A program made the translations under genes and the position numbers. A stretch of DNA of 64,000 bases from Pseudomonas entomophila (GTDB lineage Bacteria; Pseudomonadota; Gammaproteobacteria; Pseudomonadales; Pseudomonadaceae): assembly GCF_018417595.1 (NCBI RefSeq), contig NZ_CP070982.1, forward strand, positions 4,577,001 through 4,641,000. The letters run 5' to 3'. Shown piece after piece: positions 1 through 64,000 of the stretch. A model generated the notes under the pieces. That model was not told the origin of the DNA and searched no databases. It saw only the letters and a list, made by a program, of their open reading frames with translations. The stretch's first letter is position 1, and each line of letters starts with the position of its first letter.

Positions 1-21
1 CCGCAAAGCGGCCGCAATGCA

Positions 22-645
22 TCAGATCAAAGAGCTGGAAAGCCCTTCACGGGCTTCCCACGCGGCTCGAACAGGTGCGAACGAACGCCGATGGATGGGC
101 GTCGGCCCCAACCGGGCCAGTGCCTCGAGGTGCACAGGCGTCGGATACCCCTTGTGCCCGCCGATCCCGTACCCCGGGTAGATCAGCTCGAACTCGCTCA
201 TCTCCCGGTCACGGGTAACCTTGGCCAGGATCGAAGCCGCCGCGATCGCCGGTACCTGGGAGTCACCTTTGACCACCGGTGCCGCCGGCACCGCGAGCTT
301 CGGGCAGCGGTTGCCGTCGATCAACGCCAGTTTCGGTGTGACATGCAGCCCTTCGACCGCACGCTGCATGGCCAGCATGGTGGCCTGGAGAATGTTCAGG
401 CGGTCGATCTCCTCGACCTCGGCCCGGGCGATGCAGAAGCTCAGCGCCTTCTCACGGATCTCGTCGAACAATGCGTCGCGCTTGGCCTCGGTGAGTTTCT
501 TCGAATCGTTCAAGCCAAGGATCGGCCGGCGAGGATCGAGAATCACCGCCGCGGTGACCACCGCGCCGCACAGTGGGCCACGGCCCACTTCGTCGACGCC
601 GGCCACCAGCTCTTCGACCAGGTTGAAATCCAGCCCCATCTGCAT
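22..645 (-). CDS. rnhB: Ribonuclease HII
   Basis: A 207-residue protein that cleaves the RNA strand of RNA/DNA hybrids and removes single ribonucleotides misincorporated in DNA. The N-terminal block [13 protein letters not shown] supplies the conserved Asp18-Glu19 metal ligands, and LIDGN supplies Asp110. Length is normal for the family. It is the last visible gene of the minus-strand lipid A operon: its ATG lies 1 nt after the lpxB stop (TGACATG junction), the same arrangement as at lpxA/lpxB, so translational coupling is likely. An in-frame ATG two codons in (MGLDF) is an alternative start. In pseudomonads dnaE normally follows, which would lie off the left edge. Confidence 0.96.
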
Positions 646-646
646 G

Positions 647-1774
647 TCAACGGTCCTTCAACAGGGCAAGCACTGCGTCAGCCGCCTGGTTGGAGGCGTC
701 GCGGCGCAGCGTGCGGTGAATCTGGTCAAAACTGTCGGTCTGTTGCGAGCCGTCCCCGACCAGTGGCGCCAAAGTCTGCGCCAGGGCTTCACTGGTGGCG
801 GCATCCTGCAGCAACTCCGGCACCAGCATGCGCTGGGCCAGCAGGTTGGGCAGCGACACGTACGGGCTTTTGACCATGCGTTTGAGAATCCAGTAGGTCA
901 GTGGCGCCAAGCGATAGGCCACGACCATGGGGCGCTTGTACAGCATCGCCTCGAGCGTCGCCGTGCCAGAGGCGATCAGCACCGCGTCGCAAGCGGCCAA
1001 GGCCTGGTGCGAGCGGCCATCGAGCAGCGTCAGCGGCAGGTCGCGGCCTTCGAGCATCTGTTCGACCTGGGCACGCCGTGCGGCATTGGCGCAGGGCAAG
1101 ACGAAACGCACGCCCGGCACCATCTCGCGCAAACGCTGCGCGGCGTCCAGGAACAGCGCCCCCAGACGCCCCACTTCGCCACCCCGGCTACCCGGCATGA
1201 GGGCGATGACCGGGCCTTCGGCCAGGCCGAGCTCAACACGGGCGGCAGCGCGATCAGCCTCGAGGGGAATGGTGTCGGCCAGGGGGTGACCGACAAAGCG
1301 CACCGGAACGCCCTGCTCTTCATAGAAGCGCGCCTCGAAAGGCAACAGGGTGAGCATCAGGTCGCAACCTTCGCGAATCTTCAGCACACGCTTCTGCCGC
1401 CAGGCCCAGACCGACGGGCTGACGTAGTGCACGGTCTTGATACCGGCCTGGCGCAGCTTGAGTTCGATGTTGAGGGTGAAGTCGGGGGCGTCGATGCCGA
1501 TGAACACGTCGGGCTTTTCGTCGATCAGCGTCCGGATCAGTTCCTTGCGCCGCTTGAGCAGCTCGCGCAGGCGCCCGAGCACCTCGACCAGCCCCATGAC
1601 CGCCAGGCGCTCCATGGGGAAATAGGAGCTCATGCCCTCGGCCTCCATCAATGGGCCACCGACACCGATGAACCGCACGTCAGGGTGGCGCGCCTTGATG
1701 GCGCGCATCAGACCGGAACCGAGGATGTCGCCGCTGGCCTCGCCAGCGACCAGCGCAACACAGAGCCGAGCCAT
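647..1774 (-). CDS. lpxB: Lipid-A-disaccharide synthase
   Basis: LpxB (GT19) condenses UDP-2,3-diacylglucosamine with lipid X to form the lipid A disaccharide at the cytoplasmic face of the inner membrane. The protein is 375 residues and begins [16 protein letters not shown], the usual N-terminal GEASGD motif. A longer frame reaches 1828, but the extra residues overlap lpxA and do not look like LpxB, so the ATG at 1774 is chosen. That start leaves 1 nt after the lpxA stop. The central GPLMEAEGM and C-terminal Rossmann-like segment ([10 protein letters not shown]) are typical. It forms a contiguous lpxA-lpxB-rnhB block. Confidence 0.96.
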
Positions 1775-1775
1775 G

Positions 1776-2552
1776 TCAGCGGGTAATGCCGCGGGCGGAA
1801 TTGGCGATCGACTGGCGGAACAATTCAACCTCGGGGAACTGAGCGACCAGTTCGTCCAGCGCCTTCATCGCCTCTTCGACGGTGAGGCCCTGACGGTAGA
1901 CGATCTTGTAGGCACGGCGCAGAGCGTGCAGCACTTCATCGCTGAAACCACGGCGACGCAGGCCTTCGAAGTTCATGCTGCGCGCTTCGGCGGGGCTGCC
2001 GAAGACCGTGACATAGGCTGGTACATCCTTGCCGATCGCCGTCCCCATGCCAGAGAACGCATGAGCACCGATATGGCAGTACTGGTGCACCAGCGTATAG
2101 CCCGACAGGATCGCCCAGTCGCCCACATGCACGTGGCCGGCCAGCGCCGTGTTGTTGACCAGGATGCAGTGGTTGCCGATCACGCTGTCGTGGCCGATAT
2201 GAGCATAGGCCATGATCAGGTTGTGATCGCCCAGCGTCGTCTCCGAACGGTCCTGGATGGTCCCACGGTGAATGGTGACGCCCTCGCGGATCACGTTGTG
2301 ATCGCCCATCACCAGGCGCGTCGGTTCCCCCTTGTACTTCATGTCAGGGGTGTCTTCGCCAATCGACGAGAACTGGTAGATCCGGTTGTGCTTGCCGATG
2401 CGGGTCGGCCCCTTGAGCACCACATGCGGACCAATGATGGTGCCCTCCCCGATCTCCACGTCGGGGCCTACGATCGACCAGGGGCCGACCTCGACCCCTT
2501 CGGCCAGCTTGGCCGAAGGATCGATGATCGCCCGAGGATCAATCGAACTCAT
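1776..2552 (-). CDS. lpxA: Acyl-ACP--UDP-N-acetylglucosamine O-acyltransferase
   Basis: LpxA performs the first step of lipid A synthesis, moving a 3-hydroxyacyl chain from ACP to UDP-GlcNAc. The 258-residue protein shows many hexapeptide repeats (left-handed beta helix) through about residue 190, then a helical C-terminal domain. The catalytic region [12 protein letters not shown] contains His118 and His121, aligning with E. coli His122/His125. The gene overlaps fabZ by 4 nt at its start and is followed 1 nt later by lpxB. In Pseudomonas this enzyme uses a C10 hydroxyacyl donor; chain length cannot be read here with certainty. Confidence 0.97.
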
Positions 2553-2989
2553 AGGGAGCGTTCCGCGCAGGTGATTTCAGCCGAGCAGACCGGCTTGCCG
2601 TCGACCAGGGCACGGCACTCGAACTTCCAGATCATGCTTTTACGGCTGAGGAACTTGGCTTCCAGCACCAGCTGGTCGCCCGGCAGCACCGGCTGGCGGA
2701 AACGCAGCTTGTCGGAGCCGACGAAGTAGTAGAGGGTGCCGTCGGCCGGTTTGGCGTCGAGCATCTTGAACCCGAGAATACCGGCCGCCTGTGCCATCGC
2801 CTCGATGATCAGCACGCCGGGCATGATCGGATGCGCCGGGAAGTGGCCATTGAAGAACGGCTCGTTGATGCTGACATTCTTGTAGGCACGAATGCTTTGG
2901 GCCTCGAAGTCCAGCTCCGTCACACGATCCACCAGCAGGAACGGGTAACGGTGAGGCAGGTATTCGCGAATCTCGTTGATGTCCATCAT
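2549..2989 (-). CDS. fabZ: 3-hydroxyacyl-[acyl-carrier-protein] dehydratase FabZ
   Basis: FabZ dehydrates 3-hydroxyacyl-ACP in type II fatty acid synthesis and competes with LpxA/LpxD for the hydroxyacyl-ACP pool, which explains its place between lpxD and lpxA. The protein is 146 residues starting [17 protein letters not shown], the canonical N-terminus. The open frame extends to 3058, but the extra 23 codons are not FabZ-like. The hotdog catalytic segment [19 protein letters not shown] contains His49 and Glu63. It overlaps lpxA by 4 nt and follows lpxD after a 114-nt gap. Confidence 0.97.
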
Positions 2990-3103
2990 TTCGGGGGGAA
3001 GCCTGTAATAAGAATAGGGAGCGCAGGTACCGACCACACGCTCCTTTTGCAGATCCAAAGAGGAGCCAGCCAGCGACTGTGAACGCTCGCTCAGGAATGG
3101 GTA

Positions 3104-4159
3104 TCAGCCTTCTGATGTCGGCTGGCCACCTGAGGTCACGGTGTCAACTCGTTTTTCCAGCTGCTGGAGACGCTTGGACATCTCGTCCAGCTGGCGAATG
3201 CGCGCGGCGCTCTTGCGCCATTCGGCCAACGGCTGCATGGCCGTACCGGAAGAATAGCCACCCGGTTCGGTAATGGAGCGGGTCACCATGGTCATGCCGG
3301 ACACGAACACATTGTCGCAGACATCGATATGGCCAACCATGCCGACGCCACCGGCAATCATGCAGTGCTTGCCGATACGGGTGCTACCGGAGATCCCGAC
3401 GCAAGCCGCCATCGCGGTGTGGTCACCGACCTGCACGTTGTGGGCGATCTGGATCTGGTTGTCGAGCTTGACGCCATCACCGATTCGCGTGTCGGACAAC
3501 GCGCCACGGTCCACGGCGGTATTCACACCGATTTCCACATCGTCGCCCAACGTCACACCGCCAATCTGGGCGATCTTGCGCCAGACACCTTTCTCGTTGG
3601 CAAAGCCGAAGCCCTCGCCACCGATCACTGCGCCGGACTGGATCACCACACGCTTGCCAATGGTGACATCGTGATAAAGCGTGACGCGCGGCGCGAGCCA
3701 GCCGCCTTCGCCGATCACGCAGCGGGCACCGATGAAGCAGTTGGCACCGACGGTCACATCGGCGCCGATGCGGGCACCGCTTTCGATCACGACGAACGGA
3801 CCGATGCTGGCGCTGGCGTCGACCTGCGCATCTTCAGCCACCACGGCGCTGGGATGAATTCCCGCCACAGCCTTGGGCTTTGGATCGAACAGGTGCGAAA
3901 TGCGCGCATAGGCGAGATAAGGGTCGGCCACGATCAGCGCGTTGCCGGCAAAGCCTTCGGCGTCCTCTGCCTTGAGCAGCACTGCGCTGGCCTGGGAATC
4001 GTCCAGGAACTTGCGGTACTGCTTGTTGGCGAGAAAGCTCAACTGCCCGGAACCGGCCTCCTGCAAGGTGGCCAGCCCGGTGATCTGCAGCGCCTCGGGG
4101 CCTTTCAGCGTGGCCCCGAGGGCCTCGGCCAGCTGGCCGAGTGTCATGGTCACGGTCAT
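3104..4159 (-). CDS. lpxD: UDP-3-O-(3-hydroxyacyl)glucosamine N-acyltransferase
   Basis: LpxD adds the N-linked hydroxyacyl chain in lipid A synthesis. The 351-residue protein has an N-terminal uridine-binding domain (about 1-100), a long hexapeptide-repeat beta helix (about 100-300) and a C-terminal helical tail ([15 protein letters not shown]). The active-site His is in [11 protein letters not shown] (His240, matching E. coli His239). The ATG is 1 nt downstream of the skp stop, so the two are probably translationally coupled. It lies between skp and fabZ in the conserved bamA-skp-lpxD-fabZ-lpxA-lpxB order. Confidence 0.97.
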
Positions 4160-4160
4160 A

Positions 4161-4664
4161 TCAACGCGCTTGGTTCATGCGCTCGATGACTTGGCGGGTG
4201 ATGTCGTACTGAGGCTTGACATCGATGACCGCGCCGCGCTCGAGCACCAGGTCGAAGCCACCCTTCTTGATCACTTCCTCGACAGCACCGTCAAGCTTGG
4301 GCTTGAGCTGCTTGAGCATGTCACGGTCGGCAACGGCCTTGGCTTCGTTCAGCTCCTTCGACTGGAACTGGAAGTCACGGGCCTTCTGCTTGAACTCGAG
4401 CTCCAGGCGCTCACGCTCTGGCTGGGGCATCTTGTCGCCGCCCTTGATCAGGCGGTCCTGGATGCCTTTGGCGCTGCTTTCCAGGCCCTTGAGCTTGGTC
4501 AGTTGCGGGCCGAATTTTTTCTCGGCGTCGACGGCGTACTTCTTGGCCGCGTCGGATTCGAGCAGGGCCATCTGATAGTTCAGCACGGCAACCTTCATTT
4601 CGGCGAAAGCCGGGGTGGCGACCAGCGCAGCGGCCAGGATGGCCAGTTGGGTCAACTTACGCAC
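4161..4664 (-). CDS. skp: Periplasmic chaperone Skp/OmpH
   Basis: Skp is a trimeric periplasmic holdase that keeps unfolded outer-membrane proteins soluble on their way to BamA, which is encoded just upstream. The 167-residue precursor begins with a clear Sec signal peptide ([21 protein letters not shown], cut before EMKV). It continues with a lysine- and glutamate-rich helical body, as expected for the Skp tentacles, and a beta-rich C-terminus. The gene sits 44 nt after bamA and 1 nt before lpxD. Confidence 0.94.
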
Positions 4665-4708
4665 GATGAACTCCTGGATAAACCGTTGTCGTTAAACCGG
4701 GGCCGACC

Positions 4709-7072
4709 TCAGAAGGTCTGGCCCAGAGAGAATTGGAATACTTGGGTGTCGGCGTCGTCCGGCTTCTTGATCGGCATCGCCAGGCTGAAGCTCAGCGGGC
4801 CCAGCGCGGTAATCCAGGTCACGCCCAGACCGACGGAGCTGGCCATGTCCGAGAAACCGACCTTCGCGCAATCAGGCTTGCTGCCGCAGTTGGTGTCGAA
4901 CACGTTACCCACGTCCCAGAACACGGAAGTGCGCAGCGAACGCTGGTCCTTGACGAACGGCAGCGGGAACAGCAACTCGACACCGCCCTGCACCAGCACG
5001 TTGCCACCGAACGGCAGCGGATCCTGGTCCGGGTCGGCGATGGTGCCTGGTTTGCCGCCAGGGTTGCCTTCACCGCGGCTAGGCGTACTGCGTGGTCCGA
5101 GGCTGCTGTCCTTGAAGCCACGGACGGAGTTGAAACCACCCGCGTAGTAGTTCTCGTAGAACGGCAGGCCCGAAGTGCCACCGAAACCATCACCATAGCC
5201 CAGTTCTGTGTGCAGGCGCAGGGTGTAGTCGTTGTTGATCGGCTTGAACAGCTGGCCGCGATAGTCGAGCTTGTAGAAAGACAGGTCGCTGCCCGGGATG
5301 GTGGACTCCAGGGTCAAGCTTTGCGAGTGACCACGGGTTGCCAGCACGCCTTTGTTCAGGGTCGACTCGGACCAGCCGATCGAGGCCTTGAAGTTCAGGA
5401 AGTTGTCGCCTTCCTTGTCGACGAAATCGAAGATCTCGTCGACGGTGTACTTGCCGGTCTTGAGCTTGTCCTGCTGTACGGTCAGGCCATAGGTCAGGCG
5501 CGAGGTCTCGCTGATCGGGTAGCCGAGGCTGACACCGGCACCCAGGCTGTCGACCGCATAGCTGGCCACGTCGACGTCGAGGTCGTCGTAGTTGGTGCTG
5601 CGGTAGAAGGCGTTGTAGCCCAGGCTGACACCGTCGGCGGTGAAGTAGGGGTCGACGAAGCCGAAGTTGTAGCGGGTCTGGTATTGGGAACGGGTCAGGC
5701 CGATGGAGACCTTGTTACCGGTACCCAGGAAGTTGGTCTGGCTGATCGAGCCACCCAGGATCAGGCCCGCGCTCTGGGCGAAACCGACGCTGGCGGTGAT
5801 CGAACCGGAAGCCTGTTCTTCGACGCTGTAGTTGACGTCGACCTGGTCGTCGGTGCCTGGCACCGGCGGGGTCTCGACGTTGACTTCCTTGAAGAAGCCC
5901 AGGCGCTCGAGGCGGGTCTTCGACTGGTCGATCAGGTAGGTCGAGGCCCAGCCGCCTTCCATCTGGCGCATCTCGCGACGCAGCACTTCGTCTTCGGTCT
6001 TGGTGTTGCCGCGATAGTTGATGCGGTTGACGTAGGCACGCTTGCCCGGATCGACGACGAACATGATGTCGACGGTGTGATCCTGGTCGTTTGGTTGTGG
6101 TACGCCGTTGACGTTGGCGAAGGTGTAGCCTTCGTTACCCAGGCGACGGGTGATCAGATCGGACGTGGTGGTCATCACCTTGCGCGAGAACACCTGGCCT
6201 GGCTGCACCAGCAGCAGCGACTTGACCTGGTCTTCCGGCACTTTGAGGTCACCGGACAGCTTCACGTCGCGAACGGTGTACTTCTCGCCTTCGTTGATGT
6301 TGACGGTGATGTAGACGTGCTTCTTGTCCGGGGTGATCGACACCTGGGTCGAGGCGATGTCCATGTTGATGTAGCCGCGGTCCAGGTAGTAGGAGCGCAG
6401 GCGTTCCAGGTCACCGGACAGTTTTTCACGGGCGTACTTGTCGTCGTTCTTGAAGAACGACAGCCAGTTGGTGGTCTTGAGCTCGAACAGCTGCCCCAGC
6501 GTTTCGTCGTCGAATACCGTGTTGCCCACCACGTTGATGTGCTGGATCGCGGCCACGGTGCCTTCGTTGATCTTGATCTTCAGGCCGACGCGGTTGCGCG
6601 GCTGGGGGACGACTTCGGCGTCGACTTCGGCGGAGTAGCGGCCTTGCGCGACGTACTGGCGCTGCAGTTCGTTACGCACGCCTTCGAGCGTGGCACGCTG
6701 GAAGATCTCGCCTTCGGCGAGGCCCGACTGCTTGAGGCCTTTCATCAGGTCTTCGGTGCTGATCGCCTTGTTGCCTTCGATCTCGATGCTCGACACCGAC
6801 GGGCGCTCGACCACGTTGATGATCAGGACATTGCCGTCGCGGTTCAGCTGGATGTCCTGGAAGAAGCCGGTCTTGAACAGCGAGCGGGTGGAGTCGACCA
6901 GGCGGCGATCATCGACCTGGTCGCCGACGTTCAGCGGCAACGCGCCGAACACGCTGCCGGCGGACACCCGCTGCAAGCCGTTGACACGAATATCGGAGAT
7001 GGTGAAGGACTCGGCGTGAACTTCAGCGATCATCAGTGCGGAGAGCACCGCAGTTAGCAGCAGACGTTTCAT
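4709..7072 (-). CDS. bamA: Outer membrane protein assembly factor BamA
   Basis: BamA is the essential core of the beta-barrel assembly machine. The 787-residue precursor has a signal peptide (MKRLLLTAVLSALMIAEVHA), five periplasmic POTRA domains (about residues 22-420) and a 16-strand barrel ending in FSLGQTF with the C-terminal Phe typical of outer-membrane proteins. The barrel carries the family VRGF motif (FNSVRGFKDSSLGP), in the conserved loop 6. It follows rseP by 75 nt and precedes its partner chaperone skp. A long antisense open frame covering most of this gene is a high-GC artefact. Confidence 0.98.
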   Translation of the reverse strand: MKRLLLTAVLSALMIAEVHAESFTISDIRVNGLQRVSAGSVFGALPLNVGDQVDDRRLVDSTRSLFKTGFFQDIQLNRDGNVLIINVVERPSVSSIEIEGNKAISTEDLMKGLKQSGLAEGEIFQRATLEGVRNELQRQYVAQGRYSAEVDAEVVPQPRNRVGLKIKINEGTVAAIQHINVVGNTVFDDETLGQLFELKTTNWLSFFKNDDKYAREKLSGDLERLRSYYLDRGYINMDIASTQVSITPDKKHVYITVNINEGEKYTVRDVKLSGDLKVPEDQVKSLLLVQPGQVFSRKVMTTTSDLITRRLGNEGYTFANVNGVPQPNDQDHTVDIMFVVDPGKRAYVNRINYRGNTKTEDEVLRREMRQMEGGWASTYLIDQSKTRLERLGFFKEVNVETPPVPGTDDQVDVNYSVEEQASGSITASVGFAQSAGLILGGSISQTNFLGTGNKVSIGLTRSQYQTRYNFGFVDPYFTADGVSLGYNAFYRSTNYDDLDVDVASYAVDSLGAGVSLGYPISETSRLTYGLTVQQDKLKTGKYTVDEIFDFVDKEGDNFLNFKASIGWSESTLNKGVLATRGHSQSLTLESTIPGSDLSFYKLDYRGQLFKPINNDYTLRLHTELGYGDGFGGTSGLPFYENYYAGGFNSVRGFKDSSLGPRSTPSRGEGNPGGKPGTIADPDQDPLPFGGNVLVQGGVELLFPLPFVKDQRSLRTSVFWDVGNVFDTNCGSKPDCAKVGFSDMASSVGLGVTWITALGPLSFSLAMPIKKPDDADTQVFQFSLGQTF

Positions 7073-7147
7073 GAAGTCCTTTTATTCCAACTGGCAATAA
7101 ACAACCCGCCGCGATGAGGCGGCAGGTTTCGCGATTGAGCGAAGCTT

Positions 7148-8500
7148 TTATAGTCGACCCAGATCATTGATCAGGGCGAGCAACATCACCCCGACGACCA
7201 AACTGATACCGATCTGGACCCCCCAACCTTGCACCCGATCCGAGAGCGGACGACCGCGCGCCCATTCGATCAGGTAGAACAGCAAATGCCCCCCATCCAG
7301 TACCGGGATGGGCAGCAGGTTCAGAACCCCCAGGCTTATGCTCAGATAGGCCAGGAAATTCAGGAAATCCCCAATACCCGACTGGGCTGAAGCGCCCGCC
7401 ACTTTAGCAATGGTTATCGGTCCGCTCAAGTTTTTTACCGAGAGCTCTCCGAACAGCATTTTCTTCAGCGATTCGAGGGTCAGGACGCTCATGTTCCAAG
7501 TACGCGAAAGCCCCTCCCCCACGGCCTCCAACGGCCCGTAGCTGACCTCGCGAAGCATCTGCGCCGGCCACTGCGCCGCCTTGACGCCAGCGCCCAGGTA
7601 ACCACCGGAAGCTTGGCCTTCGCCCTTGCGCGCCAGGGTGACCGGCACCTCCAGCTGCGCGCCGTCACGCTCGATGCGCAGGCTTACTTTGCTTTCAGGA
7701 CGGGCACGCACCGCGTCGACCACCTGCTGCCAGTCGCCCAGCGCGGCGCCATCGAGGGCAAGCAGCTTGTCGCCCGTCTTGAGCCCCGCCGCGGCGGCCG
7801 GGCCTTTCGGATCGATCTCGGCCAGCACCGGCTCGACCGCCGGGCGCCAAGGGCGCAGCCCCAGGGACTGGATCGGATCGGGCTCATCGACGCCCTTGAG
7901 CCAGTGGCTCAGCTGAATCTCGTGCTGACGCTCGACCGTGGCGCCCTCGTCGAGCACACCGACCCGCAAGGTGCCACTCTCACCGAGGCGGCGAACCAAT
8001 TGCAGATTGACCGCCGACCAACCATTGGTCGGCTTGCCATCGATGGAAACGATTTCCTGCCCGACGCTCAGGCCGGCGGCCGCCGCCAGGCTGCTCGTTT
8101 CGACCGCGCCAATGACCGGGCGCACCTGTTGCGTGCCCAGCATGGCGATGAACCAGAAGAACAGGATCGCCAGCAGGAAGTTGGCGATGGGGCCGGCGGC
8201 AACGATGGCGATGCGCTGGCGCACCGACTTGCGGTTGAACGATTGCTCGACCAGCGCCGGCGGGACTTCCCCCTCACGCTCGTCGAGCATCTTGACGTAA
8301 CCGCCCAGCGGGATCGCCGCGACCACGAACTCGGTACCGTGCCGGTCATGCCAGCGCAGCAGCGGCGCACCGAAGCCGACCGAGAAGCGCAGCACCTTGA
8401 CCCCACAGCGGCGTGCCACCCAGAAGTGACCGAATTCATGGAAGGTGACCAGCACCCCCAGAGCCACCAGGGTGCCGATAATCATGTAGAGCGCAGTCAT
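7148..8500 (-). CDS. rseP: Site-2 intramembrane protease RseP (MucP)
   Basis: RseP/MucP cleaves the anti-sigma factor MucA/RseA within the membrane to release AlgU/sigma-E during envelope stress. The 450-residue protein has the zinc motif HEFGH at residues 21-25 in the first membrane segment, two PDZ domains in the periplasmic middle part, and the second metal-binding block LLPIPVLDGGH near the C-terminal membrane segments. Length and topology are standard. It lies between dxr and bamA, linking the stress sensor protease to the BAM machinery genes. Confidence 0.97.
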   Translation of the reverse strand: MTALYMIIGTLVALGVLVTFHEFGHFWVARRCGVKVLRFSVGFGAPLLRWHDRHGTEFVVAAIPLGGYVKMLDEREGEVPPALVEQSFNRKSVRQRIAIVAAGPIANFLLAILFFWFIAMLGTQQVRPVIGAVETSSLAAAAGLSVGQEIVSIDGKPTNGWSAVNLQLVRRLGESGTLRVGVLDEGATVERQHEIQLSHWLKGVDEPDPIQSLGLRPWRPAVEPVLAEIDPKGPAAAAGLKTGDKLLALDGAALGDWQQVVDAVRARPESKVSLRIERDGAQLEVPVTLARKGEGQASGGYLGAGVKAAQWPAQMLREVSYGPLEAVGEGLSRTWNMSVLTLESLKKMLFGELSVKNLSGPITIAKVAGASAQSGIGDFLNFLAYLSISLGVLNLLPIPVLDGGHLLFYLIEWARGRPLSDRVQGWGVQIGISLVVGVMLLALINDLGRL

Positions 8501-8543
8501 GTCCTATCTCCGGATGACGTTCGGCGTGGCCGGCCACCGCCGA

Positions 8544-9734
8544 TCAGCGGCCGTGGCGCCTCAACCATTCCCGGGACAGTTCCCGGGCACGCTGGTCGGC
8601 GGCGAACACCGCATCCAGCGTGGCGAGCGGTACCACAGGCTCCTGGTCGAGCACCTGTTCGATCATACCCGCGATCTCCGGGAAGCGGATACGCCGCTGG
8701 AGAAACGCATCCACCGCCACTTCGTTGGCGGCATTGAGCACGGCGGGCGCACTGTTGCCGGCCTCGGCAGCCTGACGCGCCAGGCGCAGGCAAGGGAAGC
8801 GCTGTTCGTCGGGCGCCTGGAAATCCAGACGAGCGATGGCGAACAGGTCCAGCGGCGCGACACCGGAGTCGATGCGCTCGGGCCAGGCCAGGGCGTTGGT
8901 GATGGGCGTGCGCATGTCCGGGTTGCCCAGCTGGGCGAGCACCGAGCCATCGACATAATCCACCAGCGAATGGATGACGCTCTGCGGGTGCACCACCACC
9001 TCGACCTGGGCAGGCTTGGCGTCGAACAACCAGCAGGCTTCGATCAGCTCCAGCCCCTTGTTCAACATGCTTGCCGAGTCGACCGAGATCTTGCGTCCCA
9101 TGGACCAGTTGGGGTGGGCGCACGCCTGCTCCGGCGTGACATCCTGCAACGCCGCCACAGGCGTTTCGCGGAACGGGCCACCCGAGGCGGTCAGCAGGAT
9201 CCGCCGCACACCGACATTGCCCAGCCCGCGGGCGAAGTCAGTGGGCATGCATTGGAAAATCGCGTTGTGCTCGCTGTCGATCGGCAACAGCACCGCACCA
9301 CTGCGCCGCACCGAATCCATGAACAAGGCGCCGGACATCACCAGCGCTTCCTTGTTGGCCAGCAGCACCTTCTTGCCAGCCTCGACCGCCGCCAGCGTCG
9401 GCCGCAGCCCGGCAGCGCCGACAATGGCGGCCATCACGGTATCCACTTCAGACGCTGCCGCCACCTGACAGAGCCCGGCTTCACCCTCGAGAACCTCGGT
9501 GGCGCAACCGGCCCGCGCCAAGCCCTCACGCAAGCGCGCAGCGGCGTCCGCGGAGGGAACTACCGCATAGGCAGGCCGATGGCGCTCGCACAAGGCCAGC
9601 AACTCGTCGAGACGGGAGTAGCCGCTCAGGGCGAACACCTGGTAGCGATCAGGGTGCCGGGCAATGACATCCAGGGTGCTCAAGCCAATGGAGCCAGTGG
9701 CACCCAGCACGGTTATGCGTTGCAGACGGCTCAC
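8544..9734 (-). CDS. dxr: 1-deoxy-D-xylulose 5-phosphate reductoisomerase
   Basis: Dxr makes 2-C-methyl-D-erythritol 4-phosphate, the first committed step of the MEP isoprenoid pathway. With a GTG start at 9734 the protein is 396 residues, starting (M)[16 protein letters not shown]. This GTG overlaps the cdsA stop (GTGA), which supports it over the upstream frame opening at 9758. Family blocks include the NADPH site [28 protein letters not shown] and [13 protein letters not shown]. The product feeds UppS, encoded two genes upstream. Confidence 0.96.
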
Positions 9735-10546
9735 ATCACACCCCACTCGGCAGCCCACAGCAGTACAGCGAACATCGGGATGGCCGCGGTCAGGCTGTCG
9801 ATGCGATCGAGCACACCACCATGGCCGGGCAGCAGGTTGCTGCTATCCTTGATGCCTTCACGGCGCTTGAACATGCTCTCGGTCAGGTCACCCACCACCG
9901 AGGACATCACCACCACGACCGCCCCCAGCAGCCCCAGCAGCAGTTGGCCAACACTCCAGTCGCGTGCCAGACCGACCCCCAGAGTGATCAACAGGCTGAC
10001 CACCAGGCCGCCGTACACCCCCTCCCAGCTTTTGCCAGGACTGACCTGCGGCGCCAGCTTGCGCTTGCCGAAGGTCCGCCCGGAGAAGTAGGCACCGATA
10101 TCAGCGGCCCACACCAGCACCATGACCGCCAGGATCAGCCAGTTACCCAGCGGCCAGTGCTTGAGCAGCACCAGACCTTGCCAGGCCGGCAGCAGCACCA
10201 GCAGGCCGATGAGCAGGCGACAGGCAGCACTGCTCCACAAATCGTTGCTGCGCGGATAGGTGAGCACCAGCCAGGTGGCCAGGGCCCACCAGATCACCGA
10301 AGCTCCCAGCACCCAAGGCGCGAGGTCCGGCATCAGGTAGAGCAGCATCAGCGCCCCGGCGACCACCGCGGCGTATGCGATACGCACGGACTGGGCCACC
10401 AGGCCGGCCAGGCGGGCCCATTCCCAGGCGCCCAGCGTGACCACGAAGCCGATGAACAGCGCGAAATCGCCACCATTGAGCAGGAAGAACCCACCCAACG
10501 CGACCGGCAGCAGGATCAGCGCAGTAATGATGCGTTGTTTAAGCAT
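9731..10546 (-). CDS. cdsA: Phosphatidate cytidylyltransferase
   Basis: CdsA converts phosphatidic acid and CTP to CDP-diacylglycerol, the precursor of all membrane phospholipids. The 271-residue protein is an integral membrane protein with about eight hydrophobic segments. Near the C-terminus it has the family signature: [18 protein letters not shown] followed by DRID. It shares one base with the uppS stop (TAATG) and 4 nt with dxr, so the three genes are tightly coupled. Confidence 0.97.
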
Positions 10547-11301
10547 TAAGCACGAGCTCCAGCCTCGACCTGCTCGCTGGTCTTACCGAAGCGGCGCTGG
10601 CGCGAAGCGAAATCGGCCAGCGCGGTGCGCATGGCCTCGTGTTTGAAGTCCGGCCAGAACAGGTCGGAGAAATACAGCTCGGCATAGGCCAGCTGCCACA
10701 GCAGGAAGTTGCTGATGCGGCGCTCGCCACCGGTACGAATGCACAGGTCGGGCAACGGCAGGTCGCCGGTGGCCAGGCATGTCTGCAACAGGTCAGGCGT
10801 GATGTCGTCCGGACGCAGGTGGCCGGCCTGAACCTCACGCGCCAGGCGCTGGGCGGCCTGGGCGATATCCCACTGACCGCCGTAGTTGGCGGCGATCTGC
10901 AGGATGAAGCGGTTGTTGCCGGCCGTCAGCGCCTCAGCCTCGCGCATGGCCGCCTGCAGTTCCGGATGGAAGCGCGAACGGTCACCAATGATGCGCAGGC
11001 TGATGTTGTTCTCGTTGAGGCGCTTGGCTTCACGGCGCAACGCCGAGAAGAACAGCTCCATCAACGCCCCCACCTCTTCCGCCGGACGCTGCCAGTTCTC
11101 ACTGGAGAAGGCGAACAGGGTCAGCACCTCGACCCCGGACTGGGCACAGACTTCGATAACCGCACGCACGGCATCGACGCCAGCCTTGTGCCCGGCAACG
11201 CCGGGCAGAAGGCGCTTCTTCGCCCAGCGATTATTGCCATCCATGATGATCGCGACGTGACGCGGCACCGAGGACGGTGCCGCCAGCTTGGTCTTTTCCA
11301 T
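10546..11301 (-). CDS. uppS: Undecaprenyl diphosphate synthase
   Basis: UppS is a cis-prenyltransferase that makes the C55 carrier lipid used for peptidoglycan and O-antigen. The protein is 251 residues. The catalytic Asp21 lies in AIIMDGNNRWAKKR, and other family blocks are LFAFSSENW and CIRTGGERRISNFLLWQ. It lies 15 nt after frr and overlaps cdsA by one base. Its substrate pathway begins with Dxr, encoded in the same operon. Confidence 0.97.
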   Translation of the reverse strand: MEKTKLAAPSSVPRHVAIIMDGNNRWAKKRLLPGVAGHKAGVDAVRAVIEVCAQSGVEVLTLFAFSSENWQRPAEEVGALMELFFSALRREAKRLNENNISLRIIGDRSRFHPELQAAMREAEALTAGNNRFILQIAANYGGQWDIAQAAQRLAREVQAGHLRPDDITPDLLQTCLATGDLPLPDLCIRTGGERRISNFLLWQLAYAELYFSDLFWPDFKHEAMRTALADFASRQRRFGKTSEQVEAGARA

Positions 11302-11316
11302 TAAAAAACCTCGGCC

Positions 11317-11874
11317 TTAGACGGCCAACAGGTCCTTTTCCTTGGCTTTGAACGCAGCGTCGATCTCGGCGACGAACTTGTCGGTCAGCTTCTGGATCTC
11401 GTCAGCGGCGCGACGCTCTTCGTCTTCGCTGATCTCCTTGTCCTTGGTCAGCTTCTTCAGGTCGGCCAGGGCATCACGGCGCACGTTGCGCACGGCGACC
11501 TTGGCGTCTTCGGCAACAGCGCTGGCCTGCTTGGTGTAACCCTTGCGGGTTTCCTCGGTCAGGGCCGGCATTGGAACGCGGATGGTGGTGCCGGCGCTGG
11601 AGGGGTTCAAGCCCAGGTCGGAGGTCAGGATGGCCTTCTCGATGGCGGCGCTCAGGTTCTTGTCATGAGCGACGATCTTCAGGGTGCGAGCGTCCTCGAC
11701 GGTGATCGCGGCCACCTGGTTCAGCGGCATGTCGCTGCCCCAGGCCGGAACCTTGACGCTGTCCAGGATGCTGGGGTGGGCACGGCCGGTGCGGATGGAC
11801 GCCAGGTTGCGGCCCAGGGCCTCGATGGACTTGCCCATGCGCTCCTGCGCGTCTTTCTTGATGTCGTTGATCAT
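11317..11874 (-). CDS. frr: Ribosome recycling factor
   Basis: RRF, with EF-G, splits post-termination ribosomes. The 185-residue protein starts [17 protein letters not shown] and has the conserved core [13 protein letters not shown] and the C-terminal helix [23 protein letters not shown]. Length is exactly that of the family. It overlaps pyrH by 4 nt (ATGA) and precedes uppS by 15 nt, as in other gammaproteobacteria. Confidence 0.98.
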
Positions 11875-12614
11875 GCTTGGCCTTCCTCGATCAGAGTACC
11901 TTCAGCGCCACCCACCACGATGTTCAGCAGGGCGCCAGGCTTGTTCATGTTGAATACCCGCAATGGCATCTTGTGGTCGCGGCACAGGCAGATTGCGGTC
12001 AAGTCCATGACACCGAGCTTGCGATCCAGCACCTCGTCGTAGGTGAGGTGATCGAACTTCTCTGCGTGCGGGTCCTTGAATGGATCGGCAGTGTACACAC
12101 CGTCGACCTTGGTCGCCTTCAGCACCACATCGGCGTCGATCTCGATCGCGCGCAGGCACGCTGCGGAGTCGGTGGTGAAGAACGGGTTGCCAGTACCGGC
12201 GGAGAAAATTACCACATCCCCGGTGTTGAGGTGGCGAATAGCTTTGCGACGATCGTAATGATCGGTGACGCCGACCATGGAAATGGCCGACATGACCAGC
12301 GCCGGGATGTTCGAGCGCTCCAGGGCGTCACGCATGGCCAGGCCGTTCATCACGGTGGCCAGCATCCCCATGTGGTCGCCGGTGACGCGATCCATGCCGG
12401 CCGCGCTGAGCGCCGCGCCGCGGAACAGGTTGCCACCACCGATCACCAGGCCCACCTGGACACCGATCCCGACCAGCTGGCCGATTTCCAGGGCCATGCG
12501 ATCCAGCACCTTCGGGTCGATCCCGAAGTCTTCCGAGCCCATCAGGGCCTCGCCGCTAAGTTTGAGCAAAATGCGTTTATAGCGAGGTTGGCGACCACTC
12601 ACCTGCTGAGCCAT
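11871..12614 (-). CDS. pyrH: Uridylate kinase
   Basis: PyrH phosphorylates UMP to UDP as a hexamer of the amino-acid-kinase fold. The 247-residue protein shows [14 protein letters not shown] near the N-terminus and [10 protein letters not shown], both nucleotide or phosphate binding. The C-terminal part contains [19 protein letters not shown]. It overlaps frr by 4 nt. It is separated from tsf by about 180 nt that contain a terminator-like hairpin and a second hairpin, so it may be driven partly by its own promoter. Confidence 0.98.
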
Positions 12615-12684
12615 TGCGAGTCTCTCCTGCGGCGTACTTTTAGAAAATTCCGTGCGGGCTGTTTGCAGCCTGCTAACTGTAGCG

Positions 12685-12703
12685 TGGCACTGCTTCAGTG
12701 CCA
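12685..12703 (-). promoter_or_regulatory. Hairpin in the pyrH leader
   Basis: A perfect 8-bp stem (TGGCACTG / CAGTGCCA) with a 3-nt loop sits in the untranslated stretch between the tsf terminator and pyrH, about 70 nt before the pyrH start. It has no U-tract, so a regulatory or RNA-stabilising role is more likely than termination. The function is inferred only. Confidence 0.4.
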
Positions 12704-12740
12704 GCAGCCTCGGGCTTTATAAACCCGCGGCCGTTTTGAC

Positions 12741-12774
12741 AAAGAGGCTGCGCGCGTGAGCGGGCAGCCTCTTT
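12741..12774 (-). terminator. Rho-independent-like terminator after tsf
   Basis: An 11-bp perfect stem (AAAGAGGCTGC / GCAGCCTCTTT) with a 12-nt loop lies 22 nt beyond the tsf stop on the minus strand. The arm ends in TTT, but the tail is short, so termination may be partial and allow read-through to pyrH. Confidence 0.7.
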
Positions 12775-12795
12775 GGGGCGACAGACGCGTCTGTC

Positions 12796-13659
12796 TTACT
12801 GCTTGGCGGCAGCTACCTGGGCGGCAACTTCTTCAGCGAAGTTGTCAACCGGCTTCTCGATGCCTTCGCCGACCTTGAAGTAGGTGAAGGAAACGATTTC
12901 AGCGCCGGCTTTCTTGGCCAGTTCGCCAACCTTGACTTCCGGGTTCATGACGAAGGCTTGCTCTTTCAGCGAGGCTTCGGCTTTGAACTTGGTGATGCGG
13001 CCGTTGATCATGTTCTCAACGATGTTTTCCGGCTTGCCGGCGATCTTGTCGGCGTTCAGCTGCAGGAAGACGTTCTTCTCGCGCTCGATGGCCTCGGCGG
13101 AGATTTCCGACGCATCCAGGAACTCTGGGTTCGACGCTGCAACGTGCATGGCGATGTTCTTGGCCAGCTCGACGTCGCCGCCTTTCAGGACAACGACAGC
13201 ACCGATCTTGTTGCCGTGCAGGTAGGCGCCGACAACGTCGCCCTCTACGCGCACCAGGCGACGGATGTTGACGTTTTCGCCGCACTTGGCAACCAGGGCT
13301 TCACGCGCGGATTCGCGCGAGGCGATCAGCGGAGCGGCGTCGGTCAGCTTCTGGGCGAAGGCTTCTTCGATGCTTTCGGCAACGAAGTTCTTGAAGTCGT
13401 CTTGCAGGGCCAGGAAGTCGGTCTGCGAGTTCACTTCCAGCAGGACGGCGGCCTTGCCGTCGGTCTTGACGGCGATAGCGCCTTCAGCGGCAACGTTGCC
13501 AGCTTTTTTGGCGGCCTTGATGGCGCCCGAGGCACGCATGTCGTCAATGGCTTTCTCGATGTCGCCGCCGGCCTTTTCCAGGGCCTTCTTGCAATCCATC
13601 ATGCCTTCGCCGGTACGCTCGCGCAGTTCTTTGACCAGCGCCGCAGTAATTGCTGCCAT
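12796..13659 (-). CDS. tsf: Elongation factor Ts
   Basis: EF-Ts is the guanine nucleotide exchange factor for EF-Tu. The 287-residue protein starts MAAITAALVKELRERTGEGMMDCKKAL, with the N-terminal UBA-like domain, followed by the conserved NSQTDFLA block of the core domain. Length is standard. It follows rpsB, with a strong hairpin terminator or attenuator between them, and precedes pyrH. Confidence 0.98.
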   Translation of the reverse strand: MAAITAALVKELRERTGEGMMDCKKALEKAGGDIEKAIDDMRASGAIKAAKKAGNVAAEGAIAVKTDGKAAVLLEVNSQTDFLALQDDFKNFVAESIEEAFAQKLTDAAPLIASRESAREALVAKCGENVNIRRLVRVEGDVVGAYLHGNKIGAVVVLKGGDVELAKNIAMHVAASNPEFLDASEISAEAIEREKNVFLQLNADKIAGKPENIVENMINGRITKFKAEASLKEQAFVMNPEVKVGELAKKAGAEIVSFTYFKVGEGIEKPVDNFAEEVAAQVAAAKQ

Positions 13660-13791
13660 TTCAAAATCCTCTTGGAAAGTTTTTCAACCATTCCACCCGC
13701 TCTTCACGGGCGTTAAATTCTGCAAATCCGCTGTTTTTACTTCAGCAAGCCCATGATGCGGGAGCAACGCTGACAGCAGGATTTCAAGGTG

Positions 13792-13820
13792 GCAAAAAGG
13801 GGGCCAAGCCCCCTTTTTGC
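13792..13820 (-). terminator. Intercistronic terminator/attenuator between rpsB and tsf
   Basis: A 12-bp perfect stem (GCAAAAAGGGGG / CCCCCTTTTTGC) with a 5-nt loop lies 27 nt after the rpsB stop. Runs of A and T on the arms make it terminator-like on either strand. It probably lowers tsf relative to rpsB rather than ending the transcript completely. Confidence 0.7.
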
Positions 13821-13846
13821 GTGCCAAGTCAGACGCTAAGCGTCAA

Positions 13847-14584
13847 TTACTCAGCAGCAGGTGCAGCCGCTTCTTCAGCGTAGACTTCGGTGCCGCCAGC
13901 AACGTTGTTGCGGCCGCGGATGACGGCGTCAGCCATCGAAGTCATGTACAGCTCGATGGCGCGGATGGCGTCATCGTTACCTGGGATGACGAAGTCAACG
14001 CCTTCCGGGCTGCTGTTGGTATCGACAACGCCGATGACCGGGATGCCCAGCTTGTTGGCTTCGGTGATGGCAATGCGCTCGTGGTCGACGTCGATCACGA
14101 ACAGGGCATCAGGCAGGCCGCCCATGTCCTTGATACCACCCAGGCTGCGATCCAGTTTTTCCAGGTCGCGGGAACGCATCAGGGCTTCTTTCTTGGTCAG
14201 CTTGGCGAAAGTGCCGTCTTCGGCCTGGGTTTCCAGGTCGCGCAGACGCTTGATCGAAGCGCGGATGGTCTTGTAGTTGGTCAGCATGCCGCCCAACCAG
14301 CGGTGGTCAACGTATGGCGAACCGCAACGAGCAGCTTGCTCGGCGACGATCTTGCCGGCGGAACGCTTGGTGCCGACGAACATGATCTTGTTCTTGCCCT
14401 GGGCCAGGCGCTCTACGAACGCCAGGGCGTCGTTGAACATCGGCAGGGTTTTTTCCAGGTTGATGATGTGAATCTTGTTACGCGCGCCGAAAATGTACTT
14501 GCCCATTTTCGGGTTCCAGTAACGGGTCTGGTGGCCGAAGTGCACACCGGCCTTCAGCATATCGCGCATGTTGACTTGGGACAT
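13847..14584 (-). CDS. rpsB: 30S ribosomal protein S2
   Basis: S2 belongs to the small subunit. The protein is 245 residues starting [19 protein letters not shown], the canonical N-terminus. The frame is open to 14680, but the extra 32 codons fall in the structured leader and are not S2-like. It has the S2 blocks [24 protein letters not shown] and [23 protein letters not shown]. It is the first gene of the minus-strand superoperon and divergent from map. Confidence 0.98.
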
Positions 14585-14601
14585 GATAGTTCCTTGATAA
14601 G

Positions 14602-14733
14602 TCGGGTTGGGCCTCCACGTATCCCAATGACCAACCCGCATCTCCGAGGAGACCGGGCACCCAGGCCATCGTGTCGACACGTGTGTGGGTTTGAGCTTAC
14701 GGAGGTCATCCCCCGAAAGCGGCGCATTTTATA
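14602..14733 (-). promoter_or_regulatory. rpsB promoter and structured leader (possible S2 autoregulatory RNA)
   Basis: The minus strand carries a -10 like TATAAA in TATAAAAT (14726-14733) with an upstream TG (extended -10). The leader of roughly 135 nt before rpsB has a perfect 8-bp stem (CGGGTTGG / CCAACCCG, 14603-14610 with 14631-14638, 20-nt loop), a small TCTC/GAGA hairpin (14641-14652) and a CGTGTCGACACG palindrome. Gammaproteobacterial rpsB leaders are known to hold an S2-binding autoregulatory structure. Assignment to that family is inference; the stems are seen directly. Confidence 0.5.
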
Positions 14734-14869
14734 CCACAGACCACGCACGAACGAAACCCGAATAATGATTCGTCCGTCAGCGGCTTTTGCAGCACCCGGG
14801 CTTTAGGGCCAGAATGCCCTCAATAGACCACCGGATCCTCGGGATTATCCCGCCAGATCGCCGCCATGC

Positions 14870-14880
14870 TCTGGTAGAAT
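14870..14880 (+). promoter_or_regulatory. Candidate extended -10 promoter for map
   Basis: TGGTAGAAT (14872-14880) fits an extended -10 (TGnTATAAT, one mismatch). It lies about 53 nt before the map ATG, at the end of the 348-nt divergent region between rpsB and map. No good -35 is visible. Apart from this and the rpsB leader, nothing else was recognised in that region. Confidence 0.4.
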
Positions 14881-14932
14881 CCGGCCTTTCCCGTATCGTT
14901 CGCGCCGCACGCGGCGCCGTAGAGAGCCTGTA

Positions 14933-15715
14933 ATGACCGTCACCATCAAGACCGCAGAAGACATCGAGAAGATGCGCGTCGCCGGCCGCCTGGCCGCCGA
15001 AGTCCTCGAAATGATCGAGGAACACGTCAAGCCCGGCATCACCACCGAAGAGCTCGACCGCATCTGCCACGACTACATCGTCAACGTCCAGCAGGCCATT
15101 CCGGCACCGCTCAACTACAAGGGCTACCCGAAGTCGATCTGCACCTCGATCAACCACGTGGTGTGCCACGGCATCCCCAACGACAAGCCGTTGAAGAAGG
15201 GCGACACCCTCAATATCGACATCACCGTGATCAAGGACGGCTACCACGGCGACACCAGCCGCATGTTCCACGTCGGCGAGGTCCCGGAGTGGGCCGCGCG
15301 CCTGTCGAAGGTGACGCAGGAGTGCATGTACAAGGCCATCGAGCTGGTCAAGCCGGGCTGCCGCCTGGGCGATATCGGCGAAGTGATCCAGAAGCACGCT
15401 GAAAAGAATGGTTTCTCGGTGGTACGCGAGTTCTGCGGCCATGGTATCGGCAAGGTATTCCACGAAGAACCGCAGATCCTGCACTACGGCAGGGCCGGCA
15501 CCGGCATGGAGCTCAAGGAAGGCATGACCTTCACCATCGAGCCGATGATCAACCAGGGCAAGGCCGATACGAAGGTGCTCGGTGACGGCTGGACCGCCAT
15601 CACCAAGGACCGCAAGCTCTCGGCCCAGTGGGAGCACACGCTGGTGGTGACCGCCACGGGCTACGAGATCTTCACCCTGCGCAAGGACGACACCATCCCG
15701 CGCACCTCGGCCTGA
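14933..15715 (+). CDS. map: Methionine aminopeptidase, type I
   Basis: Map removes the initiator methionine from nascent proteins. The 260-residue protein has all five metal ligands: Asp96 and Asp107 ([17 protein letters not shown]), His170 ([13 protein letters not shown]), Glu203 (TIEPM) and Glu234 (QWEHT). Each is one less than the E. coli number. It is divergent from rpsB and 26 nt upstream of glnD, an order typical of pseudomonads. Confidence 0.98.
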
Positions 15716-15741
15716 CCTTCACTTCACAGGAACGCGACTCG

Positions 15742-18444
15742 ATGCCCCAGGTGGATCCCGAGCTGTTCGACCGCGGCCAGTTCCAGGCGGAACTGGCCCT
15801 CAAGGCAAGCCCCATCGCCGCCTTCAAGAAAGCCATCCGCATGGCCGGCGAAGTGCTCGACAAGCGTTTCCGTGACGGCCGCGAGATCCGCCGGCTGATC
15901 GAGGATCGCGCCTGGTTCGTCGACAACATCCTGCAGCAGGCCTGGAACCAGTTCGCCTGGGGCAAGCCGGACGGCATCGCCCTGGTGGCGGTGGGCGGCT
16001 ACGGTCGAGGCGAACTGCACCCTTACTCCGACATCGACCTGCTGATCCTGCTCGACGCCGCCGAGCACGAGCAGTACCGCGACGCCATCGAGCGTTTTCT
16101 CACACTACTGTGGGATATCGGCCTGGAAGTAGGCCAGAGCGTGCGCACCGTCGACGAATGCGCCGAACAGGCCCGGGCCGACCTGACGGTCATCACCAAC
16201 CTGATGGAAAGCCGCACCATCGCCGGCCCCGAACCACTGCGCCAGCGCATGCTAGATGCCACCAGCACCGCGCACATGTGGCCGAGCAAGGAGTTCTTCC
16301 TCGCCAAGCGCGCCGAGCTCAAAGCCCGTCACCACAAGTACAACGACACCGAGTACAACCTCGAACCCAACGTCAAGGGTGGCCCGGGCGGCCTGCGCGA
16401 CATCCAGACGGTGCTATGGGTGGCGCGTCGCCAGTACGGCACACTGAACCTGCACGCCCTGGCTGGCGAGGATTTCCTGCTGGAGAGCGAGAACGAACTG
16501 CTGGCCTCGTCCCAAGCCTTCCTCTGGCGCGTGCGCTATGCCCTGCACATGCTCGCCGGGCGCGCCGAGGATCGCCTGCTGTTCGACCACCAGCGCAGCA
16601 TCGCGACGTTGCTGGGTTACCACGACGAGAACCCCAAGCGCGCCATCGAACAGTTCATGCAGCAGTACTACCGGGTGGTGATGAGCATCAGCCAACTGTG
16701 CGACCTGATCATCCAGCATTTCGAGGAAGTGATCCTCGCCAATGATGACAGCGGCACCACCCAACCGCTCAATGCCCGCTTCCGCCTGCATGATGGCTAT
16801 ATAGAGGCGGTGCACCCGAACGTGTTCAGGCGCACGCCGTTCGCCATGCTGGAAATCTTCGTGCTCATGGCCCAGCACCCCGAGATCAAGGGCGTGCGCG
16901 CCGACACCGTGCGCCTGCTGCGCGAGCATCGCCACCTGATCGACGACAAGTTCCGCAACGATATCCGCAATACCAGCCTGTTCATCGAGCTGTTCAAATG
17001 CGAGATCGGCATCCACCGCAACCTGCGGCGGATGAACCGCTACGGCATCCTCGGCCGCTACCTGCCGGAGTTCGGCCTGATCGTCGGGCAGATGCAACAC
17101 GACCTGTTCCACATCTATACGGTCGACGCGCACACCCTCAACCTGATCAAGCACCTGCGCAAGCTGCAGTACACGCCGGTGTCGGAGAAATTCCCGCTGG
17201 CCAGCAAGCTCATGGGGCGCCTGCCCAAGCCCGAGCTGATCTACCTGGCCGGCCTGTACCATGACATCGGCAAGGGGCGCCAGGGCGATCACTCCGAACT
17301 CGGCGCGGTGGATGCCCAGGCGTTCTGCGCCCGCCACCAGTTGCCTGCCTGGGACAGCCGACTGATCGTCTGGCTGGTACTGAACCACCTGGTGATGTCC
17401 ACCACCGCCCAGCGCAAGGACCTGTCCGACCCGCAGGTGATCAACGATTTCGCCCTGCACGTGGGCGACGAGACACGCCTGGACTACCTCTACGTGCTGA
17501 CCGTGGCCGATATCAACGCCACCAACCCCAGCCTGTGGAACTCCTGGCGCGCGAGCCTGCTGCGCCAGCTCTACACCGAAACCAAGCGCGCTTTACGCCG
17601 GGGCCTGGAAAACCCGTTGGACCGCGAGGAGCAGATTCGCCAGACCCAGAGCGCCGCGCTGGACATATTGGTGCGCGAGGGCACCGACCCGGACGATGTC
17701 GAGCAGCTCTGGTCGCAACTGGGCGATGACTACTTTCTCAAGCACAACGCCGCCGATGTGGCCTGGCACAGCGACGCCATCCTCCAGCAGCCCGCCGACA
17801 GCGGCCCGCTGGTGCTGATCAAGGAAACCACCCAGCGCGAGTTCGAAGGCGGCACGCAGATTTTCATCTACGCCCCGGACCAGCACGACTTCTTCGCCGT
17901 GACCGTGGCCGCCATGGCGCAGCTCAACCTGAACATCCATGACGCCCGCATCATCACCTCCAGCAGCCAGTTCACCCTCGACACCTACATCGTGCTCGAC
18001 AACGACGGCGGCTCGATCGGCGACAACCCGCAGCGGGTCAAGCAGATCCGCGATGGCCTGACCGAAGCGCTGCGTACCCCCGAGGACTACCCGGCGATCA
18101 TCCAGCGTCGGGTACCGCGCCAGCTCAAGCACTTCGACTTTCCACCCCAGGTGACCATCCTCAACGATGCCCAGCGCCCGGTGACCATCCTCGAGATCAC
18201 CGCCCCCGACCGCCCCGGCCTGCTGGCACGGATCGGGCGGATCTTCCTGGAGTTCGACCTGTCGCTGCAGAACGCCAAGATCGCCACCCTTGGTGAACGG
18301 GTGGAGGACGTGTTCTTCATCACCGACGCCGATAACCAGCCGCTGTCCGACCCGCAGCTATGCAGCCGCCTGCAGGAGGCCATCGTCCAGCAGTTGCAGG
18401 CCGGCCAGGCCAGCGAAGCCAGCCCTTCCCGCATGACCTTTTGA
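15742..18444 (+). CDS. glnD: Bifunctional PII uridylyltransferase/uridylyl-removing enzyme
   Basis: GlnD senses glutamine and controls nitrogen metabolism by uridylylating or deuridylylating PII (GlnK/GlnB). The start [10 protein letters not shown] at 15742 gives 900 residues; the frame is open further upstream but overlaps map. Domains in order: nucleotidyltransferase ([17 protein letters not shown], with Asp97 and Asp99), a linker domain, an HD phosphohydrolase domain ([15 protein letters not shown], around residue 507) and two C-terminal ACT domains (from about 688 and 814, the latter with [14 protein letters not shown]). It sits between map and dapC, 26 nt and 21 nt away. Confidence 0.98.
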
Positions 18445-18465
18445 CGATTACGAGACCTTGCGCCG

Positions 18466-19659
18466 ATGAACCATGCCTTGACCCAGCTTCAGCCCTACCC
18501 GTTCGAGAAACTGCGCGCCCTGCTCGGTAGCGTGAAGCCTGCGGCGGACAAACGCGCCATCGCCCTGTCGATCGGCGAGCCGAAGCACGAATCGCCGGCG
18601 TTCGTCGCCAAGGCCTTGGCCGATAACCTCGACAAGCTGGCGGTCTACCCCAGTACCCTCGGCCTGCCCGCCCTGCGCCAGGCCATCGGCCAGTGGTGCG
18701 AGCGCCGCTTCAAGGTACCGGCTGGCTGGCTGGATGCCGACCGCCACATCCTGCCGGTGAACGGCACCCGCGAGGCCCTGTTCGCCTTCACCCAGGCCGT
18801 GGTCAACCGCGCGGACGATGGCCTGGTGGTCAGCCCCAACCCGTTCTATCAGATCTACGAAGGCGCGGCCCTGCTGGCCGGTGCCACCCCGCACTACCTG
18901 CCATGCCTGGAAAACAACGGCTTCAACCCGGACTTCGATGCCGTGCCGGCCGACGTGTGGAAGCGCTGCCAGATCCTGTTCCTCTGCTCCCCGGGCAATC
19001 CCACCGGTGCGCTGGTACCGATGCAGACGCTGAAAAAACTGATCGCCCTGGCCGACGAGCACGACTTCGTCATCGCCTCCGATGAGTGCTACAGCGAACT
19101 CTACTTCGACGAGGACGCCCCGCCACCGGGCCTGCTCACTGCATGTGCCGAGCTCGGCCGCAGCGACTTCAAGCGCTGCGTGGTGTTCCACAGCCTGTCC
19201 AAGCGCTCCAACCTGCCAGGCCTGCGCTCGGGCTTCGTCGCCGGTGACGCCGAGATCATCAAGCCGTTCCTGCTGTACCGCACCTACCATGGCTGCGCCA
19301 TGCCGGTACAGACTCAGCTGGCCAGCATTGCCGCCTGGCAGGACGAGGCCCATGTGCGCGACAACCGTGACCAGTACCGCGCCAAGTACGATGCGGTACT
19401 CGACATCCTGCAGCCGGTACTGGATGTGCAACGCCCCGATGGCAGCTTCTACCTGTGGGCCAAAGTGCCGGGCAACGATGCCGACTTCACCCGCGACCTG
19501 TTCGAAGCGCAGCACGTGACCGTGGTGCCGGGCTCGTACCTGTCGCGCGAGGTGGACGGGGTCAATCCAGGGGCCGGGCGCGTACGCATGGCGCTGGTCG
19601 CACCGCTGGCCGAATGCATCGAGGCGGCCGAACGAATCCGTGCGTTCCTGAGTCGCTGA
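18466..19659 (+). CDS. dapC: N-succinyl-L,L-diaminopimelate aminotransferase
   Basis: A class I/II PLP aminotransferase of 397 residues assigned to DapC, which forms N-succinyl-LL-DAP in the lysine and peptidoglycan pathway. PLP-binding features are SPGNPTG, Asp206/Tyr209 (ASDECYSE) and the Schiff-base Lys246 in SLSKRSNLPG. The assignment rests on similarity to the DapC family and on the glnD-dapC neighbourhood, with dapD and dapE in the same window. A broader acetylornithine/succinyl-DAP specificity is possible. Confidence 0.9.
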   Translation: MNHALTQLQPYPFEKLRALLGSVKPAADKRAIALSIGEPKHESPAFVAKALADNLDKLAVYPSTLGLPALRQAIGQWCERRFKVPAGWLDADRHILPVNGTREALFAFTQAVVNRADDGLVVSPNPFYQIYEGAALLAGATPHYLPCLENNGFNPDFDAVPADVWKRCQILFLCSPGNPTGALVPMQTLKKLIALADEHDFVIASDECYSELYFDEDAPPPGLLTACAELGRSDFKRCVVFHSLSKRSNLPGLRSGFVAGDAEIIKPFLLYRTYHGCAMPVQTQLASIAAWQDEAHVRDNRDQYRAKYDAVLDILQPVLDVQRPDGSFYLWAKVPGNDADFTRDLFEAQHVTVVPGSYLSREVDGVNPGAGRVRMALVAPLAECIEAAERIRAFLSR

Positions 19660-19700
19660 CAGCGCAGCACTATCTACCGCACACCGGCACGCCAGCAGAG

Positions 19701-19732
19701 GAAAACTCCGGGTTTTCAACCACGGAGTTTTC
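19701..19732 (+). promoter_or_regulatory. Hairpin sequestering the ribosome binding site of the first metallopeptidase
   Basis: A perfect 10-bp inverted repeat (GAAAACTCCG / CGGAGTTTTC) with a 12-nt loop. The 3' arm contains GGAG (19724-19727), which is the only plausible Shine-Dalgarno sequence for the ATG at 19735 (7-nt spacing). The hairpin could act as a translational switch, or be the dapC terminator, since it ends in TTTTCCC. Confidence 0.6.
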
Positions 19733-19734
19733 CC

Positions 19735-20472
19735 ATGTCTCAACTGATCTTTTCCCACCGCCTGAAGCCTGCCGACCCACAGCTCGCCGAACTGCTGGCA
19801 CGACTGGAGAATCCCGGCAACGCAGCCACGACCGCCGGCGGCCGACAAAAGCGTGCCTTGGCCATCACCCGTAAGCTCTGGCGCCCCGGCCGCTTACTGA
19901 AGGTCTCGTTCCTCGGCAGCCCCGATGACTTCCTGAAGTCGGAAATCTTCAAGACAGCTTCACAATGGCTGCTACGCTCGGGGGCCAACCTGGCAATGGC
20001 GCTGACGCGGGATAACGACCCACAGGCACAAATCAGGGTACGCACCGGCAGGTCGCTGCCACGCAATGAGTCCTGCGCCGGAACCGACGCACTGGCCATG
20101 CCCGCCGAGACCATGAACCTCAACGTCGAGCCCGGCGATACCGCCTTCGAGCACGTCGTCTTGCACGAGTTCGGCCACGCCCTGGGAGCGGAACACGAAC
20201 ACCAGCACCCCGATGCCAGCATTCCGTGGAATGTCGAGGAGGTTGTGCGCGCGGCCAATGCGGAACAGGGCTGGACGCGCCAGCAGGTGATGGACGAGAT
20301 GATCGCCAGGCGTGCCGACGTCGGTATCGTGAAGAGCAACTACGATCCAGGCTCGGTCATGCATTATCCGATTCCCCAGGCATTCACCCTCGGGGACTGG
20401 GAGGTCGGCCTGAACAGCCGCCTCAGTGACAAGGACCTGGCGTTCATGCGTATCGCCTACCCACATGACTGA
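19735..20472 (+). CDS. Astacin-like (M12A) zinc metallopeptidase, paralogue 1
   Basis: A 245-residue protein with the metzincin zinc site HEFGHALGAEHEHQHP (His144, Glu145, His148, His154, with Glu155 after the third His as in astacins). A Met-turn SVMHY follows (Met209-Tyr211, 55 residues later). The C-terminal block LGDWEVGLNSRLSDKD is shared with the next two genes. The N-terminus (MSQLIFSHRLKPADPQ) has no signal peptide or propeptide-like export signal, and there is a single Cys. Target and location are unknown. It is the first of three tandem paralogues downstream of dapC, and its SD lies in a hairpin. Family is secure from the motifs; the biological role is not. Confidence 0.85.
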   Translation: MSQLIFSHRLKPADPQLAELLARLENPGNAATTAGGRQKRALAITRKLWRPGRLLKVSFLGSPDDFLKSEIFKTASQWLLRSGANLAMALTRDNDPQAQIRVRTGRSLPRNESCAGTDALAMPAETMNLNVEPGDTAFEHVVLHEFGHALGAEHEHQHPDASIPWNVEEVVRAANAEQGWTRQQVMDEMIARRADVGIVKSNYDPGSVMHYPIPQAFTLGDWEVGLNSRLSDKDLAFMRIAYPHD

Positions 20473-20487
20473 CGGGGCGTCCCATAT

Positions 20488-20497
20488 CCATATATGG
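20488..20497 (+). promoter_or_regulatory. AT-rich palindrome upstream of metallopeptidase 2
   Basis: A perfect 10-bp palindrome CCATATATGG lies 59 nt before the second metallopeptidase start, in the 83-nt gap. It could be a regulator half-site pair or part of a -10 region; nothing further supports either. Confidence 0.3.
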
Positions 20498-20520
20498 CAC
20501 GGAGCTCCCGTACCCTTGCA

Positions 20521-20557
20521 ATGCTCTGGTTTCCACATCAACAGGAATCCAGAGCAT
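20521..20557 (+). promoter_or_regulatory. Hairpin enclosing RBS and start of metallopeptidase 2
   Basis: A perfect 9-bp inverted repeat (ATGCTCTGG / CCAGAGCAT) with a 19-nt loop. The loop carries the SD-like AGGA (20543-20546), and the 3' arm includes the first two bases of the ATG at 20556. Opening of this stem would be needed for initiation. It parallels the hairpins of the neighbouring paralogues. Confidence 0.6.
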
Positions 20558-21290
20558 GACCAACCTGACCAATCACAGCTGCCAGCCTCATTCGGCCCCG
20601 TATGAATCGCGCATGGTCGCCCTTGCGCAACACCCGCGTGATCTCACCTCCCCTCAAGGCAACCGGAGAAAGCGTTCCGTGGGCTACTCCGACAAACTCT
20701 GGGCGCCAGGCCAAACGCTGCGTATTTCGTTCGTCAATGAACCTGCTGAAACACTGAAGTCAGCCATCATGGCAGCAGCCAACAAGTGGTTGCCGTTCAT
20801 CAATCTCAAGTTCCAGCTGGTCGAAGACGATCTCTTTGCGGCGGAAATCAAGATCCATACCGGCGGTGATCCCAAGCAGAACTACGCTATGTTCGGCACG
20901 GATGCCCTGCGCGCCGCCGATGCCTCGATGGTGCTGGGGATAACCCCCGACATGGACAATTTCGAGTACACGGTCATTCACGAATTTGGCCATGCACTGG
21001 GCATGGAGCACGAACACCAGCATCCGGACGCCGATATCCCCTGGGATGTTCCCAAGGTCTACGCGCACTACGCCGCCAAGGGTTACGACCAAGAGACCGT
21101 CGATGAGGCGGTGCTGAGCAAGATCACCGTTGGCAACCTCACGAAACAACCGTATGACCGCCATTCGATCATGCATTATCCGGTGGATCAGGCGCTCACC
21201 GTGGGTGACTGGGAGGTAGGTATCAATTCTCAGATCAGCGAAAAGGACAAAGCCTTCATGCGCGCGGCTTATCCATACCCTAGCGAGTGA
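20556..21290 (+). CDS. Astacin-like (M12A) zinc metallopeptidase, paralogue 2
   Basis: A 244-residue paralogue of the preceding gene. The zinc site HEFGHALGMEHEHQHP places ligands at His142, His146 and His152 with catalytic Glu143, and the Met-turn SIMHY is at 204-208. Also shared are the N-terminal LW-PG-TLRISF block near residue 48 and the C-terminal VGDWEVGINSQISEKDK. No signal peptide or membrane segment is seen, and there is one Cys. The 83-nt gap from paralogue 1 and its own hairpin leader suggest separate translational control. Substrate unknown; cytoplasmic action or a non-Sec export route are both possible. Confidence 0.85.
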   Translation: MTNLTNHSCQPHSAPYESRMVALAQHPRDLTSPQGNRRKRSVGYSDKLWAPGQTLRISFVNEPAETLKSAIMAAANKWLPFINLKFQLVEDDLFAAEIKIHTGGDPKQNYAMFGTDALRAADASMVLGITPDMDNFEYTVIHEFGHALGMEHEHQHPDADIPWDVPKVYAHYAAKGYDQETVDEAVLSKITVGNLTKQPYDRHSIMHYPVDQALTVGDWEVGINSQISEKDKAFMRAAYPYPSE

Positions 21291-21392
21291 TCCTTTCTCA
21301 CTGCGCCTAACCTGAACAAACACAGGTCTGACTGCCTTTTCCTACGGTCAAGCAATATATACCGCAGGAGCAAAGGGCATTTCCCACATCGT

Positions 21393-21417
21393 GGAGCCTC
21401 CTAAACAATGAGGCTTC
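21393..21417 (+). promoter_or_regulatory. Hairpin containing the RBS of metallopeptidase 3
   Basis: An 8-bp stem (GGAGCCTC / GAGGCTTC, one G-U pair) with a 9-nt loop. The 3' arm holds GAGG (21410-21413), the SD for the ATG at 21422 with 8-nt spacing. It is the third hairpin of this type in the cluster. Confidence 0.55.
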
Positions 21418-21421
21418 TATT

Positions 21422-22171
21422 ATGACCCGTACCCTGATCGCGAACACCCTCCACGAACTTCGCACCACCCTGAAACAAGGCCCGAAAAACCGCGGGGCGA
21501 TAGGCACCCGCTCGATCGGCCAACAGTCAGCATTCTGGCTGCCCGCCCAAACCCTGCGCATTTCGTTCTGGGGCAACCCGGAAGAAGCCCTCAAGCAAGC
21601 GATCCTCGATACGGCAAGTCAATGGTTGGAATACGCCAACCTTGAATTCGAACGGGTGGGGAATAACGACCAGTCAGCTCATATCCGCATCGACTGCAAC
21701 GTGCCCGAGAATGTGAATCGAAGCTACCTCGGCAGGGAAGCGATGAACATCGAAGGCCCCACGCTGTACTTGGGCGTCAAACCTTCGAACGAAACATTCG
21801 AAATGACGGTCCTGCACGAGTTCGGCCATGTACTGGGGTTGAAGCACGAACATCAGCACCCGCAAGCCCATATACCCTGGGACTGGGAAGCCCTGCGCGA
21901 GGTCGTCATCGACGGGCTCTCGGAGGAAGAACTTAATCACAGTGATATCGAGGCCATTATTGATAAGGCACTTGACGTCAACTTCCGCCCACTTACCCCT
22001 GACGGCCTGATCCTGCTGCACTATGACAAGCTGTCGATCATGCACTACAGCGTCGAACAGGAACTCACCCTTGGTGACTGGGAACTGGACTACAACTGGC
22101 ACCTCAGTGAAAAGGACAAGCAGTTGGTCGGCATGATCTACCCGGGCCGCTTCGAACACTCGGCTATCTGA
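21422..22171 (+). CDS. Astacin-like (M12A) zinc metallopeptidase, paralogue 3
   Basis: A 249-residue paralogue, more divergent than the first two. The zinc site HEFGHVLGLKHEHQHP has His132, Glu133, His136, His142 and Glu143, and the Met-turn SIMHY is at 205-209. The segment between zinc site and Met-turn is about 10 residues longer than in the other two (contains LSEEELNHSDIEAIIDKAL). The shared LPAQTLRISF and LTLGDWELDYNWHLSEKDK blocks confirm common descent. No signal peptide. By eye its base composition looks slightly less GC-rich than flanking housekeeping genes. It is convergent with the antiporter gene, and the two 3' ends overlap by 8 nt. Confidence 0.85.
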   Translation: MTRTLIANTLHELRTTLKQGPKNRGAIGTRSIGQQSAFWLPAQTLRISFWGNPEEALKQAILDTASQWLEYANLEFERVGNNDQSAHIRIDCNVPENVNRSYLGREAMNIEGPTLYLGVKPSNETFEMTVLHEFGHVLGLKHEHQHPQAHIPWDWEALREVVIDGLSEEELNHSDIEAIIDKALDVNFRPLTPDGLILLHYDKLSIMHYSVEQELTLGDWELDYNWHLSEKDKQLVGMIYPGRFEHSAI

Positions 22172-23810
22172 CCTGCCCCAGGTTCGCCTCACTGAGGTCC
22201 AGCTCCCCTAGCACCTGGCGCACCACTTCATCGCCCACCTGATGCTGGCGATGCAGGTTGTACAGTTCCAGGCGCTGGGCCCGCAGCGCACGCAGGCGCA
22301 AGCGGCGCTCCAGCAGGTCCATCTGCTCGGCCAGGGCACGGGCCTCGGCGGTATCGTTATAGCTGTCCAGCTCATCCCGATACTCGGCCATCAACCGGGC
22401 CTTGAGCTCGATGGCCAAGGTGGCCTGCGCCGCGTCCTGTGGTGCACCGGCATCACTCACCTCCTCCGCCTCGAGGGCATGGATGGCTGCCTCGGCCGTG
22501 CGCCGCCAGGCCTCCTGAACCTCCTGGCGCAGGCGTTCGTCCGGGCTCTTGGTTACGCCGCGCAACAAGATCGGCAGGGCGATGACGGCACTGATCAGCG
22601 ACAGCAGAATCACCCCGGCGGCGATGAAAATCAGCAGGTCACGCTCGGGAAATGCCTTGCCCGCGCCCATCAGCAAGGGCACCGACATCACGCCCGCCAG
22701 GGTTACCGCACCGCGCACGCCGCCCAGGGTCAACAACCAGCAGGACCGGGCGGTCGGCATCAGCACCAGCTCGGGCTTGCCGCGCCAGCGCCGCACCACG
22801 CCGATCGCCCGCCAGATGCTCTGCACCCAGATGAACCGCAGCAGTACCAGCGCGGCGAAGATCGCCACAACGTCCAGGCAGCGCCAGGCCAGAGTCGGCC
22901 AGACCGTCGCCTCGTCACTGACCACCGCCTTGACGATGTCCGGCAGTTGCAGACCAAGCAGCAGGAAGATCAAACCATTGAAGGCAAACTCCAGCAGCGA
23001 CCAGACGCTGCGGTTGAGCAGCCGGGTGCTGGTCTGGCGTGGCAGCAGGTCAAGCCAGCTCTGCATCATCCCGGCAGCCACCGCCGAGAGAATGCCCGAC
23101 ACACCCAGCCGTTCGGCCAGCACATAGGCGGCGAACGGCAACAACAGCATGAACACCACATGGGTCGCCGGGTCGTCCCAGCCACGGGTGATCATCCACA
23201 TCCGCAGACGGCCGACCAACCAACTGAGCGCAACCCCCACCGCCAGCCCGCCAAGGGCGACGAGCACGAAGGTGAGGCTGGCTTCGGTCAACGAGAACAC
23301 GCCGGTGATGGCCGCCACCAAGGCGAACTTGAACGTCACCAGGCCCGAGGCATCATTCATCAATGCCTCTCCCTGCAGCATGTGCATCAACGGCGTGGGC
23401 AGACGGTCCTGGGTAATGGCCGACACGGCCACGGCATCGGTGGGCGAGAGCACCGCGGCCAATGCGAAAGCCACGGGCAAAGGAATAGCCGGCAACAGCC
23501 AGTGGATGAAGTAACCGGCCCCGACCACGGTGAACAGCACCAACCCCACCGCCAAGGCCACCACCGGTCCGCGGATACGCCACAGTTCACGCTTGGGCAT
23601 GCGCCAGCCATCGGCAAACAGCAGCGGCGGCAGAAACAGGAACAGGAACAACTCCGGGTCCAGCGCCACATGCAGCCCCAGGGTCGGCCAGGCCAGCAAG
23701 GCGCCAGCACCGATCTGCACCAGTGGCAGCGGCAGCGGCACCACCCGGCCCACCAGTTTCGACAGACTCACCAGCATCAGCAGGATAAGGACGGTATAGG
23801 CTGACTGCAT
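22164..23810 (-). CDS. CPA1-family Na+/H+ antiporter
   Basis: A 548-residue membrane protein with about 12 hydrophobic segments in the first 420 residues. It has the cation/proton antiporter motif SPTDAVAVSA (ion-binding Asp) and a hydrophilic, Glu/Arg-rich C-terminal tail of about 130 residues. Start MQSAYTVLILLMLVSLSKLVG at 23810 is chosen because it begins directly with the first membrane helix; the open frame extends to 24011 but that part is not conserved-looking. It probably exports Na+ or K+ in exchange for protons across the inner membrane. Its 3' end overlaps metallopeptidase 3 by 8 nt. Confidence 0.88.
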   Translation of the reverse strand: MQSAYTVLILLMLVSLSKLVGRVVPLPLPLVQIGAGALLAWPTLGLHVALDPELFLFLFLPPLLFADGWRMPKRELWRIRGPVVALAVGLVLFTVVGAGYFIHWLLPAIPLPVAFALAAVLSPTDAVAVSAITQDRLPTPLMHMLQGEALMNDASGLVTFKFALVAAITGVFSLTEASLTFVLVALGGLAVGVALSWLVGRLRMWMITRGWDDPATHVVFMLLLPFAAYVLAERLGVSGILSAVAAGMMQSWLDLLPRQTSTRLLNRSVWSLLEFAFNGLIFLLLGLQLPDIVKAVVSDEATVWPTLAWRCLDVVAIFAALVLLRFIWVQSIWRAIGVVRRWRGKPELVLMPTARSCWLLTLGGVRGAVTLAGVMSVPLLMGAGKAFPERDLLIFIAAGVILLSLISAVIALPILLRGVTKSPDERLRQEVQEAWRRTAEAAIHALEAEEVSDAGAPQDAAQATLAIELKARLMAEYRDELDSYNDTAEARALAEQMDLLERRLRLRALRAQRLELYNLHRQHQVGDEVVRQVLGELDLSEANLGQVR

Positions 23811-23889
23811 CGGTGAGCTTCCTGTTTGAACGGAGAATCGACAGCGGGGCACAACAACGCCATTGAAACGATATGTTAGCGGGGAGCGT

Positions 23890-23913
23890 CTATCGTGGGC
23901 CGCTACACGATAG
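23890..23913. promoter_or_regulatory. Inverted repeat CTATCGTG-N8-CACGATAG
   Basis: A perfect 8-bp inverted repeat with an 8-bp spacer in the 269-nt divergent region between the antiporter and the ArsC-like gene. The size and spacing fit a dimeric regulator's operator or a small RNA hairpin. No regulator gene is adjacent. Confidence 0.4.
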
Positions 23914-24079
23914 TCGCAGCTCGCCCCTGAATATGTAACACAATGATTCGCGATAAGCTGTGATACACATCGCCCCTGCCTTCGAGCCCGTGGCCGTGGC
24001 GCCAACCCCATCGATACCGCATAATCGGCCCCACCCTATCTTCACGGAGTATCGGGCTGCCCGGCGGCCCTGGCATTCA

Positions 24080-24427
24080 ATGGCTTACACTCTCTACGGC
24101 ATCAAAGCCTGCGACACCATGAAAAAAGCCCGCACCTGGCTTGAAGAAAAGGCCATCGGCTTCGAATTCCACGACTACAAGACCCAAGGCATCGACCGCG
24201 ACAGCCTGAACCGCTGGTGCACCGAGCACGGCTGGGAAGTCGTGCTGAACCGCGCCGGTACCACCTTCCGCAAGCTCGACGATGCCAGCAAGGCCGATCT
24301 CGACCAAGCAAAGGCCGTAGAACTGATGCTCGCCCAGCCGTCGATGATCAAGCGCCCGGTACTGGACCTCGGCGACCGCACGCTCGTCGGCTTCAAGCCC
24401 GACCTGTACGCCGCGGCACTGGCCTGA
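24080..24427 (+). CDS. ArsC/Spx-fold reductase-like protein (YffB type)
   Basis: A 115-residue thioredoxin-fold protein of the ArsC family. It has a single N-terminal Cys11 in YGIKACDTMKKA and the C-terminal block IKRPVLDLGDRTLVGFKPD. It lacks the additional Cys residues of true arsenate reductases, as in YffB/YfgD-like members, so glutathione-dependent reduction of an unknown substrate is more likely than arsenate resistance. Start ATG at 24080 (MAYTLYGIK) is chosen over an upstream in-frame ATG because it begins the first beta strand. It lies 44 nt before dapD, often its neighbour in pseudomonads. Confidence 0.88.
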   Translation: MAYTLYGIKACDTMKKARTWLEEKAIGFEFHDYKTQGIDRDSLNRWCTEHGWEVVLNRAGTTFRKLDDASKADLDQAKAVELMLAQPSMIKRPVLDLGDRTLVGFKPDLYAAALA

Positions 24428-24471
24428 ATCCCCGCATTACGCTCCAACCCCCTTTCGCACGAGGTAATCGC

Positions 24472-25506
24472 ATGTCTCAATCCCTGTTCAGCCTGGCCTT
24501 CGGTGTCGGCACCCAGAACCGCCAGGGCGCCTGGCTGGAAGTGTTCTACGCGCAGCCGGTGCTCAAGCCGTCGGCCGAGCTGGTCGCCGCCATTGCGCCG
24601 ATCCTCGGTTACGAAGGCGGCAACCAGGCCATCGCCTTCACCACCGCCCAGGCCGCACAGCTGGCCGACGCGCTCAAAGGTGTCGATAGCGCTCAAGCCG
24701 CCTTGCTGACCCGCCTGGCCGAAAGCCACAAGCCACTGGTCGCCACCCTGCTGGCTGAAGACGGCGCCCTGGCTTCCACACCCGAGGCGTACCTCAAGTT
24801 GCACCTGCTGTCGCACCGCCTGGTCAAGCCGCACGGTGTCTCGCTGGCCGGCATCTTCCCGCTGCTGCCCAATGTCGCCTGGACCAACCAGGGCGCGGTC
24901 GACCTCACAGAACTGGCCGAGCTGCAACTGGAAGCGCGCCTGAAAGGCGAGCTGCTGGAAGTGTTCTCGGTGGACAAGTTCCCGAAGATGACCGACTACG
25001 TCGTGCCGGCCGGCGTGCGTATCGCCGACACCGCCCGTGTGCGCCTGGGCGCCTACATCGGCGAAGGCACCACCATCATGCACGAGGGCTTCGTCAACTT
25101 TAATGCCGGCACCGAAGGCCCGGGCATGATCGAAGGCCGCGTCTCCGCAGGCGTGTTCGTCGGCAAAGGCTCGGACCTGGGCGGCGGCTGCTCGACCATG
25201 GGCACCCTGTCCGGTGGCGGCAACATCGTCATCAAGGTCGGCGAAGGCTGCCTGATCGGCGCCAACGCCGGTATCGGCATCCCGCTGGGCGACCGCAACA
25301 CCGTGGAAGCTGGCCTGTACATCACCGCCGGCACCAAGGTGAACCTGCTGGACGAGAACAACCAGCTGGTCAAGGTGGTCAAGGCCCGCGACCTGGCCGG
25401 CCAGACCGACCTGCTGTTCCGCCGCAACTCGCTCAACGGCGCGGTGGAGTGCAAGACCCACAAATCGGCCATCGAGCTGAACGAGGCGCTGCACGCCCAT
25501 AACTGA
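24472..25506 (+). CDS. dapD: 2,3,4,5-tetrahydropyridine-2,6-dicarboxylate N-succinyltransferase
   Basis: DapD succinylates tetrahydrodipicolinate, the first step of the succinylase DAP/lysine branch, upstream of DapC and DapE. The 344-residue protein has an N-terminal alpha/beta domain and a C-terminal left-handed beta helix (about 180-300) with the Gly-rich blocks GVFVGKGSDLGGGCSTMGTL and GANAGIGIPLGDR. The start MSQSLFSLAFGVG at 24472 follows GAGG with good spacing. This is the longer DapD type found in Pseudomonas. A strong terminator follows. Confidence 0.96.
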   Translation: MSQSLFSLAFGVGTQNRQGAWLEVFYAQPVLKPSAELVAAIAPILGYEGGNQAIAFTTAQAAQLADALKGVDSAQAALLTRLAESHKPLVATLLAEDGALASTPEAYLKLHLLSHRLVKPHGVSLAGIFPLLPNVAWTNQGAVDLTELAELQLEARLKGELLEVFSVDKFPKMTDYVVPAGVRIADTARVRLGAYIGEGTTIMHEGFVNFNAGTEGPGMIEGRVSAGVFVGKGSDLGGGCSTMGTLSGGGNIVIKVGEGCLIGANAGIGIPLGDRNTVEAGLYITAGTKVNLLDENNQLVKVVKARDLAGQTDLLFRRNSLNGAVECKTHKSAIELNEALHAHN

Positions 25507-25531
25507 GAACCTGCGAGTTCGAAGTGATAAG

Positions 25532-25570
25532 ATCGGGTCTTGCTCTTACGGGCAGACCCGATTTTTCTTT
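25532..25570 (+). terminator. Rho-independent terminator after dapD
   Basis: A 9-bp stem (ATCGGGTCT / AGACCCGAT) with a 13-nt loop is followed by TTTTCTTT, 26 nt after the dapD stop. It separates dapD from csdA. Confidence 0.88.
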
Positions 25571-25585
25571 CCAGGCCCCGCGAAC

Positions 25586-26791
25586 ATGTTCCAGCCCTCC
25601 CCCTGGCGTGCCGACTTCCCCGCCATCGCCGCCCTGCAACGGCAGCACCAGACCTACCTGGACAGCGCCGCCACCACGCAGAAACCCCAGGCACTGCTTG
25701 ACGCCCTGAACCATTACTACAGCCATGGCGCAGCCAACGTGCATCGTGCACAACACCTGCCGGGCGCCCTGGCCACCCAGGCGTTCGAAGGCACCCGAGA
25801 GAAGGTTGCAGCCTGGCTCAATGCGCCGGACACACGGCAGATCATCTTCACCCACGGCGCCACCTCGGCCCTGAACCTGCTGGCCTATGGCCTGGAGCAT
25901 CGCTTCGAGGCGGGTGACGAGATTGCCGTCAGTGCGCTGGAACACCATGCCAACCTGCTGCCCTGGCAACAGCTGGCGCATCGGCGCAACCTGCGCCTGG
26001 TTATTCTGCCGGTGAACGACCAGGGGTGTGTCGATCTGGAGCAAGCCCTGCAACTGATCGGTCCACGCACCCGTCTGCTTGCGATCAGTCAGTTGTCCAA
26101 CGTACTGGGCACCTGGCAACCGCTGGCACCGCTGCTGGCACATGCTCGCGCCCAGGGCGCGTTGAGCGTTGTCGATGGTGCCCAGGGTGTGGTTCATGGT
26201 CGCCATGATGTGCAGCAGCTGGAGTGCGATTTCTACGTGTTCTCCAGCCACAAGCTCTATGGCCCGGACGGCGTCGGCGTGCTGTACGGCCGCCAACAGG
26301 CGCTGGAGCTGCTGCGCCACTGGCAGTTCGGCGGGGAGATGGTCCAGTTGGCCGACTACCAGGGTGCCAGCTTCCGCCCGGCACCGCTGGGCTTCGAGGC
26401 GGGTACACCACCAATTGCCGGCGTCATCGGCTTGGGCGCCACCCTGGATTACCTGGCCAGTCTCGACGCCCATGCGGTTGCCGCCCATGAAGCCAGTCTG
26501 CATCAGCATCTGTTGCGCGGGCTGGCCGACCGTGACGGAATCCAGGTGCTTGGCTCCCCCCAGGCGGCATTGGCCAGCTTTGTCATCGAGGGCGTGCACA
26601 ATGCCGACATCGCCCACTTGCTGACCGAACAAGGGATTGCCGTGCGCGCCGGGCATCACTGCGCCATGCCATTGCTCAGGAACCTGGGGCTGGACGGGGC
26701 GATTCGTGTGTCCCTCGGACTGTACAGCGACAGCGACGATCTGCAGCGCTTCTTCGAGGCGCTCGACCAAGGCCTGGAGCTGCTGCGATGA
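25586..26791 (+). CDS. csdA: Cysteine desulfurase (CsdA/SufS class)
   Basis: A 401-residue PLP enzyme that takes sulfur from cysteine and passes it as persulfide to a partner. PLP-binding Lys223 is in FSSHKLYGPDGVG, and the persulfide Cys359 is in RAGHHCAMP, the SufS/CsdA-type (group II) active-site loop. It overlaps csdE by 4 nt (ATGA), which identifies CsdE as the acceptor. With tcdA nearby this is the CSD sulfur-transfer locus rather than the main ISC or SUF cluster, none of whose other genes are present. Confidence 0.94.
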   Translation: MFQPSPWRADFPAIAALQRQHQTYLDSAATTQKPQALLDALNHYYSHGAANVHRAQHLPGALATQAFEGTREKVAAWLNAPDTRQIIFTHGATSALNLLAYGLEHRFEAGDEIAVSALEHHANLLPWQQLAHRRNLRLVILPVNDQGCVDLEQALQLIGPRTRLLAISQLSNVLGTWQPLAPLLAHARAQGALSVVDGAQGVVHGRHDVQQLECDFYVFSSHKLYGPDGVGVLYGRQQALELLRHWQFGGEMVQLADYQGASFRPAPLGFEAGTPPIAGVIGLGATLDYLASLDAHAVAAHEASLHQHLLRGLADRDGIQVLGSPQAALASFVIEGVHNADIAHLLTEQGIAVRAGHHCAMPLLRNLGLDGAIRVSLGLYSDSDDLQRFFEALDQGLELLR

Positions 26792-27198
26792 ATCTTTCGA
26801 GCGAGGCCAGCCTGGCGCTGGAAAGCTTCGAGCAGGCTCGGGGCTGGGAGCAGCGGGCACGGTTGCTGATGCAGTGGGGGGATCGGCTGGAGCCACTGGA
26901 TGACAGTGAGAAGGTCGAGGCCAACAGGGTGCATGGCTGCGAAAGCCTGGTGTGGTTGGCGGCCACGCAGGAGGACGGCCAGTGGCATTTCAAGGCGACC
27001 AGCGATGCGCGCCTGTTGCGTGGTTTGCTGGCACTGCTGCTGGTGCGGGTGCAAGGCCTGGCCAGCGATGAGTTGACCGGGGTGGATCTGGGCACCTGGT
27101 TTTCTCAACTGGGGCTGGAACGGCAGTTGTCGCCCTCACGCAGCAACGGGTTGCACGCGGTGTTGCTGAAGATGGTCGAGTTGGCGACGTATCGCTAG
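26788..27198 (+). CDS. csdE: SufE-like sulfur acceptor CsdE
   Basis: A 136-residue SufE/CsdE-family protein that accepts persulfide sulfur from CsdA and stimulates its activity. The acceptor Cys51 lies in VHGCESLVWL, the family's Cys loop. It overlaps the csdA stop by 4 nt, so expression is coupled. A REP-type inverted repeat follows immediately and separates it from convergent tcdA. Confidence 0.93.
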   Translation: MNLSSEASLALESFEQARGWEQRARLLMQWGDRLEPLDDSEKVEANRVHGCESLVWLAATQEDGQWHFKATSDARLLRGLLALLLVRVQGLASDELTGVDLGTWFSQLGLERQLSPSRSNGLHAVLLKMVELATYR

Positions 27199-27212
27199 AT
27201 CGGTGGTGGATT

Positions 27213-27287
27213 CATCGCGGGGCAAGCCCGCGCCCACGACGTTCGAAGGAGCAGATCGAGTCGTGGGAGCGGGCTTGCCCCGCGATG
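27213..27287. repeat. REP-type inverted pair between csdE and tcdA
   Basis: Two REP-like units in opposite orientation (27213-27239 and 27261-27287), with the core CGGGGCAAGCCCGC and its complement near the ends. The pair can fold into a long stem and lies between two convergent genes, where it probably acts as a bidirectional terminator or mRNA stabiliser. Confidence 0.8.
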
Positions 27288-27290
27288 GGG

Positions 27291-28100
27291 TCACTCAACC
27301 TTGACCCGCTCCGAAGGCCGCCGCGCCCCAGCCACAAGCTTCTCCACCGCCTTGCTCGCGGCCACCATGCCGAAGGTCGCCGTCACCATCATCACCGCGC
27401 CGAACCCGCCCGCGCAGTCCAGCCGCACACCCTCGCCCACGAAACTCTTCTGCAGGCACACACTGCCATCCCCCTTGGGATAACGCAGCTGCTCGCTGGA
27501 AAATACGCATGGCACACCATAGTTACGGCTGGTGTTGCGCGAGAAGTTGTAGTCGCGACGCAGGGTCGAGCGCACCCGCGAGGCCAGCGGGTCGTTGAAC
27601 GTCTTGTTGAGGTCGCCGATCTGGATCTGGGTCGGGTCGATCTGCCCACCCGCACCTCCAGTGGTGACAATGGCGATCTTGCGTCGGCGGCACCAGGCGA
27701 TCAGCGCGGCCTTGGCCATTACGCTGTCGATGCAGTCGATCACGCAGTCGAGGTTTTCGGTGATGTACTCGACCATGGTGTCGCGGGTAACGAAATCGGC
27801 CACCGCGTGCACCGTACACGCCGGGTTGATCGCCCTCAGCCGCTCGGCCATGGCTTCGACCTTGGGCCGCCCGACCTGCCCTTCCAGGGCATGGGCCTGG
27901 CGGTTGGTGTTGCTGACGCACACGTCATCGAGGTCGAACAGGGTGATTTCGCCCACGCCACTGCGGGCCAGGGCCTCGGCCGCCCACGAACCGACCCCGC
28001 CAATGCCGACGATGGCCACATGGGCCTGGCGCAGGCGTTGCAAGCCTTCATCACCGTACAACCGGGCGACGCCGGCAAAGCGTGGATCTTCTGTGCTCAT
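27291..28100 (-). CDS. tcdA: tRNA threonylcarbamoyladenosine dehydratase
   Basis: TcdA (CsdL) is an E1/ThiF-like ATP-dependent enzyme that cyclises t6A37 of tRNA to ct6A. The 269-residue protein has the adenylation fold: GIGGVGSWAAEAL (nucleotide binding, about residues 33-45), FDLDDVCVSNTNRQ and the later DCIDSVMAKAAL. It is convergent with csdA-csdE. In E. coli CsdA-CsdE deliver sulfur that supports TcdA, so linkage here is functionally consistent. A short leader with a consensus -10 precedes it. Confidence 0.95.
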   Translation of the reverse strand: MSTEDPRFAGVARLYGDEGLQRLRQAHVAIVGIGGVGSWAAEALARSGVGEITLFDLDDVCVSNTNRQAHALEGQVGRPKVEAMAERLRAINPACTVHAVADFVTRDTMVEYITENLDCVIDCIDSVMAKAALIAWCRRRKIAIVTTGGAGGQIDPTQIQIGDLNKTFNDPLASRVRSTLRRDYNFSRNTSRNYGVPCVFSSEQLRYPKGDGSVCLQKSFVGEGVRLDCAGGFGAVMMVTATFGMVAASKAVEKLVAGARRPSERVKVE

Positions 28101-28127
28101 GGCTCAACCTCGAAAAAATCGGCGCGC

Positions 28128-28133
28128 ATTATA
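28128..28133 (-). promoter_or_regulatory. -10 element (TATAAT) of tcdA
   Basis: A perfect TATAAT on the minus strand, 28 nt before the tcdA ATG, giving a leader of about 20 nt. No convincing -35 is visible at 16-18 nt. Confidence 0.5.
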
Positions 28134-28342
28134 TGCCAAGCGGCCTGATCTGGGGTTGCCGTTGGCAAGAGTCCCGCCAAGCCTGCTTTAATGTCCCATC
28201 AAGTAAAAAGATATGGACGACAACCGAGCGGCCCCAGAACTTCATCCTCTTTGGCAAATCCAACGCAGTGCCCACTTCGCCAGTGTAGGACTTGCGCCCT
28301 GACGGCCCCGCCCCGCGCCACTCTTCGGAACCTCTAACACCT

Positions 28343-30934
28343 ATGTCATCACGCAAATTCGGTCTCAACCTGGTGGTGGTCCTGGCCATCGCCGCGCTGT
28401 TCACCGGGTTCTGGGCGCTCATCAACCGCCCGGTGTCCGCCCCTGCCTGGCCGGAGCAGATCTCCGGTTTCTCCTATTCACCGTTCCGCCTGGGCCAGAG
28501 CCCACAGAAGGGCCAGTACCCCAGCGAGGACGAGATCCGCCAGGACCTCGAGCAGTTGAACAAACTGACCGACAACATCCGTATCTATACCGTAGAAGGC
28601 ACCCAGGCCGAAGTACCCCACCTGGCCGAAGAGCTTGGCCTGCGTGTCACCCTGGGGATCTGGATCAGCAACGACCTTGAGCGCAACGAGCGCGAGATCG
28701 AAAAGGCCATCGGCCTGGCCAATACCTCGCGCAGCGTCGTGCGGGTAGTGGTGGGTAACGAGGCGCTGTTCCGCAAGGAGGTCACTGCCGAACAGCTGAT
28801 CGGTTATCTGGACAGGGTCCGTGCCGCAGTCAAGGTACCCGTGACAACCAGCGAGCAGTGGCACATCTGGAAGGAACATCCGGAACTGGCGAAACACGTC
28901 GACCTGGTCGCCGCGCATATCCTGCCGTACTGGGAGTTCGTGCCGATGAAGGATTCGGTGCAGTTCGTCCTCGACCGCGCCCGCGACCTGCGCAAACAGT
29001 TCCCACGTAAACCGCTGCTGCTGTCCGAGGTTGGCTGGCCCAGCAATGGCCGCATGCGCGGCGGTGCCGACGCCACCCAGGCCGACCAGGCCATCTACTT
29101 GCGGACACTGGTCAACACCCTGAACCGCCGGGGCTACAACTATTTCGTCATCGAAGCCTACGACCAGCCCTGGAAAGCCAGCGACGAAGGCTCGGTGGGC
29201 GCCTACTGGGGCGTGTTCAACGCCGCGCGCCAGCAGAAATTCAACTTCGAGGGCCCGATCGTGGCGATCCCGCAGTGGCGGGCCCTGGCCGTGGTCTCGG
29301 TGGTGCTGGCGATGATCGCCCTGACCGTACTGTTGATCGACGGTTCGGCCTTGCGCCAGCGTGGCCGCACATTCCTGACCTTCATTACCTTCCTGTGTGG
29401 TTCGGTGCTGGTGTGGATCGGCTACGACTACAGCCAGCAGTACAGCACCTGGTTCAGCCTCACGGTCGGTGTGCTGCTGGCATTGGGTGCCCTGGGGGTG
29501 TTCATCGTGCTCCTGACCGAGGCCCATGAACTGGCCGAGGCGGTATGGACGCACAAGCGGCGCCGGGAGTTCCTGCCAGTGCAGGGCGACAGCGCCTACC
29601 GTCCCAAGGTCTCGGTGCACGTGCCGTGCTACAACGAACCACCGGAGATGGTGAAGCAGACCCTCGACGCCCTCGCCGCACTGGATTACCCGGACTACGA
29701 AGTGCTGGTGATCGACAACAACACCAAGGACCCGGCCGTGTGGGAGCCACTCAAGGCCCACTGCGAGAAACTCGGCGAGCGCTTCAAGTTCTTCCATGTC
29801 GCACCCTTGAAGGGCTTCAAGGGTGGCGCGCTGAACTACCTGATCCCGCATACCGCCAAGGACGTCGAAGTGATCGCGGTGATCGATTCGGACTACTGTG
29901 TGGATCGCAACTGGCTCAAGCACATGGTGCCGCACTTCGCCGACCCGAAGATCGCCGTGGTGCAGTCACCGCAGGATTACCGCGACCAGCACGAAAGCGC
30001 CTTCAAGAAACTGTGCTACAGCGAGTACAAAGGCTTCTTCCATATCGGCATGGTCACCCGCAACGACCGTGACGCGATCATCCAGCACGGCACCATGACC
30101 ATGACCCGGCGTACCGTGCTCGAAGAACTGGGTTGGGCCGAGTGGTGCATCTGCGAGGACGCCGAGCTGGGTCTGCGGGTATTCGAGAAAGGCTTGTCGG
30201 CCGCCTACGCCCACAACAGCTACGGCAAGGGCCTGATGCCCGACACCTTCATCGACTTCAAGAAGCAGCGCTTCCGCTGGGCCTATGGCGCCATCCAGAT
30301 CATCAAGCACCACGCCAGCGCCCTGCTGCGCGGCAAGGACAGCGAACTGACCCGCGGCCAGCGCTACCACTTCCTGGCGGGTTGGCTGCCGTGGATCGCC
30401 GACGGCATGAACATCTTCTTCACCGTCGGTGCGCTGCTGTGGTCGGCGGCGATGATCATCGTGCCGCACCGGGTCGACCCGCCGCTGATGATGTTCGCCA
30501 TTCCGCCGCTGGCGCTGTTCTTCTTCAAGGTCGGCAAGATCCTGTTCCTCTACCGCCGCGCGGTGGGGGTGGACTTGAAGGATGCCTTCGCCGCTGCGCT
30601 GGCGGGGCTGGCGCTGTCGCACACCATCGCCAAGGCGGTGCTGTACGGGTTCTTCACCAGCAGCATGCCGTTCTTCCGCACACCGAAGAATGCCGACAGC
30701 CATGGTGTGCTGGTGGCGATCTCCGAGGCCCGCGAAGAGCTGTTCATCATGTTGATGCTGTGGGGCGCGGCGCTGGGCATCTACCTGGTGCAGGGGCTGC
30801 CGAGCGCGGACATGCGCTTCTGGGTGGCGATGCTGCTGGTGCAGTCGTTGCCGTACCTGGCGGCGCTGGTGATGGCGTTGCTTTCGTCGCTGCCAAAGCC
30901 TGCGGAAAAGGCCGCCGAACCGCAGCAGGCTTGA
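28343..30934 (+). CDS. Membrane GH17-GT2 fusion: beta-glucan synthase/transglycosylase (NdvB-like)
   Basis: An 863-residue membrane protein. After one N-terminal membrane segment (about 8-27) comes a periplasmic GH17 domain (about 35-300) with the acid/base Glu140 (VVVGNEALF) and nucleophile Glu229 (LSEVGWPSNGR). Then several membrane helices, a cytoplasmic GT2 domain (about 410-680) with the D,D,D,QxxRW pattern (IDSDYCVD, CEDAELGL, QRFRW), and C-terminal helices. In pseudomonads this architecture makes and remodels cyclic or linear beta-1,3 glucans (osmoregulated periplasmic glucans; in P. aeruginosa NdvB also biofilm tolerance). The exact linkage cannot be read from sequence. Confidence 0.9.
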   Translation: MSSRKFGLNLVVVLAIAALFTGFWALINRPVSAPAWPEQISGFSYSPFRLGQSPQKGQYPSEDEIRQDLEQLNKLTDNIRIYTVEGTQAEVPHLAEELGLRVTLGIWISNDLERNEREIEKAIGLANTSRSVVRVVVGNEALFRKEVTAEQLIGYLDRVRAAVKVPVTTSEQWHIWKEHPELAKHVDLVAAHILPYWEFVPMKDSVQFVLDRARDLRKQFPRKPLLLSEVGWPSNGRMRGGADATQADQAIYLRTLVNTLNRRGYNYFVIEAYDQPWKASDEGSVGAYWGVFNAARQQKFNFEGPIVAIPQWRALAVVSVVLAMIALTVLLIDGSALRQRGRTFLTFITFLCGSVLVWIGYDYSQQYSTWFSLTVGVLLALGALGVFIVLLTEAHELAEAVWTHKRRREFLPVQGDSAYRPKVSVHVPCYNEPPEMVKQTLDALAALDYPDYEVLVIDNNTKDPAVWEPLKAHCEKLGERFKFFHVAPLKGFKGGALNYLIPHTAKDVEVIAVIDSDYCVDRNWLKHMVPHFADPKIAVVQSPQDYRDQHESAFKKLCYSEYKGFFHIGMVTRNDRDAIIQHGTMTMTRRTVLEELGWAEWCICEDAELGLRVFEKGLSAAYAHNSYGKGLMPDTFIDFKKQRFRWAYGAIQIIKHHASALLRGKDSELTRGQRYHFLAGWLPWIADGMNIFFTVGALLWSAAMIIVPHRVDPPLMMFAIPPLALFFFKVGKILFLYRRAVGVDLKDAFAAALAGLALSHTIAKAVLYGFFTSSMPFFRTPKNADSHGVLVAISEAREELFIMLMLWGAALGIYLVQGLPSADMRFWVAMLLVQSLPYLAALVMALLSSLPKPAEKAAEPQQA

Positions 30935-31002
30935 GATCGCCGGGGGCGTCTTGCGCCCCTCGTGCCGCGAAAGGGCCGCGACGCGGCCCCACTTCCCCCT
31001 GG

Positions 31003-31014
31003 TTTGATATAAGA
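31003..31014 (+). promoter_or_regulatory. Candidate extended -10 promoter of dapE
   Basis: TGATATAAG (31005-31013) fits an extended -10 with TG upstream of TATAAG. It lies about 49 nt before the dapE ATG. Confidence 0.42.
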
Positions 31015-31061
31015 TAACGCCCCTCTGTTTCCCTCGCCTTGCCTTGCCCCGGAGTCCTGCA

Positions 31062-32213
31062 ATGACGGCCCCAGCCGAGCTTTCGCCTACCCTGCAACTG
31101 GCCTGCGACCTGATCCGCCGCCCCTCGGTCACCCCGGTCGACGCCGACTGCCAGACCCAGATGATGAACCGCCTGGGTGCCGTCGGCTTCCAGCTCGAAC
31201 CCATGCGTTTCGAGGACGTCGACAATTTCTGGGCCACCCATGGCACCCAGGACGGCCCGGTGCTGTGCTTCGCCGGCCACACCGACGTGGTACCGACCGG
31301 CCCGGTACAGCAATGGCAGCATGAACCGTTCGAAGCACTGATCGATGCCGACGGCATGCTCTGCGGCCGTGGCGCCGCCGACATGAAGGGCAGCCTGGCT
31401 GCGATGGTGGTGGCCAGCGAGCGCTTCGTGCAGGACTACCCCAACCATCGCGGCAAGGTCGCCTTCCTCATCACCAGTGACGAGGAAGGCCCGGCGCACC
31501 ATGGCACCAAAGCCGTGGTCGAGTTGCTCAAGGCGCGCAACGAGCGCCTGGACTGGTGCATCGTCGGCGAACCCTCCAGCACCACGCTGCTGGGTGACGT
31601 GGTCAAGAACGGCCGTCGCGGCTCGCTCGGCGCCAAGCTGACCGTGCGCGGCAAGCAGGGCCACGTGGCCTACCCGCACCTGGCACGCAACCCGATCCAC
31701 CTGGCCGCCCCGGCCCTGGCCGAACTGGCCGCCGAGCACTGGGACGAAGGCAACGCATTCTTCCCACCGACCAGCTTCCAGATCTCCAACCTCAACTCGG
31801 GTACTGGTGCCACCAACGTGGTGCCGGGTGAACTGACGGCGCTGTTCAACTTCCGCTTCTCCACCGAGTCGACCGTCGAAGGGCTTCAGCAACGTGTCGC
31901 GGCGATCCTCGACAAGCACCAGCTGGAGTGGTCGATCGACTGGGCGCTGTCCGGCCTGCCGTTCCTCACCGAACCGGGCGATCTGCTAGATGCAGTGTCT
32001 TCGAGCATCAAGGCGGTCACCGGCCGCGAAACCCAGCCCTCGACCAGTGGTGGCACCTCCGATGGCCGCTTCATTGCGACCATGGGCACACAGGTGGTCG
32101 AACTCGGCCCGGTCAACGCCACCATTCACCAGGTGGACGAGCGCATCCTGGCCAGCGACCTCGACCTGCTGACCGAGATCTACTACCAGGCCCTGGTGCG
32201 GTTGCTCGCCTGA
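31062..32213 (+). CDS. dapE: Succinyl-diaminopimelate desuccinylase
   Basis: DapE hydrolyses N-succinyl-LL-DAP to LL-DAP and succinate, completing the branch with DapD and DapC. The 383-residue M20 dizinc enzyme shows His73/Asp75 ([12 protein letters not shown]), bridging Asp108 ([14 protein letters not shown]), catalytic Glu141 (ITSDEEGP) and the C-terminal [13 protein letters not shown] at 31062 is chosen over one six codons upstream because GGAG precedes it at suitable spacing. The stop overlaps the rlmA start by one base (TGATG). Confidence 0.96.
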
Positions 32214-33025
32214 TGCTCGCCTGCCCCCTCTGCCAGGCGCCCCTGGCGCGGCTCGACAACGGCGTGGCCTGCCCTGCCGGCCACCGCTTCGACCGCGCCC
32301 GCCAGGGCTACCTGAACCTGCTGCCCGTGCAGCACAAGAACAGCCGCGACCCAGGCGACAACCAGGCCATGGTCGAGGCACGTCGCGATTTCCTCGACGC
32401 CGGCCACTACGCGCCCGTCGCCCGCCGCCTTGCCGAGCTGGCGGCCGAGCGTGCCCCGCAGGCCTGGCTGGACATCGGCTGCGGCGAAGGCTACTACACC
32501 GCGCAGATCGCCCAGGCGCTGCCGGCTGCCGACGGCTACGCCCTGGATATTTCCCGCGAGGCGGTCAAGCGTGCCTGCCGCCGCGCCCCGCAGGTGACCT
32601 GGATGGTGGCGAGCATGGCCCGCGTACCGATGGGCGACGCCAGCTGCGGCTTCATCGCCAGCGTGTTCAGCCCGCTGGACTGGCAGGAGGCCAAGCGCCT
32701 GCTCGCCCCCGGTGGCGGCCTGATGCGGGTCGGACCAACCAGCGGGCACCTGATGGAATTGCGTGAAGTGCTCTACGATGAAGTGCGCCCCTACACCGAC
32801 GACAAGCACCTGGCATTGATCCCCGACGGCATGGTCCACGCCCACAGCGAAATTCTCGAGTTCCGCCTGAGCCTGGTCGAAGCCAAGGCCCGCGCCGACC
32901 TGCTGGCCATGACCCCGCACGGCTGGCGCGCCAGCGCCGAGAAGCGCGCACGGGTGATCGACCAACCCGAGCCGTTCGAGGTCACCGTTTCCATGCGCTA
33001 TGACTATTTCGTGCGCCAAGACTGA
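32213..33025 (+). CDS. rlmA: 23S rRNA (guanine-N1)-methyltransferase RlmA
   Basis: RlmA methylates N1 of a guanine in helix 35 of 23S rRNA (G745 in E. coli). The 270-residue protein starts with a zinc finger (Cys4, Cys7, Cys20, His24: ACPLCQAPLARL, ACPAGHRFD), then a class I SAM-binding domain with LDIGCGEGYYT (86-96). The start is the ATG overlapping the dapE stop (TGATG), implying translational coupling. It could be the paralogous G748 enzyme RlmA(II), but that form is mainly Gram-positive. Confidence 0.92.
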   Translation: MLACPLCQAPLARLDNGVACPAGHRFDRARQGYLNLLPVQHKNSRDPGDNQAMVEARRDFLDAGHYAPVARRLAELAAERAPQAWLDIGCGEGYYTAQIAQALPAADGYALDISREAVKRACRRAPQVTWMVASMARVPMGDASCGFIASVFSPLDWQEAKRLLAPGGGLMRVGPTSGHLMELREVLYDEVRPYTDDKHLALIPDGMVHAHSEILEFRLSLVEAKARADLLAMTPHGWRASAEKRARVIDQPEPFEVTVSMRYDYFVRQD

Positions 33026-33042
33026 GCACACTGGAGCCCCTG

Positions 33043-33420
33043 ATGCGCCAACCCGATATCGAGATCTACCTCAAGGACGCCGACGTCGATCACAAGCAGA
33101 TCGCCGACTGGCTGACCCAGGCCCTTGGCCCTTGCAGCGAATGGAAGCAGAAAGGCCAGACCTTCAAGTGCACGGCCGGTAACATTCCGGTCACCTGGTT
33201 ACCGAAAGCTGTGGGGAAATGGAACAGCCTGTACCTGGAAAGCGACCAGACCCCATGGACCGATGACATCGCCTGCGCCCGCGCGGCCTATGCCGCACTG
33301 AACGTGGAAGTACGTTGCGCGCCTGGTAGCTGGGCAGAGGAAGATGGGGAGGAAGATGCCGATCGCTGGATCCGCATCAGCGCCGACGGTGAAGAAGAAA
33401 TCACCTGGCGCACAAACTAA
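33043..33420 (+). CDS. Small conserved hypothetical protein
   Basis: A 125-residue acidic protein starting MRQPDIEIYLKDADVDHKQI, with no signal peptide or membrane segment. It lies 17 nt after rlmA with a clear SD (GGAG) and is followed by a terminator, so it is probably the last gene of the dapE-rlmA unit. It contains a W/C-containing mid-section (GKWNSLYLESDQTPW) and an acidic stretch EEDGEEDADRW near the C-terminus. It resembles proteins seen beside rlmA/cspD in pseudomonads; I assign no function. Confidence 0.8.
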   Translation: MRQPDIEIYLKDADVDHKQIADWLTQALGPCSEWKQKGQTFKCTAGNIPVTWLPKAVGKWNSLYLESDQTPWTDDIACARAAYAALNVEVRCAPGSWAEEDGEEDADRWIRISADGEEEITWRTN

Positions 33421-33443
33421 AGCTACAAGCTCGATTGCATCAG

Positions 33444-33471
33444 GCTGCAAGCTCCACGGACAGCTTGCAGC
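33444..33471. terminator. Bidirectional hairpin between convergent genes
   Basis: A perfect 10-bp stem (GCTGCAAGCT / AGCTTGCAGC) with an 8-nt loop lies between the small hypothetical gene and convergent cspD. There is no long T-run, but position and stability suggest a shared terminator. Confidence 0.65.
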
Positions 33472-33497
33472 TTGAAGCTTACCGCTTGAGGCGGCGG

Positions 33498-33707
33498 TCA
33501 GAGACCAACGACGTCCTCGGCCTGCAAGCCTTTCTGGCCTTGCACCAGGGCGTATTCAACCTGCTGTCCCTCGACCAGGGTGCGATGCCCCTCACCACGG
33601 ATAGCCCGATAGTGGACGAACACGTCCGCGCCACCTTCGCGCTGAATGAAGCCATAACCCTTGGCATCGTTGAACCACTTCACATTCCCAGTCTCACGAG
33701 ACGACAT
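33498..33707 (-). CDS. cspD: Cold-shock-domain protein (CspD/CapB type)
   Basis: A 69-residue single cold-shock domain that binds single-stranded RNA/DNA. RNP1 is KGYGFI and RNP2 is VFVHY, with Tyr in place of the more usual Phe at the last position. The start [20 protein letters not shown] is canonical for Pseudomonas CapB/CspD-like proteins. It is divergent from plsB and has a leader of about 95 nt if the TATACT element is its promoter. Distinguishing CspD from other Csp paralogues is not certain. Confidence 0.9.
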
Positions 33708-33809
33708 CTGAACTACTCCGGTTTTTTATTTTGAAGATCGCCTTGCCGGCCTGGGGTCAGCACCCAGGGCCTTCGCAGCTTGCCCGAATATCCTGCAAGC
33801 GGCAGGCCG

Positions 33810-33815
33810 AGTATA
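33810..33815 (-). promoter_or_regulatory. -10 element (TATACT) of cspD
   Basis: TATACT on the minus strand, about 100 nt before the cspD start, preceded upstream by a T-rich stretch (AATTTTTTTTGTTTCG). It would give a long untranslated leader, a common trait of cold-shock genes. Confidence 0.5.
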
Positions 33816-33936
33816 TGACACGAAACAAAAAAAATTCATGACGGCACTGATTTTTGCCGATTTTTGCTGAACTTACGCAGATACGGCAGACTATCGGCCT
33901 GGAAAACACCGAAACTCTCACCCAGGGCCCACCCCC

Positions 33937-36423
33937 ATGACCCGTTCCCCCCTGCGCCGTCTCATCTTCGGCGCCCTGCGTCGCGTTCTCTACCTGTGGG
34001 TGCGCTCCGAAACCATCAACCAGTCCTCGCTGACGCTCAAGCTCGACCGCAGCCGCCCGGTGTTCTACGCCCTTTCCTCACCGTCGCTCACCGACCTGGC
34101 CGTGGTGGACCACGAGTGCACCAAGGCAGGGCTGCCGCGCCCGGTGCTGCCGGTGGCCGTCGGCCCGCTGCAGGAACCCGCCGGGTTCTTTTACCTGACC
34201 CCCGACCCCGACTGGCTGGGCCGCCAGGACAAACGCGGCGCCCCACCCACCCTCGAACGCTTGGTTGCGGCCATCAGCCAGCACGCCGAGGAAGATGCGC
34301 AGATCATCCCGGTCAGCGTGTTCTGGGGCCAGACCCCGGCCAGCGAGTCGAGCCCCTGGAAACTGCTGTTCGCCGACAGCTGGGCGGTCACCGGGCGCCT
34401 GCGCCGGCTGCTGAGCGTGTTGATCCTGGGGCGCAAGACGCGTGTGCAGTTCTCCGCCCCCATCCACTTGCGCGAGCTGGTCGACCACAACAAGGGCCAT
34501 GAACGCACCGTGCGCATGGCCCAGCGGGTGATGCGCGTGCATTTCCGCAACCTGAAGACCGCGGTGATCGGCCCGGACATCTCGCACCGACGCAACCTGG
34601 TCAAGGGCCTGGTGCACGACCCACTGGTGCGCCAAGCCATCAGCGACGAAGCCGAGCGCGAAAAGATCCCCTACGCCAAGGCCGAAGCCAAGGCGCTGCA
34701 CTACGGCAACGAGATCGCCTCGGACTACACCTACACAGCGATCCGCTTCCTCGAAGTGGTGCTCAGCTGGTTCTGGAACAAGATCTACGACGGCATCAAG
34801 GTCAACCATATCGAGCAGGTGCAGGGCATCGCCCCGGGCCATGAAGTGATCTACGTGCCCTGCCACCGCAGCCACATCGACTACCTGCTGCTATCCTACC
34901 TGCTGTTTCGCAACGGCCTGACGCCGCCGCACATCGCGGCCGGGATCAACCTCAACATGCCGGTGATCGGCGGGTTGCTGCGCCGGGGTGGCGCGTTCTT
35001 CATGCGCCGCACCTTCAAGGGCAACCCGCTGTACACGGCGGTGTTCAACGAGTACCTGCACACACTCTTCACCAAGGGTTTCCCGGTGGAGTACTTCGTC
35101 GAGGGCGGACGCTCGCGCACCGGGCGCATGCTGCAGCCACGCACCGGCATGCTGGCGATCACCCTGCGCAGCTTCCTGCGCTCCTCGCGTACGCCGATCG
35201 TCTTCGTCCCGGTGTACATCGGCTATGAGCGAGTGCTCGAGGGCCGTACCTACCTGGGTGAACTACGCGGCGCGAGCAAGAAGAAAGAATCGATCTTCGA
35301 CATCTTCAAGGTGATTGGCGCACTCAAGCAGCGCTTCGGCCAGGTCTACGTCAACTTCGGCGAGCCGATCCGCCTCGCAGGCTTCCTCGATGAGCAGCAA
35401 CCCGGCTGGCGTGAGCAGGAACTCGGCCCGCAATTCCGACCAGCCTGGCTCAACGACACCACCACCCGCCTGGGCGAGACCGTCGCCCGCCACCTGAACG
35501 AAGCGGCGGCGATCAACCCGGTCAACCTGGTGGCCCTGGCCTTGCTTTCGACCAGCCGCCTGGCCCTGGACGAGCGCGCCCTGACCCGTGTGCTCGACCT
35601 GTACCTGGCCTTGCTGCGCCAAGTGCCCTATTCGCCGCACACCACACTGCCCGAAGGTGATGGCCAGGTCCTGATCAAGCATGTACTGGGCATGGACCTG
35701 CTGGCCGAGCAGAAGGACGCGATGGGCCGCATCCTCTACCTGGACGAAGCCAACGCGGTGCTGATGACCTACTACCGCAACAACGTCCTGCACATTTTCG
35801 CCCTGCCAGGGCTGCTGGCGAGCTTCTTCCTCAGCAGTTCGCGCATGAGCCGCGATCTGTTGGGCCAGTATGTGCGGGCGCTGTACCCCTACCTGCAGGC
35901 CGAGCTGTTCCTGCGCTGGACGCCCGAACAGCTGGACGAGGTGATCGACCAGTGGCTGGCGGCGCTGGTCAGCCAGGGCCTGCTGCGCCAGGAAAACGAC
36001 ATCTACATGCGCCCGGCCCCCAGCTCGCGGCAGTTCGTTCTGTTGACCCTGCTGGCCCGCACCATCACCCAGACCTTGCAGCGCTTCTACATGGCCACCT
36101 CGCTGCTGCTCAACAGCGGCCAGCACACGCTGAGCGCCGAGGAGCTGGAAGAGTTGTGCGTGATGATGGCCCAGCGCCTGTCGATCCTGCATGGCCTGAA
36201 TGCGCCGGAATTCTTCGACAAGACCCTGTTCCGCCACTTCATCCAGACCCTGGTGCGCGAGGGTGTGCTGCAACCCGATGGCGAGGGCAAGCTGGGTTAC
36301 CACGACAAGCTCGCAGAGCTGGCCGAGGGCGTGGCCAAGCGGGTGTTGTCGGCGGAGCTGCGCCTGTCCATCCGCCAGGTGGCGCTGCACCGGGATGAGC
36401 CGCAGGAAAACCCTGAAGCCTGA
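33937..36423 (+). CDS. plsB: Glycerol-3-phosphate 1-O-acyltransferase
   Basis: PlsB acylates sn-glycerol 3-phosphate at position 1, the first step of phospholipid synthesis, at the inner membrane. The 828-residue protein has the acyltransferase HX4D motif (CHRSHIDYL, His310 and Asp315), block II ([19 protein letters not shown]), block III ([13 protein letters not shown]) and block IV ([10 protein letters not shown]). Length matches the gammaproteobacterial enzyme. It is monocistronic-looking, divergent from cspD, with a hairpin after it. Confidence 0.97.
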
Positions 36424-36447
36424 CACTTAGGATTCGCAGTTTGTAGG

Positions 36448-36467
36448 AGCGCTCCACGAGGAGCGCT
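36448..36467 (+). terminator. Hairpin after plsB
   Basis: An 8-bp perfect stem (AGCGCTCC / GGAGCGCT) with an ACGA loop, 25 nt after the plsB stop. No T-tract follows, so it may be a half REP-like unit or a weak terminator. Confidence 0.5.
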
Positions 36468-36592
36468 TCCTCAATCTGCCTCTCCAGCAGAAACAACTTC
36501 CCTCTGATCGTAACCCCGCCTGTTTCCCACAATGGTATCCGACACCAGCTACCGGTGTTATCCACCTACCGTGCTTGAAACAGGAACACTAC

Positions 36593-37303
36593 ATGCCAAA
36601 TGAAAACATCATCGAACTGCATGGTTCGATCGATCTCGTCGACATTCCCGAATTCGATGCAACGCCGGTTCGCGTGCTTGTGGTGGTGACCCACCCCGGC
36701 ATCATTCCCCGCTCCGAATGGCTGGCATCCTGTGTCCAGCAGTACAGCGGCGCCCCGATTCCCTACCAGTTGCACCTCGACAAGCGCACTTTCGCAGCCG
36801 GGGAGGCATTGGAACTTGAAGCGGTTCTGATCGCAGGCTGGGGGGAAGGCTCCGAAAAGGTACGTGTCACACTGCCGCTGGCCCTCGATCACGCCACCAT
36901 TCGCGTCGAACAGGACATCACGCTCGCCGGCTCTGAAACGGGCGCCCAGCGAATGGCGGCCCCCAGCTTCAAGCAGATCACTGGCAGTGTACTGGCCGCG
37001 AACATCGAGGATTTGTCCGGTCATCAACTGTTCGCCGATTTGTATGAAGTACGTCTGAACGATGACGGGCAGAAGGTCTTCAACCAGATCTCCGAGAATG
37101 TCTACCAGATGCGTGACCTCAATGCTCCGTTCTCGCTGTACTACGACCAGCAGGTGCTGGTGAGCGATGGCGTCAGCCACGACCTGAACTTCATGCTGCA
37201 GGCCCCCTCGGGCAACTTCGTTGCCGGCCGCAACCTGCGCAACATCGATCTCGACACATTGGAAGCCGGCATGCAGGTCGAGCTGCGCAACGCCAGGTTT
37301 TGA
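36593..37303 (+). CDS. Cytoplasmic protein with two YbaY/YscW-like domains
   Basis: A 236-residue protein starting MPNENIIELHGSIDLVDIP, preceded by AGGA. There is no signal peptide. It appears to be a tandem of two related beta-rich domains: LHGSIDLVDIPEFDATPVRV...IPYQLHLD and ITGSVLAANIEDLSGHQLFA...PFSLYYD. Each resembles the pattern of the YbaY/YscW family (GxV...L...PxxLxYD). The next gene is a true YbaY-type lipoprotein, which supports the relation. Function unknown. An in-frame TTG six codons upstream is a less likely start. Confidence 0.7.
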   Translation: MPNENIIELHGSIDLVDIPEFDATPVRVLVVVTHPGIIPRSEWLASCVQQYSGAPIPYQLHLDKRTFAAGEALELEAVLIAGWGEGSEKVRVTLPLALDHATIRVEQDITLAGSETGAQRMAAPSFKQITGSVLAANIEDLSGHQLFADLYEVRLNDDGQKVFNQISENVYQMRDLNAPFSLYYDQQVLVSDGVSHDLNFMLQAPSGNFVAGRNLRNIDLDTLEAGMQVELRNARF

Positions 37304-37392
37304 TCGCTTCACGGCAAGATCGCCCCTGGCGATGAATTTCCGCTAAAGTCCTTGGGTTGGCCACAAGCCGGCCCAAGGATTTTGGAGATTCC

Positions 37393-37791
37393 ATGAAAAA
37401 GCTCGTCCTGCTGTGTTGCGCATCCCTGCTCGCAGCCTGCTCCAACCATGCCCCGTCCAACCAGGCCAGCCTGGACGGCGAAGTCTTCTACCTGCAGCGC
37501 ATTGCCCTGCCACCGACCGCCACCTTGAGCGTCGCCCTCCAGGATGTATCGCTGATGGACGCCCCGGCGGTGACCCTGGCCCGCCAGGCCGGCCCGGTCA
37601 AAGGCAACGTGCCGCTGCCCTTCCACCTGAAGTATGACCCCGCCCAGGTCAAACCTGGCCATCGCTACGCGCTCAGCGCACGCATCGAGCTGGACGGCAA
37701 GCTGCTGTTCATCAACACCGAACACCATGGTGTGCTGCTTGATGGCAGCGACCCGCAACCTGTCCGCATCAAGGTCGACCCGGTCCGCTGA
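37393..37791 (+). CDS. YbaY-family lipoprotein
   Basis: A 132-residue predicted lipoprotein with lipobox LLAAC (Cys18) after MKKLVLLCCASLLAAC. The mature part is one YbaY/YscW domain: EVFYLQRIALPPTATLSVAL, DVSLMDAP, PLPFHLKYDP and YALSARIELDGKLLF. YscW-family members act as pilotins for type III secretins, but YbaY-type proteins outside such loci have no firmly known role. No secretion genes are nearby. The Asp/Ser after Cys (CSN) suggests outer-membrane sorting. Confidence 0.9.
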   Translation: MKKLVLLCCASLLAACSNHAPSNQASLDGEVFYLQRIALPPTATLSVALQDVSLMDAPAVTLARQAGPVKGNVPLPFHLKYDPAQVKPGHRYALSARIELDGKLLFINTEHHGVLLDGSDPQPVRIKVDPVR

Positions 37792-37823
37792 ACCCGCTCC
37801 ATTCTGTCTATAAGGAAAGCCCC

Positions 37824-38510
37824 ATGATTCGCACCTCCCTGCGCTTCACCACCCTGTGCGCCGGCCTGCTGCTGTCGGCCAGCGCCCTGGCCCTGTCGCT
37901 CGGCGACCTGTCCCAGAGCGATGCCTCCGGCGGCCTGAAGGACGCGCTCACCCAAGGCGCACAGATCGCCGTCAAACAGTTGAGTTCGCCGGGCGGCTTC
38001 AGCAACAACCCCGATGTGCGCATCGAGCTGCCCGGCAACCTCGGCAAGGCAGCCAAAGCCATGAAGATGTTCGGCAAGGGTGACCAGGTCGAGGCCCTTG
38101 AAACCAGCATGAACAAGGCCGCCGAAGCCGCCGTGCCACAGGCCCAGGCGATTCTGGTAGACGCCGTGAAGAAGATGACCGTGACCGATGCCAAGGGCAT
38201 CCTCAGCGGCGGTCAGGACTCGGCTACCCAGTACCTGAACAAGAGCAGCCGCGAGCAGATCCGCGCCAAGTTCCTGCCGATCGTCAAGCAGGCCACCGAC
38301 AAGGTCGGCCTGGCCCAGCAGTACAACAGCTTTGCCGGGCAGGCCAAAGGCCTGGGGCTGATCAAGGATGACGCCAACATCGAGAACTACGTGACCGAGA
38401 AAGCCCTGGATGGGCTGTTCGAGATGATCGCCAAGCAGGAAGAAAGCATTCGCCAGAACCCGGCCCAGGCGGCGACCAGCCTTGCCAAGAAAGTATTTGG
38501 CGCGCTCTGA
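37824..38510 (+). CDS. DUF4197 periplasmic protein
   Basis: A 228-residue exported protein with a signal peptide (MIRTSLRFTTLCAGLLLSAS, cleavage near ALA-LSL). The mature part is helical and matches the DUF4197 pattern: GLKDALTQGAQIAVKQLSSPGGFSNNP..., MNKAAEAAVPQA, DAKGILSGGQDSATQYL and a C-terminal YVTEKALDGLFEMIAKQE. The family's function is unknown. It is 32 nt after the YbaY-like lipoprotein gene, so a small envelope operon is plausible. Confidence 0.9.
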   Translation: MIRTSLRFTTLCAGLLLSASALALSLGDLSQSDASGGLKDALTQGAQIAVKQLSSPGGFSNNPDVRIELPGNLGKAAKAMKMFGKGDQVEALETSMNKAAEAAVPQAQAILVDAVKKMTVTDAKGILSGGQDSATQYLNKSSREQIRAKFLPIVKQATDKVGLAQQYNSFAGQAKGLGLIKDDANIENYVTEKALDGLFEMIAKQEESIRQNPAQAATSLAKKVFGAL

Positions 38511-38548
38511 GCTTCGACGCTCCCACAGGTTGTCGCCCACACGATACC

Positions 38549-38633
38549 TGTAGGAGCGGCTTTAGCCGCGAATCAAACATCGCGGTGCCTGGCACCGGCT
38601 GCGCCGGTGTTCGCGGCTGAAGCCGCTCCTACA
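38549..38633. repeat. REP-type inverted pair (BIME-like)
   Basis: Two REP units, 38549-38571 and 38611-38633, facing each other with core GGAGCGGCTTTAGCCGCGA and its complement. They lie between the convergent DUF4197 and RND genes. The spacer shares CATCGCGGTGCCTGGCACC with the pair at 56.8 kb. Confidence 0.85.
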
Positions 38634-38666
38634 CGATCAACGCTGTACCAGTAGGAGCCCCGATCT

Positions 38667-41600
38667 TCAGCCCTTCTTCACCCTGAACCACGCCGCATAC
38701 AACGCCGGCAGGAACAGCAGCGTCAGCACCGTGGCCACGATCAACCCACCCATGATCGCCACCGCCATCGGCCCGTAGAACACGCTGCGCGACAACGGAA
38801 TCATTGCCAGCACCGCCGCCAGCGCGGTCAGCACGATGGGCCGGAAGCGTCGAACCGTGGCCTCGATGATCGCCTGCCAGCGGTCCAGTCCCGCCGCGAT
38901 ATCCTGTTCGATCTGGTCCACCAGAATCACCGAGTTACGCATGATCATCCCCGCCAGGGCGATGGTGCCGAGCATGGCGACGAAACCGAACGGCTGGCGG
39001 AATACCAGCAGGAACAAGGTGACGCCGATCAAGCCCAGGGGCGCGGTGAGGAACACCATGAACATCCGCGAGAAGCTGCGCAGCTGGATCATCAGCAAAC
39101 TCAGCACCACCACGATGAACAGCGGCATGCCGGCGTTCACCGAGCGCTGGCCGCGTTCGGAGTCTTCCACGGTGCCGCCCACTTCCAGCAGGTAACCGTC
39201 AGGCAGCTCGTCCTTCACCTGCTGCAAGGTTGGCAGGATCTGCTTGACCAACGTGGCCGGCTGCTCCTTGTCGTAGATGTCGGCACGCACGGTGACCGTC
39301 GGCAGGCGATTGCGGTGCCAGATGATACCTTCCTCGAAACCGTATTCCAGGGTGGCCACCTGCGACAACGCCACGCTCTGGCCATTGTCGGTGGGCAAGG
39401 CCAGGCTTCCCAGGCTGCCCAGCTCGCGACGCTCCTCCGGGGTGCCGCGCAGCAGGATCTCGATCAGTTCGTTGTCCTCGCGGTACTGGCTGACGTTGCT
39501 GCCCGTCAGCGAGCTTTGCAGAAAACTCGACAACTGCGCGGTACTCACGCCCAGGGCGCGGGCACGGTCCTGGTCGATGTCCAGGTAGACCGCCTTGCTC
39601 GGCTCCTCCCAGTCCAGGTGCACGTTGACCACGTGAGGGTTCTCGCGCACCTTTGCCGCCACTTCACGGGCCAATGCCCGGACTTTCTCGATATGCTCGC
39701 CGGTCACACGGAACTGCACCGGGTAACCCACGGGCGGGCCGTTCTCCAGGCGCGTGACCCGCGAACGCAGGTCGGGGAACTGCTCGTCCAGCGTACTGAT
39801 CAGCCAGCTGCGCAGGCGCTCACGGTCTTCCAGCGACTTGGCCAGCACCACGAACTGAGCGAAGCTCGCCGCGGGCAGTTGCTGGTCCAGGGGCAGATAG
39901 AAGCGTGGCGAGCCGGTACCGACATAGGCGACATAGTTGTCGATGCCGTCCTGTTGCTTGAGCAGCACTTCCAGTTGCTTGACGCGTTCGGCGGTGTTGT
40001 TGAGCGAGGCGCCCTCGGCCAGCTTCAGGTCGATCATCAGCTCCGGACGCCCGGAAGCCGGGAAGAACTGCTGGGGCACGAAACGGAACAGCAGGATGCT
40101 GCCGACGAAGGCCGCGATGGTGAGCAGGATCACCGTCTTGCGTCGCCGCACGCACCACTCCACCATCCGCCGCACACGCTGGTAGAACGGTGTGGCATAA
40201 GGGTCCGGCGCATGCCCGTCGCTGCCGTGGCGCGCCGCGTGCAGCTTGGCCAGGTCAGGTAGCAGGCGTTCACCCAGATACGGTACGAAGACCACCGCCG
40301 CCACCCATGATGTCAGCAAGGCGATGGTCACCACCTGGAAGATCGACCGGGTGTATTCGCCGGTGCTCGAGGCCGCCGTGGCGATCGGCAGGAAGCCCGC
40401 TGCGGTGATCAGGGTGCCGGTCAGCATCGGGAACGCCGTGCTCGACCAGGCGTAGCTGGCCGCCTTGAGCCGGTCGTACCCTTGCTCCATCTTGATCGCC
40501 ATCATCTCCACCGCGATGATCGCGTCGTCCACCAGCAAACCCAGCGCCAGCACCAGCGCGCCCAACGAGATCTTGTGCAGGCCGATGCCGAAGTAATGCA
40601 TGCTGGCGAAGGTCATCGCCAGCACCAGCGGGATTGCCAGGGCGACCACCAGGCCCGTGCGCAGGCCCAGGGAGAAGAAGCTCACCAGCAGGACGATGAC
40701 CAGGGCCTCGACCAACACCTGGACGAACTCGCCGACACCGGCCTTGACCGCCGCCGGCTGGTCGGAGACCTTGCGCAACTCCATGCCTGCCGGCAGGCCC
40801 TGGGCCAGGCGGGCGAACTCGCCTTCCAGCGCCTTGCCCAACACCAGGATATCGCCGCCATCCTTCATCGAGACTGCTAGCCCGATGGCGTCCTCGCCCA
40901 TGAAGCGCATGCGTGGCGCGGGCGGGTCGTTGAAACCGCGTTGCACCTCGGCGACATCGCCGATGCGGAAGGTGCGATCACCGACACGAATGGGGAACTG
41001 GCGGATCTGCTCGACGCTGTCGAAACGCCCGCTGACACGCAGCTGCAAACGCTCGCTCGAGGTTTCGAAGAAGCCTGCGGTACTGACCGCGTTCTGTTCA
41101 CGCAACGCCTGCTGCACCGCCGCGAGCGGAACGCCCAGGGTGGCGAGCTTGACGTTGGACAGCTCGATCCAGATTTTCTCGTCCTGCAGGCCGATCAACT
41201 CGACCTTGCCCACGTCCTTGACGCGCTGCAGCTGGATCTGGATACGGTCGGCGTAATCCTTGAGCACCGCATAGTCGAAGCCGGAGCCGGTCAGGGCGTA
41301 GATGTTGCCGAAGGTGGTGCCGAATTCATCGTTGAAGAAGGGCCCCTGGATCTCCGGCGGCAATGTGTGGCGAATGTCCGCGACCTTCTTGCGGATCTGG
41401 TACCAGAGCTCGGGGATGTCCTTGGAATGCAGCGAATCGCGGGCCATGAAGGTGACCTGGGACTCGCCAGGGCGGGAGAACGAGACGATCCTCTCGTACT
41501 CGCCGGTTTCCATCAGCTTCTTCTCGATACGCTCGGTGACCTGGCGCGAGACCTCCTCGGCGGTCGCACCCGGCCACAAGGTACGGATGACCATGGCCTT

Positions 41601-41732
41601 GAAGGTGAACGGCGGATCCTCGCTCTGCCCAAGCTTGGTGTAGGACATGGCCCCGATCGCGGCCAGCAGGATCATCAGGAACAGCACGATCTGGCGATTG
41701 CGCAGCGCCCAGGCGGAAAGGTTGAAACCCAT
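38667..41732 (-). CDS. RND-family efflux transporter, inner-membrane subunit
   Basis: A 1021-residue AcrB/HAE1-type proton-driven pump. The first membrane helix (ALRNRQIVLFLMILLAAIGAM) is followed by a periplasmic porter domain, helices II-VI (containing VLALGLLVDDAIIAVEMM, with the proton-relay Asp pair of TM4), a second periplasmic domain and helices VIII-XII. It ends LFLPALYAAWFRVKKG. It is 6 nt after the adaptor gene and transcribed with it. No outer-membrane channel gene is adjacent, so it probably uses an OprM/TolC-type channel encoded elsewhere. Substrate unknown. Confidence 0.93.
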   Translation of the reverse strand: MGFNLSAWALRNRQIVLFLMILLAAIGAMSYTKLGQSEDPPFTFKAMVIRTLWPGATAEEVSRQVTERIEKKLMETGEYERIVSFSRPGESQVTFMARDSLHSKDIPELWYQIRKKVADIRHTLPPEIQGPFFNDEFGTTFGNIYALTGSGFDYAVLKDYADRIQIQLQRVKDVGKVELIGLQDEKIWIELSNVKLATLGVPLAAVQQALREQNAVSTAGFFETSSERLQLRVSGRFDSVEQIRQFPIRVGDRTFRIGDVAEVQRGFNDPPAPRMRFMGEDAIGLAVSMKDGGDILVLGKALEGEFARLAQGLPAGMELRKVSDQPAAVKAGVGEFVQVLVEALVIVLLVSFFSLGLRTGLVVALAIPLVLAMTFASMHYFGIGLHKISLGALVLALGLLVDDAIIAVEMMAIKMEQGYDRLKAASYAWSSTAFPMLTGTLITAAGFLPIATAASSTGEYTRSIFQVVTIALLTSWVAAVVFVPYLGERLLPDLAKLHAARHGSDGHAPDPYATPFYQRVRRMVEWCVRRRKTVILLTIAAFVGSILLFRFVPQQFFPASGRPELMIDLKLAEGASLNNTAERVKQLEVLLKQQDGIDNYVAYVGTGSPRFYLPLDQQLPAASFAQFVVLAKSLEDRERLRSWLISTLDEQFPDLRSRVTRLENGPPVGYPVQFRVTGEHIEKVRALAREVAAKVRENPHVVNVHLDWEEPSKAVYLDIDQDRARALGVSTAQLSSFLQSSLTGSNVSQYREDNELIEILLRGTPEERRELGSLGSLALPTDNGQSVALSQVATLEYGFEEGIIWHRNRLPTVTVRADIYDKEQPATLVKQILPTLQQVKDELPDGYLLEVGGTVEDSERGQRSVNAGMPLFIVVVLSLLMIQLRSFSRMFMVFLTAPLGLIGVTLFLLVFRQPFGFVAMLGTIALAGMIMRNSVILVDQIEQDIAAGLDRWQAIIEATVRRFRPIVLTALAAVLAMIPLSRSVFYGPMAVAIMGGLIVATVLTLLFLPALYAAWFRVKKG

Positions 41733-41738
41733 CGGGAC

Positions 41739-42836
41739 TTACTCCTTGGTCGCCAGGTTCACTTCACGGTTGCTGCGGTCCACCGGGCGCACTTGCTGCC
41801 CCTCTCGCAACACATGGCCACCCGCGGCCACCACCCAGTCGCTGGCTTGCAAGCCTTCGAGCACCGGCACGCTGTCGGCCCCATAGGCACCCAGGCGGAC
41901 CGCGGCACGCTCCAGGCGATTATCCTTGCCGACCCGCCACACATAGGCCTGCCCGGCTTCGGCGGTGACCGCCGACAGCGGCACGGCAAGCGGCGCCTGC
42001 TCGGTGTGGGCAATGAACACACGGGCACTCTGGCCCAGTTCGGCGGGTGTGTTGCTGGAGGTGAAGGCGATGCGTGCGGCGAAGGTACGCGACCGCGGAT
42101 CGGCCGCTGGCGACAGTTCACGGATACGCCCTTCGAAACGCTGGTTGGGGTGCGACCACAGTTCCACGCTCACAGTCTGCCCGACACTGAATCGGGCGAA
42201 TTGCTGCTCAGGCAAGCCGATCGCCACCTCACGCTCACCATCGGCGGCCAGGGTGAACACGGTCTGACCCGCGGCGACCACCTGCCCCACTTCGACTTGA
42301 CGCTTGGCGATCACGCCGGCCTGAGGCGCGCGCAACACCGCGTAATCAGCCTGGTTGCCAGCAACCTCGAATTCGGCCTTGGCTTGTTTCAAGCGTGCAA
42401 GACCCGCGCGGTAGAGGTTTTCGGCGTTGTCGAACTGCGAACGGCTGACCATCTGCCGCTCCAGCAGCTTCTGGTAACGGTCGCGCTCGGCGCGCACCAG
42501 CGCCAGGTTGGCCTCGGCCGCAGCCAGTTGGGCACGGTTAGCCTCCAGCTGAAGACGTACGTCCTGGGGGTCGAGCTCGGCCAGGGCCTGTTCGGCCTTG
42601 ACCCGCTGCCCCTCTTCCACCAGGCGCTTGTTCACCTTGCCGCCGATGCGGAAGGCCAGTTCGGGCTCAAAACGCGCCCGCACTTCACCGGGGTAGCTGT
42701 CGGCCGAAGCGCCAGCGGGTAGGGGCTGCACCACCAGCGCCGGGCGCGGGGCCGAGGGCGGCGCGGCCTGCTGGCCACAGGCGGTGAGCAGCACGAGGGC
42801 AGCGGGCAGGACGAGGGACAACGCACGACGCAACAT
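41739..42836 (-). CDS. RND efflux periplasmic adaptor lipoprotein
   Basis: A 365-residue membrane-fusion protein. Signal peptide with lipobox LLTAC (Cys20), barrel-sandwich (VNKRLVEEGQRVKAEQALAE), an alpha-hairpin (about 95-165), the lipoyl second half (LRAPQAGVIAKRQVEVGQVV), and beta-barrel and membrane-proximal domains. It links the RND transporter, encoded 6 nt downstream, to an outer-membrane channel. It is divergent from the TetR-type regulator, which probably controls it. Confidence 0.93.
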   Translation of the reverse strand: MLRRALSLVLPAALVLLTACGQQAAPPSAPRPALVVQPLPAGASADSYPGEVRARFEPELAFRIGGKVNKRLVEEGQRVKAEQALAELDPQDVRLQLEANRAQLAAAEANLALVRAERDRYQKLLERQMVSRSQFDNAENLYRAGLARLKQAKAEFEVAGNQADYAVLRAPQAGVIAKRQVEVGQVVAAGQTVFTLAADGEREVAIGLPEQQFARFSVGQTVSVELWSHPNQRFEGRIRELSPAADPRSRTFAARIAFTSSNTPAELGQSARVFIAHTEQAPLAVPLSAVTAEAGQAYVWRVGKDNRLERAAVRLGAYGADSVPVLEGLQASDWVVAAGGHVLREGQQVRPVDRSNREVNLATKE

Positions 42837-42872
42837 GATGGAGGACCTTTGGCAGAGGGCGCATCGAATATT

Positions 42873-42897
42873 TATACTGACGGGTATATTAAGTCAG
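42873..42897. promoter_or_regulatory. Candidate operator/promoter of the RND operon
   Basis: The 182-nt divergent region contains two overlapping inverted repeats: TATAC-N6-GTATA (42873-42888) and CTGAC-N11-GTCAG (42877-42897). On the minus strand they overlap a possible -35 (CTGACT) and -10 (TATAAA), so a bound repressor would block adaptor transcription. The adjacent TetR protein is the obvious candidate. Confidence 0.5.
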
Positions 42898-43018
42898 GGA
42901 ATCGGGTCGGGGAAGCAGGCTACTGACAGAAAAAGCGGAATAACGCGGCGACGCGCGTTGCAGCCGGATGGCCCTCGACCCGGTAAGATGGTTGGTTTCA
43001 GAACAGATGCGGATTCCC

Positions 43019-43648
43019 ATGTCCAACGACGCACCCATCGGCCCAGGCCGGCCCAAGGACCTGGCCAAGCGCGAGGCCATCCTCGAAGCCGCCAAGTCGC
43101 TGTTTCTCAGCCTTGGCTATGCCAACACCAGCATGGATGCGGTCGCTGCGGCGGCAGGTGTTTCAAAACTCACGGTCTACAGCCATTTCACCGACAAGCA
43201 GACCTTGTTCGGCGCTGCAGTCATGGCGACCTGCCAGACCCAACTGCCCGACCTGATCTTCGAGTACCCCGACGGGGTGGCGCTGGAGGACGTGCTGCTG
43301 AATATCGCGCGGGGGTTCCAGGCGCTGATCAGTTCGGACGAGTCGGTCAAGCTCAGCCGGCTGATTTTTGCCTTGGGGAGCCAGGACCCGGGGTTCGGGC
43401 GGTACTTCTACGAGGCGGGGCCGAAACGGGTGCTGGCCGGGATGGAGGCGCTGCTGCGTTGTGTCGGCCAGCGGGGGCTGTTGCGCATCGACAACCCGCT
43501 GCGGGCGGCGGAGCATTTCTTCTGCCTGGTCAAGGGCGCGCCGGATTATCGGTTATTGCTGGGGTGTGCGCCGGCGTTGACGGGGGATGAGGTGGAGGTG
43601 CATGTGCGGGAGGTGGTGGGGTTGTTCATTCGGGCTTATGGGGGGTAG
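43019..43648 (+). CDS. TetR-family transcriptional regulator
   Basis: A 209-residue regulator beginning MSNDAPIGPGRPKDLAKREAIL. The N-terminal HTH (about 15-60: ILEAAKSLFLSLGYANTSMD, AAAAGVSKLTVYSHFTDK) is of TetR type, and the C-terminal half is the ligand/dimerisation domain. Start at 43019 is chosen because the upstream residues are not TetR-like. It is divergent from the RND adaptor gene and presumably represses it. A 12-copy heptamer array begins 2 nt after its stop. Confidence 0.92.
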   Translation: MSNDAPIGPGRPKDLAKREAILEAAKSLFLSLGYANTSMDAVAAAAGVSKLTVYSHFTDKQTLFGAAVMATCQTQLPDLIFEYPDGVALEDVLLNIARGFQALISSDESVKLSRLIFALGSQDPGFGRYFYEAGPKRVLAGMEALLRCVGQRGLLRIDNPLRAAEHFFCLVKGAPDYRLLLGCAPALTGDEVEVHVREVVGLFIRAYGG

Positions 43649-43650
43649 GC

Positions 43651-43734
43651 TCTCAGCTCTCAGCTCTCAGCTCTCAGCTCTCAGCTCTCAGCTCTCAGCT
43701 CTCAGCTCTCAGCTCTCAGCTCTCAGCTCTCAGC
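43651..43734. repeat. Tandem heptanucleotide array, TCTCAGC x 12
   Basis: Exactly twelve perfect copies of the 7-bp unit TCTCAGC (84 bp), starting 2 nt after the TetR stop codon. Copy number of such arrays usually varies between strains by slippage. Not in a credible gene: the frame through it encodes only a Leu/Ser/Ala/Gln repeat. Confidence 0.97.
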
Positions 43735-44072
43735 GTGATGGTCTTCAGTTTTTTGAGCATATCCATTGGCGATGGAGACGCCGATTCACCTTTCCGCCCT
43801 TACGGCGGGTTACTTTGGTCTTGGCCAAAGTAACCAAAGCCGTTCGCTCCATCATCCGTCCCGCTCACAGCGGGATCCCCTCATGCCTTTGTTGCTCCCG
43901 TGGGTACCGCGCTGAACGCCCCATCCTGGGGCGCAGCGCTCGACGGCCATCCATGCCCGTCGCCCCACTACGCAAGAACTCCGCTCGGCCTCCTGAAGTC
44001 GCAATGGGCGGCGTCTGAACTACCGCGCATCAAGATCAAAAGCCGGGCGAGGCGCTACGCGCTCGCAGAAGC

Positions 44073-44107
44073 AAAGAGCAAAGAGCAAAGAGCAAAGAGC
44101 AAAGAGC
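44073..44107. repeat. Tandem heptanucleotide array, AAAGAGC x 5
   Basis: Five perfect copies of AAAGAGC (35 bp) plus a partial sixth, lying between the two arms of the inverted module. It is a different heptamer from the one at 43.65 kb. Confidence 0.95.
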
Positions 44108-44162
44108 AAGAAAGTTTGATAGCTATGTAACGCCGTGATGGACGTGTCGCTTGTGCGATTGG

Positions 44163-44183
44163 TTCGCCGGCTTTGCCGGCGAA
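44163..44183. repeat. REP-like hairpin at the centre of the inverted module
   Basis: A perfect 9-bp stem (TTCGCCGGC / GCCGGCGAA) with a TTT loop. It resembles a single REP unit and lies between the heptamer array and the right arm. Confidence 0.7.
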
Positions 44184-44551
44184 TGCGTACTCAAGGCCAT
44201 AAATAAACAACTAGCGACAGCTGCGCCCGTCTAGGCGCCGCCCGTAACTTCGCGACTTCAGGAGGCTGAGCGCAGGCGTCTGGAGGGCCAGGTGCGCAGC
44301 ACCCTTCGGCGTAGCCGAAGGCGCGAGATGTAGACTTGCGCAGCAAGTCGTAGGCCGCGCGGGCCTGGAAGGCGCCGGAGCGAAGGGACCCGGAGCGCAG
44401 CGGAGGGCCGTATGATGGAGCGCACGGCTTTGGTTACTTTGGCCACGACCAAAGTAACCCGCCGTAAGGGCGGAAAGGTGACTCTGCGTCTACATAGCAA
44501 ACGGATATGCTCACACACGCCAGAACAACCAACTAACCAACTAACAGGAAA

Positions 44552-46261
44552 TCACCGCGCTTCCATATGCGCAATCATCAACTGCACACTCTCATTCCCC
44601 CGAAACTCATTTACATCCAGCTTGTAGGCCAACTCAACCCACCGCACAGTTGGATTAGGCCAAACCTCCCGATCCACCCCAAAGGCAATCCCATCCAGCG
44701 TCACCGCCCCACACTCGCTCTTGAGCACAACCTTGAGATGCCGCTCCCCCACGACCCGCTGCGAGACCAACTGAAACACCCCATGGAACAACGGTTCAGG
44801 GAAGTGCTGCCCCCAAGGCCCCGCATTACGCAAGGCCCGCGCCAGCTCCAGGTGAAACTCCTCGACCGCCAACGAGCCATCCGACAACAACCGCCCCGTC
44901 AGGTCCTCTTCACGCAACTGCCGCCGGACCTCCGCATCGAAGGCCTCGGCAAATGCCGGGAAGTTGTCGGCAGGCAGCGACAAACCCGCCGCCATTGCAT
45001 GCCCGCCAAACTTGCTGATCAACGACGGATATCGTGCCGCCACCGCATCCAGCGCATCGCGAATGTGGAAGCCCGCCACCGACCGCGCCGAGCCCTTGAG
45101 CATCCCCTCCCCCGCATCGGCAAAGGCGATGGTCGGGCGGTGGTAACGCTCCTTCAGGCGCGACGCCAGAATCCCGATCACCCCCTGGTGCCAGTCAGCG
45201 TCGAACAGGCAAAGCCCATAGGGCATGGACCCCACCGGCAGCTCCTTGAGCTGGGCCAGCGCCTCACGCTGCATGCCCTGCTCGATGGACTTGCGGTCCT
45301 GGTTCAGGCCATCCAGCTCCTGAGCCATATCCAGCGCCAGCGCGGCGTCGTCGCACAGCAGGCACTCGATGCCCAGGCTCATGTCGTCCAACCGGCCGGC
45401 GGCGTTGAGCCGGGGGCCAAGAATGAACCCCAGGTCGGTGGAGGTGATACGCCGATGGTCACGTCGGGCCACCTCGAGGATGGCCTTGAGCCCAGGCCGC
45501 GCACGGCCAGCGCGGATACGCTCGAGCCCCTGGTGCACCAGGATGCGGTTGTTGGCGTCCAGCGGTACCACGTCGGCGACACTGCCCAGGGCGACCAGGT
45601 CGAGCAGTTCACCGATATTCGGCTGAGCCTGTGTTTCGTAGCGTCCGAGGCTGCGCAGGCGTGCGCGCAGGGCCATCAGCACATAGAAGATCACCCCGAC
45701 ACCCGCCAGCGACTTGCTCGGAAACTCGCAACCGGGCTGGTTCGGGTTGACGATGGCATCGGCATCCGGCAACTGTTCGCCAGGCAAGTGGTGGTCGGTG
45801 ACCAGTACCTTCAACCCAGCAGCCTTGGCGGCCGCCACACCATCAACACTGGAAATGCCGTTATCCACGGTGATCAATAGCTGCGGCTGACGCTCCAGCG
45901 CAACCTGGACGATCTCGGGCGTCAGACCGTAGCCATACTCGAAACGGTTGGGCACCAGATAGTCGACATGGGCCGCACCCAGCAGACGCAGGCCCAACAC
46001 GCCGACCGTGCTGGCGGTGGCACCGTCGGCATCGAAGTCGCCGACGATGAGAATCCGCTGGCGCTGGTCGAGGGCCTCGACCAACAGGTCCACCGCCGCT
46101 TCGATGCCCTTGAGCCGCTGGAACGGCAACAACCGCGCCAGGCTCTTGTCCAGCTCAGCCTCGGACGCCACCCCACGGGCGGCGTACAGGCGGGTCAGCA
46201 AGGGCGGCAGGTTACCCAGGAACGGCAGGGTCGACGGCAGGGGACGAGGTTCGATACGCAT
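44552..46261 (-). CDS. recJ: Single-stranded-DNA-specific 5'-3' exonuclease RecJ
   Basis: RecJ degrades 5' single-stranded DNA in recombination and mismatch repair. The 569-residue DHH-superfamily enzyme has the metal-binding motifs GDFDADG (Asp75, Asp77, Asp79), TVDNG (Asp133) and the DHH motif VTDHHLPGEQLP (156-158), followed by the DHHA1 domain and C-terminal OB-type region. The C-terminal end lies next to the repeat region. It follows yaeQ by 30 nt in the same direction. Confidence 0.96.
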   Translation of the reverse strand: MRIEPRPLPSTLPFLGNLPPLLTRLYAARGVASEAELDKSLARLLPFQRLKGIEAAVDLLVEALDQRQRILIVGDFDADGATASTVGVLGLRLLGAAHVDYLVPNRFEYGYGLTPEIVQVALERQPQLLITVDNGISSVDGVAAAKAAGLKVLVTDHHLPGEQLPDADAIVNPNQPGCEFPSKSLAGVGVIFYVLMALRARLRSLGRYETQAQPNIGELLDLVALGSVADVVPLDANNRILVHQGLERIRAGRARPGLKAILEVARRDHRRITSTDLGFILGPRLNAAGRLDDMSLGIECLLCDDAALALDMAQELDGLNQDRKSIEQGMQREALAQLKELPVGSMPYGLCLFDADWHQGVIGILASRLKERYHRPTIAFADAGEGMLKGSARSVAGFHIRDALDAVAARYPSLISKFGGHAMAAGLSLPADNFPAFAEAFDAEVRRQLREEDLTGRLLSDGSLAVEEFHLELARALRNAGPWGQHFPEPLFHGVFQLVSQRVVGERHLKVVLKSECGAVTLDGIAFGVDREVWPNPTVRWVELAYKLDVNEFRGNESVQLMIAHMEAR

Positions 46262-46291
46262 GGGGCCTTCGGCAATCAGATAAAGGGCAGG

Positions 46292-46834
46292 TCAGCCGCG
46301 CTCGCCGAGCAGCCACTCGAGCTGCACTTCGTGCTGGCCACGGTCGTCGGTGACGAACACCGTGCCTTCACTGATCATCACATCCCACTTGATGGTCCGC
46401 GGCATATCGGTGGCCAGGGTTTCCAGCACCTCCTGCGGTACCGCAGCGATGCTCAGGTTCTTCAGGCCCTTGACCGCATCGACCACCTTGTTCTGCCACA
46501 CCCGCAGGCTGCCATAAGCCAGCAGGCTGGTGCGCTCGGTGCGACGCGAGCACCAGGTCAGGCGCTCGGCGTCGGGCTGGCCGACTTCGATCCAGTGCAG
46601 GATGCGGTCATCCAGGCTCTTTTCCCACAATGCCGCTTCGTCGACGTCCGACAGGCCACGGCCGAACGACAACTGCTCGTTGTACCACAGGGCATAGGCC
46701 AGCAGACGCACGGCCATGCGCTCCTCGGTCTCCGAGGGGTGACGGGCGATGGTCTGGCGAACGCTTTCGTACACGCCGCGGTCGAGGTCGGTCAGATTCA
46801 GTTCGAACTTGTAGGTGGTGGACGGCTGGGCCAT
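46292..46834 (-). CDS. YaeQ family protein
   Basis: A 180-residue protein of the YaeQ family starting MAQPSTTYKFELNLTDLDRG. Family blocks are RLLAYALWYNEQLSFGRGLS and VGQPDAERLTWCSRR. The fold is related to PD-(D/E)XK nucleases, but the family's role is unresolved; YaeQ was once reported to substitute for the RfaH antiterminator, a claim not generally accepted. The frame is open upstream to 47074, but that part overlaps the divergent region and is not conserved-looking. It precedes recJ. Confidence 0.9.
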   Translation of the reverse strand: MAQPSTTYKFELNLTDLDRGVYESVRQTIARHPSETEERMAVRLLAYALWYNEQLSFGRGLSDVDEAALWEKSLDDRILHWIEVGQPDAERLTWCSRRTERTSLLAYGSLRVWQNKVVDAVKGLKNLSIAAVPQEVLETLATDMPRTIKWDVMISEGTVFVTDDRGQHEVQLEWLLGERG

Positions 46835-47089
46835 GGGCGATGGGCTTCTTGCGGGGAGAAAAGTCGCACAGTCTAACTGATCCTGGGCGGCAGCGGGATG
46901 CGTGACGTTCCTGGCCCGGCTTTGCTGGCGAATGGGCCGGCACAGGCAACACAGAGCCATCGCCCAAGCCTTCCCCTTGCGGCCATCAAACACCGATGGC
47001 ACAGACACATTTCTTGTATCCCGCGACAGTACCTGCCGCAGCCGAGCTGTGATACAACCTGCCCTCACGCCCATTCGTCAGGATGCCCC

Positions 47090-48289
47090 ATGCCCACGCC
47101 CAGCAAACCCCTCGCCGGCCTGAAAGTCATCGAGCTCGGTACCCTGATCGCCGGCCCCTTCGCTTCGCGCATCTGTGCCGAGTTCGGCGCCGAAGTGATC
47201 AAGGTGGAGTCGCCGGATGGCGGCGACCCGTTGCGCAAATGGCGCAAGCTGTACGAGGGCACGTCGCTGTGGTGGTTCGTGCAGGCGCGCAACAAGCAAT
47301 CGCTGACGCTGAACCTCAAACACCCCGAAGGCCTCGAGGTGCTCAAACGCCTGCTGGCCGAGGCCGATATCCTGATCGAGAACTTCCGCCCCGGCGTGCT
47401 GGAGAAGCTCGGGCTGGGCTGGGAGGTGTTGCATGCGCTCAACCCGCGCCTGGTGATGGTGCGCCTGTCGGGCTTCGGCCAGACCGGCCCGATGAAAGAC
47501 CAGCCAGGCTTCGGCGCGGTGGGCGAATCGATGGGCGGGCTGCGCTACATCACCGGCTTCGAGGACCGCCCCCCGGTACGCACCGGGATCTCCATCGGTG
47601 ACTCGATCGCCGCCCTGTGGGGCGTGATCGGCGCGCTGATGGCCCTGCGTCATCGCGAAGTCAATGGCGGCCAGGGCCAGGTGGTGGACGTGGCGCTGTA
47701 CGAAGCGATCTTCGCCATGATGGAAAGCATGGTCCCGGAGTTCGACGTGTTCGGTTTCATCCGCGAGCGCACCGGCAACATCATGCCGGGCATCACCCCC
47801 TCTTCCATCCACACCACGCTGGACGGCCGCCATGTGCAGATCGGCGCGAATGGCGACGCGATCTTCAAACGCTTCATGCAGGCCATCGGCCGCGACGACC
47901 TGGCCAACGACGCCACGCTGGCCAGCAACGATGGCCGCGATGCGCGCCGTGACGAGCTGTACGGGGTGATCGACCGCTGGGCCTGCAGCCTGCCGCTGGC
48001 CGACGTGATGCAGGCACTCAATGCGGCCGAAGTGCCGGCCAGCCGCATCTATTCGGCCGAGGACATGTTCAACGACCCGCAGTACCTGGCCCGCGAGATG
48101 TTCCTCCAGGCCCGGCTGCCGGATGGCAAGCCATTCAAGATGCCCGGCATCGTACCCAAGCTTTCCGACACGCCCGGTTCCACCGAGTGGGTCGGCCCGG
48201 CCCTCGGCGAACACAATGCCGCAGTACTTGCCAGCCTGGGCTACGACGCGGCGGCGATTGCCCGCCTGCGCGAAGCCGGCGCGGTCTGA
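47090..48289 (+). CDS. Class III CoA-transferase (CaiB/BaiF family)
   Basis: A 399-residue family III CoA-transferase. It begins PLAGLKVIELGTLIAGPFAS, the family start, with catalytic Asp171 in GISIGDSIAAL and the block NLKHPEGLEVLKRLL. Such enzymes move CoA between an acyl-CoA and a free acid (for example formyl-, carnitine- or succinyl-CoA donors). The substrate cannot be assigned from sequence. It is divergent from yaeQ. The gene for a periplasmic binding-like protein starts 11 nt later and may be co-transcribed. Confidence 0.9.
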   Translation: MPTPSKPLAGLKVIELGTLIAGPFASRICAEFGAEVIKVESPDGGDPLRKWRKLYEGTSLWWFVQARNKQSLTLNLKHPEGLEVLKRLLAEADILIENFRPGVLEKLGLGWEVLHALNPRLVMVRLSGFGQTGPMKDQPGFGAVGESMGGLRYITGFEDRPPVRTGISIGDSIAALWGVIGALMALRHREVNGGQGQVVDVALYEAIFAMMESMVPEFDVFGFIRERTGNIMPGITPSSIHTTLDGRHVQIGANGDAIFKRFMQAIGRDDLANDATLASNDGRDARRDELYGVIDRWACSLPLADVMQALNAAEVPASRIYSAEDMFNDPQYLAREMFLQARLPDGKPFKMPGIVPKLSDTPGSTEWVGPALGEHNAAVLASLGYDAAAIARLREAGAV

Positions 48290-48300
48290 CCGACTGCTGC

Positions 48301-49173
48301 ATGCGCCTCGGTTGCTTGCCCACGCTGTGCTGCCTGGTACTGGCCCTGCTTGCAGGACCAGCGGCTCAGGCCAAGGAACGCCTGCTCTGGCTGGTGCGGG
48401 ACCTACCGCCATTCACCATTTTCGAAGGGGCTGCCAAAGGCCAGGGTGTGATCGACCAGTTGTTGCCAATGCTGATCGCGCAAATGCCCGAGTACGACCA
48501 CAGCATTGTCCGGGTCAACCGCGCCCGGGGCCTGCAGATGCTCCAGGAGCCCAGTTTCACCTGCGACCCGACCCTGCTCTGGACACCGGAGCGTGAGAAG
48601 TACGTGCATTTCTCACTCGCCTCGCTGGGCGTGCTCAGCAGCGGGCTGGTCGTGCGCCGGCAGGACGAGGCGCTGCTTGCACCCTTCCTGGACGAGCAAC
48701 AGGTCGACCTGAAACGGTTGCTGAACCAGACCCAGCTCAAGCTCGGCATCGTCGCCGAGCGCAGCTACAGCGTCCAGGTGGACGAAATCCTCCGGCAATT
48801 GCCCGACAGCGCCTTCAGCCGCCACTATGGCAACGACGCCACCGCCAGCCTGTTGCAGATGCAACAGTTGGGGCGCCTGCAACTGGTACTGGGCTACTGG
48901 CCCGAAATGCGCTACCTGATCCAGCAGCAAGGCGGCTCGCTGGACGACTACCGCTTCCACCCGATCCAGGGGGTGAACCGCTACCAGTTCCTCCATGTGG
49001 GTTGCTCGGACACCCCCCTGGGGCGCGAAGCCATCGCCCATGTCGACCAGTTGCTGCCCGAACTGCGCCGCGACACATTGCCCGGGCTGTATGCCCGCTG
49101 GCTGGACCCTGAGCTGCAGACGGACTACCTCGAACAGGCCCGGCACTTTTTCGACGATCTACCACCGCGTTAG
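48301..49173 (+). CDS. Periplasmic solute-binding-like protein (TIGR02285 type)
   Basis: A 290-residue exported protein with a signal peptide (MRLGCLPTLCCLVLALLAGP, cleavage near AQA-KER). The mature part follows the SBP_bac_3-like pattern of the TIGR02285 family: LVRDLPPFTIFEGAAKGQGV, RARGLQMLQEPSFTCDP, TPEREKYVHFS and GYWPEMRYL. No transporter membrane or ATPase genes are adjacent, so it may be a stand-alone sensor or orphan binding protein. The ligand is unknown. Start is the first in-frame Met with a signal sequence. Confidence 0.82.
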   Translation: MRLGCLPTLCCLVLALLAGPAAQAKERLLWLVRDLPPFTIFEGAAKGQGVIDQLLPMLIAQMPEYDHSIVRVNRARGLQMLQEPSFTCDPTLLWTPEREKYVHFSLASLGVLSSGLVVRRQDEALLAPFLDEQQVDLKRLLNQTQLKLGIVAERSYSVQVDEILRQLPDSAFSRHYGNDATASLLQMQQLGRLQLVLGYWPEMRYLIQQQGGSLDDYRFHPIQGVNRYQFLHVGCSDTPLGREAIAHVDQLLPELRRDTLPGLYARWLDPELQTDYLEQARHFFDDLPPR

Positions 49174-49308
49174 CCAGGCAAAAAGAAACCCCGGCCGCTG
49201 GGGAAGACGACCGGGGTCAAGCGAAAGTCCTCAGGGACTTGCGGCGGTAGCCTGGCAATACCGGAGCAAAGCACCACCAGACCACCCTTGATCATTCTGA
49301 CGGGACAC

Positions 49309-49632
49309 TCAGGCAAAGGTTCCCTGGCGTTCCTGACGATGTTGCAAGGCAGCGATCACACAAGGCTGCAGGCGGCCCTCGGCGATCTGCAGGTCACGGT
49401 GCAGGCCGTCGACCAGATCGACCAGCAGCTGTTGTTCGACCAACTGTCGCGCGCACACCTGACGCCGCACTGTCTCGACACCTTGTTCGTCATAGAGGGT
49501 CAGTTGGCGATTACCGCTGGCGTCGAGGGCGCCGAGCGAGGCGCGATAAGGGGTCAGAGCGTCGTTGAGCAGCCTGCAGATTCTTTCCATCCGGATCACT
49601 CGCTGGGTGGTGGATATGGAGGAACTGACCAT
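49309..49632 (-). CDS. DUF3509-like small protein
   Basis: A small protein of about 107 residues if started at MVSSSISTTQR (49632); MERICRLLNDAL at 49590 is an alternative. The core LNDALTPYRASLGALDASG, TLYDEQGVETVRRQV and LVDGLHRDLQIAEGRL resembles the DUF3509 family widespread in Pseudomonas (function unknown). No signal peptide or membrane helix. It lies 66 nt downstream of the receiver-like gene, same strand, so the two may form a unit. Confidence 0.62.
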   Translation of the reverse strand: MVSSSISTTQRVIRMERICRLLNDALTPYRASLGALDASGNRQLTLYDEQGVETVRRQVCARQLVEQQLLVDLVDGLHRDLQIAEGRLQPCVIAALQHRQERQGTFA

Positions 49633-49698
49633 CGGACCTGGCGGAAAGTTCTTCACTTCAGGCCCTTCCCGACGAGCATGCAAGGTGAATATGACAGT

Positions 49699-50109
49699 TC
49701 AGCCAGCCTGCCCCAACCCATCGTCGGGTGAGCCTTGCAGGCGCTTGAGCGCAGCGTCCAGCACGCTGGTCGACAGAGGCCAGGGCAGCTCTGCAATGAC
49801 TTTCAGTCCCCTCTTGCGGGCCTCGCTGGCCAGATCCGCCCCCCGGTCATCGGCTTGCCCGACGAACAGCAAGGCACCTGGCTCTGGCGCACGCCCAAGA
49901 TGATCGATCAACGCCTGCCCGGTGCGCCTGGGCATGCCATGGTCAAGTACCAGTACATCCAGAGGGCTTGCCTGGGCGAGGCTGGCCTTGGTGGCGGACA
50001 GGCGATCATGCAGGCGTACGTTGAACACCCCAAGAGCATTGAAGGCCTGGTGCAGGAGGATCTGGTGGGAGGGACGGACCTGATGGATGAGGACATGAAG
50101 CCTGCGCAT
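49699..50109 (-). CDS. Degenerate response-regulator receiver-domain protein
   Basis: A 136-residue stand-alone receiver-like domain. The phosphoacceptor position is kept (Asp56 in DVLVLDHGMPRRTG). The N-terminal acidic pair is replaced (VLIHQVRPSHQ instead of the usual DD), the switch Thr/Ser is not evident (LFVGQADD), and the conserved Lys near the C-terminus is missing (IAELPWPLS). It probably does not phosphorylate normally. An AGGAG precedes the ATG. It lies next to the DUF3509-like gene; no histidine kinase is nearby. Confidence 0.72.
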   Translation of the reverse strand: MRRLHVLIHQVRPSHQILLHQAFNALGVFNVRLHDRLSATKASLAQASPLDVLVLDHGMPRRTGQALIDHLGRAPEPGALLFVGQADDRGADLASEARKRGLKVIAELPWPLSTSVLDAALKRLQGSPDDGLGQAG

Positions 50110-50222
50110 GTGCTTCTCCTGTTCGCGGCTGCCAGCTCGGATGGGCGCTCACTCTAGGTAGGCTTCCAGCTCCCAGATATAGGAAAAAACTGAAAAACAC
50201 TTGGGATTGGTCCCTAAAAAGA

Positions 50223-50245
50223 AAAACCGCCCAAAGGGCGGTTTT
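50223..50245 (-). terminator. Rho-independent terminator after thrC
   Basis: A 10-bp stem (AAAACCGCCC / GGGCGGTTTT) with an AAA loop is followed on the minus strand by TCTTTTT. It ends the hom-thrC transcripts. Confidence 0.92.
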
Positions 50246-50264
50246 CTCACTGAGCGGATGACGC

Positions 50265-51674
50265 TTACAGCGGCTTGCCACGATTACCGTGCTGACTGAC
50301 GAAGGCCTGGACAGTCTTCAGGTCGTTGGCCAGCACTGTGCAGCGCTCCTCGCGGCTGAACAGGTCGCCGAGATGCGCGGGCAGCTCGAGGGCCTTGCCC
50401 ACGCCGGCCTTTTCCACCGCTTCGGGGAACTTGACCGGGTGCGCCGTGCCGAGCACCACCATGGGCGTGTCCAGGTTGCGACGGCATTCACGGGCAGCCT
50501 TGACGCCGATCGCGGTGTGCGGGTCGAGCACTTCACCGGTGCTCTTGAACACTTCGGCGATGGTCTCGCAGGTCTGCTCATCGGTGACGGCCAGCGAGTC
50601 GAACAACTTGCGGGCTTCGGTCCAACGGTCTGCCTCGACGCTGAAACCGCCGCCTTGCTTGAAGGTGTCCATCAACGCGGCAACAGCGGTGCCGTTGCGG
50701 CCGTGCAGGTCGAACAGCAGGCGCTCGAAGTTCGACGAGACCATGATGTCCATCGACGGCGACAGTGTCGGGTGCAGGGCGTCCTTGACGTACTGGTTGC
50801 CGCTCATGAAGCGGTGCAGGATGTCGTTGCGGTTGGTCGCCACCACCAGCTGGCTGATCGGCAGGCCCATGTTGCGCGCCAGGTAACCGGCGAAGATGTC
50901 GCCGAAGTTGCCGGTCGGTACCGAGAACGCCACCGAACGGGCCGGGCCACCCAACTGCAGGGCTGCATGGAAGTAGTAGACGATCTGGGCCATGATCCGT
51001 GCCCAGTTGATCGAGTTGACCGCCACCAGGCGGGTGCCCTTGAGGAACGACTGGTCGGCGAAGCTGGCCTTGACCATCTCCTGGCAGTCGTCGAAGTTGC
51101 CCTCGATGGCAATGTTGTGGATGTTGTCACCGAGGATGGTGGTCATCTGCCGGCGCTGCACCTCCGACACGCGCTGGTGCGGGTGCAGGATGAAGATGTC
51201 GACGTTGTCGCAACGGCGGCAACCTTCGATGGCGGCCGAACCGGTATCACCGCTGGTGGCGCCAACGATCACCACGCGTTCGCCACGCTTGACCAGCACA
51301 TGGTCGAGCAGGCGGCCGAGCAGTTGCAGGGCAAAGTCCTTGAATGCCAGGGTCGGGCCGTGGAACAGTTCCATGACCCACTCGTTGCCGTTCAGTTGGC
51401 GCAGCGGCGCCACGGCGGCATGGGCGAAGTTGCCGTAGGTTTCTTCCAGGATTTTCTTGAAGTCGGCGTCGGCGATGCAGCCGTCGACGAACGGGCGCAT
51501 CACCCGGAAGGCCAGCTCGTGGTACGGCAGGCCGGCCCAGGAGGCAATTTCTTCCTGGGTGAAGCGTGGCAGGTTCTCGGGAACGTACAGGCCGCCATCG
51601 CTGGCCAGGCCAGCCAGCAGGACGTCTTCGAAGTTCAGGGCCGGAGCCTGGCCGCGGGTACTGATATAGCGCAT
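50265..51674 (-). CDS. thrC: Threonine synthase
   Basis: ThrC converts O-phosphohomoserine to threonine with PLP. The 469-residue protein begins MRYISTRGQAPALNFEDVLL, the canonical N-terminus, so the ATG at 51674 is used rather than a TTG two codons upstream. PLP-binding Lys112 is in GPTLAFKDFALQ, and the phosphate-binding SGDTGSAAIEG follows. It is 51 nt after hom and ends at a strong terminator. This is the long type of threonine synthase. Confidence 0.97.
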   Translation of the reverse strand: MRYISTRGQAPALNFEDVLLAGLASDGGLYVPENLPRFTQEEIASWAGLPYHELAFRVMRPFVDGCIADADFKKILEETYGNFAHAAVAPLRQLNGNEWVMELFHGPTLAFKDFALQLLGRLLDHVLVKRGERVVIVGATSGDTGSAAIEGCRRCDNVDIFILHPHQRVSEVQRRQMTTILGDNIHNIAIEGNFDDCQEMVKASFADQSFLKGTRLVAVNSINWARIMAQIVYYFHAALQLGGPARSVAFSVPTGNFGDIFAGYLARNMGLPISQLVVATNRNDILHRFMSGNQYVKDALHPTLSPSMDIMVSSNFERLLFDLHGRNGTAVAALMDTFKQGGGFSVEADRWTEARKLFDSLAVTDEQTCETIAEVFKSTGEVLDPHTAIGVKAARECRRNLDTPMVVLGTAHPVKFPEAVEKAGVGKALELPAHLGDLFSREERCTVLANDLKTVQAFVSQHGNRGKPL

Positions 51675-51725
51675 ATGCAAACCTTCGGTGCTGGGCGCGG
51701 GCCACCGTGGCGGCCCGCCGCTGAA

Positions 51726-53030
51726 TTAATTGAGCTGTTCGACGCGGATGCGCACGACCTTGCCGACCACGTCCTGGAGCGCTTCCAGGGCGACGATGGC
51801 GTCGTCGATGCGCTGCTCGACCACTCGGTGCGTAAGCAGGATCATCGGCACCAGGCCATCCTGCTCCTCGGCTTCCTTCTGCATGATCGACTCGATGTTG
51901 ATGCCGCGTTCCGAGAGGATGCTCGCGACCTGGGCGAGCACGCCCGGGTGGTCCTTGGCCTGGATGCGCAGGTAGTAGGCACTTTCGCAGGCTTCGATCG
52001 GCAGGATCGGGTGGGCCGACAGCGCGTCCGGCTGGAAGGCCAGGTGCGGCACGCGGTTCTCCGGGTCGGAGGTCATGGCGCGGACCACATCGACCAGGTC
52101 GGCGACCACCGACGAAGCGGTCGGCTCCATGCCGGCTCCAGCGCCGTAGTAGAGCGTGGAGCCCGCGGCATCGCCATTGACCATCACAGCGTTCATCACG
52201 CCATTGACGTTGGCGATCAGGCGATCGTTGGGGATCAGCGTCGGGTGCACGCGCAGCTCGATGCCGGCGCTGGTGCGACGGGCAACACCCAGGTGCTTGA
52301 TGCGATAGCCCAGGGCCTCGGCGTAGTTGACATCAGCAGTGGTCAGCTGGGTGATGCCTTCGGTGTAGGCCTTGTCGAACTGCAGCGGGATACCAAAGGC
52401 GATGGACGCCAGGATGGTCAGCTTGTGCGCGGCGTCGATGCCTTCGACGTCGAAGGTCGGGTCGGCTTCTGCGTATCCCAACGCCTGGGCTTCGGCCAGC
52501 ACGTCGGGGAACGCGCGGCCCTTGTCGCGCATCTCGGTGAGGATGAAGTTGCCAGTGCCGTTGATGATCCCGGCCAGCCAGTTGATGCGGTTGGCCGACA
52601 GGCCTTCGCGGATCGCCTTGATCACCGGGATGCCACCGGCCACCGCGGCCTCGAAGGCGACGATGACGCCCTTCTCGCGGGCCTTGGCGAAGATCTCGTT
52701 GCCGTGCACGGCGATCAGCGCCTTGTTGGCGGTGACCACGTGCTTGCCATTGTCGATGGCCTTGAGCACCAGGTCGCGGGCGATGGTGTAGCCACCGATC
52801 AGCTCGATGACGATATCGATCTCGGGGTTGCTCGCCACTTCGAACACGTCAGCGGTAATGGGGGTACCGGTAATCTGGCAATTCGGGTTCTGCGAGCGCA
52901 TGGCAATCTGTGCCACTTCAATACCGCGCCCGGCACGGCGGGCGATCTCCTCGGCGTTGCGCTGAAGTACATTGAAGGTTCCGCCACCGACGGTCCCCAA
53001 CCCACAGATGCCTACTTTGACCGGTTTCAC
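51726..53030 (-). CDS. hom: Homoserine dehydrogenase
   Basis: Hom reduces aspartate semialdehyde to homoserine in the threonine/methionine branch. With a GTG start at 53030, preceded by GGGGAG, the protein is 434 residues starting (M)KPVKVGICGLGTVGGGTF. It has an NAD(P) Rossmann motif, a central catalytic domain (ANKALIAVHG, GIINGTGNFILTEM) and a C-terminal ACT domain (about 350-430) for feedback regulation. The longer frame to 53078 adds residues that do not look conserved. It precedes thrC. Confidence 0.96.
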   Translation of the reverse strand: MKPVKVGICGLGTVGGGTFNVLQRNAEEIARRAGRGIEVAQIAMRSQNPNCQITGTPITADVFEVASNPEIDIVIELIGGYTIARDLVLKAIDNGKHVVTANKALIAVHGNEIFAKAREKGVIVAFEAAVAGGIPVIKAIREGLSANRINWLAGIINGTGNFILTEMRDKGRAFPDVLAEAQALGYAEADPTFDVEGIDAAHKLTILASIAFGIPLQFDKAYTEGITQLTTADVNYAEALGYRIKHLGVARRTSAGIELRVHPTLIPNDRLIANVNGVMNAVMVNGDAAGSTLYYGAGAGMEPTASSVVADLVDVVRAMTSDPENRVPHLAFQPDALSAHPILPIEACESAYYLRIQAKDHPGVLAQVASILSERGINIESIMQKEAEEQDGLVPMILLTHRVVEQRIDDAIVALEALQDVVGKVVRIRVEQLN

Positions 53031-53112
53031 TGTGAACTCCCCATTGAACGGCCGGCACCTGCGCCGACCGTGAAACATGCCGTCACCCCATGACGACGGC
53101 GTACTGAATGAT

Positions 53113-53874
53113 TTACTTAGTTGCTTGCTGCTGGCCGGCCAGGGCCAGCTTGGCCACCTGCGGCGCCGGCTGGTAGCCCGGGATCACCTGGCCGCTCTCG
53201 AGCACGATGGCCGGCGTGCCGTTGACACCGATCGACTGGCCCAGGGCGAATTGCTTGCCCACCGGGTTGGTGCACTTGGCGGCCTTGATCTCTTTGCCGT
53301 CGACCATCTTGTCCAGCGCCGCGCGGCGGTCGCTCGAGCACCAGACCGCCTGCAGCTGCTCGTCACCCGGCGAACCCAGGCCCTGGCGCGGGAAGGCGAC
53401 GTAGCGCACTTCGATGCCACGACGGTTGAGTTCGGGCACTTCGGCGTGCAGCTTGTGGCAGTACGGGCAGGTGGTGTCGGTGAACACGGTGATGTGCGAC
53501 TTGGTCTCGCCCTTGGCCGGGTAGACGATCATCTCGCCGGCCGGGATGCCGTTGATGAGCTTGGCGATACCCTGGCGCTCGGTCTTCTCGGTGAGGTTGA
53601 CCGGCTTGCCGTCCTGGATCTGGAACAGGTAGCCCTGCATCACGAACTGGCCGTCGGCGCTGGCGTACAGCACGCGGCCGCCCTGCAGCTTGACTTCGTA
53701 GAGGCCGCTTAGCGGGCTGCTGGCGACGCTCTCGACCGGTACTTCCAGTTCGAGGTTCTGCAACGACTTGCGGATCGCCTGCTCGGCGCCGGCAGTCGTC
53801 TCGGTGGCCGCGGCGGCGGCAAAGGTGCTGGCCAGCGCCAGGGCGGCGGCGGCGAAAATCTGGGTCACGCGCAT
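53113..53874 (-). CDS. dsbC: Thiol:disulfide interchange protein DsbC
   Basis: DsbC is a periplasmic disulfide isomerase. The 253-residue precursor has a signal peptide (MRVTQIFAAAALALASTFAA), an N-terminal dimerisation domain and a thioredoxin domain with active site CPYC (Cys136-Cys139, in FTDTTCPYCHKLH), the cis-Pro loop (GVNGTPAIV), and a second Cys pair (Cys179, Cys201). It lies between xerD and hom, the usual Pseudomonas order. Confidence 0.96.
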   Translation of the reverse strand: MRVTQIFAAAALALASTFAAAAATETTAGAEQAIRKSLQNLELEVPVESVASSPLSGLYEVKLQGGRVLYASADGQFVMQGYLFQIQDGKPVNLTEKTERQGIAKLINGIPAGEMIVYPAKGETKSHITVFTDTTCPYCHKLHAEVPELNRRGIEVRYVAFPRQGLGSPGDEQLQAVWCSSDRRAALDKMVDGKEIKAAKCTNPVGKQFALGQSIGVNGTPAIVLESGQVIPGYQPAPQVAKLALAGQQQATK

Positions 53875-54027
53875 GGGAACTCCTGAGGGCGGACGGGGCC
53901 GGAGGGGCGTCGCCCGCGCCTTGAACGCGGCGAACGGTCGGCCCTTGCAACAAACCGTCCAAGCCTACCACAACAGACCGGCGCAGTAGGGGTCCTCAGG
54001 CACCGGTCGGCGGAACATGAATATCAT

Positions 54028-54924
54028 TCATCCACGCGGGTGGTGCTGGGCGTGCAGCTGCTGCAGACGCGCCTTGGCCACGTGGGTGTAGATCTGCGTG
54101 GTGGAGAGGTCGCTGTGCCCCAGCAGCATCTGCACCACGCGCAGGTCGGCGCCGTGGTTGAGCAGGTGGGTGGCGAACGCGTGGCGCAAGGTGTGCGGCG
54201 ACAGCGGCTTGTCGATGCCCGCCACCCGCGCGTGGTGCTTGATCCGGTGCCAGAAGGTCTGCCGGGTCATCTGCTCGCCGCGCAGGCTGGGGAACAGCAC
54301 ATCGCTGGGCCGGCCGTTGAGCAGGTCGGTTCGGCCATCTCGCAGGTAGCGTTCGAGCCACAGCACAGCCTCCTCGCCCATCGGCACCAGGCGCTCCTTG
54401 CTGCCCTTGCCCATCACCCGCAACACGCCCTGGCGCAGGTTGACCTGGTCCAGCGCCAGGCTGACCAGCTCGGTCACCCGCAGCCCGCAGGCGTAGAGTA
54501 CTTCGAGCATGGCCCGGTCACGCTGGCCGATGGCCTCGCCCAGGTCGGGGGCCTTGAGCAAGGCTTCGACGTCGGCTTCCGACAGGGATTTGGGCAAAGG
54601 ACGACCAAGTTGCGGCATATCAACCTGCAACGTCGGGTCGACGGCGATCATCCGCTCGCGCAATAGATAGCGGTAGAACCCCCGCACACCGGAGAGAAAC
54701 CGTGCGGTCGAACGGGGCTTGTAGGCCTGGTCAAAACGCCAGGCCAGATGGTCGAGGATCAACTCGCGACCGGCGTCGGGCAGCGCCACGCCATGCTCCT
54801 GAAGCCAGCCATTGAACAGCGCCAGGTCGCTTCGATATGAGGTGCGGGTGTTGTCGGACAGGCCCTTCTCCAACCAAAGGGCATCGAGGAACTGGTCGAT
54901 CAGGGGGTGGTCTAGGGCTGGCAT
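54028..54924 (-). CDS. xerD: Site-specific tyrosine recombinase XerD
   Basis: XerD resolves chromosome dimers with XerC at dif. The 298-residue protein has all catalytic residues at E. coli-like positions: Arg149, Lys173, His244 and Arg247 (HTLRHAFATHLL), His270 (LGHSDLSTTQIY) and nucleophile Tyr279. The N-terminal SAM-like domain includes SYRSDLALFNGW. No mobile-element context: it is the housekeeping copy upstream of dsbC. It is divergent from the antiporter gene. Confidence 0.96.
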   Translation of the reverse strand: MPALDHPLIDQFLDALWLEKGLSDNTRTSYRSDLALFNGWLQEHGVALPDAGRELILDHLAWRFDQAYKPRSTARFLSGVRGFYRYLLRERMIAVDPTLQVDMPQLGRPLPKSLSEADVEALLKAPDLGEAIGQRDRAMLEVLYACGLRVTELVSLALDQVNLRQGVLRVMGKGSKERLVPMGEEAVLWLERYLRDGRTDLLNGRPSDVLFPSLRGEQMTRQTFWHRIKHHARVAGIDKPLSPHTLRHAFATHLLNHGADLRVVQMLLGHSDLSTTQIYTHVAKARLQQLHAQHHPRG

Positions 54925-54992
54925 GCAGACTCGGTGGCAAACGGCGAAATGGCGCTTAGTCTTTCACAACAAGGCATGCAGAGGGAGCCCGC

Positions 54993-56810
54993 ATGAACGA
55001 ACAACAGATTCTTTTGAGTGTCGGCGGCATAGGCGCGGCCGCGCTGCTCTGCCAATGGCTGGCCTGGCGCCTCAAGCTGCCGGCGATTCTGTTCCTGCTG
55101 CTGTGCGGCATTCTCGCCGGGCCCGTATTGGGGTGGCTGCAGCCCCAGGCGTTGTTCGGCCCACTGTTGATGCCATTGGTGTCGCTGGCCGTGGCGCTGA
55201 TCCTGTTCGAAGGCAGCCTCACCCTGCACCTGTCGCAATGGCGCGAGATCGGCAGCGTGGTTCACCGCCTGGTCACCGTCGGTGCGCTGAGCACCTGGCT
55301 GGTGATCGCCCTGGCCACCCATTGGCTACTGGGTTTCGACTGGCCCCTGGCGATCCTGTTCGGCACCCTGACCCTGGTTACCGGCCCCACGGTGATCGTG
55401 CCCATGCTGCGGGTGGTGCGGCCCAAGGCGGCCATCGCCAACATCCTGCGCTGGGAAGGCATTGTCATCGACCCGATCGGCGCGCTGCTGGCGGTGGTGG
55501 TCTACAGCTTCATCATCGCCAGCGCCGCCGGTGACGGCGTGAGCCAGAGCCTGTTGACCTTCGCCGGGGTGATTGCCTGCGGCAGCGCCTTGGGCGTTGC
55601 CGGTGGATGGCTGCTTGGGCAGGTCATGCGTGAGCAGTGGCTGCCGGAATACCTGCACAACCTGGCTTCGCTGGCGGCGGTGCTGGGCATCTTCATCGCC
55701 GCCAACCAGATCGTCCATGAATCCGGCCTGCTGGCGGTCACGGTGATGGGCATGTGGCTGGCCAACATGCCCGGCGTGGATGTGCGGCAGATCCTGCACT
55801 TCAAGGAGAATCTCAGCGTGCTGCTGATCTCCGGGCTGTTCATCCTCCTGGCCGCGCGGCTCGATCTGCATGCCTTGCTGGGCCTGGGCCCGGCGGTGCT
55901 GGCACTGCTGCTGGTGATCCAGCTGCTGGCGCGGCCGCTGAACGTGTGGCTGTCGACCCTGGGCTCGCCATTGCACTGGCGGGAGCGCGCGCTACTGGCC
56001 TGGATTGCGCCACGGGGTATCGTCGCCGCGGCGGTGTCGGCCATCTTCGCCATCCGCCTGGACGAGGCCGGCCACGAGGGCGCGCTGCTGCTGGTGCCGC
56101 TGACCTTCGCCGTGATCATCGGCACCGTGGTGCTGCAGAGCGCGACGGCCAGGCCCCTGGCGCGCCTGCTCAAGGTGGCGGAGCCAGCGCCGAGCGGGTT
56201 CCTCGTCGTGGGTGCCAACCCACCCGCGCGGGCCATCGCCAAAGCCCTGCAACAACTGGGCTGCCGGGTGCTGCTGACCGATTCGAGCTGGGAAAACATC
56301 CGTGCCGCGCGCATGGAGAACCTGCCCACCTACTTCGGCAACCCGGCCTCACAACACGCCGACGCCCACTTGGATCTGGTCGGCCTTGGCCACCTGCTCG
56401 GTTTGTCACCGGCAGGCGAGCTCAATGCGCTGGCCTGCGCGCGTTTTCGTCATGATTTCGGCCACGGCCGGCTGTTCGTACTGGCCAGTGGTCTTGAGAA
56501 GCAACGCAGTGACAAGCACCGGGCCAGCGAGGAGCACCGCGGGCATCTGCTCGGATCCAGCCCGATGACCTATGCGCAACTGGCAAAGCGGCTGCATCAG
56601 GGGGCCGAGCTGTACAGCACCACGCTGACCGAGGCATTTACCTGGGCGGACTACCAGCAATTGCATGGTGAACGCGCGACATTGCTGTTCGCCCGCGACA
56701 GCCAAGGCTGGGTGCATGTGGCCAGCCCGGAGGATCCGCTCAAGCCGCAACCGGGGTGGACGCTGGTGGCGCTGGTGGAACCAGAACTGACCGAAGTCCG
56801 TACGCATTGA
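54993..56810 (+). CDS. Cation:proton antiporter with C-terminal nucleotide-binding-like region
   Basis: A 605-residue protein. About 12 membrane helices (residues 5-390) carry antiporter motifs TLVTGPTVIVPMLRVVRP and WEGIVIDPIGALLAV. A cytoplasmic Rossmann-like region follows (GFLVVGANPPARAIAKALQ, residues about 405-490), resembling TrkA-N, and then a C-terminal domain. This fits NhaP-type Na+(K+)/H+ antiporters that may be gated by nucleotide. Start MNEQQILLSVGG at 54993 follows GGGAG. It is unrelated in detail to the antiporter at 22-24 kb. Confidence 0.9.
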   Translation: MNEQQILLSVGGIGAAALLCQWLAWRLKLPAILFLLLCGILAGPVLGWLQPQALFGPLLMPLVSLAVALILFEGSLTLHLSQWREIGSVVHRLVTVGALSTWLVIALATHWLLGFDWPLAILFGTLTLVTGPTVIVPMLRVVRPKAAIANILRWEGIVIDPIGALLAVVVYSFIIASAAGDGVSQSLLTFAGVIACGSALGVAGGWLLGQVMREQWLPEYLHNLASLAAVLGIFIAANQIVHESGLLAVTVMGMWLANMPGVDVRQILHFKENLSVLLISGLFILLAARLDLHALLGLGPAVLALLLVIQLLARPLNVWLSTLGSPLHWRERALLAWIAPRGIVAAAVSAIFAIRLDEAGHEGALLLVPLTFAVIIGTVVLQSATARPLARLLKVAEPAPSGFLVVGANPPARAIAKALQQLGCRVLLTDSSWENIRAARMENLPTYFGNPASQHADAHLDLVGLGHLLGLSPAGELNALACARFRHDFGHGRLFVLASGLEKQRSDKHRASEEHRGHLLGSSPMTYAQLAKRLHQGAELYSTTLTEAFTWADYQQLHGERATLLFARDSQGWVHVASPEDPLKPQPGWTLVALVEPELTEVRTH

Positions 56811-56812
56811 CC

Positions 56813-56897
56813 TGTAGGAGCGGCTTTAGCCGCGATGCGGGCATCGCGGTGCCTGGCACCCGCTTTGCAGGTGATCGCGGCTAAAGCCGCTCCCACA
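56813..56897. repeat. REP-type inverted pair (BIME-like)
   Basis: Two REP units, 56813-56835 and 56875-56897, in opposite orientation with core GGAGCGGCTTTAGCCGCGA. They lie between the convergent antiporter and thioesterase genes. The spacer contains CATCGCGGTGCCTGGCACC, also present in the 38.6-kb pair. Confidence 0.87.
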
Positions 56898-56926
56898 CAG
56901 GTCATTCCAAATCAATGTGGCGACGA

Positions 56927-57334
56927 TCAGCCCTGCGGCAGCACCGGCACCGGGCGTTTGTCCTCGTCGATGGCGACGAAGCTGAATACGCCATGAATGG
57001 CCCGCTCTCGGCCATCGAGATACATGTTCTCGACGAACACATCCACCTGCACCTGCAGGCTGGTGTTGCCGACCTTGACCACGCTGCCCACCAGCTCGAC
57101 GATCGAGCCCGCCGGAATCGGGTGCTTGAAGTCGATGCGGTCGGTGGATACGGTCACCAGCGGCAAGCGGCAGAAACGGGTAGCGGCGATGAACGACACT
57201 TCGTCCATCCACGCCAGGGCAGTGCCGCCGAACAGGGTGTTGTGGTGGTTGGTGGTGTTGGGGAACACCGCCTTGGTCACGCGGGTCACCGACAGCTCGG
57301 TGCGGCGCTGGATTTCCTGGTCTCGACTGGTCAT
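56927..57334 (-). CDS. Acyl-CoA thioesterase, hotdog fold (YciA-like)
   Basis: A 135-residue hotdog thioesterase starting MTSRDQEIQRRTELSVTR. The family motif TNHHNTLFGGTALAWMDEV (catalytic Asn/Asp region) and FKHPIPAGSIVELVG are clear. Such enzymes hydrolyse acyl-CoA to free acid and CoA, with broad chain-length range. Start at 57334 is chosen over one six codons upstream, which falls close to the rplS terminator. It is separated from rplS by that terminator. Confidence 0.88.
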   Translation of the reverse strand: MTSRDQEIQRRTELSVTRVTKAVFPNTTNHHNTLFGGTALAWMDEVSFIAATRFCRLPLVTVSTDRIDFKHPIPAGSIVELVGSVVKVGNTSLQVQVDVFVENMYLDGRERAIHGVFSFVAIDEDKRPVPVLPQG

Positions 57335-57370
57335 CTTCGGGTCACATCGCAAGGGCAGATTTCAGAAAGC

Positions 57371-57398
57371 AAAAAAGCAGCCCGAAGGCTGCTTTTTT
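57371..57398 (-). terminator. Rho-independent terminator after rplS
   Basis: A 12-bp stem (AAAAAAGCAGCC / GGCTGCTTTTTT) with a CGAA loop lies 36 nt after the rplS stop. It ends the rpsP-rimM-trmD-rplS operon. Confidence 0.93.
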
Positions 57399-57434
57399 CT
57401 CGCAAGGCGGCCTAGGCCGCCAGGCAAACTGTAC

Positions 57435-57785
57435 TCAGGACAGTTTTTCCTTGATGCGAGCGGCTTTGCCGGACAGGTCGCGCAGGTAGTACAGCTTGGC
57501 TTTACGCACGTCACCACGACGTTTCACGGCCAGGCTGTCGATCTGCGGGCTGTAAGTCTGGAAGGTACGCTCTACGCCAACGCCGCTGGAGATCTTGCGC
57601 ACGGTGAAGGCGCTGTTCAGACCGCGGTTACGCTTGGCGATGACGACGCCTTCGAACGCCTGCAGACGCGAGCGGTCGCCTTCCTTCACTTTAACCTGGA
57701 CGACAACGGTGTCGCCTGGTGCAAAGGTCGGGATCTCTTTGCTCATCTGCTCGGCTTCGAGCTGCTGGATGATCTTGTTGGTCAT
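57435..57785 (-). CDS. rplS: 50S ribosomal protein L19
   Basis: L19 lies at the 30S-50S interface. The 116-residue protein starts [19 protein letters not shown] and has the family blocks [39 protein letters not shown] and the C-terminal [20 protein letters not shown]. It is the last gene of the rpsP-rimM-trmD-rplS operon, 42 nt after trmD. Confidence 0.98.
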
Positions 57786-57827
57786 GCTGTGCTCCTAAGA
57801 TGGATAACTCGATCCACCATCGATACG

Positions 57828-58580
57828 TTAACTATCGTCCCGCTCGCGGAGGTATTCCTCGAGCAGCTTCTTCTCTTCTCCAGAAAGCGAGCGACTTTCC
57901 AGAAGATCGGCGCGTCGTTCGAAGGTCCTACCAAGGGACTGCTTCATCCGCCAACGCCGGATATGTGCATGGTTGCCACTTAGCAACACGTCGGGAACAC
58001 GCTGATCCGCATACACCTCAGGTCGGGTGTAGTGCGGGCAATCCAGCAGACCGTCGGTGAAAGAGTCTTCCTCCGCCGAGTCCACATGCCCTAAAGCTCC
58101 GGGCAGCAGCCGTGTAACCGCATCGATCAGTACCATGGCCGGCAGCTCGCCACCGGAAAGCACATAGTCGCCAATCGACCACTCCTCATCGACATGAGCC
58201 TCGATAAAGCGCTCGTCGATGCCTTCATAACGACCGGCGATCAGGATCAACGACTCCTGTTCGGCCAGGCCTTTGACCGCCTGCTGAGTCAGCTTGCGGC
58301 CTTGTGGCGAGAGGTAGATCACCTTCGCCGCAGCTCCGGTCGCCTGCCTGGCACTGGCCAGGGCGTCTTCCAGAGGCTTGATCTTCATCACCATGCCCGG
58401 ACCACCGCCAAACGGCCGATCATCCACCGTGTGGTGACGATCTGTGGTGTAGTCCCGCGGGTTCCAGCAGGTCACTTGCAGCAACCCCTGTTTCACCGCG
58501 CGGCTGGTAATGCCGTACTCCGTGATGGCCGAGAACATCTCGGGGAACAACGTGACGACTTCTACGCGAAGGGTATCCAT
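57828..58580 (-). CDS. trmD: tRNA (guanine(37)-N1)-methyltransferase TrmD
   Basis: TrmD methylates N1 of G37 in tRNAs to prevent frameshifting. The 250-residue SPOUT enzyme has the trefoil-knot SAM site ([34 protein letters not shown]) and the [16 protein letters not shown] block. It is 3 nt after rimM, in the conserved operon order. Confidence 0.98.
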
Positions 58581-58583
58581 CGT

Positions 58584-59120
58584 TTAGAAATCCGCGTCCC
58601 ATTCAACGCGCATCACACCGGCTTCCAGGTCGACTGCCAGCACACATTGCCCGGTATAGGGCAACAGACGCTCGCGATCATCCAGGCTGCCTGCGCAAGG
58701 CTTGACCACCAATACATCGTTCGCGCCGGTCTCCAACAGGTGATCGATCTTGCCGAACAGGTGTTCGTCCTGATTGATGACCTTCAGGCCCACCAACTGG
58801 TACCAGTAGTACTCGTCGGTTGCCAGGTTGGGCAAAAGGCTTCGCGAAATGCAGATTTCATGACCACTCAGAAGACGGGCTTCATCACGATCATCGAGGC
58901 CTTTGAGCTTCACGACCAGGCCCTTCTGGGAGCCACGACCGCTGACCAGCTCGACCTGTTTTACCTTGCCTTCGTGCCGAAGCGTCCAGCGCGGGTAATC
59001 CAACAGGTTTTCAATCGGATCGGTAAAGGAATACACCTTCACCTCGCCGCGAACGCCGTGAACCGAAAAAATCTTGCCAACGACGATGAGGTCGTCAGCC
59101 TTTTCTGGCGTCGCGTTCAT
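58584..59120 (-). CDS. rimM: Ribosome maturation factor RimM
   Basis: RimM assists maturation of the 30S head and binds S19. The 178-residue protein has an N-terminal RimM barrel (IVVGKIFSVHGVRGEVKVYS) and a C-terminal PRC-barrel (YYWYQLVGLKVINQDEHLFG, LPYTGQCVLAVDLEAG). It is 5 nt after rpsP and 3 nt before trmD. Confidence 0.97.
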   Translation of the reverse strand: MNATPEKADDLIVVGKIFSVHGVRGEVKVYSFTDPIENLLDYPRWTLRHEGKVKQVELVSGRGSQKGLVVKLKGLDDRDEARLLSGHEICISRSLLPNLATDEYYWYQLVGLKVINQDEHLFGKIDHLLETGANDVLVVKPCAGSLDDRERLLPYTGQCVLAVDLEAGVMRVEWDADF

Positions 59121-59125
59121 ACTGC

Positions 59126-59377
59126 TCAGGCTGCAGCCTTGGCAGCTTCCTTCAGCAGCTGAGCAACGCGCTCAGACGGCTGTGCGCCCTGGCTCAGCCA
59201 GTAGGTGACGCGCTCTTGGTTGACCGACAGCTTGACTTCGGCGCCCGATGCGATCGGGTTGAAGAAGCCAACGCGCTCAACGAAACGGCCGTCACGGGCG
59301 TTACGCGAGTTGGTCACGGTCAGGTGGTAGAATGGGCGCTTTTTCGAGCCGCCACGGGCCAGACGAATGGTTACCAT
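59126..59377 (-). CDS. rpsP: 30S ribosomal protein S16
   Basis: S16 is an early-binding protein of the 30S body. The 83-residue protein starts [20 protein letters not shown], the canonical start at 59377; the frame stays open upstream, but that part is leader. The conserved block [14 protein letters not shown] follows. It is the first gene of the operon, which is preceded by the 242-nt gap to ffh. Confidence 0.98.
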
Positions 59378-59491
59378 GTGAACATCGTTCCTATAGTCGG
59401 TGCTGCAAAACTGAATGCCCAATGGGCACACGGGTGCCCAAAAGGCCGCATATTCTCGGGGAATACACGGACATTTGCAAATGCCTTTTTC

Positions 59492-59509
59492 GGCGAGCAC
59501 ATGCTCGCC
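59492..59509. promoter_or_regulatory. Hairpin in the rpsP leader / ffh 3' region
   Basis: A near-perfect palindrome GGCGAGCA-CA-TGCTCGCC (8-bp arms) flanked on the plus-strand left side by CCTTTTT. It lies about 115 nt before rpsP. It could end ffh transcripts or structure the rpsP leader; the T-run is on the wrong side for a minus-strand terminator. Confidence 0.4.
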
Positions 59510-59619
59510 CGCTCAGTTCTGCCGGTTTAGCCGCTGTGTTGCGGCCGTTATCCCGCCGAAGCGGGGTCTGGAGAGCTGCCGCGCTTGCTATATAAAGCAG
59601 GGCAGCCCGCCGGATTCGA

Positions 59620-60996
59620 TTACATTTTTGGCATGCCACCACCTGGCAGCATCCCGCCAAGGCCACGCATCATCTTGGCCATGCCGCCTTTGGCGGAGAA
59701 TTTCTTCATCATCTTCTGCATCTGCTTGTGCTGCTTGATCAAGCGGCCGATGTCCTGCACCTGGGTGCCGGAACCGAGGGCGATGCGGCGCTTGCGCGAA
59801 CCGCTGATCAGGTCGGGGTCGCGACGCTCGGCCGGGGTCATGGAGTTGATGATCGCCTCCATCTGCTTGAACTGTTTCTCCGCCGCGCCCTGGGCGTTGC
59901 CCATCTGCGAAAGGTTCACGCCACCGATGCTGGGCAGCTTGTCCATCAGGCCGCCGAGGCCGCCCATGTTTTTCATCTGCTGCAGCTGGTCGCGGAAGTC
60001 TTCGAGGTCGAAGCCCTTGCCCTTCTTCAGTTTCTTGGCGAGTTTGTCGGCCTTGGCCTTGTCGATGTTCTGCTCGGCCTGCTCGATCAGGCTGAGCACA
60101 TCACCCATGCCGAGAATGCGCGAGGCGATACGGTCGGGGTGGAACGGCTCCAGGGCTTCGGTCTTCTCGCCCATGCCGATGAACTTGATCGGTTTGCCGG
60201 TGATGGCCCGCACCGACAGGGCGGCACCGCCACGGGCGTCACCGTCGACCTTGGTCAGCACCACGCCGGTCAGCGGCAGGGCATCACCAAAGGCCTTGGC
60301 GGTGTTGGCGGCGTCCTGGCCGGTCATGGCGTCGACCACGAACAGCGTTTCGATCGGCTTGACCGCGGCGTGCAGGGCCTTGATCTCGTCCATCATGTCG
60401 GCATCGACATGCAGGCGGCCGGCGGTGTCGACGATGACCACGTCGATGAACTTGAGCTTGGCTTCGCGGATCGCCGCCTCGGCGATGGCCACCGGCTTCT
60501 GGCTGATGTCGGACGGGAAGAAGGTCACGCCGATGTCGTTGGCGAGGGTTTCGAGCTGCTTGATCGCCGCCGGACGGTAGACGTCGGCCGACACCACCAT
60601 CACGCTCTTCTTCTTGCGCTCTTTCAGGTGGCGCGCCAGCTTGCCGGCGGTGGTGGTCTTGCCGGCACCTTGCAGGCCAGCCATCAGCACCACGGCGGGG
60701 GGCGCGGCGTTGAGCGTCAGCTCTTCGTTGGCCGCGCCCATCAGGCTTTCCAGTTCAGCCTGGACGATCTTGACGAAGGCCTGGCCTGGCGTGAGGCTGC
60801 GCGACACTTCGGTGCCGACCGCGCGCTCCTTGATGCTGTTGACGAAATCCTTGACCACCGGCAGGGCGACGTCGGCCTCGAGCAGGGCCATGCGCACTTC
60901 GCGCAGCGTGTCCTTGATGTTGTCTTCGGTCAGCTTGGCCTTGCCGGTGACATGGCGCAGCGTCTGTGACAGGCGGTCGGTCAGGTTTTCGAACAT
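59620..60996 (-). CDS. ffh: Signal recognition particle protein Ffh
   Basis: Ffh binds 4.5S RNA and signal sequences for co-translational membrane targeting. The 458-residue protein starts MFENLTDRLSQTLRHVTGK at 60996; the longer frame to 61110 is not Ffh-like. Domains: N helical bundle (1-90), G domain with AGLQGAGKTTTAGKL (106-120), DTAGRL and TKVDGDARGG, then the Met-rich M domain ending GGMPKM. It is upstream of rpsP and divergent from the CcsA-like gene. Confidence 0.98.
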   Translation of the reverse strand: MFENLTDRLSQTLRHVTGKAKLTEDNIKDTLREVRMALLEADVALPVVKDFVNSIKERAVGTEVSRSLTPGQAFVKIVQAELESLMGAANEELTLNAAPPAVVLMAGLQGAGKTTTAGKLARHLKERKKKSVMVVSADVYRPAAIKQLETLANDIGVTFFPSDISQKPVAIAEAAIREAKLKFIDVVIVDTAGRLHVDADMMDEIKALHAAVKPIETLFVVDAMTGQDAANTAKAFGDALPLTGVVLTKVDGDARGGAALSVRAITGKPIKFIGMGEKTEALEPFHPDRIASRILGMGDVLSLIEQAEQNIDKAKADKLAKKLKKGKGFDLEDFRDQLQQMKNMGGLGGLMDKLPSIGGVNLSQMGNAQGAAEKQFKQMEAIINSMTPAERRDPDLISGSRKRRIALGSGTQVQDIGRLIKQHKQMQKMMKKFSAKGGMAKMMRGLGGMLPGGGMPKM

Positions 60997-61147
60997 GGTG
61001 ATCCTTTCAGGCCCAGTGAAGCCGAGGTTTTTCAGGCGCCCAGGTGAACAGGTACACGCGCTGGGCACAGCAAGGCGGCGATTATAGCGAAGAGCGACGG
61101 CGGCGCACACCTTGGCGCAGACCCTCTGGATATTCGGCGGTCATTCC

Positions 61148-61223
61148 GGCCCTTTCGCGGGTAAACCCGCTCCCACAGGGGTGCACGGATACTTGTGGGA
61201 ACGGGTTTACCCGCGAAGAGGCC
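61148..61223. repeat. REP-type inverted pair between ffh and the CcsA-like gene
   Basis: Two 30-nt arms, 61148-61177 and 61194-61223, are near-perfect complements around CGCGGGTAAACCCGC. They lie in the 305-nt divergent region, an unusual place for REP pairs, which mostly lie between convergent genes. No other feature was recognised there. Confidence 0.85.
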
Positions 61224-61301
61224 AGCATGGCCCTTCAGTCTTCCTAGAGCGACGCGTTCTATGCCAAACTCCGTCCCTTTAGGGCTTGCCTGCCAGGACT
61301 T

Positions 61302-62111
61302 ATGCTCTCTTCACCCAGCCTCATCCCCAATCTGCTCGCCGCCTTCCTTTATGTGGCCGCGACCGTCTTCCAGGCCACCGGCCTGGCCCGTGGCGCCCGT
61401 GCCGACAAACGGCTGCTAGGCCTGCTCGGTACATTGGCAGTGCTCGCCCAGGGCGGCGCGCTGTTCTTCCAGCTGATCACACCACTGGGCCTGAGCCTCG
61501 ACTTCTTCAGTGCCGCCAGCCTGATCGCCGTGGCGGTGATCGCCCTTACGCTGGTCGCCTGCCTGAGCATTCCGGTGGAAAACCTGCTGGTCCTGCTGTT
61601 CCCGCTCGGCGCGGTGACGGCCCTGCTGGCCCAGTTCGCCCCGCCCGGCACGGTACCGCTGATCAACGAGGAACCGGGCATACTGGCGCACATCCTGCTG
61701 TCGATCCTGGCCTACGGTCTGTTCACCATCGCCGTGTTCCAGGCCCTCCTGCTGTTGCTGCAGGACCACCAGCTGAAGAACAAGCACCCGTCCGGGCTGA
61801 TCCGCAACTTCCCACCGCTGCAAACGATGGAGAGCCTGCTGTTCGGTTTCCTCTGGGCCGGCTGGGGCCTGCTTTCGCTGTCGCTGATCTCCGGCTGGTT
61901 GTTCCTCGACAACCTGTTCGCCCAGCACCTGGTGCACAAGACCCTGCTGGCCTGCGTGGCCTGGATCGTCTTCAGCGTACTGCTGTGGGGCCGCACCCGC
62001 CTGGGCTGGCGCGGCCACAAGGCGATCCGCTGGACCCTCGCCGGTTTCTGCCTGCTGATGCTGGCCTATTTCGGCAGCAAGCTGGTCCGCGAATTCATCC
62101 TGCATATCTGA
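61302..62111 (+). CDS. Cytochrome c assembly (CcsA/CcmC-like) membrane protein, YpjD type
   Basis: A 269-residue protein with about eight membrane helices. It matches the CcsA/CcmC superfamily in its C-terminal half, with a degenerate Trp-rich segment (FLWAGWGLLSLSLISGWLF). It starts MLSSPSLIPNLLAAFLYVAA. Members next to ffh in gammaproteobacteria (YpjD) have no proven role in haem handling. The nearby CBS protein gene, 9 nt downstream, is its usual operon partner. Confidence 0.88.
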   Translation: MLSSPSLIPNLLAAFLYVAATVFQATGLARGARADKRLLGLLGTLAVLAQGGALFFQLITPLGLSLDFFSAASLIAVAVIALTLVACLSIPVENLLVLLFPLGAVTALLAQFAPPGTVPLINEEPGILAHILLSILAYGLFTIAVFQALLLLLQDHQLKNKHPSGLIRNFPPLQTMESLLFGFLWAGWGLLSLSLISGWLFLDNLFAQHLVHKTLLACVAWIVFSVLLWGRTRLGWRGHKAIRWTLAGFCLLMLAYFGSKLVREFILHI

Positions 62112-62120
62112 CGGCCGCCC

Positions 62121-63308
62121 ATGGACACCCTGCCGTACGCCCCGCTGCTCGGCACACTCGCACTGGCACTGCTGTGGTCGGCGCTGTTCACTGCCGTGGA
62201 CGCCGCCCGCCAGCAACTCAACGGCCAGGCTGAACCGACGCTGCCGGCCCAGGCCCTGGTGCTTGGCGCCAGCCTCGGCAAACTGCTGGTGCTGGGCCTG
62301 GCCTGCCTGATCGGCCAGCGCCACAACGGTGAGCATGGCTTCTGGCTCGCCGGCCTGGGCGCCACGCTCATGCTGCTGGTGCTGGCCGAATACCTGCCGC
62401 GGCGCCTGGCCCGGCGCAACCCGCAAGCCTTCCTCAGCCTCGGGGCCAGCCTGCTCAAGCTGCCGCTGGCCACCCTGCAGCCCTTGGGCTGCCTGCTCGA
62501 CGGCTGCGCCAAGCTGGTTCTGCGCCCGTTTCGCATCCAGCCCACCGCCGTGGCGCTGCACCCCCAGGAGCACGACGACTTCGACGAGGACCCGGCCCAC
62601 GACCCAGCCCGCAATGGGCTGCTCCAAGGCTTGCAGGCGCTGGACAAGGTCACCGTCAACGACATCCTGGTGCCACGCAACGAAGTGGACGGCATCAACC
62701 TCGATGACCCCATCGAGCAGATCATCGAACAACTGATCGTCAGCCGGCATACCCGCCTGCCGGTCTACCACAACGACATAAACCAGGTCGAAGCGGTGCT
62801 CAACACCAAGCTGATCAGCCACCTGCTGCCCCGCGCCGAGCTCAGCTTCGAAAAACTCCAGGCCGCCTGCTACGAGCCCTACTTCGTCCCTGAGAGCACC
62901 CCGTTGCAGATGCAGTTGCTGAACTTCCACAAGCAGCAGCGGCGCCTGGGCGTGGTGGTGGACGAGTACGGCGAAGTGCTGGGCATCGTCACCCTGGAAG
63001 ACATCCTCGAGGAAATCGTCGGCGAGTTCGAGGACGAACATGGCCTCGACAACCCCCATGTACACCCTCAGCCCGATGGCACCTTCGTCATCGAAGGCAC
63101 GGCGTCACTGCGTGAAATCAACCGCACCCTGGGCTGGCACCTGCCTTCCGACGGCGGACCGAAGACCCTCAACGGCCTGGTCACCGAAGCGCTGGAGAGC
63201 ATTCCGGAAAGCGCTGTATGCCTGAAGATCGGCCGTTATCGGCTGGAGATCCTCGAAACCGAGGACAATTGCGCCAGCAAGGTACTGGTCTGGACCGTGA
63301 CCCGATAG
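62121..63308 (+). CDS. CNNM/CorB-type protein: DUF21, CBS pair and CorC/HlyC domain
   Basis: A 395-residue protein. The N-terminal membrane region (about 1-150, four hydrophobic segments) is in the DUF21 position. A CBS pair follows (about 180-310: VNDILVPRNEVDGINLDD, RLGVVVDEYGEVLGIVTLED), then a transporter-associated CorC_HlyC domain (about 320-392). Proteins of this build are linked to Mg2+/Co2+ transport and resistance. The operon partner upstream is the CcsA-like gene. An inverted repeat spans the stop codon. Confidence 0.92.
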   Translation: MDTLPYAPLLGTLALALLWSALFTAVDAARQQLNGQAEPTLPAQALVLGASLGKLLVLGLACLIGQRHNGEHGFWLAGLGATLMLLVLAEYLPRRLARRNPQAFLSLGASLLKLPLATLQPLGCLLDGCAKLVLRPFRIQPTAVALHPQEHDDFDEDPAHDPARNGLLQGLQALDKVTVNDILVPRNEVDGINLDDPIEQIIEQLIVSRHTRLPVYHNDINQVEAVLNTKLISHLLPRAELSFEKLQAACYEPYFVPESTPLQMQLLNFHKQQRRLGVVVDEYGEVLGIVTLEDILEEIVGEFEDEHGLDNPHVHPQPDGTFVIEGTASLREINRTLGWHLPSDGGPKTLNGLVTEALESIPESAVCLKIGRYRLEILETEDNCASKVLVWTVTR

Positions 63309-63323
63309 CTATACTCGGGTCAC
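63297..63323 (+). promoter_or_regulatory. Inverted repeat over the stop codon with a -10-like centre
   Basis: A perfect 9-bp inverted repeat (GTGACCCGA / TCGGGTCAC) with a 9-nt centre. The CorB-type gene stop TAG lies in the centre, as does TATACT (63310-63315), a good -10. It may be a terminator hairpin, or an operator/promoter for the transporter gene 230 nt downstream. Confidence 0.45.
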
Positions 63324-63552
63324 GCTTACCCAGCCCTGCCGTCCCGCCTGCTACCCGCACCCGGCGCCTTACGGCCAGTCCGCACCACTGACACGCCCCG
63401 CGGTCCTGCTTCAACACCCCGAACAGTGCCCGCTCCCCGCCTCTATCCCCTGGGCTATCGTCAGTCGGGCGACCAACAACAATACGCTCCGGCTCCCGTG
63501 TGCCCGCCACATGGGCCGTGCCCCATGGAGCATGACTGTCAGGGACCTTCGC

Positions 63553-64000
63553 ATGACTACCAGCAGCACCTACGCCGAACCGGCTTCGGCGACCCCGGCC
63601 AACTCCCCGGCCCGGGTGGCCACCGCCAGCTTCATCGGCACCGCCATCGAATTCTACGATTTCTACGTCTACGCCACCGCCGCCGCCCTGGTGATCGGGC
63701 CGGTGTTCTTCCCGTCCGGCTCCGGCACCGCGCAGATGCTCGCGGCGTTTCTCACCTTTGGTATCGCCTTCCTCGCCCGGCCACTGGGGTCGGCACTGTT
63801 TGGCCACTTCGGCGACCGTATCGGGCGCAAGTCGACGCTGGTCGCCTCGTTGCTGCTGATGGGCGTGTCCACCACGCTGATCGGCGTGCTGCCGGGCTAT
63901 GACAGCATCGGCGTGTGGGCGCCGATCCTGCTTTGCCTGCTGCGCTTCGGCCAGGGCCTGGGGCTGGGCGGCGAATGGGGTGGCGCGGCGCTGCTGGCCA
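63553..64000 (+). CDS. MFS transporter, metabolite:H+ symporter (MHS) type, truncated by window edge
   Basis: The first 149 residues of a major facilitator protein, starting MTTSSTYAEPASATPANSP after AGGGA and cut by the end of the window. It has the MHS-family start of TM1 (IGTAIEFYDFYVYATAAALV), the loop 2-3 motif GHFGDRIGRKSTLV and TM4-5 RFGQGLGLGGEWGGA. Members take up organic acids such as alpha-ketoglutarate, shikimate, citrate or proline/betaine. The substrate cannot be told from this part. Confidence 0.88.
   Translation, partial: MTTSSTYAEPASATPANSPARVATASFIGTAIEFYDFYVYATAAALVIGPVFFPSGSGTAQMLAAFLTFGIAFLARPLGSALFGHFGDRIGRKSTLVASLLLMGVSTTLIGVLPGYDSIGVWAPILLCLLRFGQGLGLGGEWGGAALLA

Follow-up and report, generated by a model that had tools for sequence, protein, structure and literature searches.

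The minimal astacin consists of a signal peptide, a propeptide and a catalytic domain, according to passages of a 2023 review that also puts astacins outside Holozoa at fewer than 400 sequences, spread over scattered taxa, suggests that these genes were acquired by transfer from holozoan donors, describes the maturation bond of known zymogens as occluded, and sets out the cysteine switch of myroilysin (PMC9848320). Myroilysin (Myroides, family M12A; PDB 5gwd and 5czw for the zymogen, 5zjk for the mature form) is a secreted enzyme (PMC6331793, in part); the first residue of its mature chain in 5zjk is the Gly that follows DPR. Animal-type astacins (crayfish astacin, BMP1/tolloid, meprins) are marked by EXXRXDRD after the third zinc His, as the same passages of the review have it (PMC9848320). 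Lack of a signal peptide is reported for HypZn of Aspergillus niger, active when made in Pichia (excerpts of PMC8584677), and excerpts of PMC12285256 describe a Lysobacter soli M12 peptidase that is Asp-specific and akin to the Asp-N of P. fragi. Among the papers listed on astacins with type VI secretion, Pseudomonas or Gac/secretome, on furin with bacterial metalloproteases and on the M12 family in Pseudomonas, none deals with the Pseudomonas family considered here, judged by title and abstract opening.

The window, by which we mean the whole stretch of 64,000 nucleotides of Pseudomonas entomophila DNA that was analysed, contains three members of this family (Table 1). An earlier note on the window described them as three tandem paralogues of 244-249 residues with the full astacin signature and one Cys each, and it was right on both counts: HExxHxxGxxH, the family Glu that follows it and an SxMHY Met-turn (SVMHY in gene 1, SIMHY in genes 2 and 3, read directly) are intact in all three, and the single Cys lies in the propeptide of gene 2 (Cys9) and in the catalytic part of genes 1 and 3. 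The profile search and structural check proposed there give the same answer. All three proteins exceed the Pfam Astacin (PF01400) gathering score of 22.5 bits, myroilysin is the best solved relative of each, and mature myroilysin is ranked top for the AlphaFold model of gene 2 by Foldseek and by VIA-align; the assignment of genes 1-3 as tandem paralogues with an astacin-type metzincin fold, of the M12A myroilysin type, is supported. Genes 2 and 3 are 44% and 38% identical to gene 1, the intergenic gaps at the locus are 75, 83 and 131 bases, and gene 2, used as query against the 5.96-Mb genome, matches genes 1-3 and nothing else.

Table 1. Features of the astacin-type locus (positions are those of the window)
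Feature	Position	Strand	Remarks
dapC-type aminotransferase gene (name presumed), conserved upstream neighbour	18466..19659	+	homologue next to family genes at most loci fetched
Inverted repeat ending one base before gene 1 start codon	19700..19733	+	16-nt arms, 88% complementary; start-region energy 2nd lowest of 50 window ORFs; a lead
Gene 1, myroilysin-type astacin, putative zymogen	19735..20472	+	245 aa; ATG start; Pfam Astacin 26.4 bits; myroilysin 100 bits
Gene 1 putative propeptide, residues 1-40	19735..19854	+	no Cys; RQKR end at 19843-19854; residue 41 ungapped opposite 5zjk residue 1
Gene 1 zinc site	20164..20211	+	HEFGHALGAEHEHQHP; read in sequence
Inverted repeat covering first two bases of gene 2 start codon	20521..20557	+	14-nt arms, 93% complementary; energy 6th lowest of 50; a lead
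Gene 2, myroilysin-type astacin, putative zymogen	20556..21290	+	244 aa; ATG start; Pfam Astacin 32.0 bits; myroilysin 111 bits
Gene 2 putative propeptide, residues 1-40	20556..20675	+	Cys9 (candidate cysteine switch); RRKR end at 20664-20675; residue 41 opposite 5zjk residue 1
Gene 2 zinc site	20979..21026	+	HEFGHALGMEHEHQHP; read in sequence
Gene 3, myroilysin-type astacin	21422..22171	+	249 aa; ATG start; Pfam Astacin 27.6 bits; myroilysin 84 bits
Gene 3 putative propeptide, residues 1-30	21422..21511	+	GTR end (Arg at P1, not R-x-K-R); residue 31 opposite 5zjk residue 1
Gene 3 zinc site	21815..21862	+	HEFGHVLGLKHEHQHP; read in sequence
Antiporter gene (name presumed), conserved downstream neighbour, convergent	22164..24011	-	ORF, conserved in fetched loci

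Unlike animal astacins, genes 1-3 have EHQHPxAxIPW in place of EXXRXDRD, no FXGDI in the propeptide, a single Cys and, by hydropathy, no signal peptide. Myroilysin is secreted whereas the Pseudomonas proteins are made without a signal peptide; it has DPR where most of them have R-x-K-R before the mature start, and tandem arrangement at a conserved locus sets the Pseudomonas genes apart from it. M12 proteins that have no signal-like stretch and carry LysM, B-lectin, PPC or hemopexin domains at the C-terminus (from a cyanobacterium, Chloroflexi and others) share the catalytic domain, with an N-terminal Cys invariant in 14/14 aligned, but differ from genes 1-3 in their extra C-terminal domains, and none that could be placed has R-x-K-R at the bond. 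AbsR1/SCO6992 of Streptomyces (NCBIfam NF050131, 'beta-glucuronidase') belongs with genes 1-3 to a wider metzincin group; their NF050131 scores of 59.4, 69.4 and 47.9 bits are far below the cut-off (48-69 against 650 bits), and a beta-glucuronidase identity is rejected for them. The glycosidase claim for SCO6992 goes back to one paper, the consulted parts of which report an MBP fusion that had no protease activity and was named beta-glucuronidase (PMC9705864). With a fusion partner of this kind the mature N-terminus would be blocked, a possible reason for the apparent inactivity of SCO6992.

It had also been claimed that the three genes start directly with soluble sequence, and this does not survive alignment with myroilysin. 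The first residue of 5zjk falls opposite A41 of gene 1, S41 of gene 2 and S31 of gene 3; the first 40, 40 and 30 residues would thus be a propeptide that reaches up to the myroilysin mature start, in each case with Arg just before it. The VIA alignments of the gene 2 model lead to nearly the same place: their first aligned pair sets residue 42 against residue 1 of the mature forms of crayfish astacin, BMP1 and TLL-1. In that model residues 37-40 are the sole run of three or more with pLDDT below 50, which is soft evidence, since the N-terminal part is weak in general (block means over residues 1-40 of 54, 73, 75 and 49). Across the genus, 99 of the 148 Pseudomonas genes with a propeptide of at least 22 residues have a Cys among their first 16, which fits the need of a myroilysin-like cysteine switch; genes 1 and 3, whose propeptides lack Cys, would need another residue for latency. 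With rule-chosen starts, 69/152 genes have a propeptide of 40 or 41 residues. Met-Trp stands at P2-P1 in 9/167 genes, and in seven of these the Met is itself the rule-chosen start, so the propeptide is not common to all paralogues.

Family members turned up in roughly one in three of the Pseudomonas species sampled (141/398 genomes), with one to four copies per carrier. Set against the few and scattered non-holozoan astacins in those passages of the review (PMC9848320), the carriers have signal-less astacin-type genes that mostly sit at one locus, most of them with a convertase-type site where the maturation cut is expected. The lineage-specific island that the earlier note had read into the locus gives way on comparison of the dapC-to-antiporter interval across genomes: 120/125 fetched family loci adjoin dapC, the antiporter or arsC, at the same dapC side across the genus, and in 15 of 20 family-less genomes the antiporter or arsC lies within ~350 bases of dapC. 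Carriage as phage or plasmid cargo is likewise rejected, with no match among 50,697 phage records and 14 matches among 72,556 plasmid records, all below 60% identity; no Pseudomonas plasmid is among the best 10 of these 14. The two flanking genes we take, with the earlier note, to be a dapC-type aminotransferase and an antiporter.

The basic site at the bond is a property of the genus. When the bond is placed by alignment on a Trp nine residues further along, 125 of 167 distinct Pseudomonas genes have R-x-[K/R]-R directly before it (119 R-x-K-R and 6 R-x-R-R at P4-P1), and 12 more have another R-x-x-R there; among representatives at <85% identity, 89/115 have R-x-[KR]-R. Arg occupies P1 in 151/166 and P4 in 140/166 anchored genes, P3 is unconstrained (R, K, Q, S, T, H, N, G and others), and P1' is mostly Ser, Ala or Gly. 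Inside the catalytic parts of the same proteins R-x-[KR]-R turns up 6 times in 32,813 windows of sequence. Not one of 55 anchored relatives from outside Pseudomonas has R-x-[KR]-R or R-x-x-R at the bond; P1 is a lone Arg in 17, Lys in 5 and neither in 33. The outside control comprises 56 proteins from 56 named loci, of which L079 has no anchor; the first copy at L189, also without anchor, is kept in n=167 and absent from n=166, and an L186 member with RSKR before G was missed by the motif filter and is in no count. The Pseudomonas stretches were taken from the 108 higher-scoring of the 141 carrier genomes and from 15 named loci, a biased sampling in which at least one named locus repeats a sampled genome (L091 and L032); 7/125 loci gave no gene, being duplicates or missed by the motif filter. 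Judged by their sequences, the Pseudomonas members look like signal-less myroilysin-type zymogens, most of them with a genus-specific furin/kexin-type activation site.

Absence of an export signal from genes 1-3, already asserted in the earlier note, is borne out by hydropathy and is a supported reading of the sequences: the best 13-residue Kyte-Doolittle means are 0.23, -0.03 and 0.72, and among the 160 Pseudomonas family proteins that have a usable ATG the highest value near the N-terminus, 1.58, stays below 1.6, while relatives in, e.g., Niabella, Flavobacterium and some Pedobacter have values of ~1.9-3.0 (a hydropathy test, not SignalP). A small soluble enzyme without a signal peptide could be a type VI or otherwise injected effector, and the profile of LegP (NCBIfam NF045530), a Dot/Icm effector metalloprotease, gives genes 1-3 weak scores of 20.7, 20.0 and 35.9 bits, far below its cut-off of 300. 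No secretion-system, PAAR or Hcp gene was recognised by eye among the ORFs of window positions 15-28 kb, L186 and L189 (flanks at other loci being mostly ~1.5 kb), and delivery by injection is the most improbable of the readings considered here.

The reading that we prefer, at a probability of roughly 0.7, is that genes 1-3 encode latent myroilysin-type zinc endopeptidases that are made without a signal peptide, kept inactive by their short N-terminal propeptides and switched on by a cut after the conserved Arg. Cleavage right after this Arg (the end of Arg-x-Lys-Arg in genes 1 and 2) would free a new N-terminus which, as in astacins, would turn inward to bind the Glu that follows the third zinc His and so switch the enzyme on. 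The proteins would leave the cell by lysis or another non-Sec route, and we infer that they are then activated outside by a protease that reads basic residues; their use, at a guess, would be in digesting or attacking proteins of neighbours.

The basic motif need not be a processing site at all. RKKR and RRKR resemble short nuclear-localisation motifs, and a nuclear-localisation-like, nucleic-acid-binding or folding element in proteins that act in the cytoplasm would go with the absence of signal peptides from the family. It would also go with the raised antibiotic production in Streptomyces attributed to plasmid-borne SCO6992 in the consulted parts of PMC9705864. This explanation is improbable, if a shade less so than injection: it accounts neither for the constant spacing from the Trp nor for the match with the mature start of myroilysin.

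For latent enzymes switched on by a cut after Arg, the identity of the R-x-K-R-cutting protease would tell self-activated from eukaryote-triggered enzymes. A real possibility, at somewhat less than even odds, is that a protease of the bacterium does the cutting, for instance oligopeptidase B inside the cell or, once the cell has lysed, an exported subtilisin or another Arg-directed enzyme. Oligopeptidase B favours dibasic sites; the P. entomophila genome has four S8 and three trypsin-family matches and a 2388-aa RTX-like protein that combines S8 and P-domains; and a lone Arg or Lys at P1 in 22/55 relatives outside Pseudomonas makes an older bacterial activation possible. The high frequency of Arg at P4 speaks against it, since trypsin-like enzymes need none there, as does the finding of no kexin-like P-domain in 124 of the 141 carriers. 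Such domains occur in 34/398 Pseudomonas genomes, 17 carriers and 17 non-carriers (a hand count that includes the weak carrier G308), so that a home-made convertase of this kind is rejected as general activator; the rejection does not extend to the P. entomophila genome, which has one.

The activator might instead be a eukaryotic proprotein convertase (furin/kexin family) supplied by a neighbour, be it a fungus, an amoeba, an insect or another organism; the protease would then do no harm in its maker and become active in or at the target. This is the boldest reading of the site and an unlikely one. It would need a delivery route, and the released protein must reach the compartments in which furin acts, which are secretory and endocytic. 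Arg at P4, a free P3, Lys at P2, Arg at P1 and mostly Ser, Ala or Gly at P1' fit the furin motif R-X-R/K/X-R, although, as the same excerpts of PMC3545927 caution, furin cleavage is not predicted by motif alone. The site is missing from 55/55 anchored relatives outside the genus, omptin has no match in the P. entomophila genome, the intergenic gaps leave no room for an immunity gene in the window, and the rarity of the P-domain among carriers points the same way, in a genus-wide comparison that covered this domain. Slightly less likely again is the fuller proposal that the convertase of eukaryotic neighbours is the safety catch for an evolving set of signal-less astacin zymogens at one conserved Pseudomonas site, the bacterium itself being unable to activate enzymes that a furin/kexin-type cut at the target would switch on; R-x-K-R would then be a gain of the genus where some relatives have a lone Arg.

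The start regions of the three genes differ in predicted structure. Hairpin z values against plain shuffles are -5.9, -5.5 and -2.4 for genes 1-3, and gene 3 is outside the ten lowest energies of the 50 window ORFs, a ranking that includes spurious ORFs; because the hairpins of genes 1 and 2 rank just 2nd and 6th, they are a lead only. Reading near the starts of genes 1-3 gave no match to CANGGA, a form of the CsrA-family motif. Hairpins with GGA in the loop are bound by CsrA-family proteins, as stated in excerpts of PMC7366521. Other Pseudomonas members frequently have a GGA hairpin motif of the RsmA/CsrA type: 55 of 152 family genes (29/103 representatives; starts chosen by rule, relatives not independent) carry CANGGA no more than 25 nt from the start, compared with 1/35 window ORFs and 8/760 shuffles.

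The three tandem astacin-like zinc metallopeptidases (genes 1, 2 and 3) carry predicted propeptides, delimited by alignment with myroilysin. The chain of mature-form myroilysin (PDB 5zjk) begins GAVV, and the longer chains 5gwd and 5czw have DPR immediately before it; from this pair of chains we infer that the 5zjk start is the natural mature end. Its residue 1 stands, gap-free, opposite A41 (gene 1), S41 (gene 2) and S31 (gene 3), which assigns propeptides of 40, 40 and 30 residues. The earlier note had these proteins starting directly with soluble sequence; that description gives way in all three to a propeptide ending where mature myroilysin starts. The residues preceding the putative maturation bond are RQKR, RRKR and GTR, respectively. 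In the gene 2 model the four basic residues are the sole stretch of at least three residues with pLDDT below 50, as would fit a flexible loop in a propeptide that is weakly modelled throughout.

A family match is present in 141 of 398 Pseudomonas genomes (carriers). The basic site was followed through 125 loci, of which 15 are named Pseudomonas loci and the other 110 are stretches taken from 108 carriers. From 118 of the 125 loci came 167 distinct genes, aligned on a conserved Trp that lies nine residues inside the mature part. R-x-K-R occupies P4-P1 in 119 of the 167 and R-x-R-R in six, counts that refer to genes rather than independent events and to the higher-scoring genes, so that R-x-K-R may be rarer in the rest. 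The remainder comprise other R-x-x-R (12), Arg at P1 only (13), xKR (1), Met-Trp at P2-P1 (9), something else (6) and one gene without the anchor. Position by position, P1 is Arg in 151/166, P2 Lys in 120/166 and P4 Arg in 140/166, with P3 highly variable; P1' is mostly Ser (68), Ala (45) or Gly (23; n = 166 anchored). Among 115 representatives below 85% identity, 89 have R-x-[KR]-R, a motif found six times in 32,813 windows of the catalytic parts. P. viridiflava and P. avellanae (three loci) have REPR or RQPR at the site, and some other Pseudomonas genomes HQAR.

Outside the genus the comparison set was 56 proteins from 56 named loci, 55 of them anchored: neither R-x-[KR]-R nor R-x-x-R occupies P4-P1 in any of the 55, and P1 is Arg in 17, Lys in 5 and neither in 33, a count that leaves out the metagenome-derived or genus-less proteins of a further set (97 of 120 placed). 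The nearest to the Pseudomonas site is GKR followed by Ala, in Maribacter. The Streptomyces relative SCO6992 is reported to be without protease activity, and the paper describes beta-glucuronidase AbsR1 activity for an MBP-fused form (PMC9705864). NCBIfam NF050131, a metzincin family, is named beta-glucuronidase AbsR1, a name that may spread to relatives.

What would cut the bond? The Pseudomonas motif fits the furin consensus R-X-R/K/X-R as cited in PMC3545927, which warns that the motif by itself is insufficient. The genome of genes 1-3 also encodes an RTX-like protein whose S8 and P_proprotein domains form a kexin-like pair (table). As a general activator of the family such a protein fares poorly: P_proprotein was found in 34 of 398 Pseudomonas genomes, including 17 carriers, and not in the other 124 of the 141, in a genus-wide survey that covered, among proteases cutting at basic residues, this kexin-like type. 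On that basis a different type of activator made by the bacterium itself is tentatively put first (probability about 0.4), with cleavage by a eukaryotic convertase as a less probable alternative.

Inverted repeats at the start codons of genes 1-3, and the kexin-like candidate
Feature	Position	Strand	Remarks
Inverted repeat, gene 1	window 19700-19733		directly before/over start codon
Inverted repeat, gene 2	window 20521-20557		directly before/over start codon
Inverted repeat, gene 3	window 21395-21415		directly before/over start codon
RTX-like protein, 2388 aa	L207:3659-10825 (same genome as genes 1-3; C1, ~54.2-61.3 kb)	minus	S8 (subtilisin) and P_proprotein domains

Once freed, the N-terminus of an astacin turns inward and binds the Glu that follows the third zinc His; the zinc is blocked by a propeptide Asp in astacins and by Cys in myroilysin (PMC9848320). 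The Glu is present in genes 1, 2 and 3. Among 148 Pseudomonas members with propeptides of at least 22 residues, 99, gene 2 included, have Cys within the first 16 residues, where genes 1 and 3 have none; 101 contain the loosely defined propeptide pattern E-[NRHS]-[PSEA]-x-N, which can also be made out in some of the distant relatives (P0097, P0115, P0117).

Seven genes (in L124, L127, L129, L132, L145, L166 and L172), their starts chosen by rule, begin with Met-Trp at P2-P1, two residues ahead of the mature N-terminus. By sequence these are paralogues without a propeptide, which may be made directly in mature form or may not be working proteases; several adjoin a propeptide-bearing copy.

No hydrophobic stretch of signal-peptide strength was detected in any of the 160 Pseudomonas members with a usable start. 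Many Bacteroidetes relatives do have one and others (e.g., at loci L062, L068 and L094) do not; a cyanobacterium, Chloroflexi and others have relatives that lack it and carry LysM, PPC or hemopexin domains at the C-terminus, so that the predicted signal-less state is common to a wider group than the Pseudomonas family.

Homologues of dapC, the antiporter or arsC adjoin the family in 120 of 125 loci, the five without them being L186, L189, L136, L182 and L184. Two genomes share a second, non-dapC site (L186:4894-5667 in G017; L189:3945-5680 in G119), adjoining GGDEF, MFS and AraC-type genes (ORFs read by eye); one copy in L189 apparently lacks its N-terminal part. In a set of 20 genomes that gave no match to the family, dapC is retained in all, with the antiporter or arsC within ~350 bases in 15 and at ~1 kb in two (L212, L217); neither was seen in the fetched 1.5 kb of three (L218, L221, L223), and tblastn found no family remnants in the 20. 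Loci with ATG-start genes (114) hold one copy in 73, two in 36 and three in five, with up to four matches per genome.

Upstream of family genes in several loci (L013, L019, L026, L114, L119, L122 and others) a short hairpin, acttcANGGAagaagt, with GGA in its loop, lies at the ribosome-binding site; by analogy, it resembles RsmA/CsrA targets.
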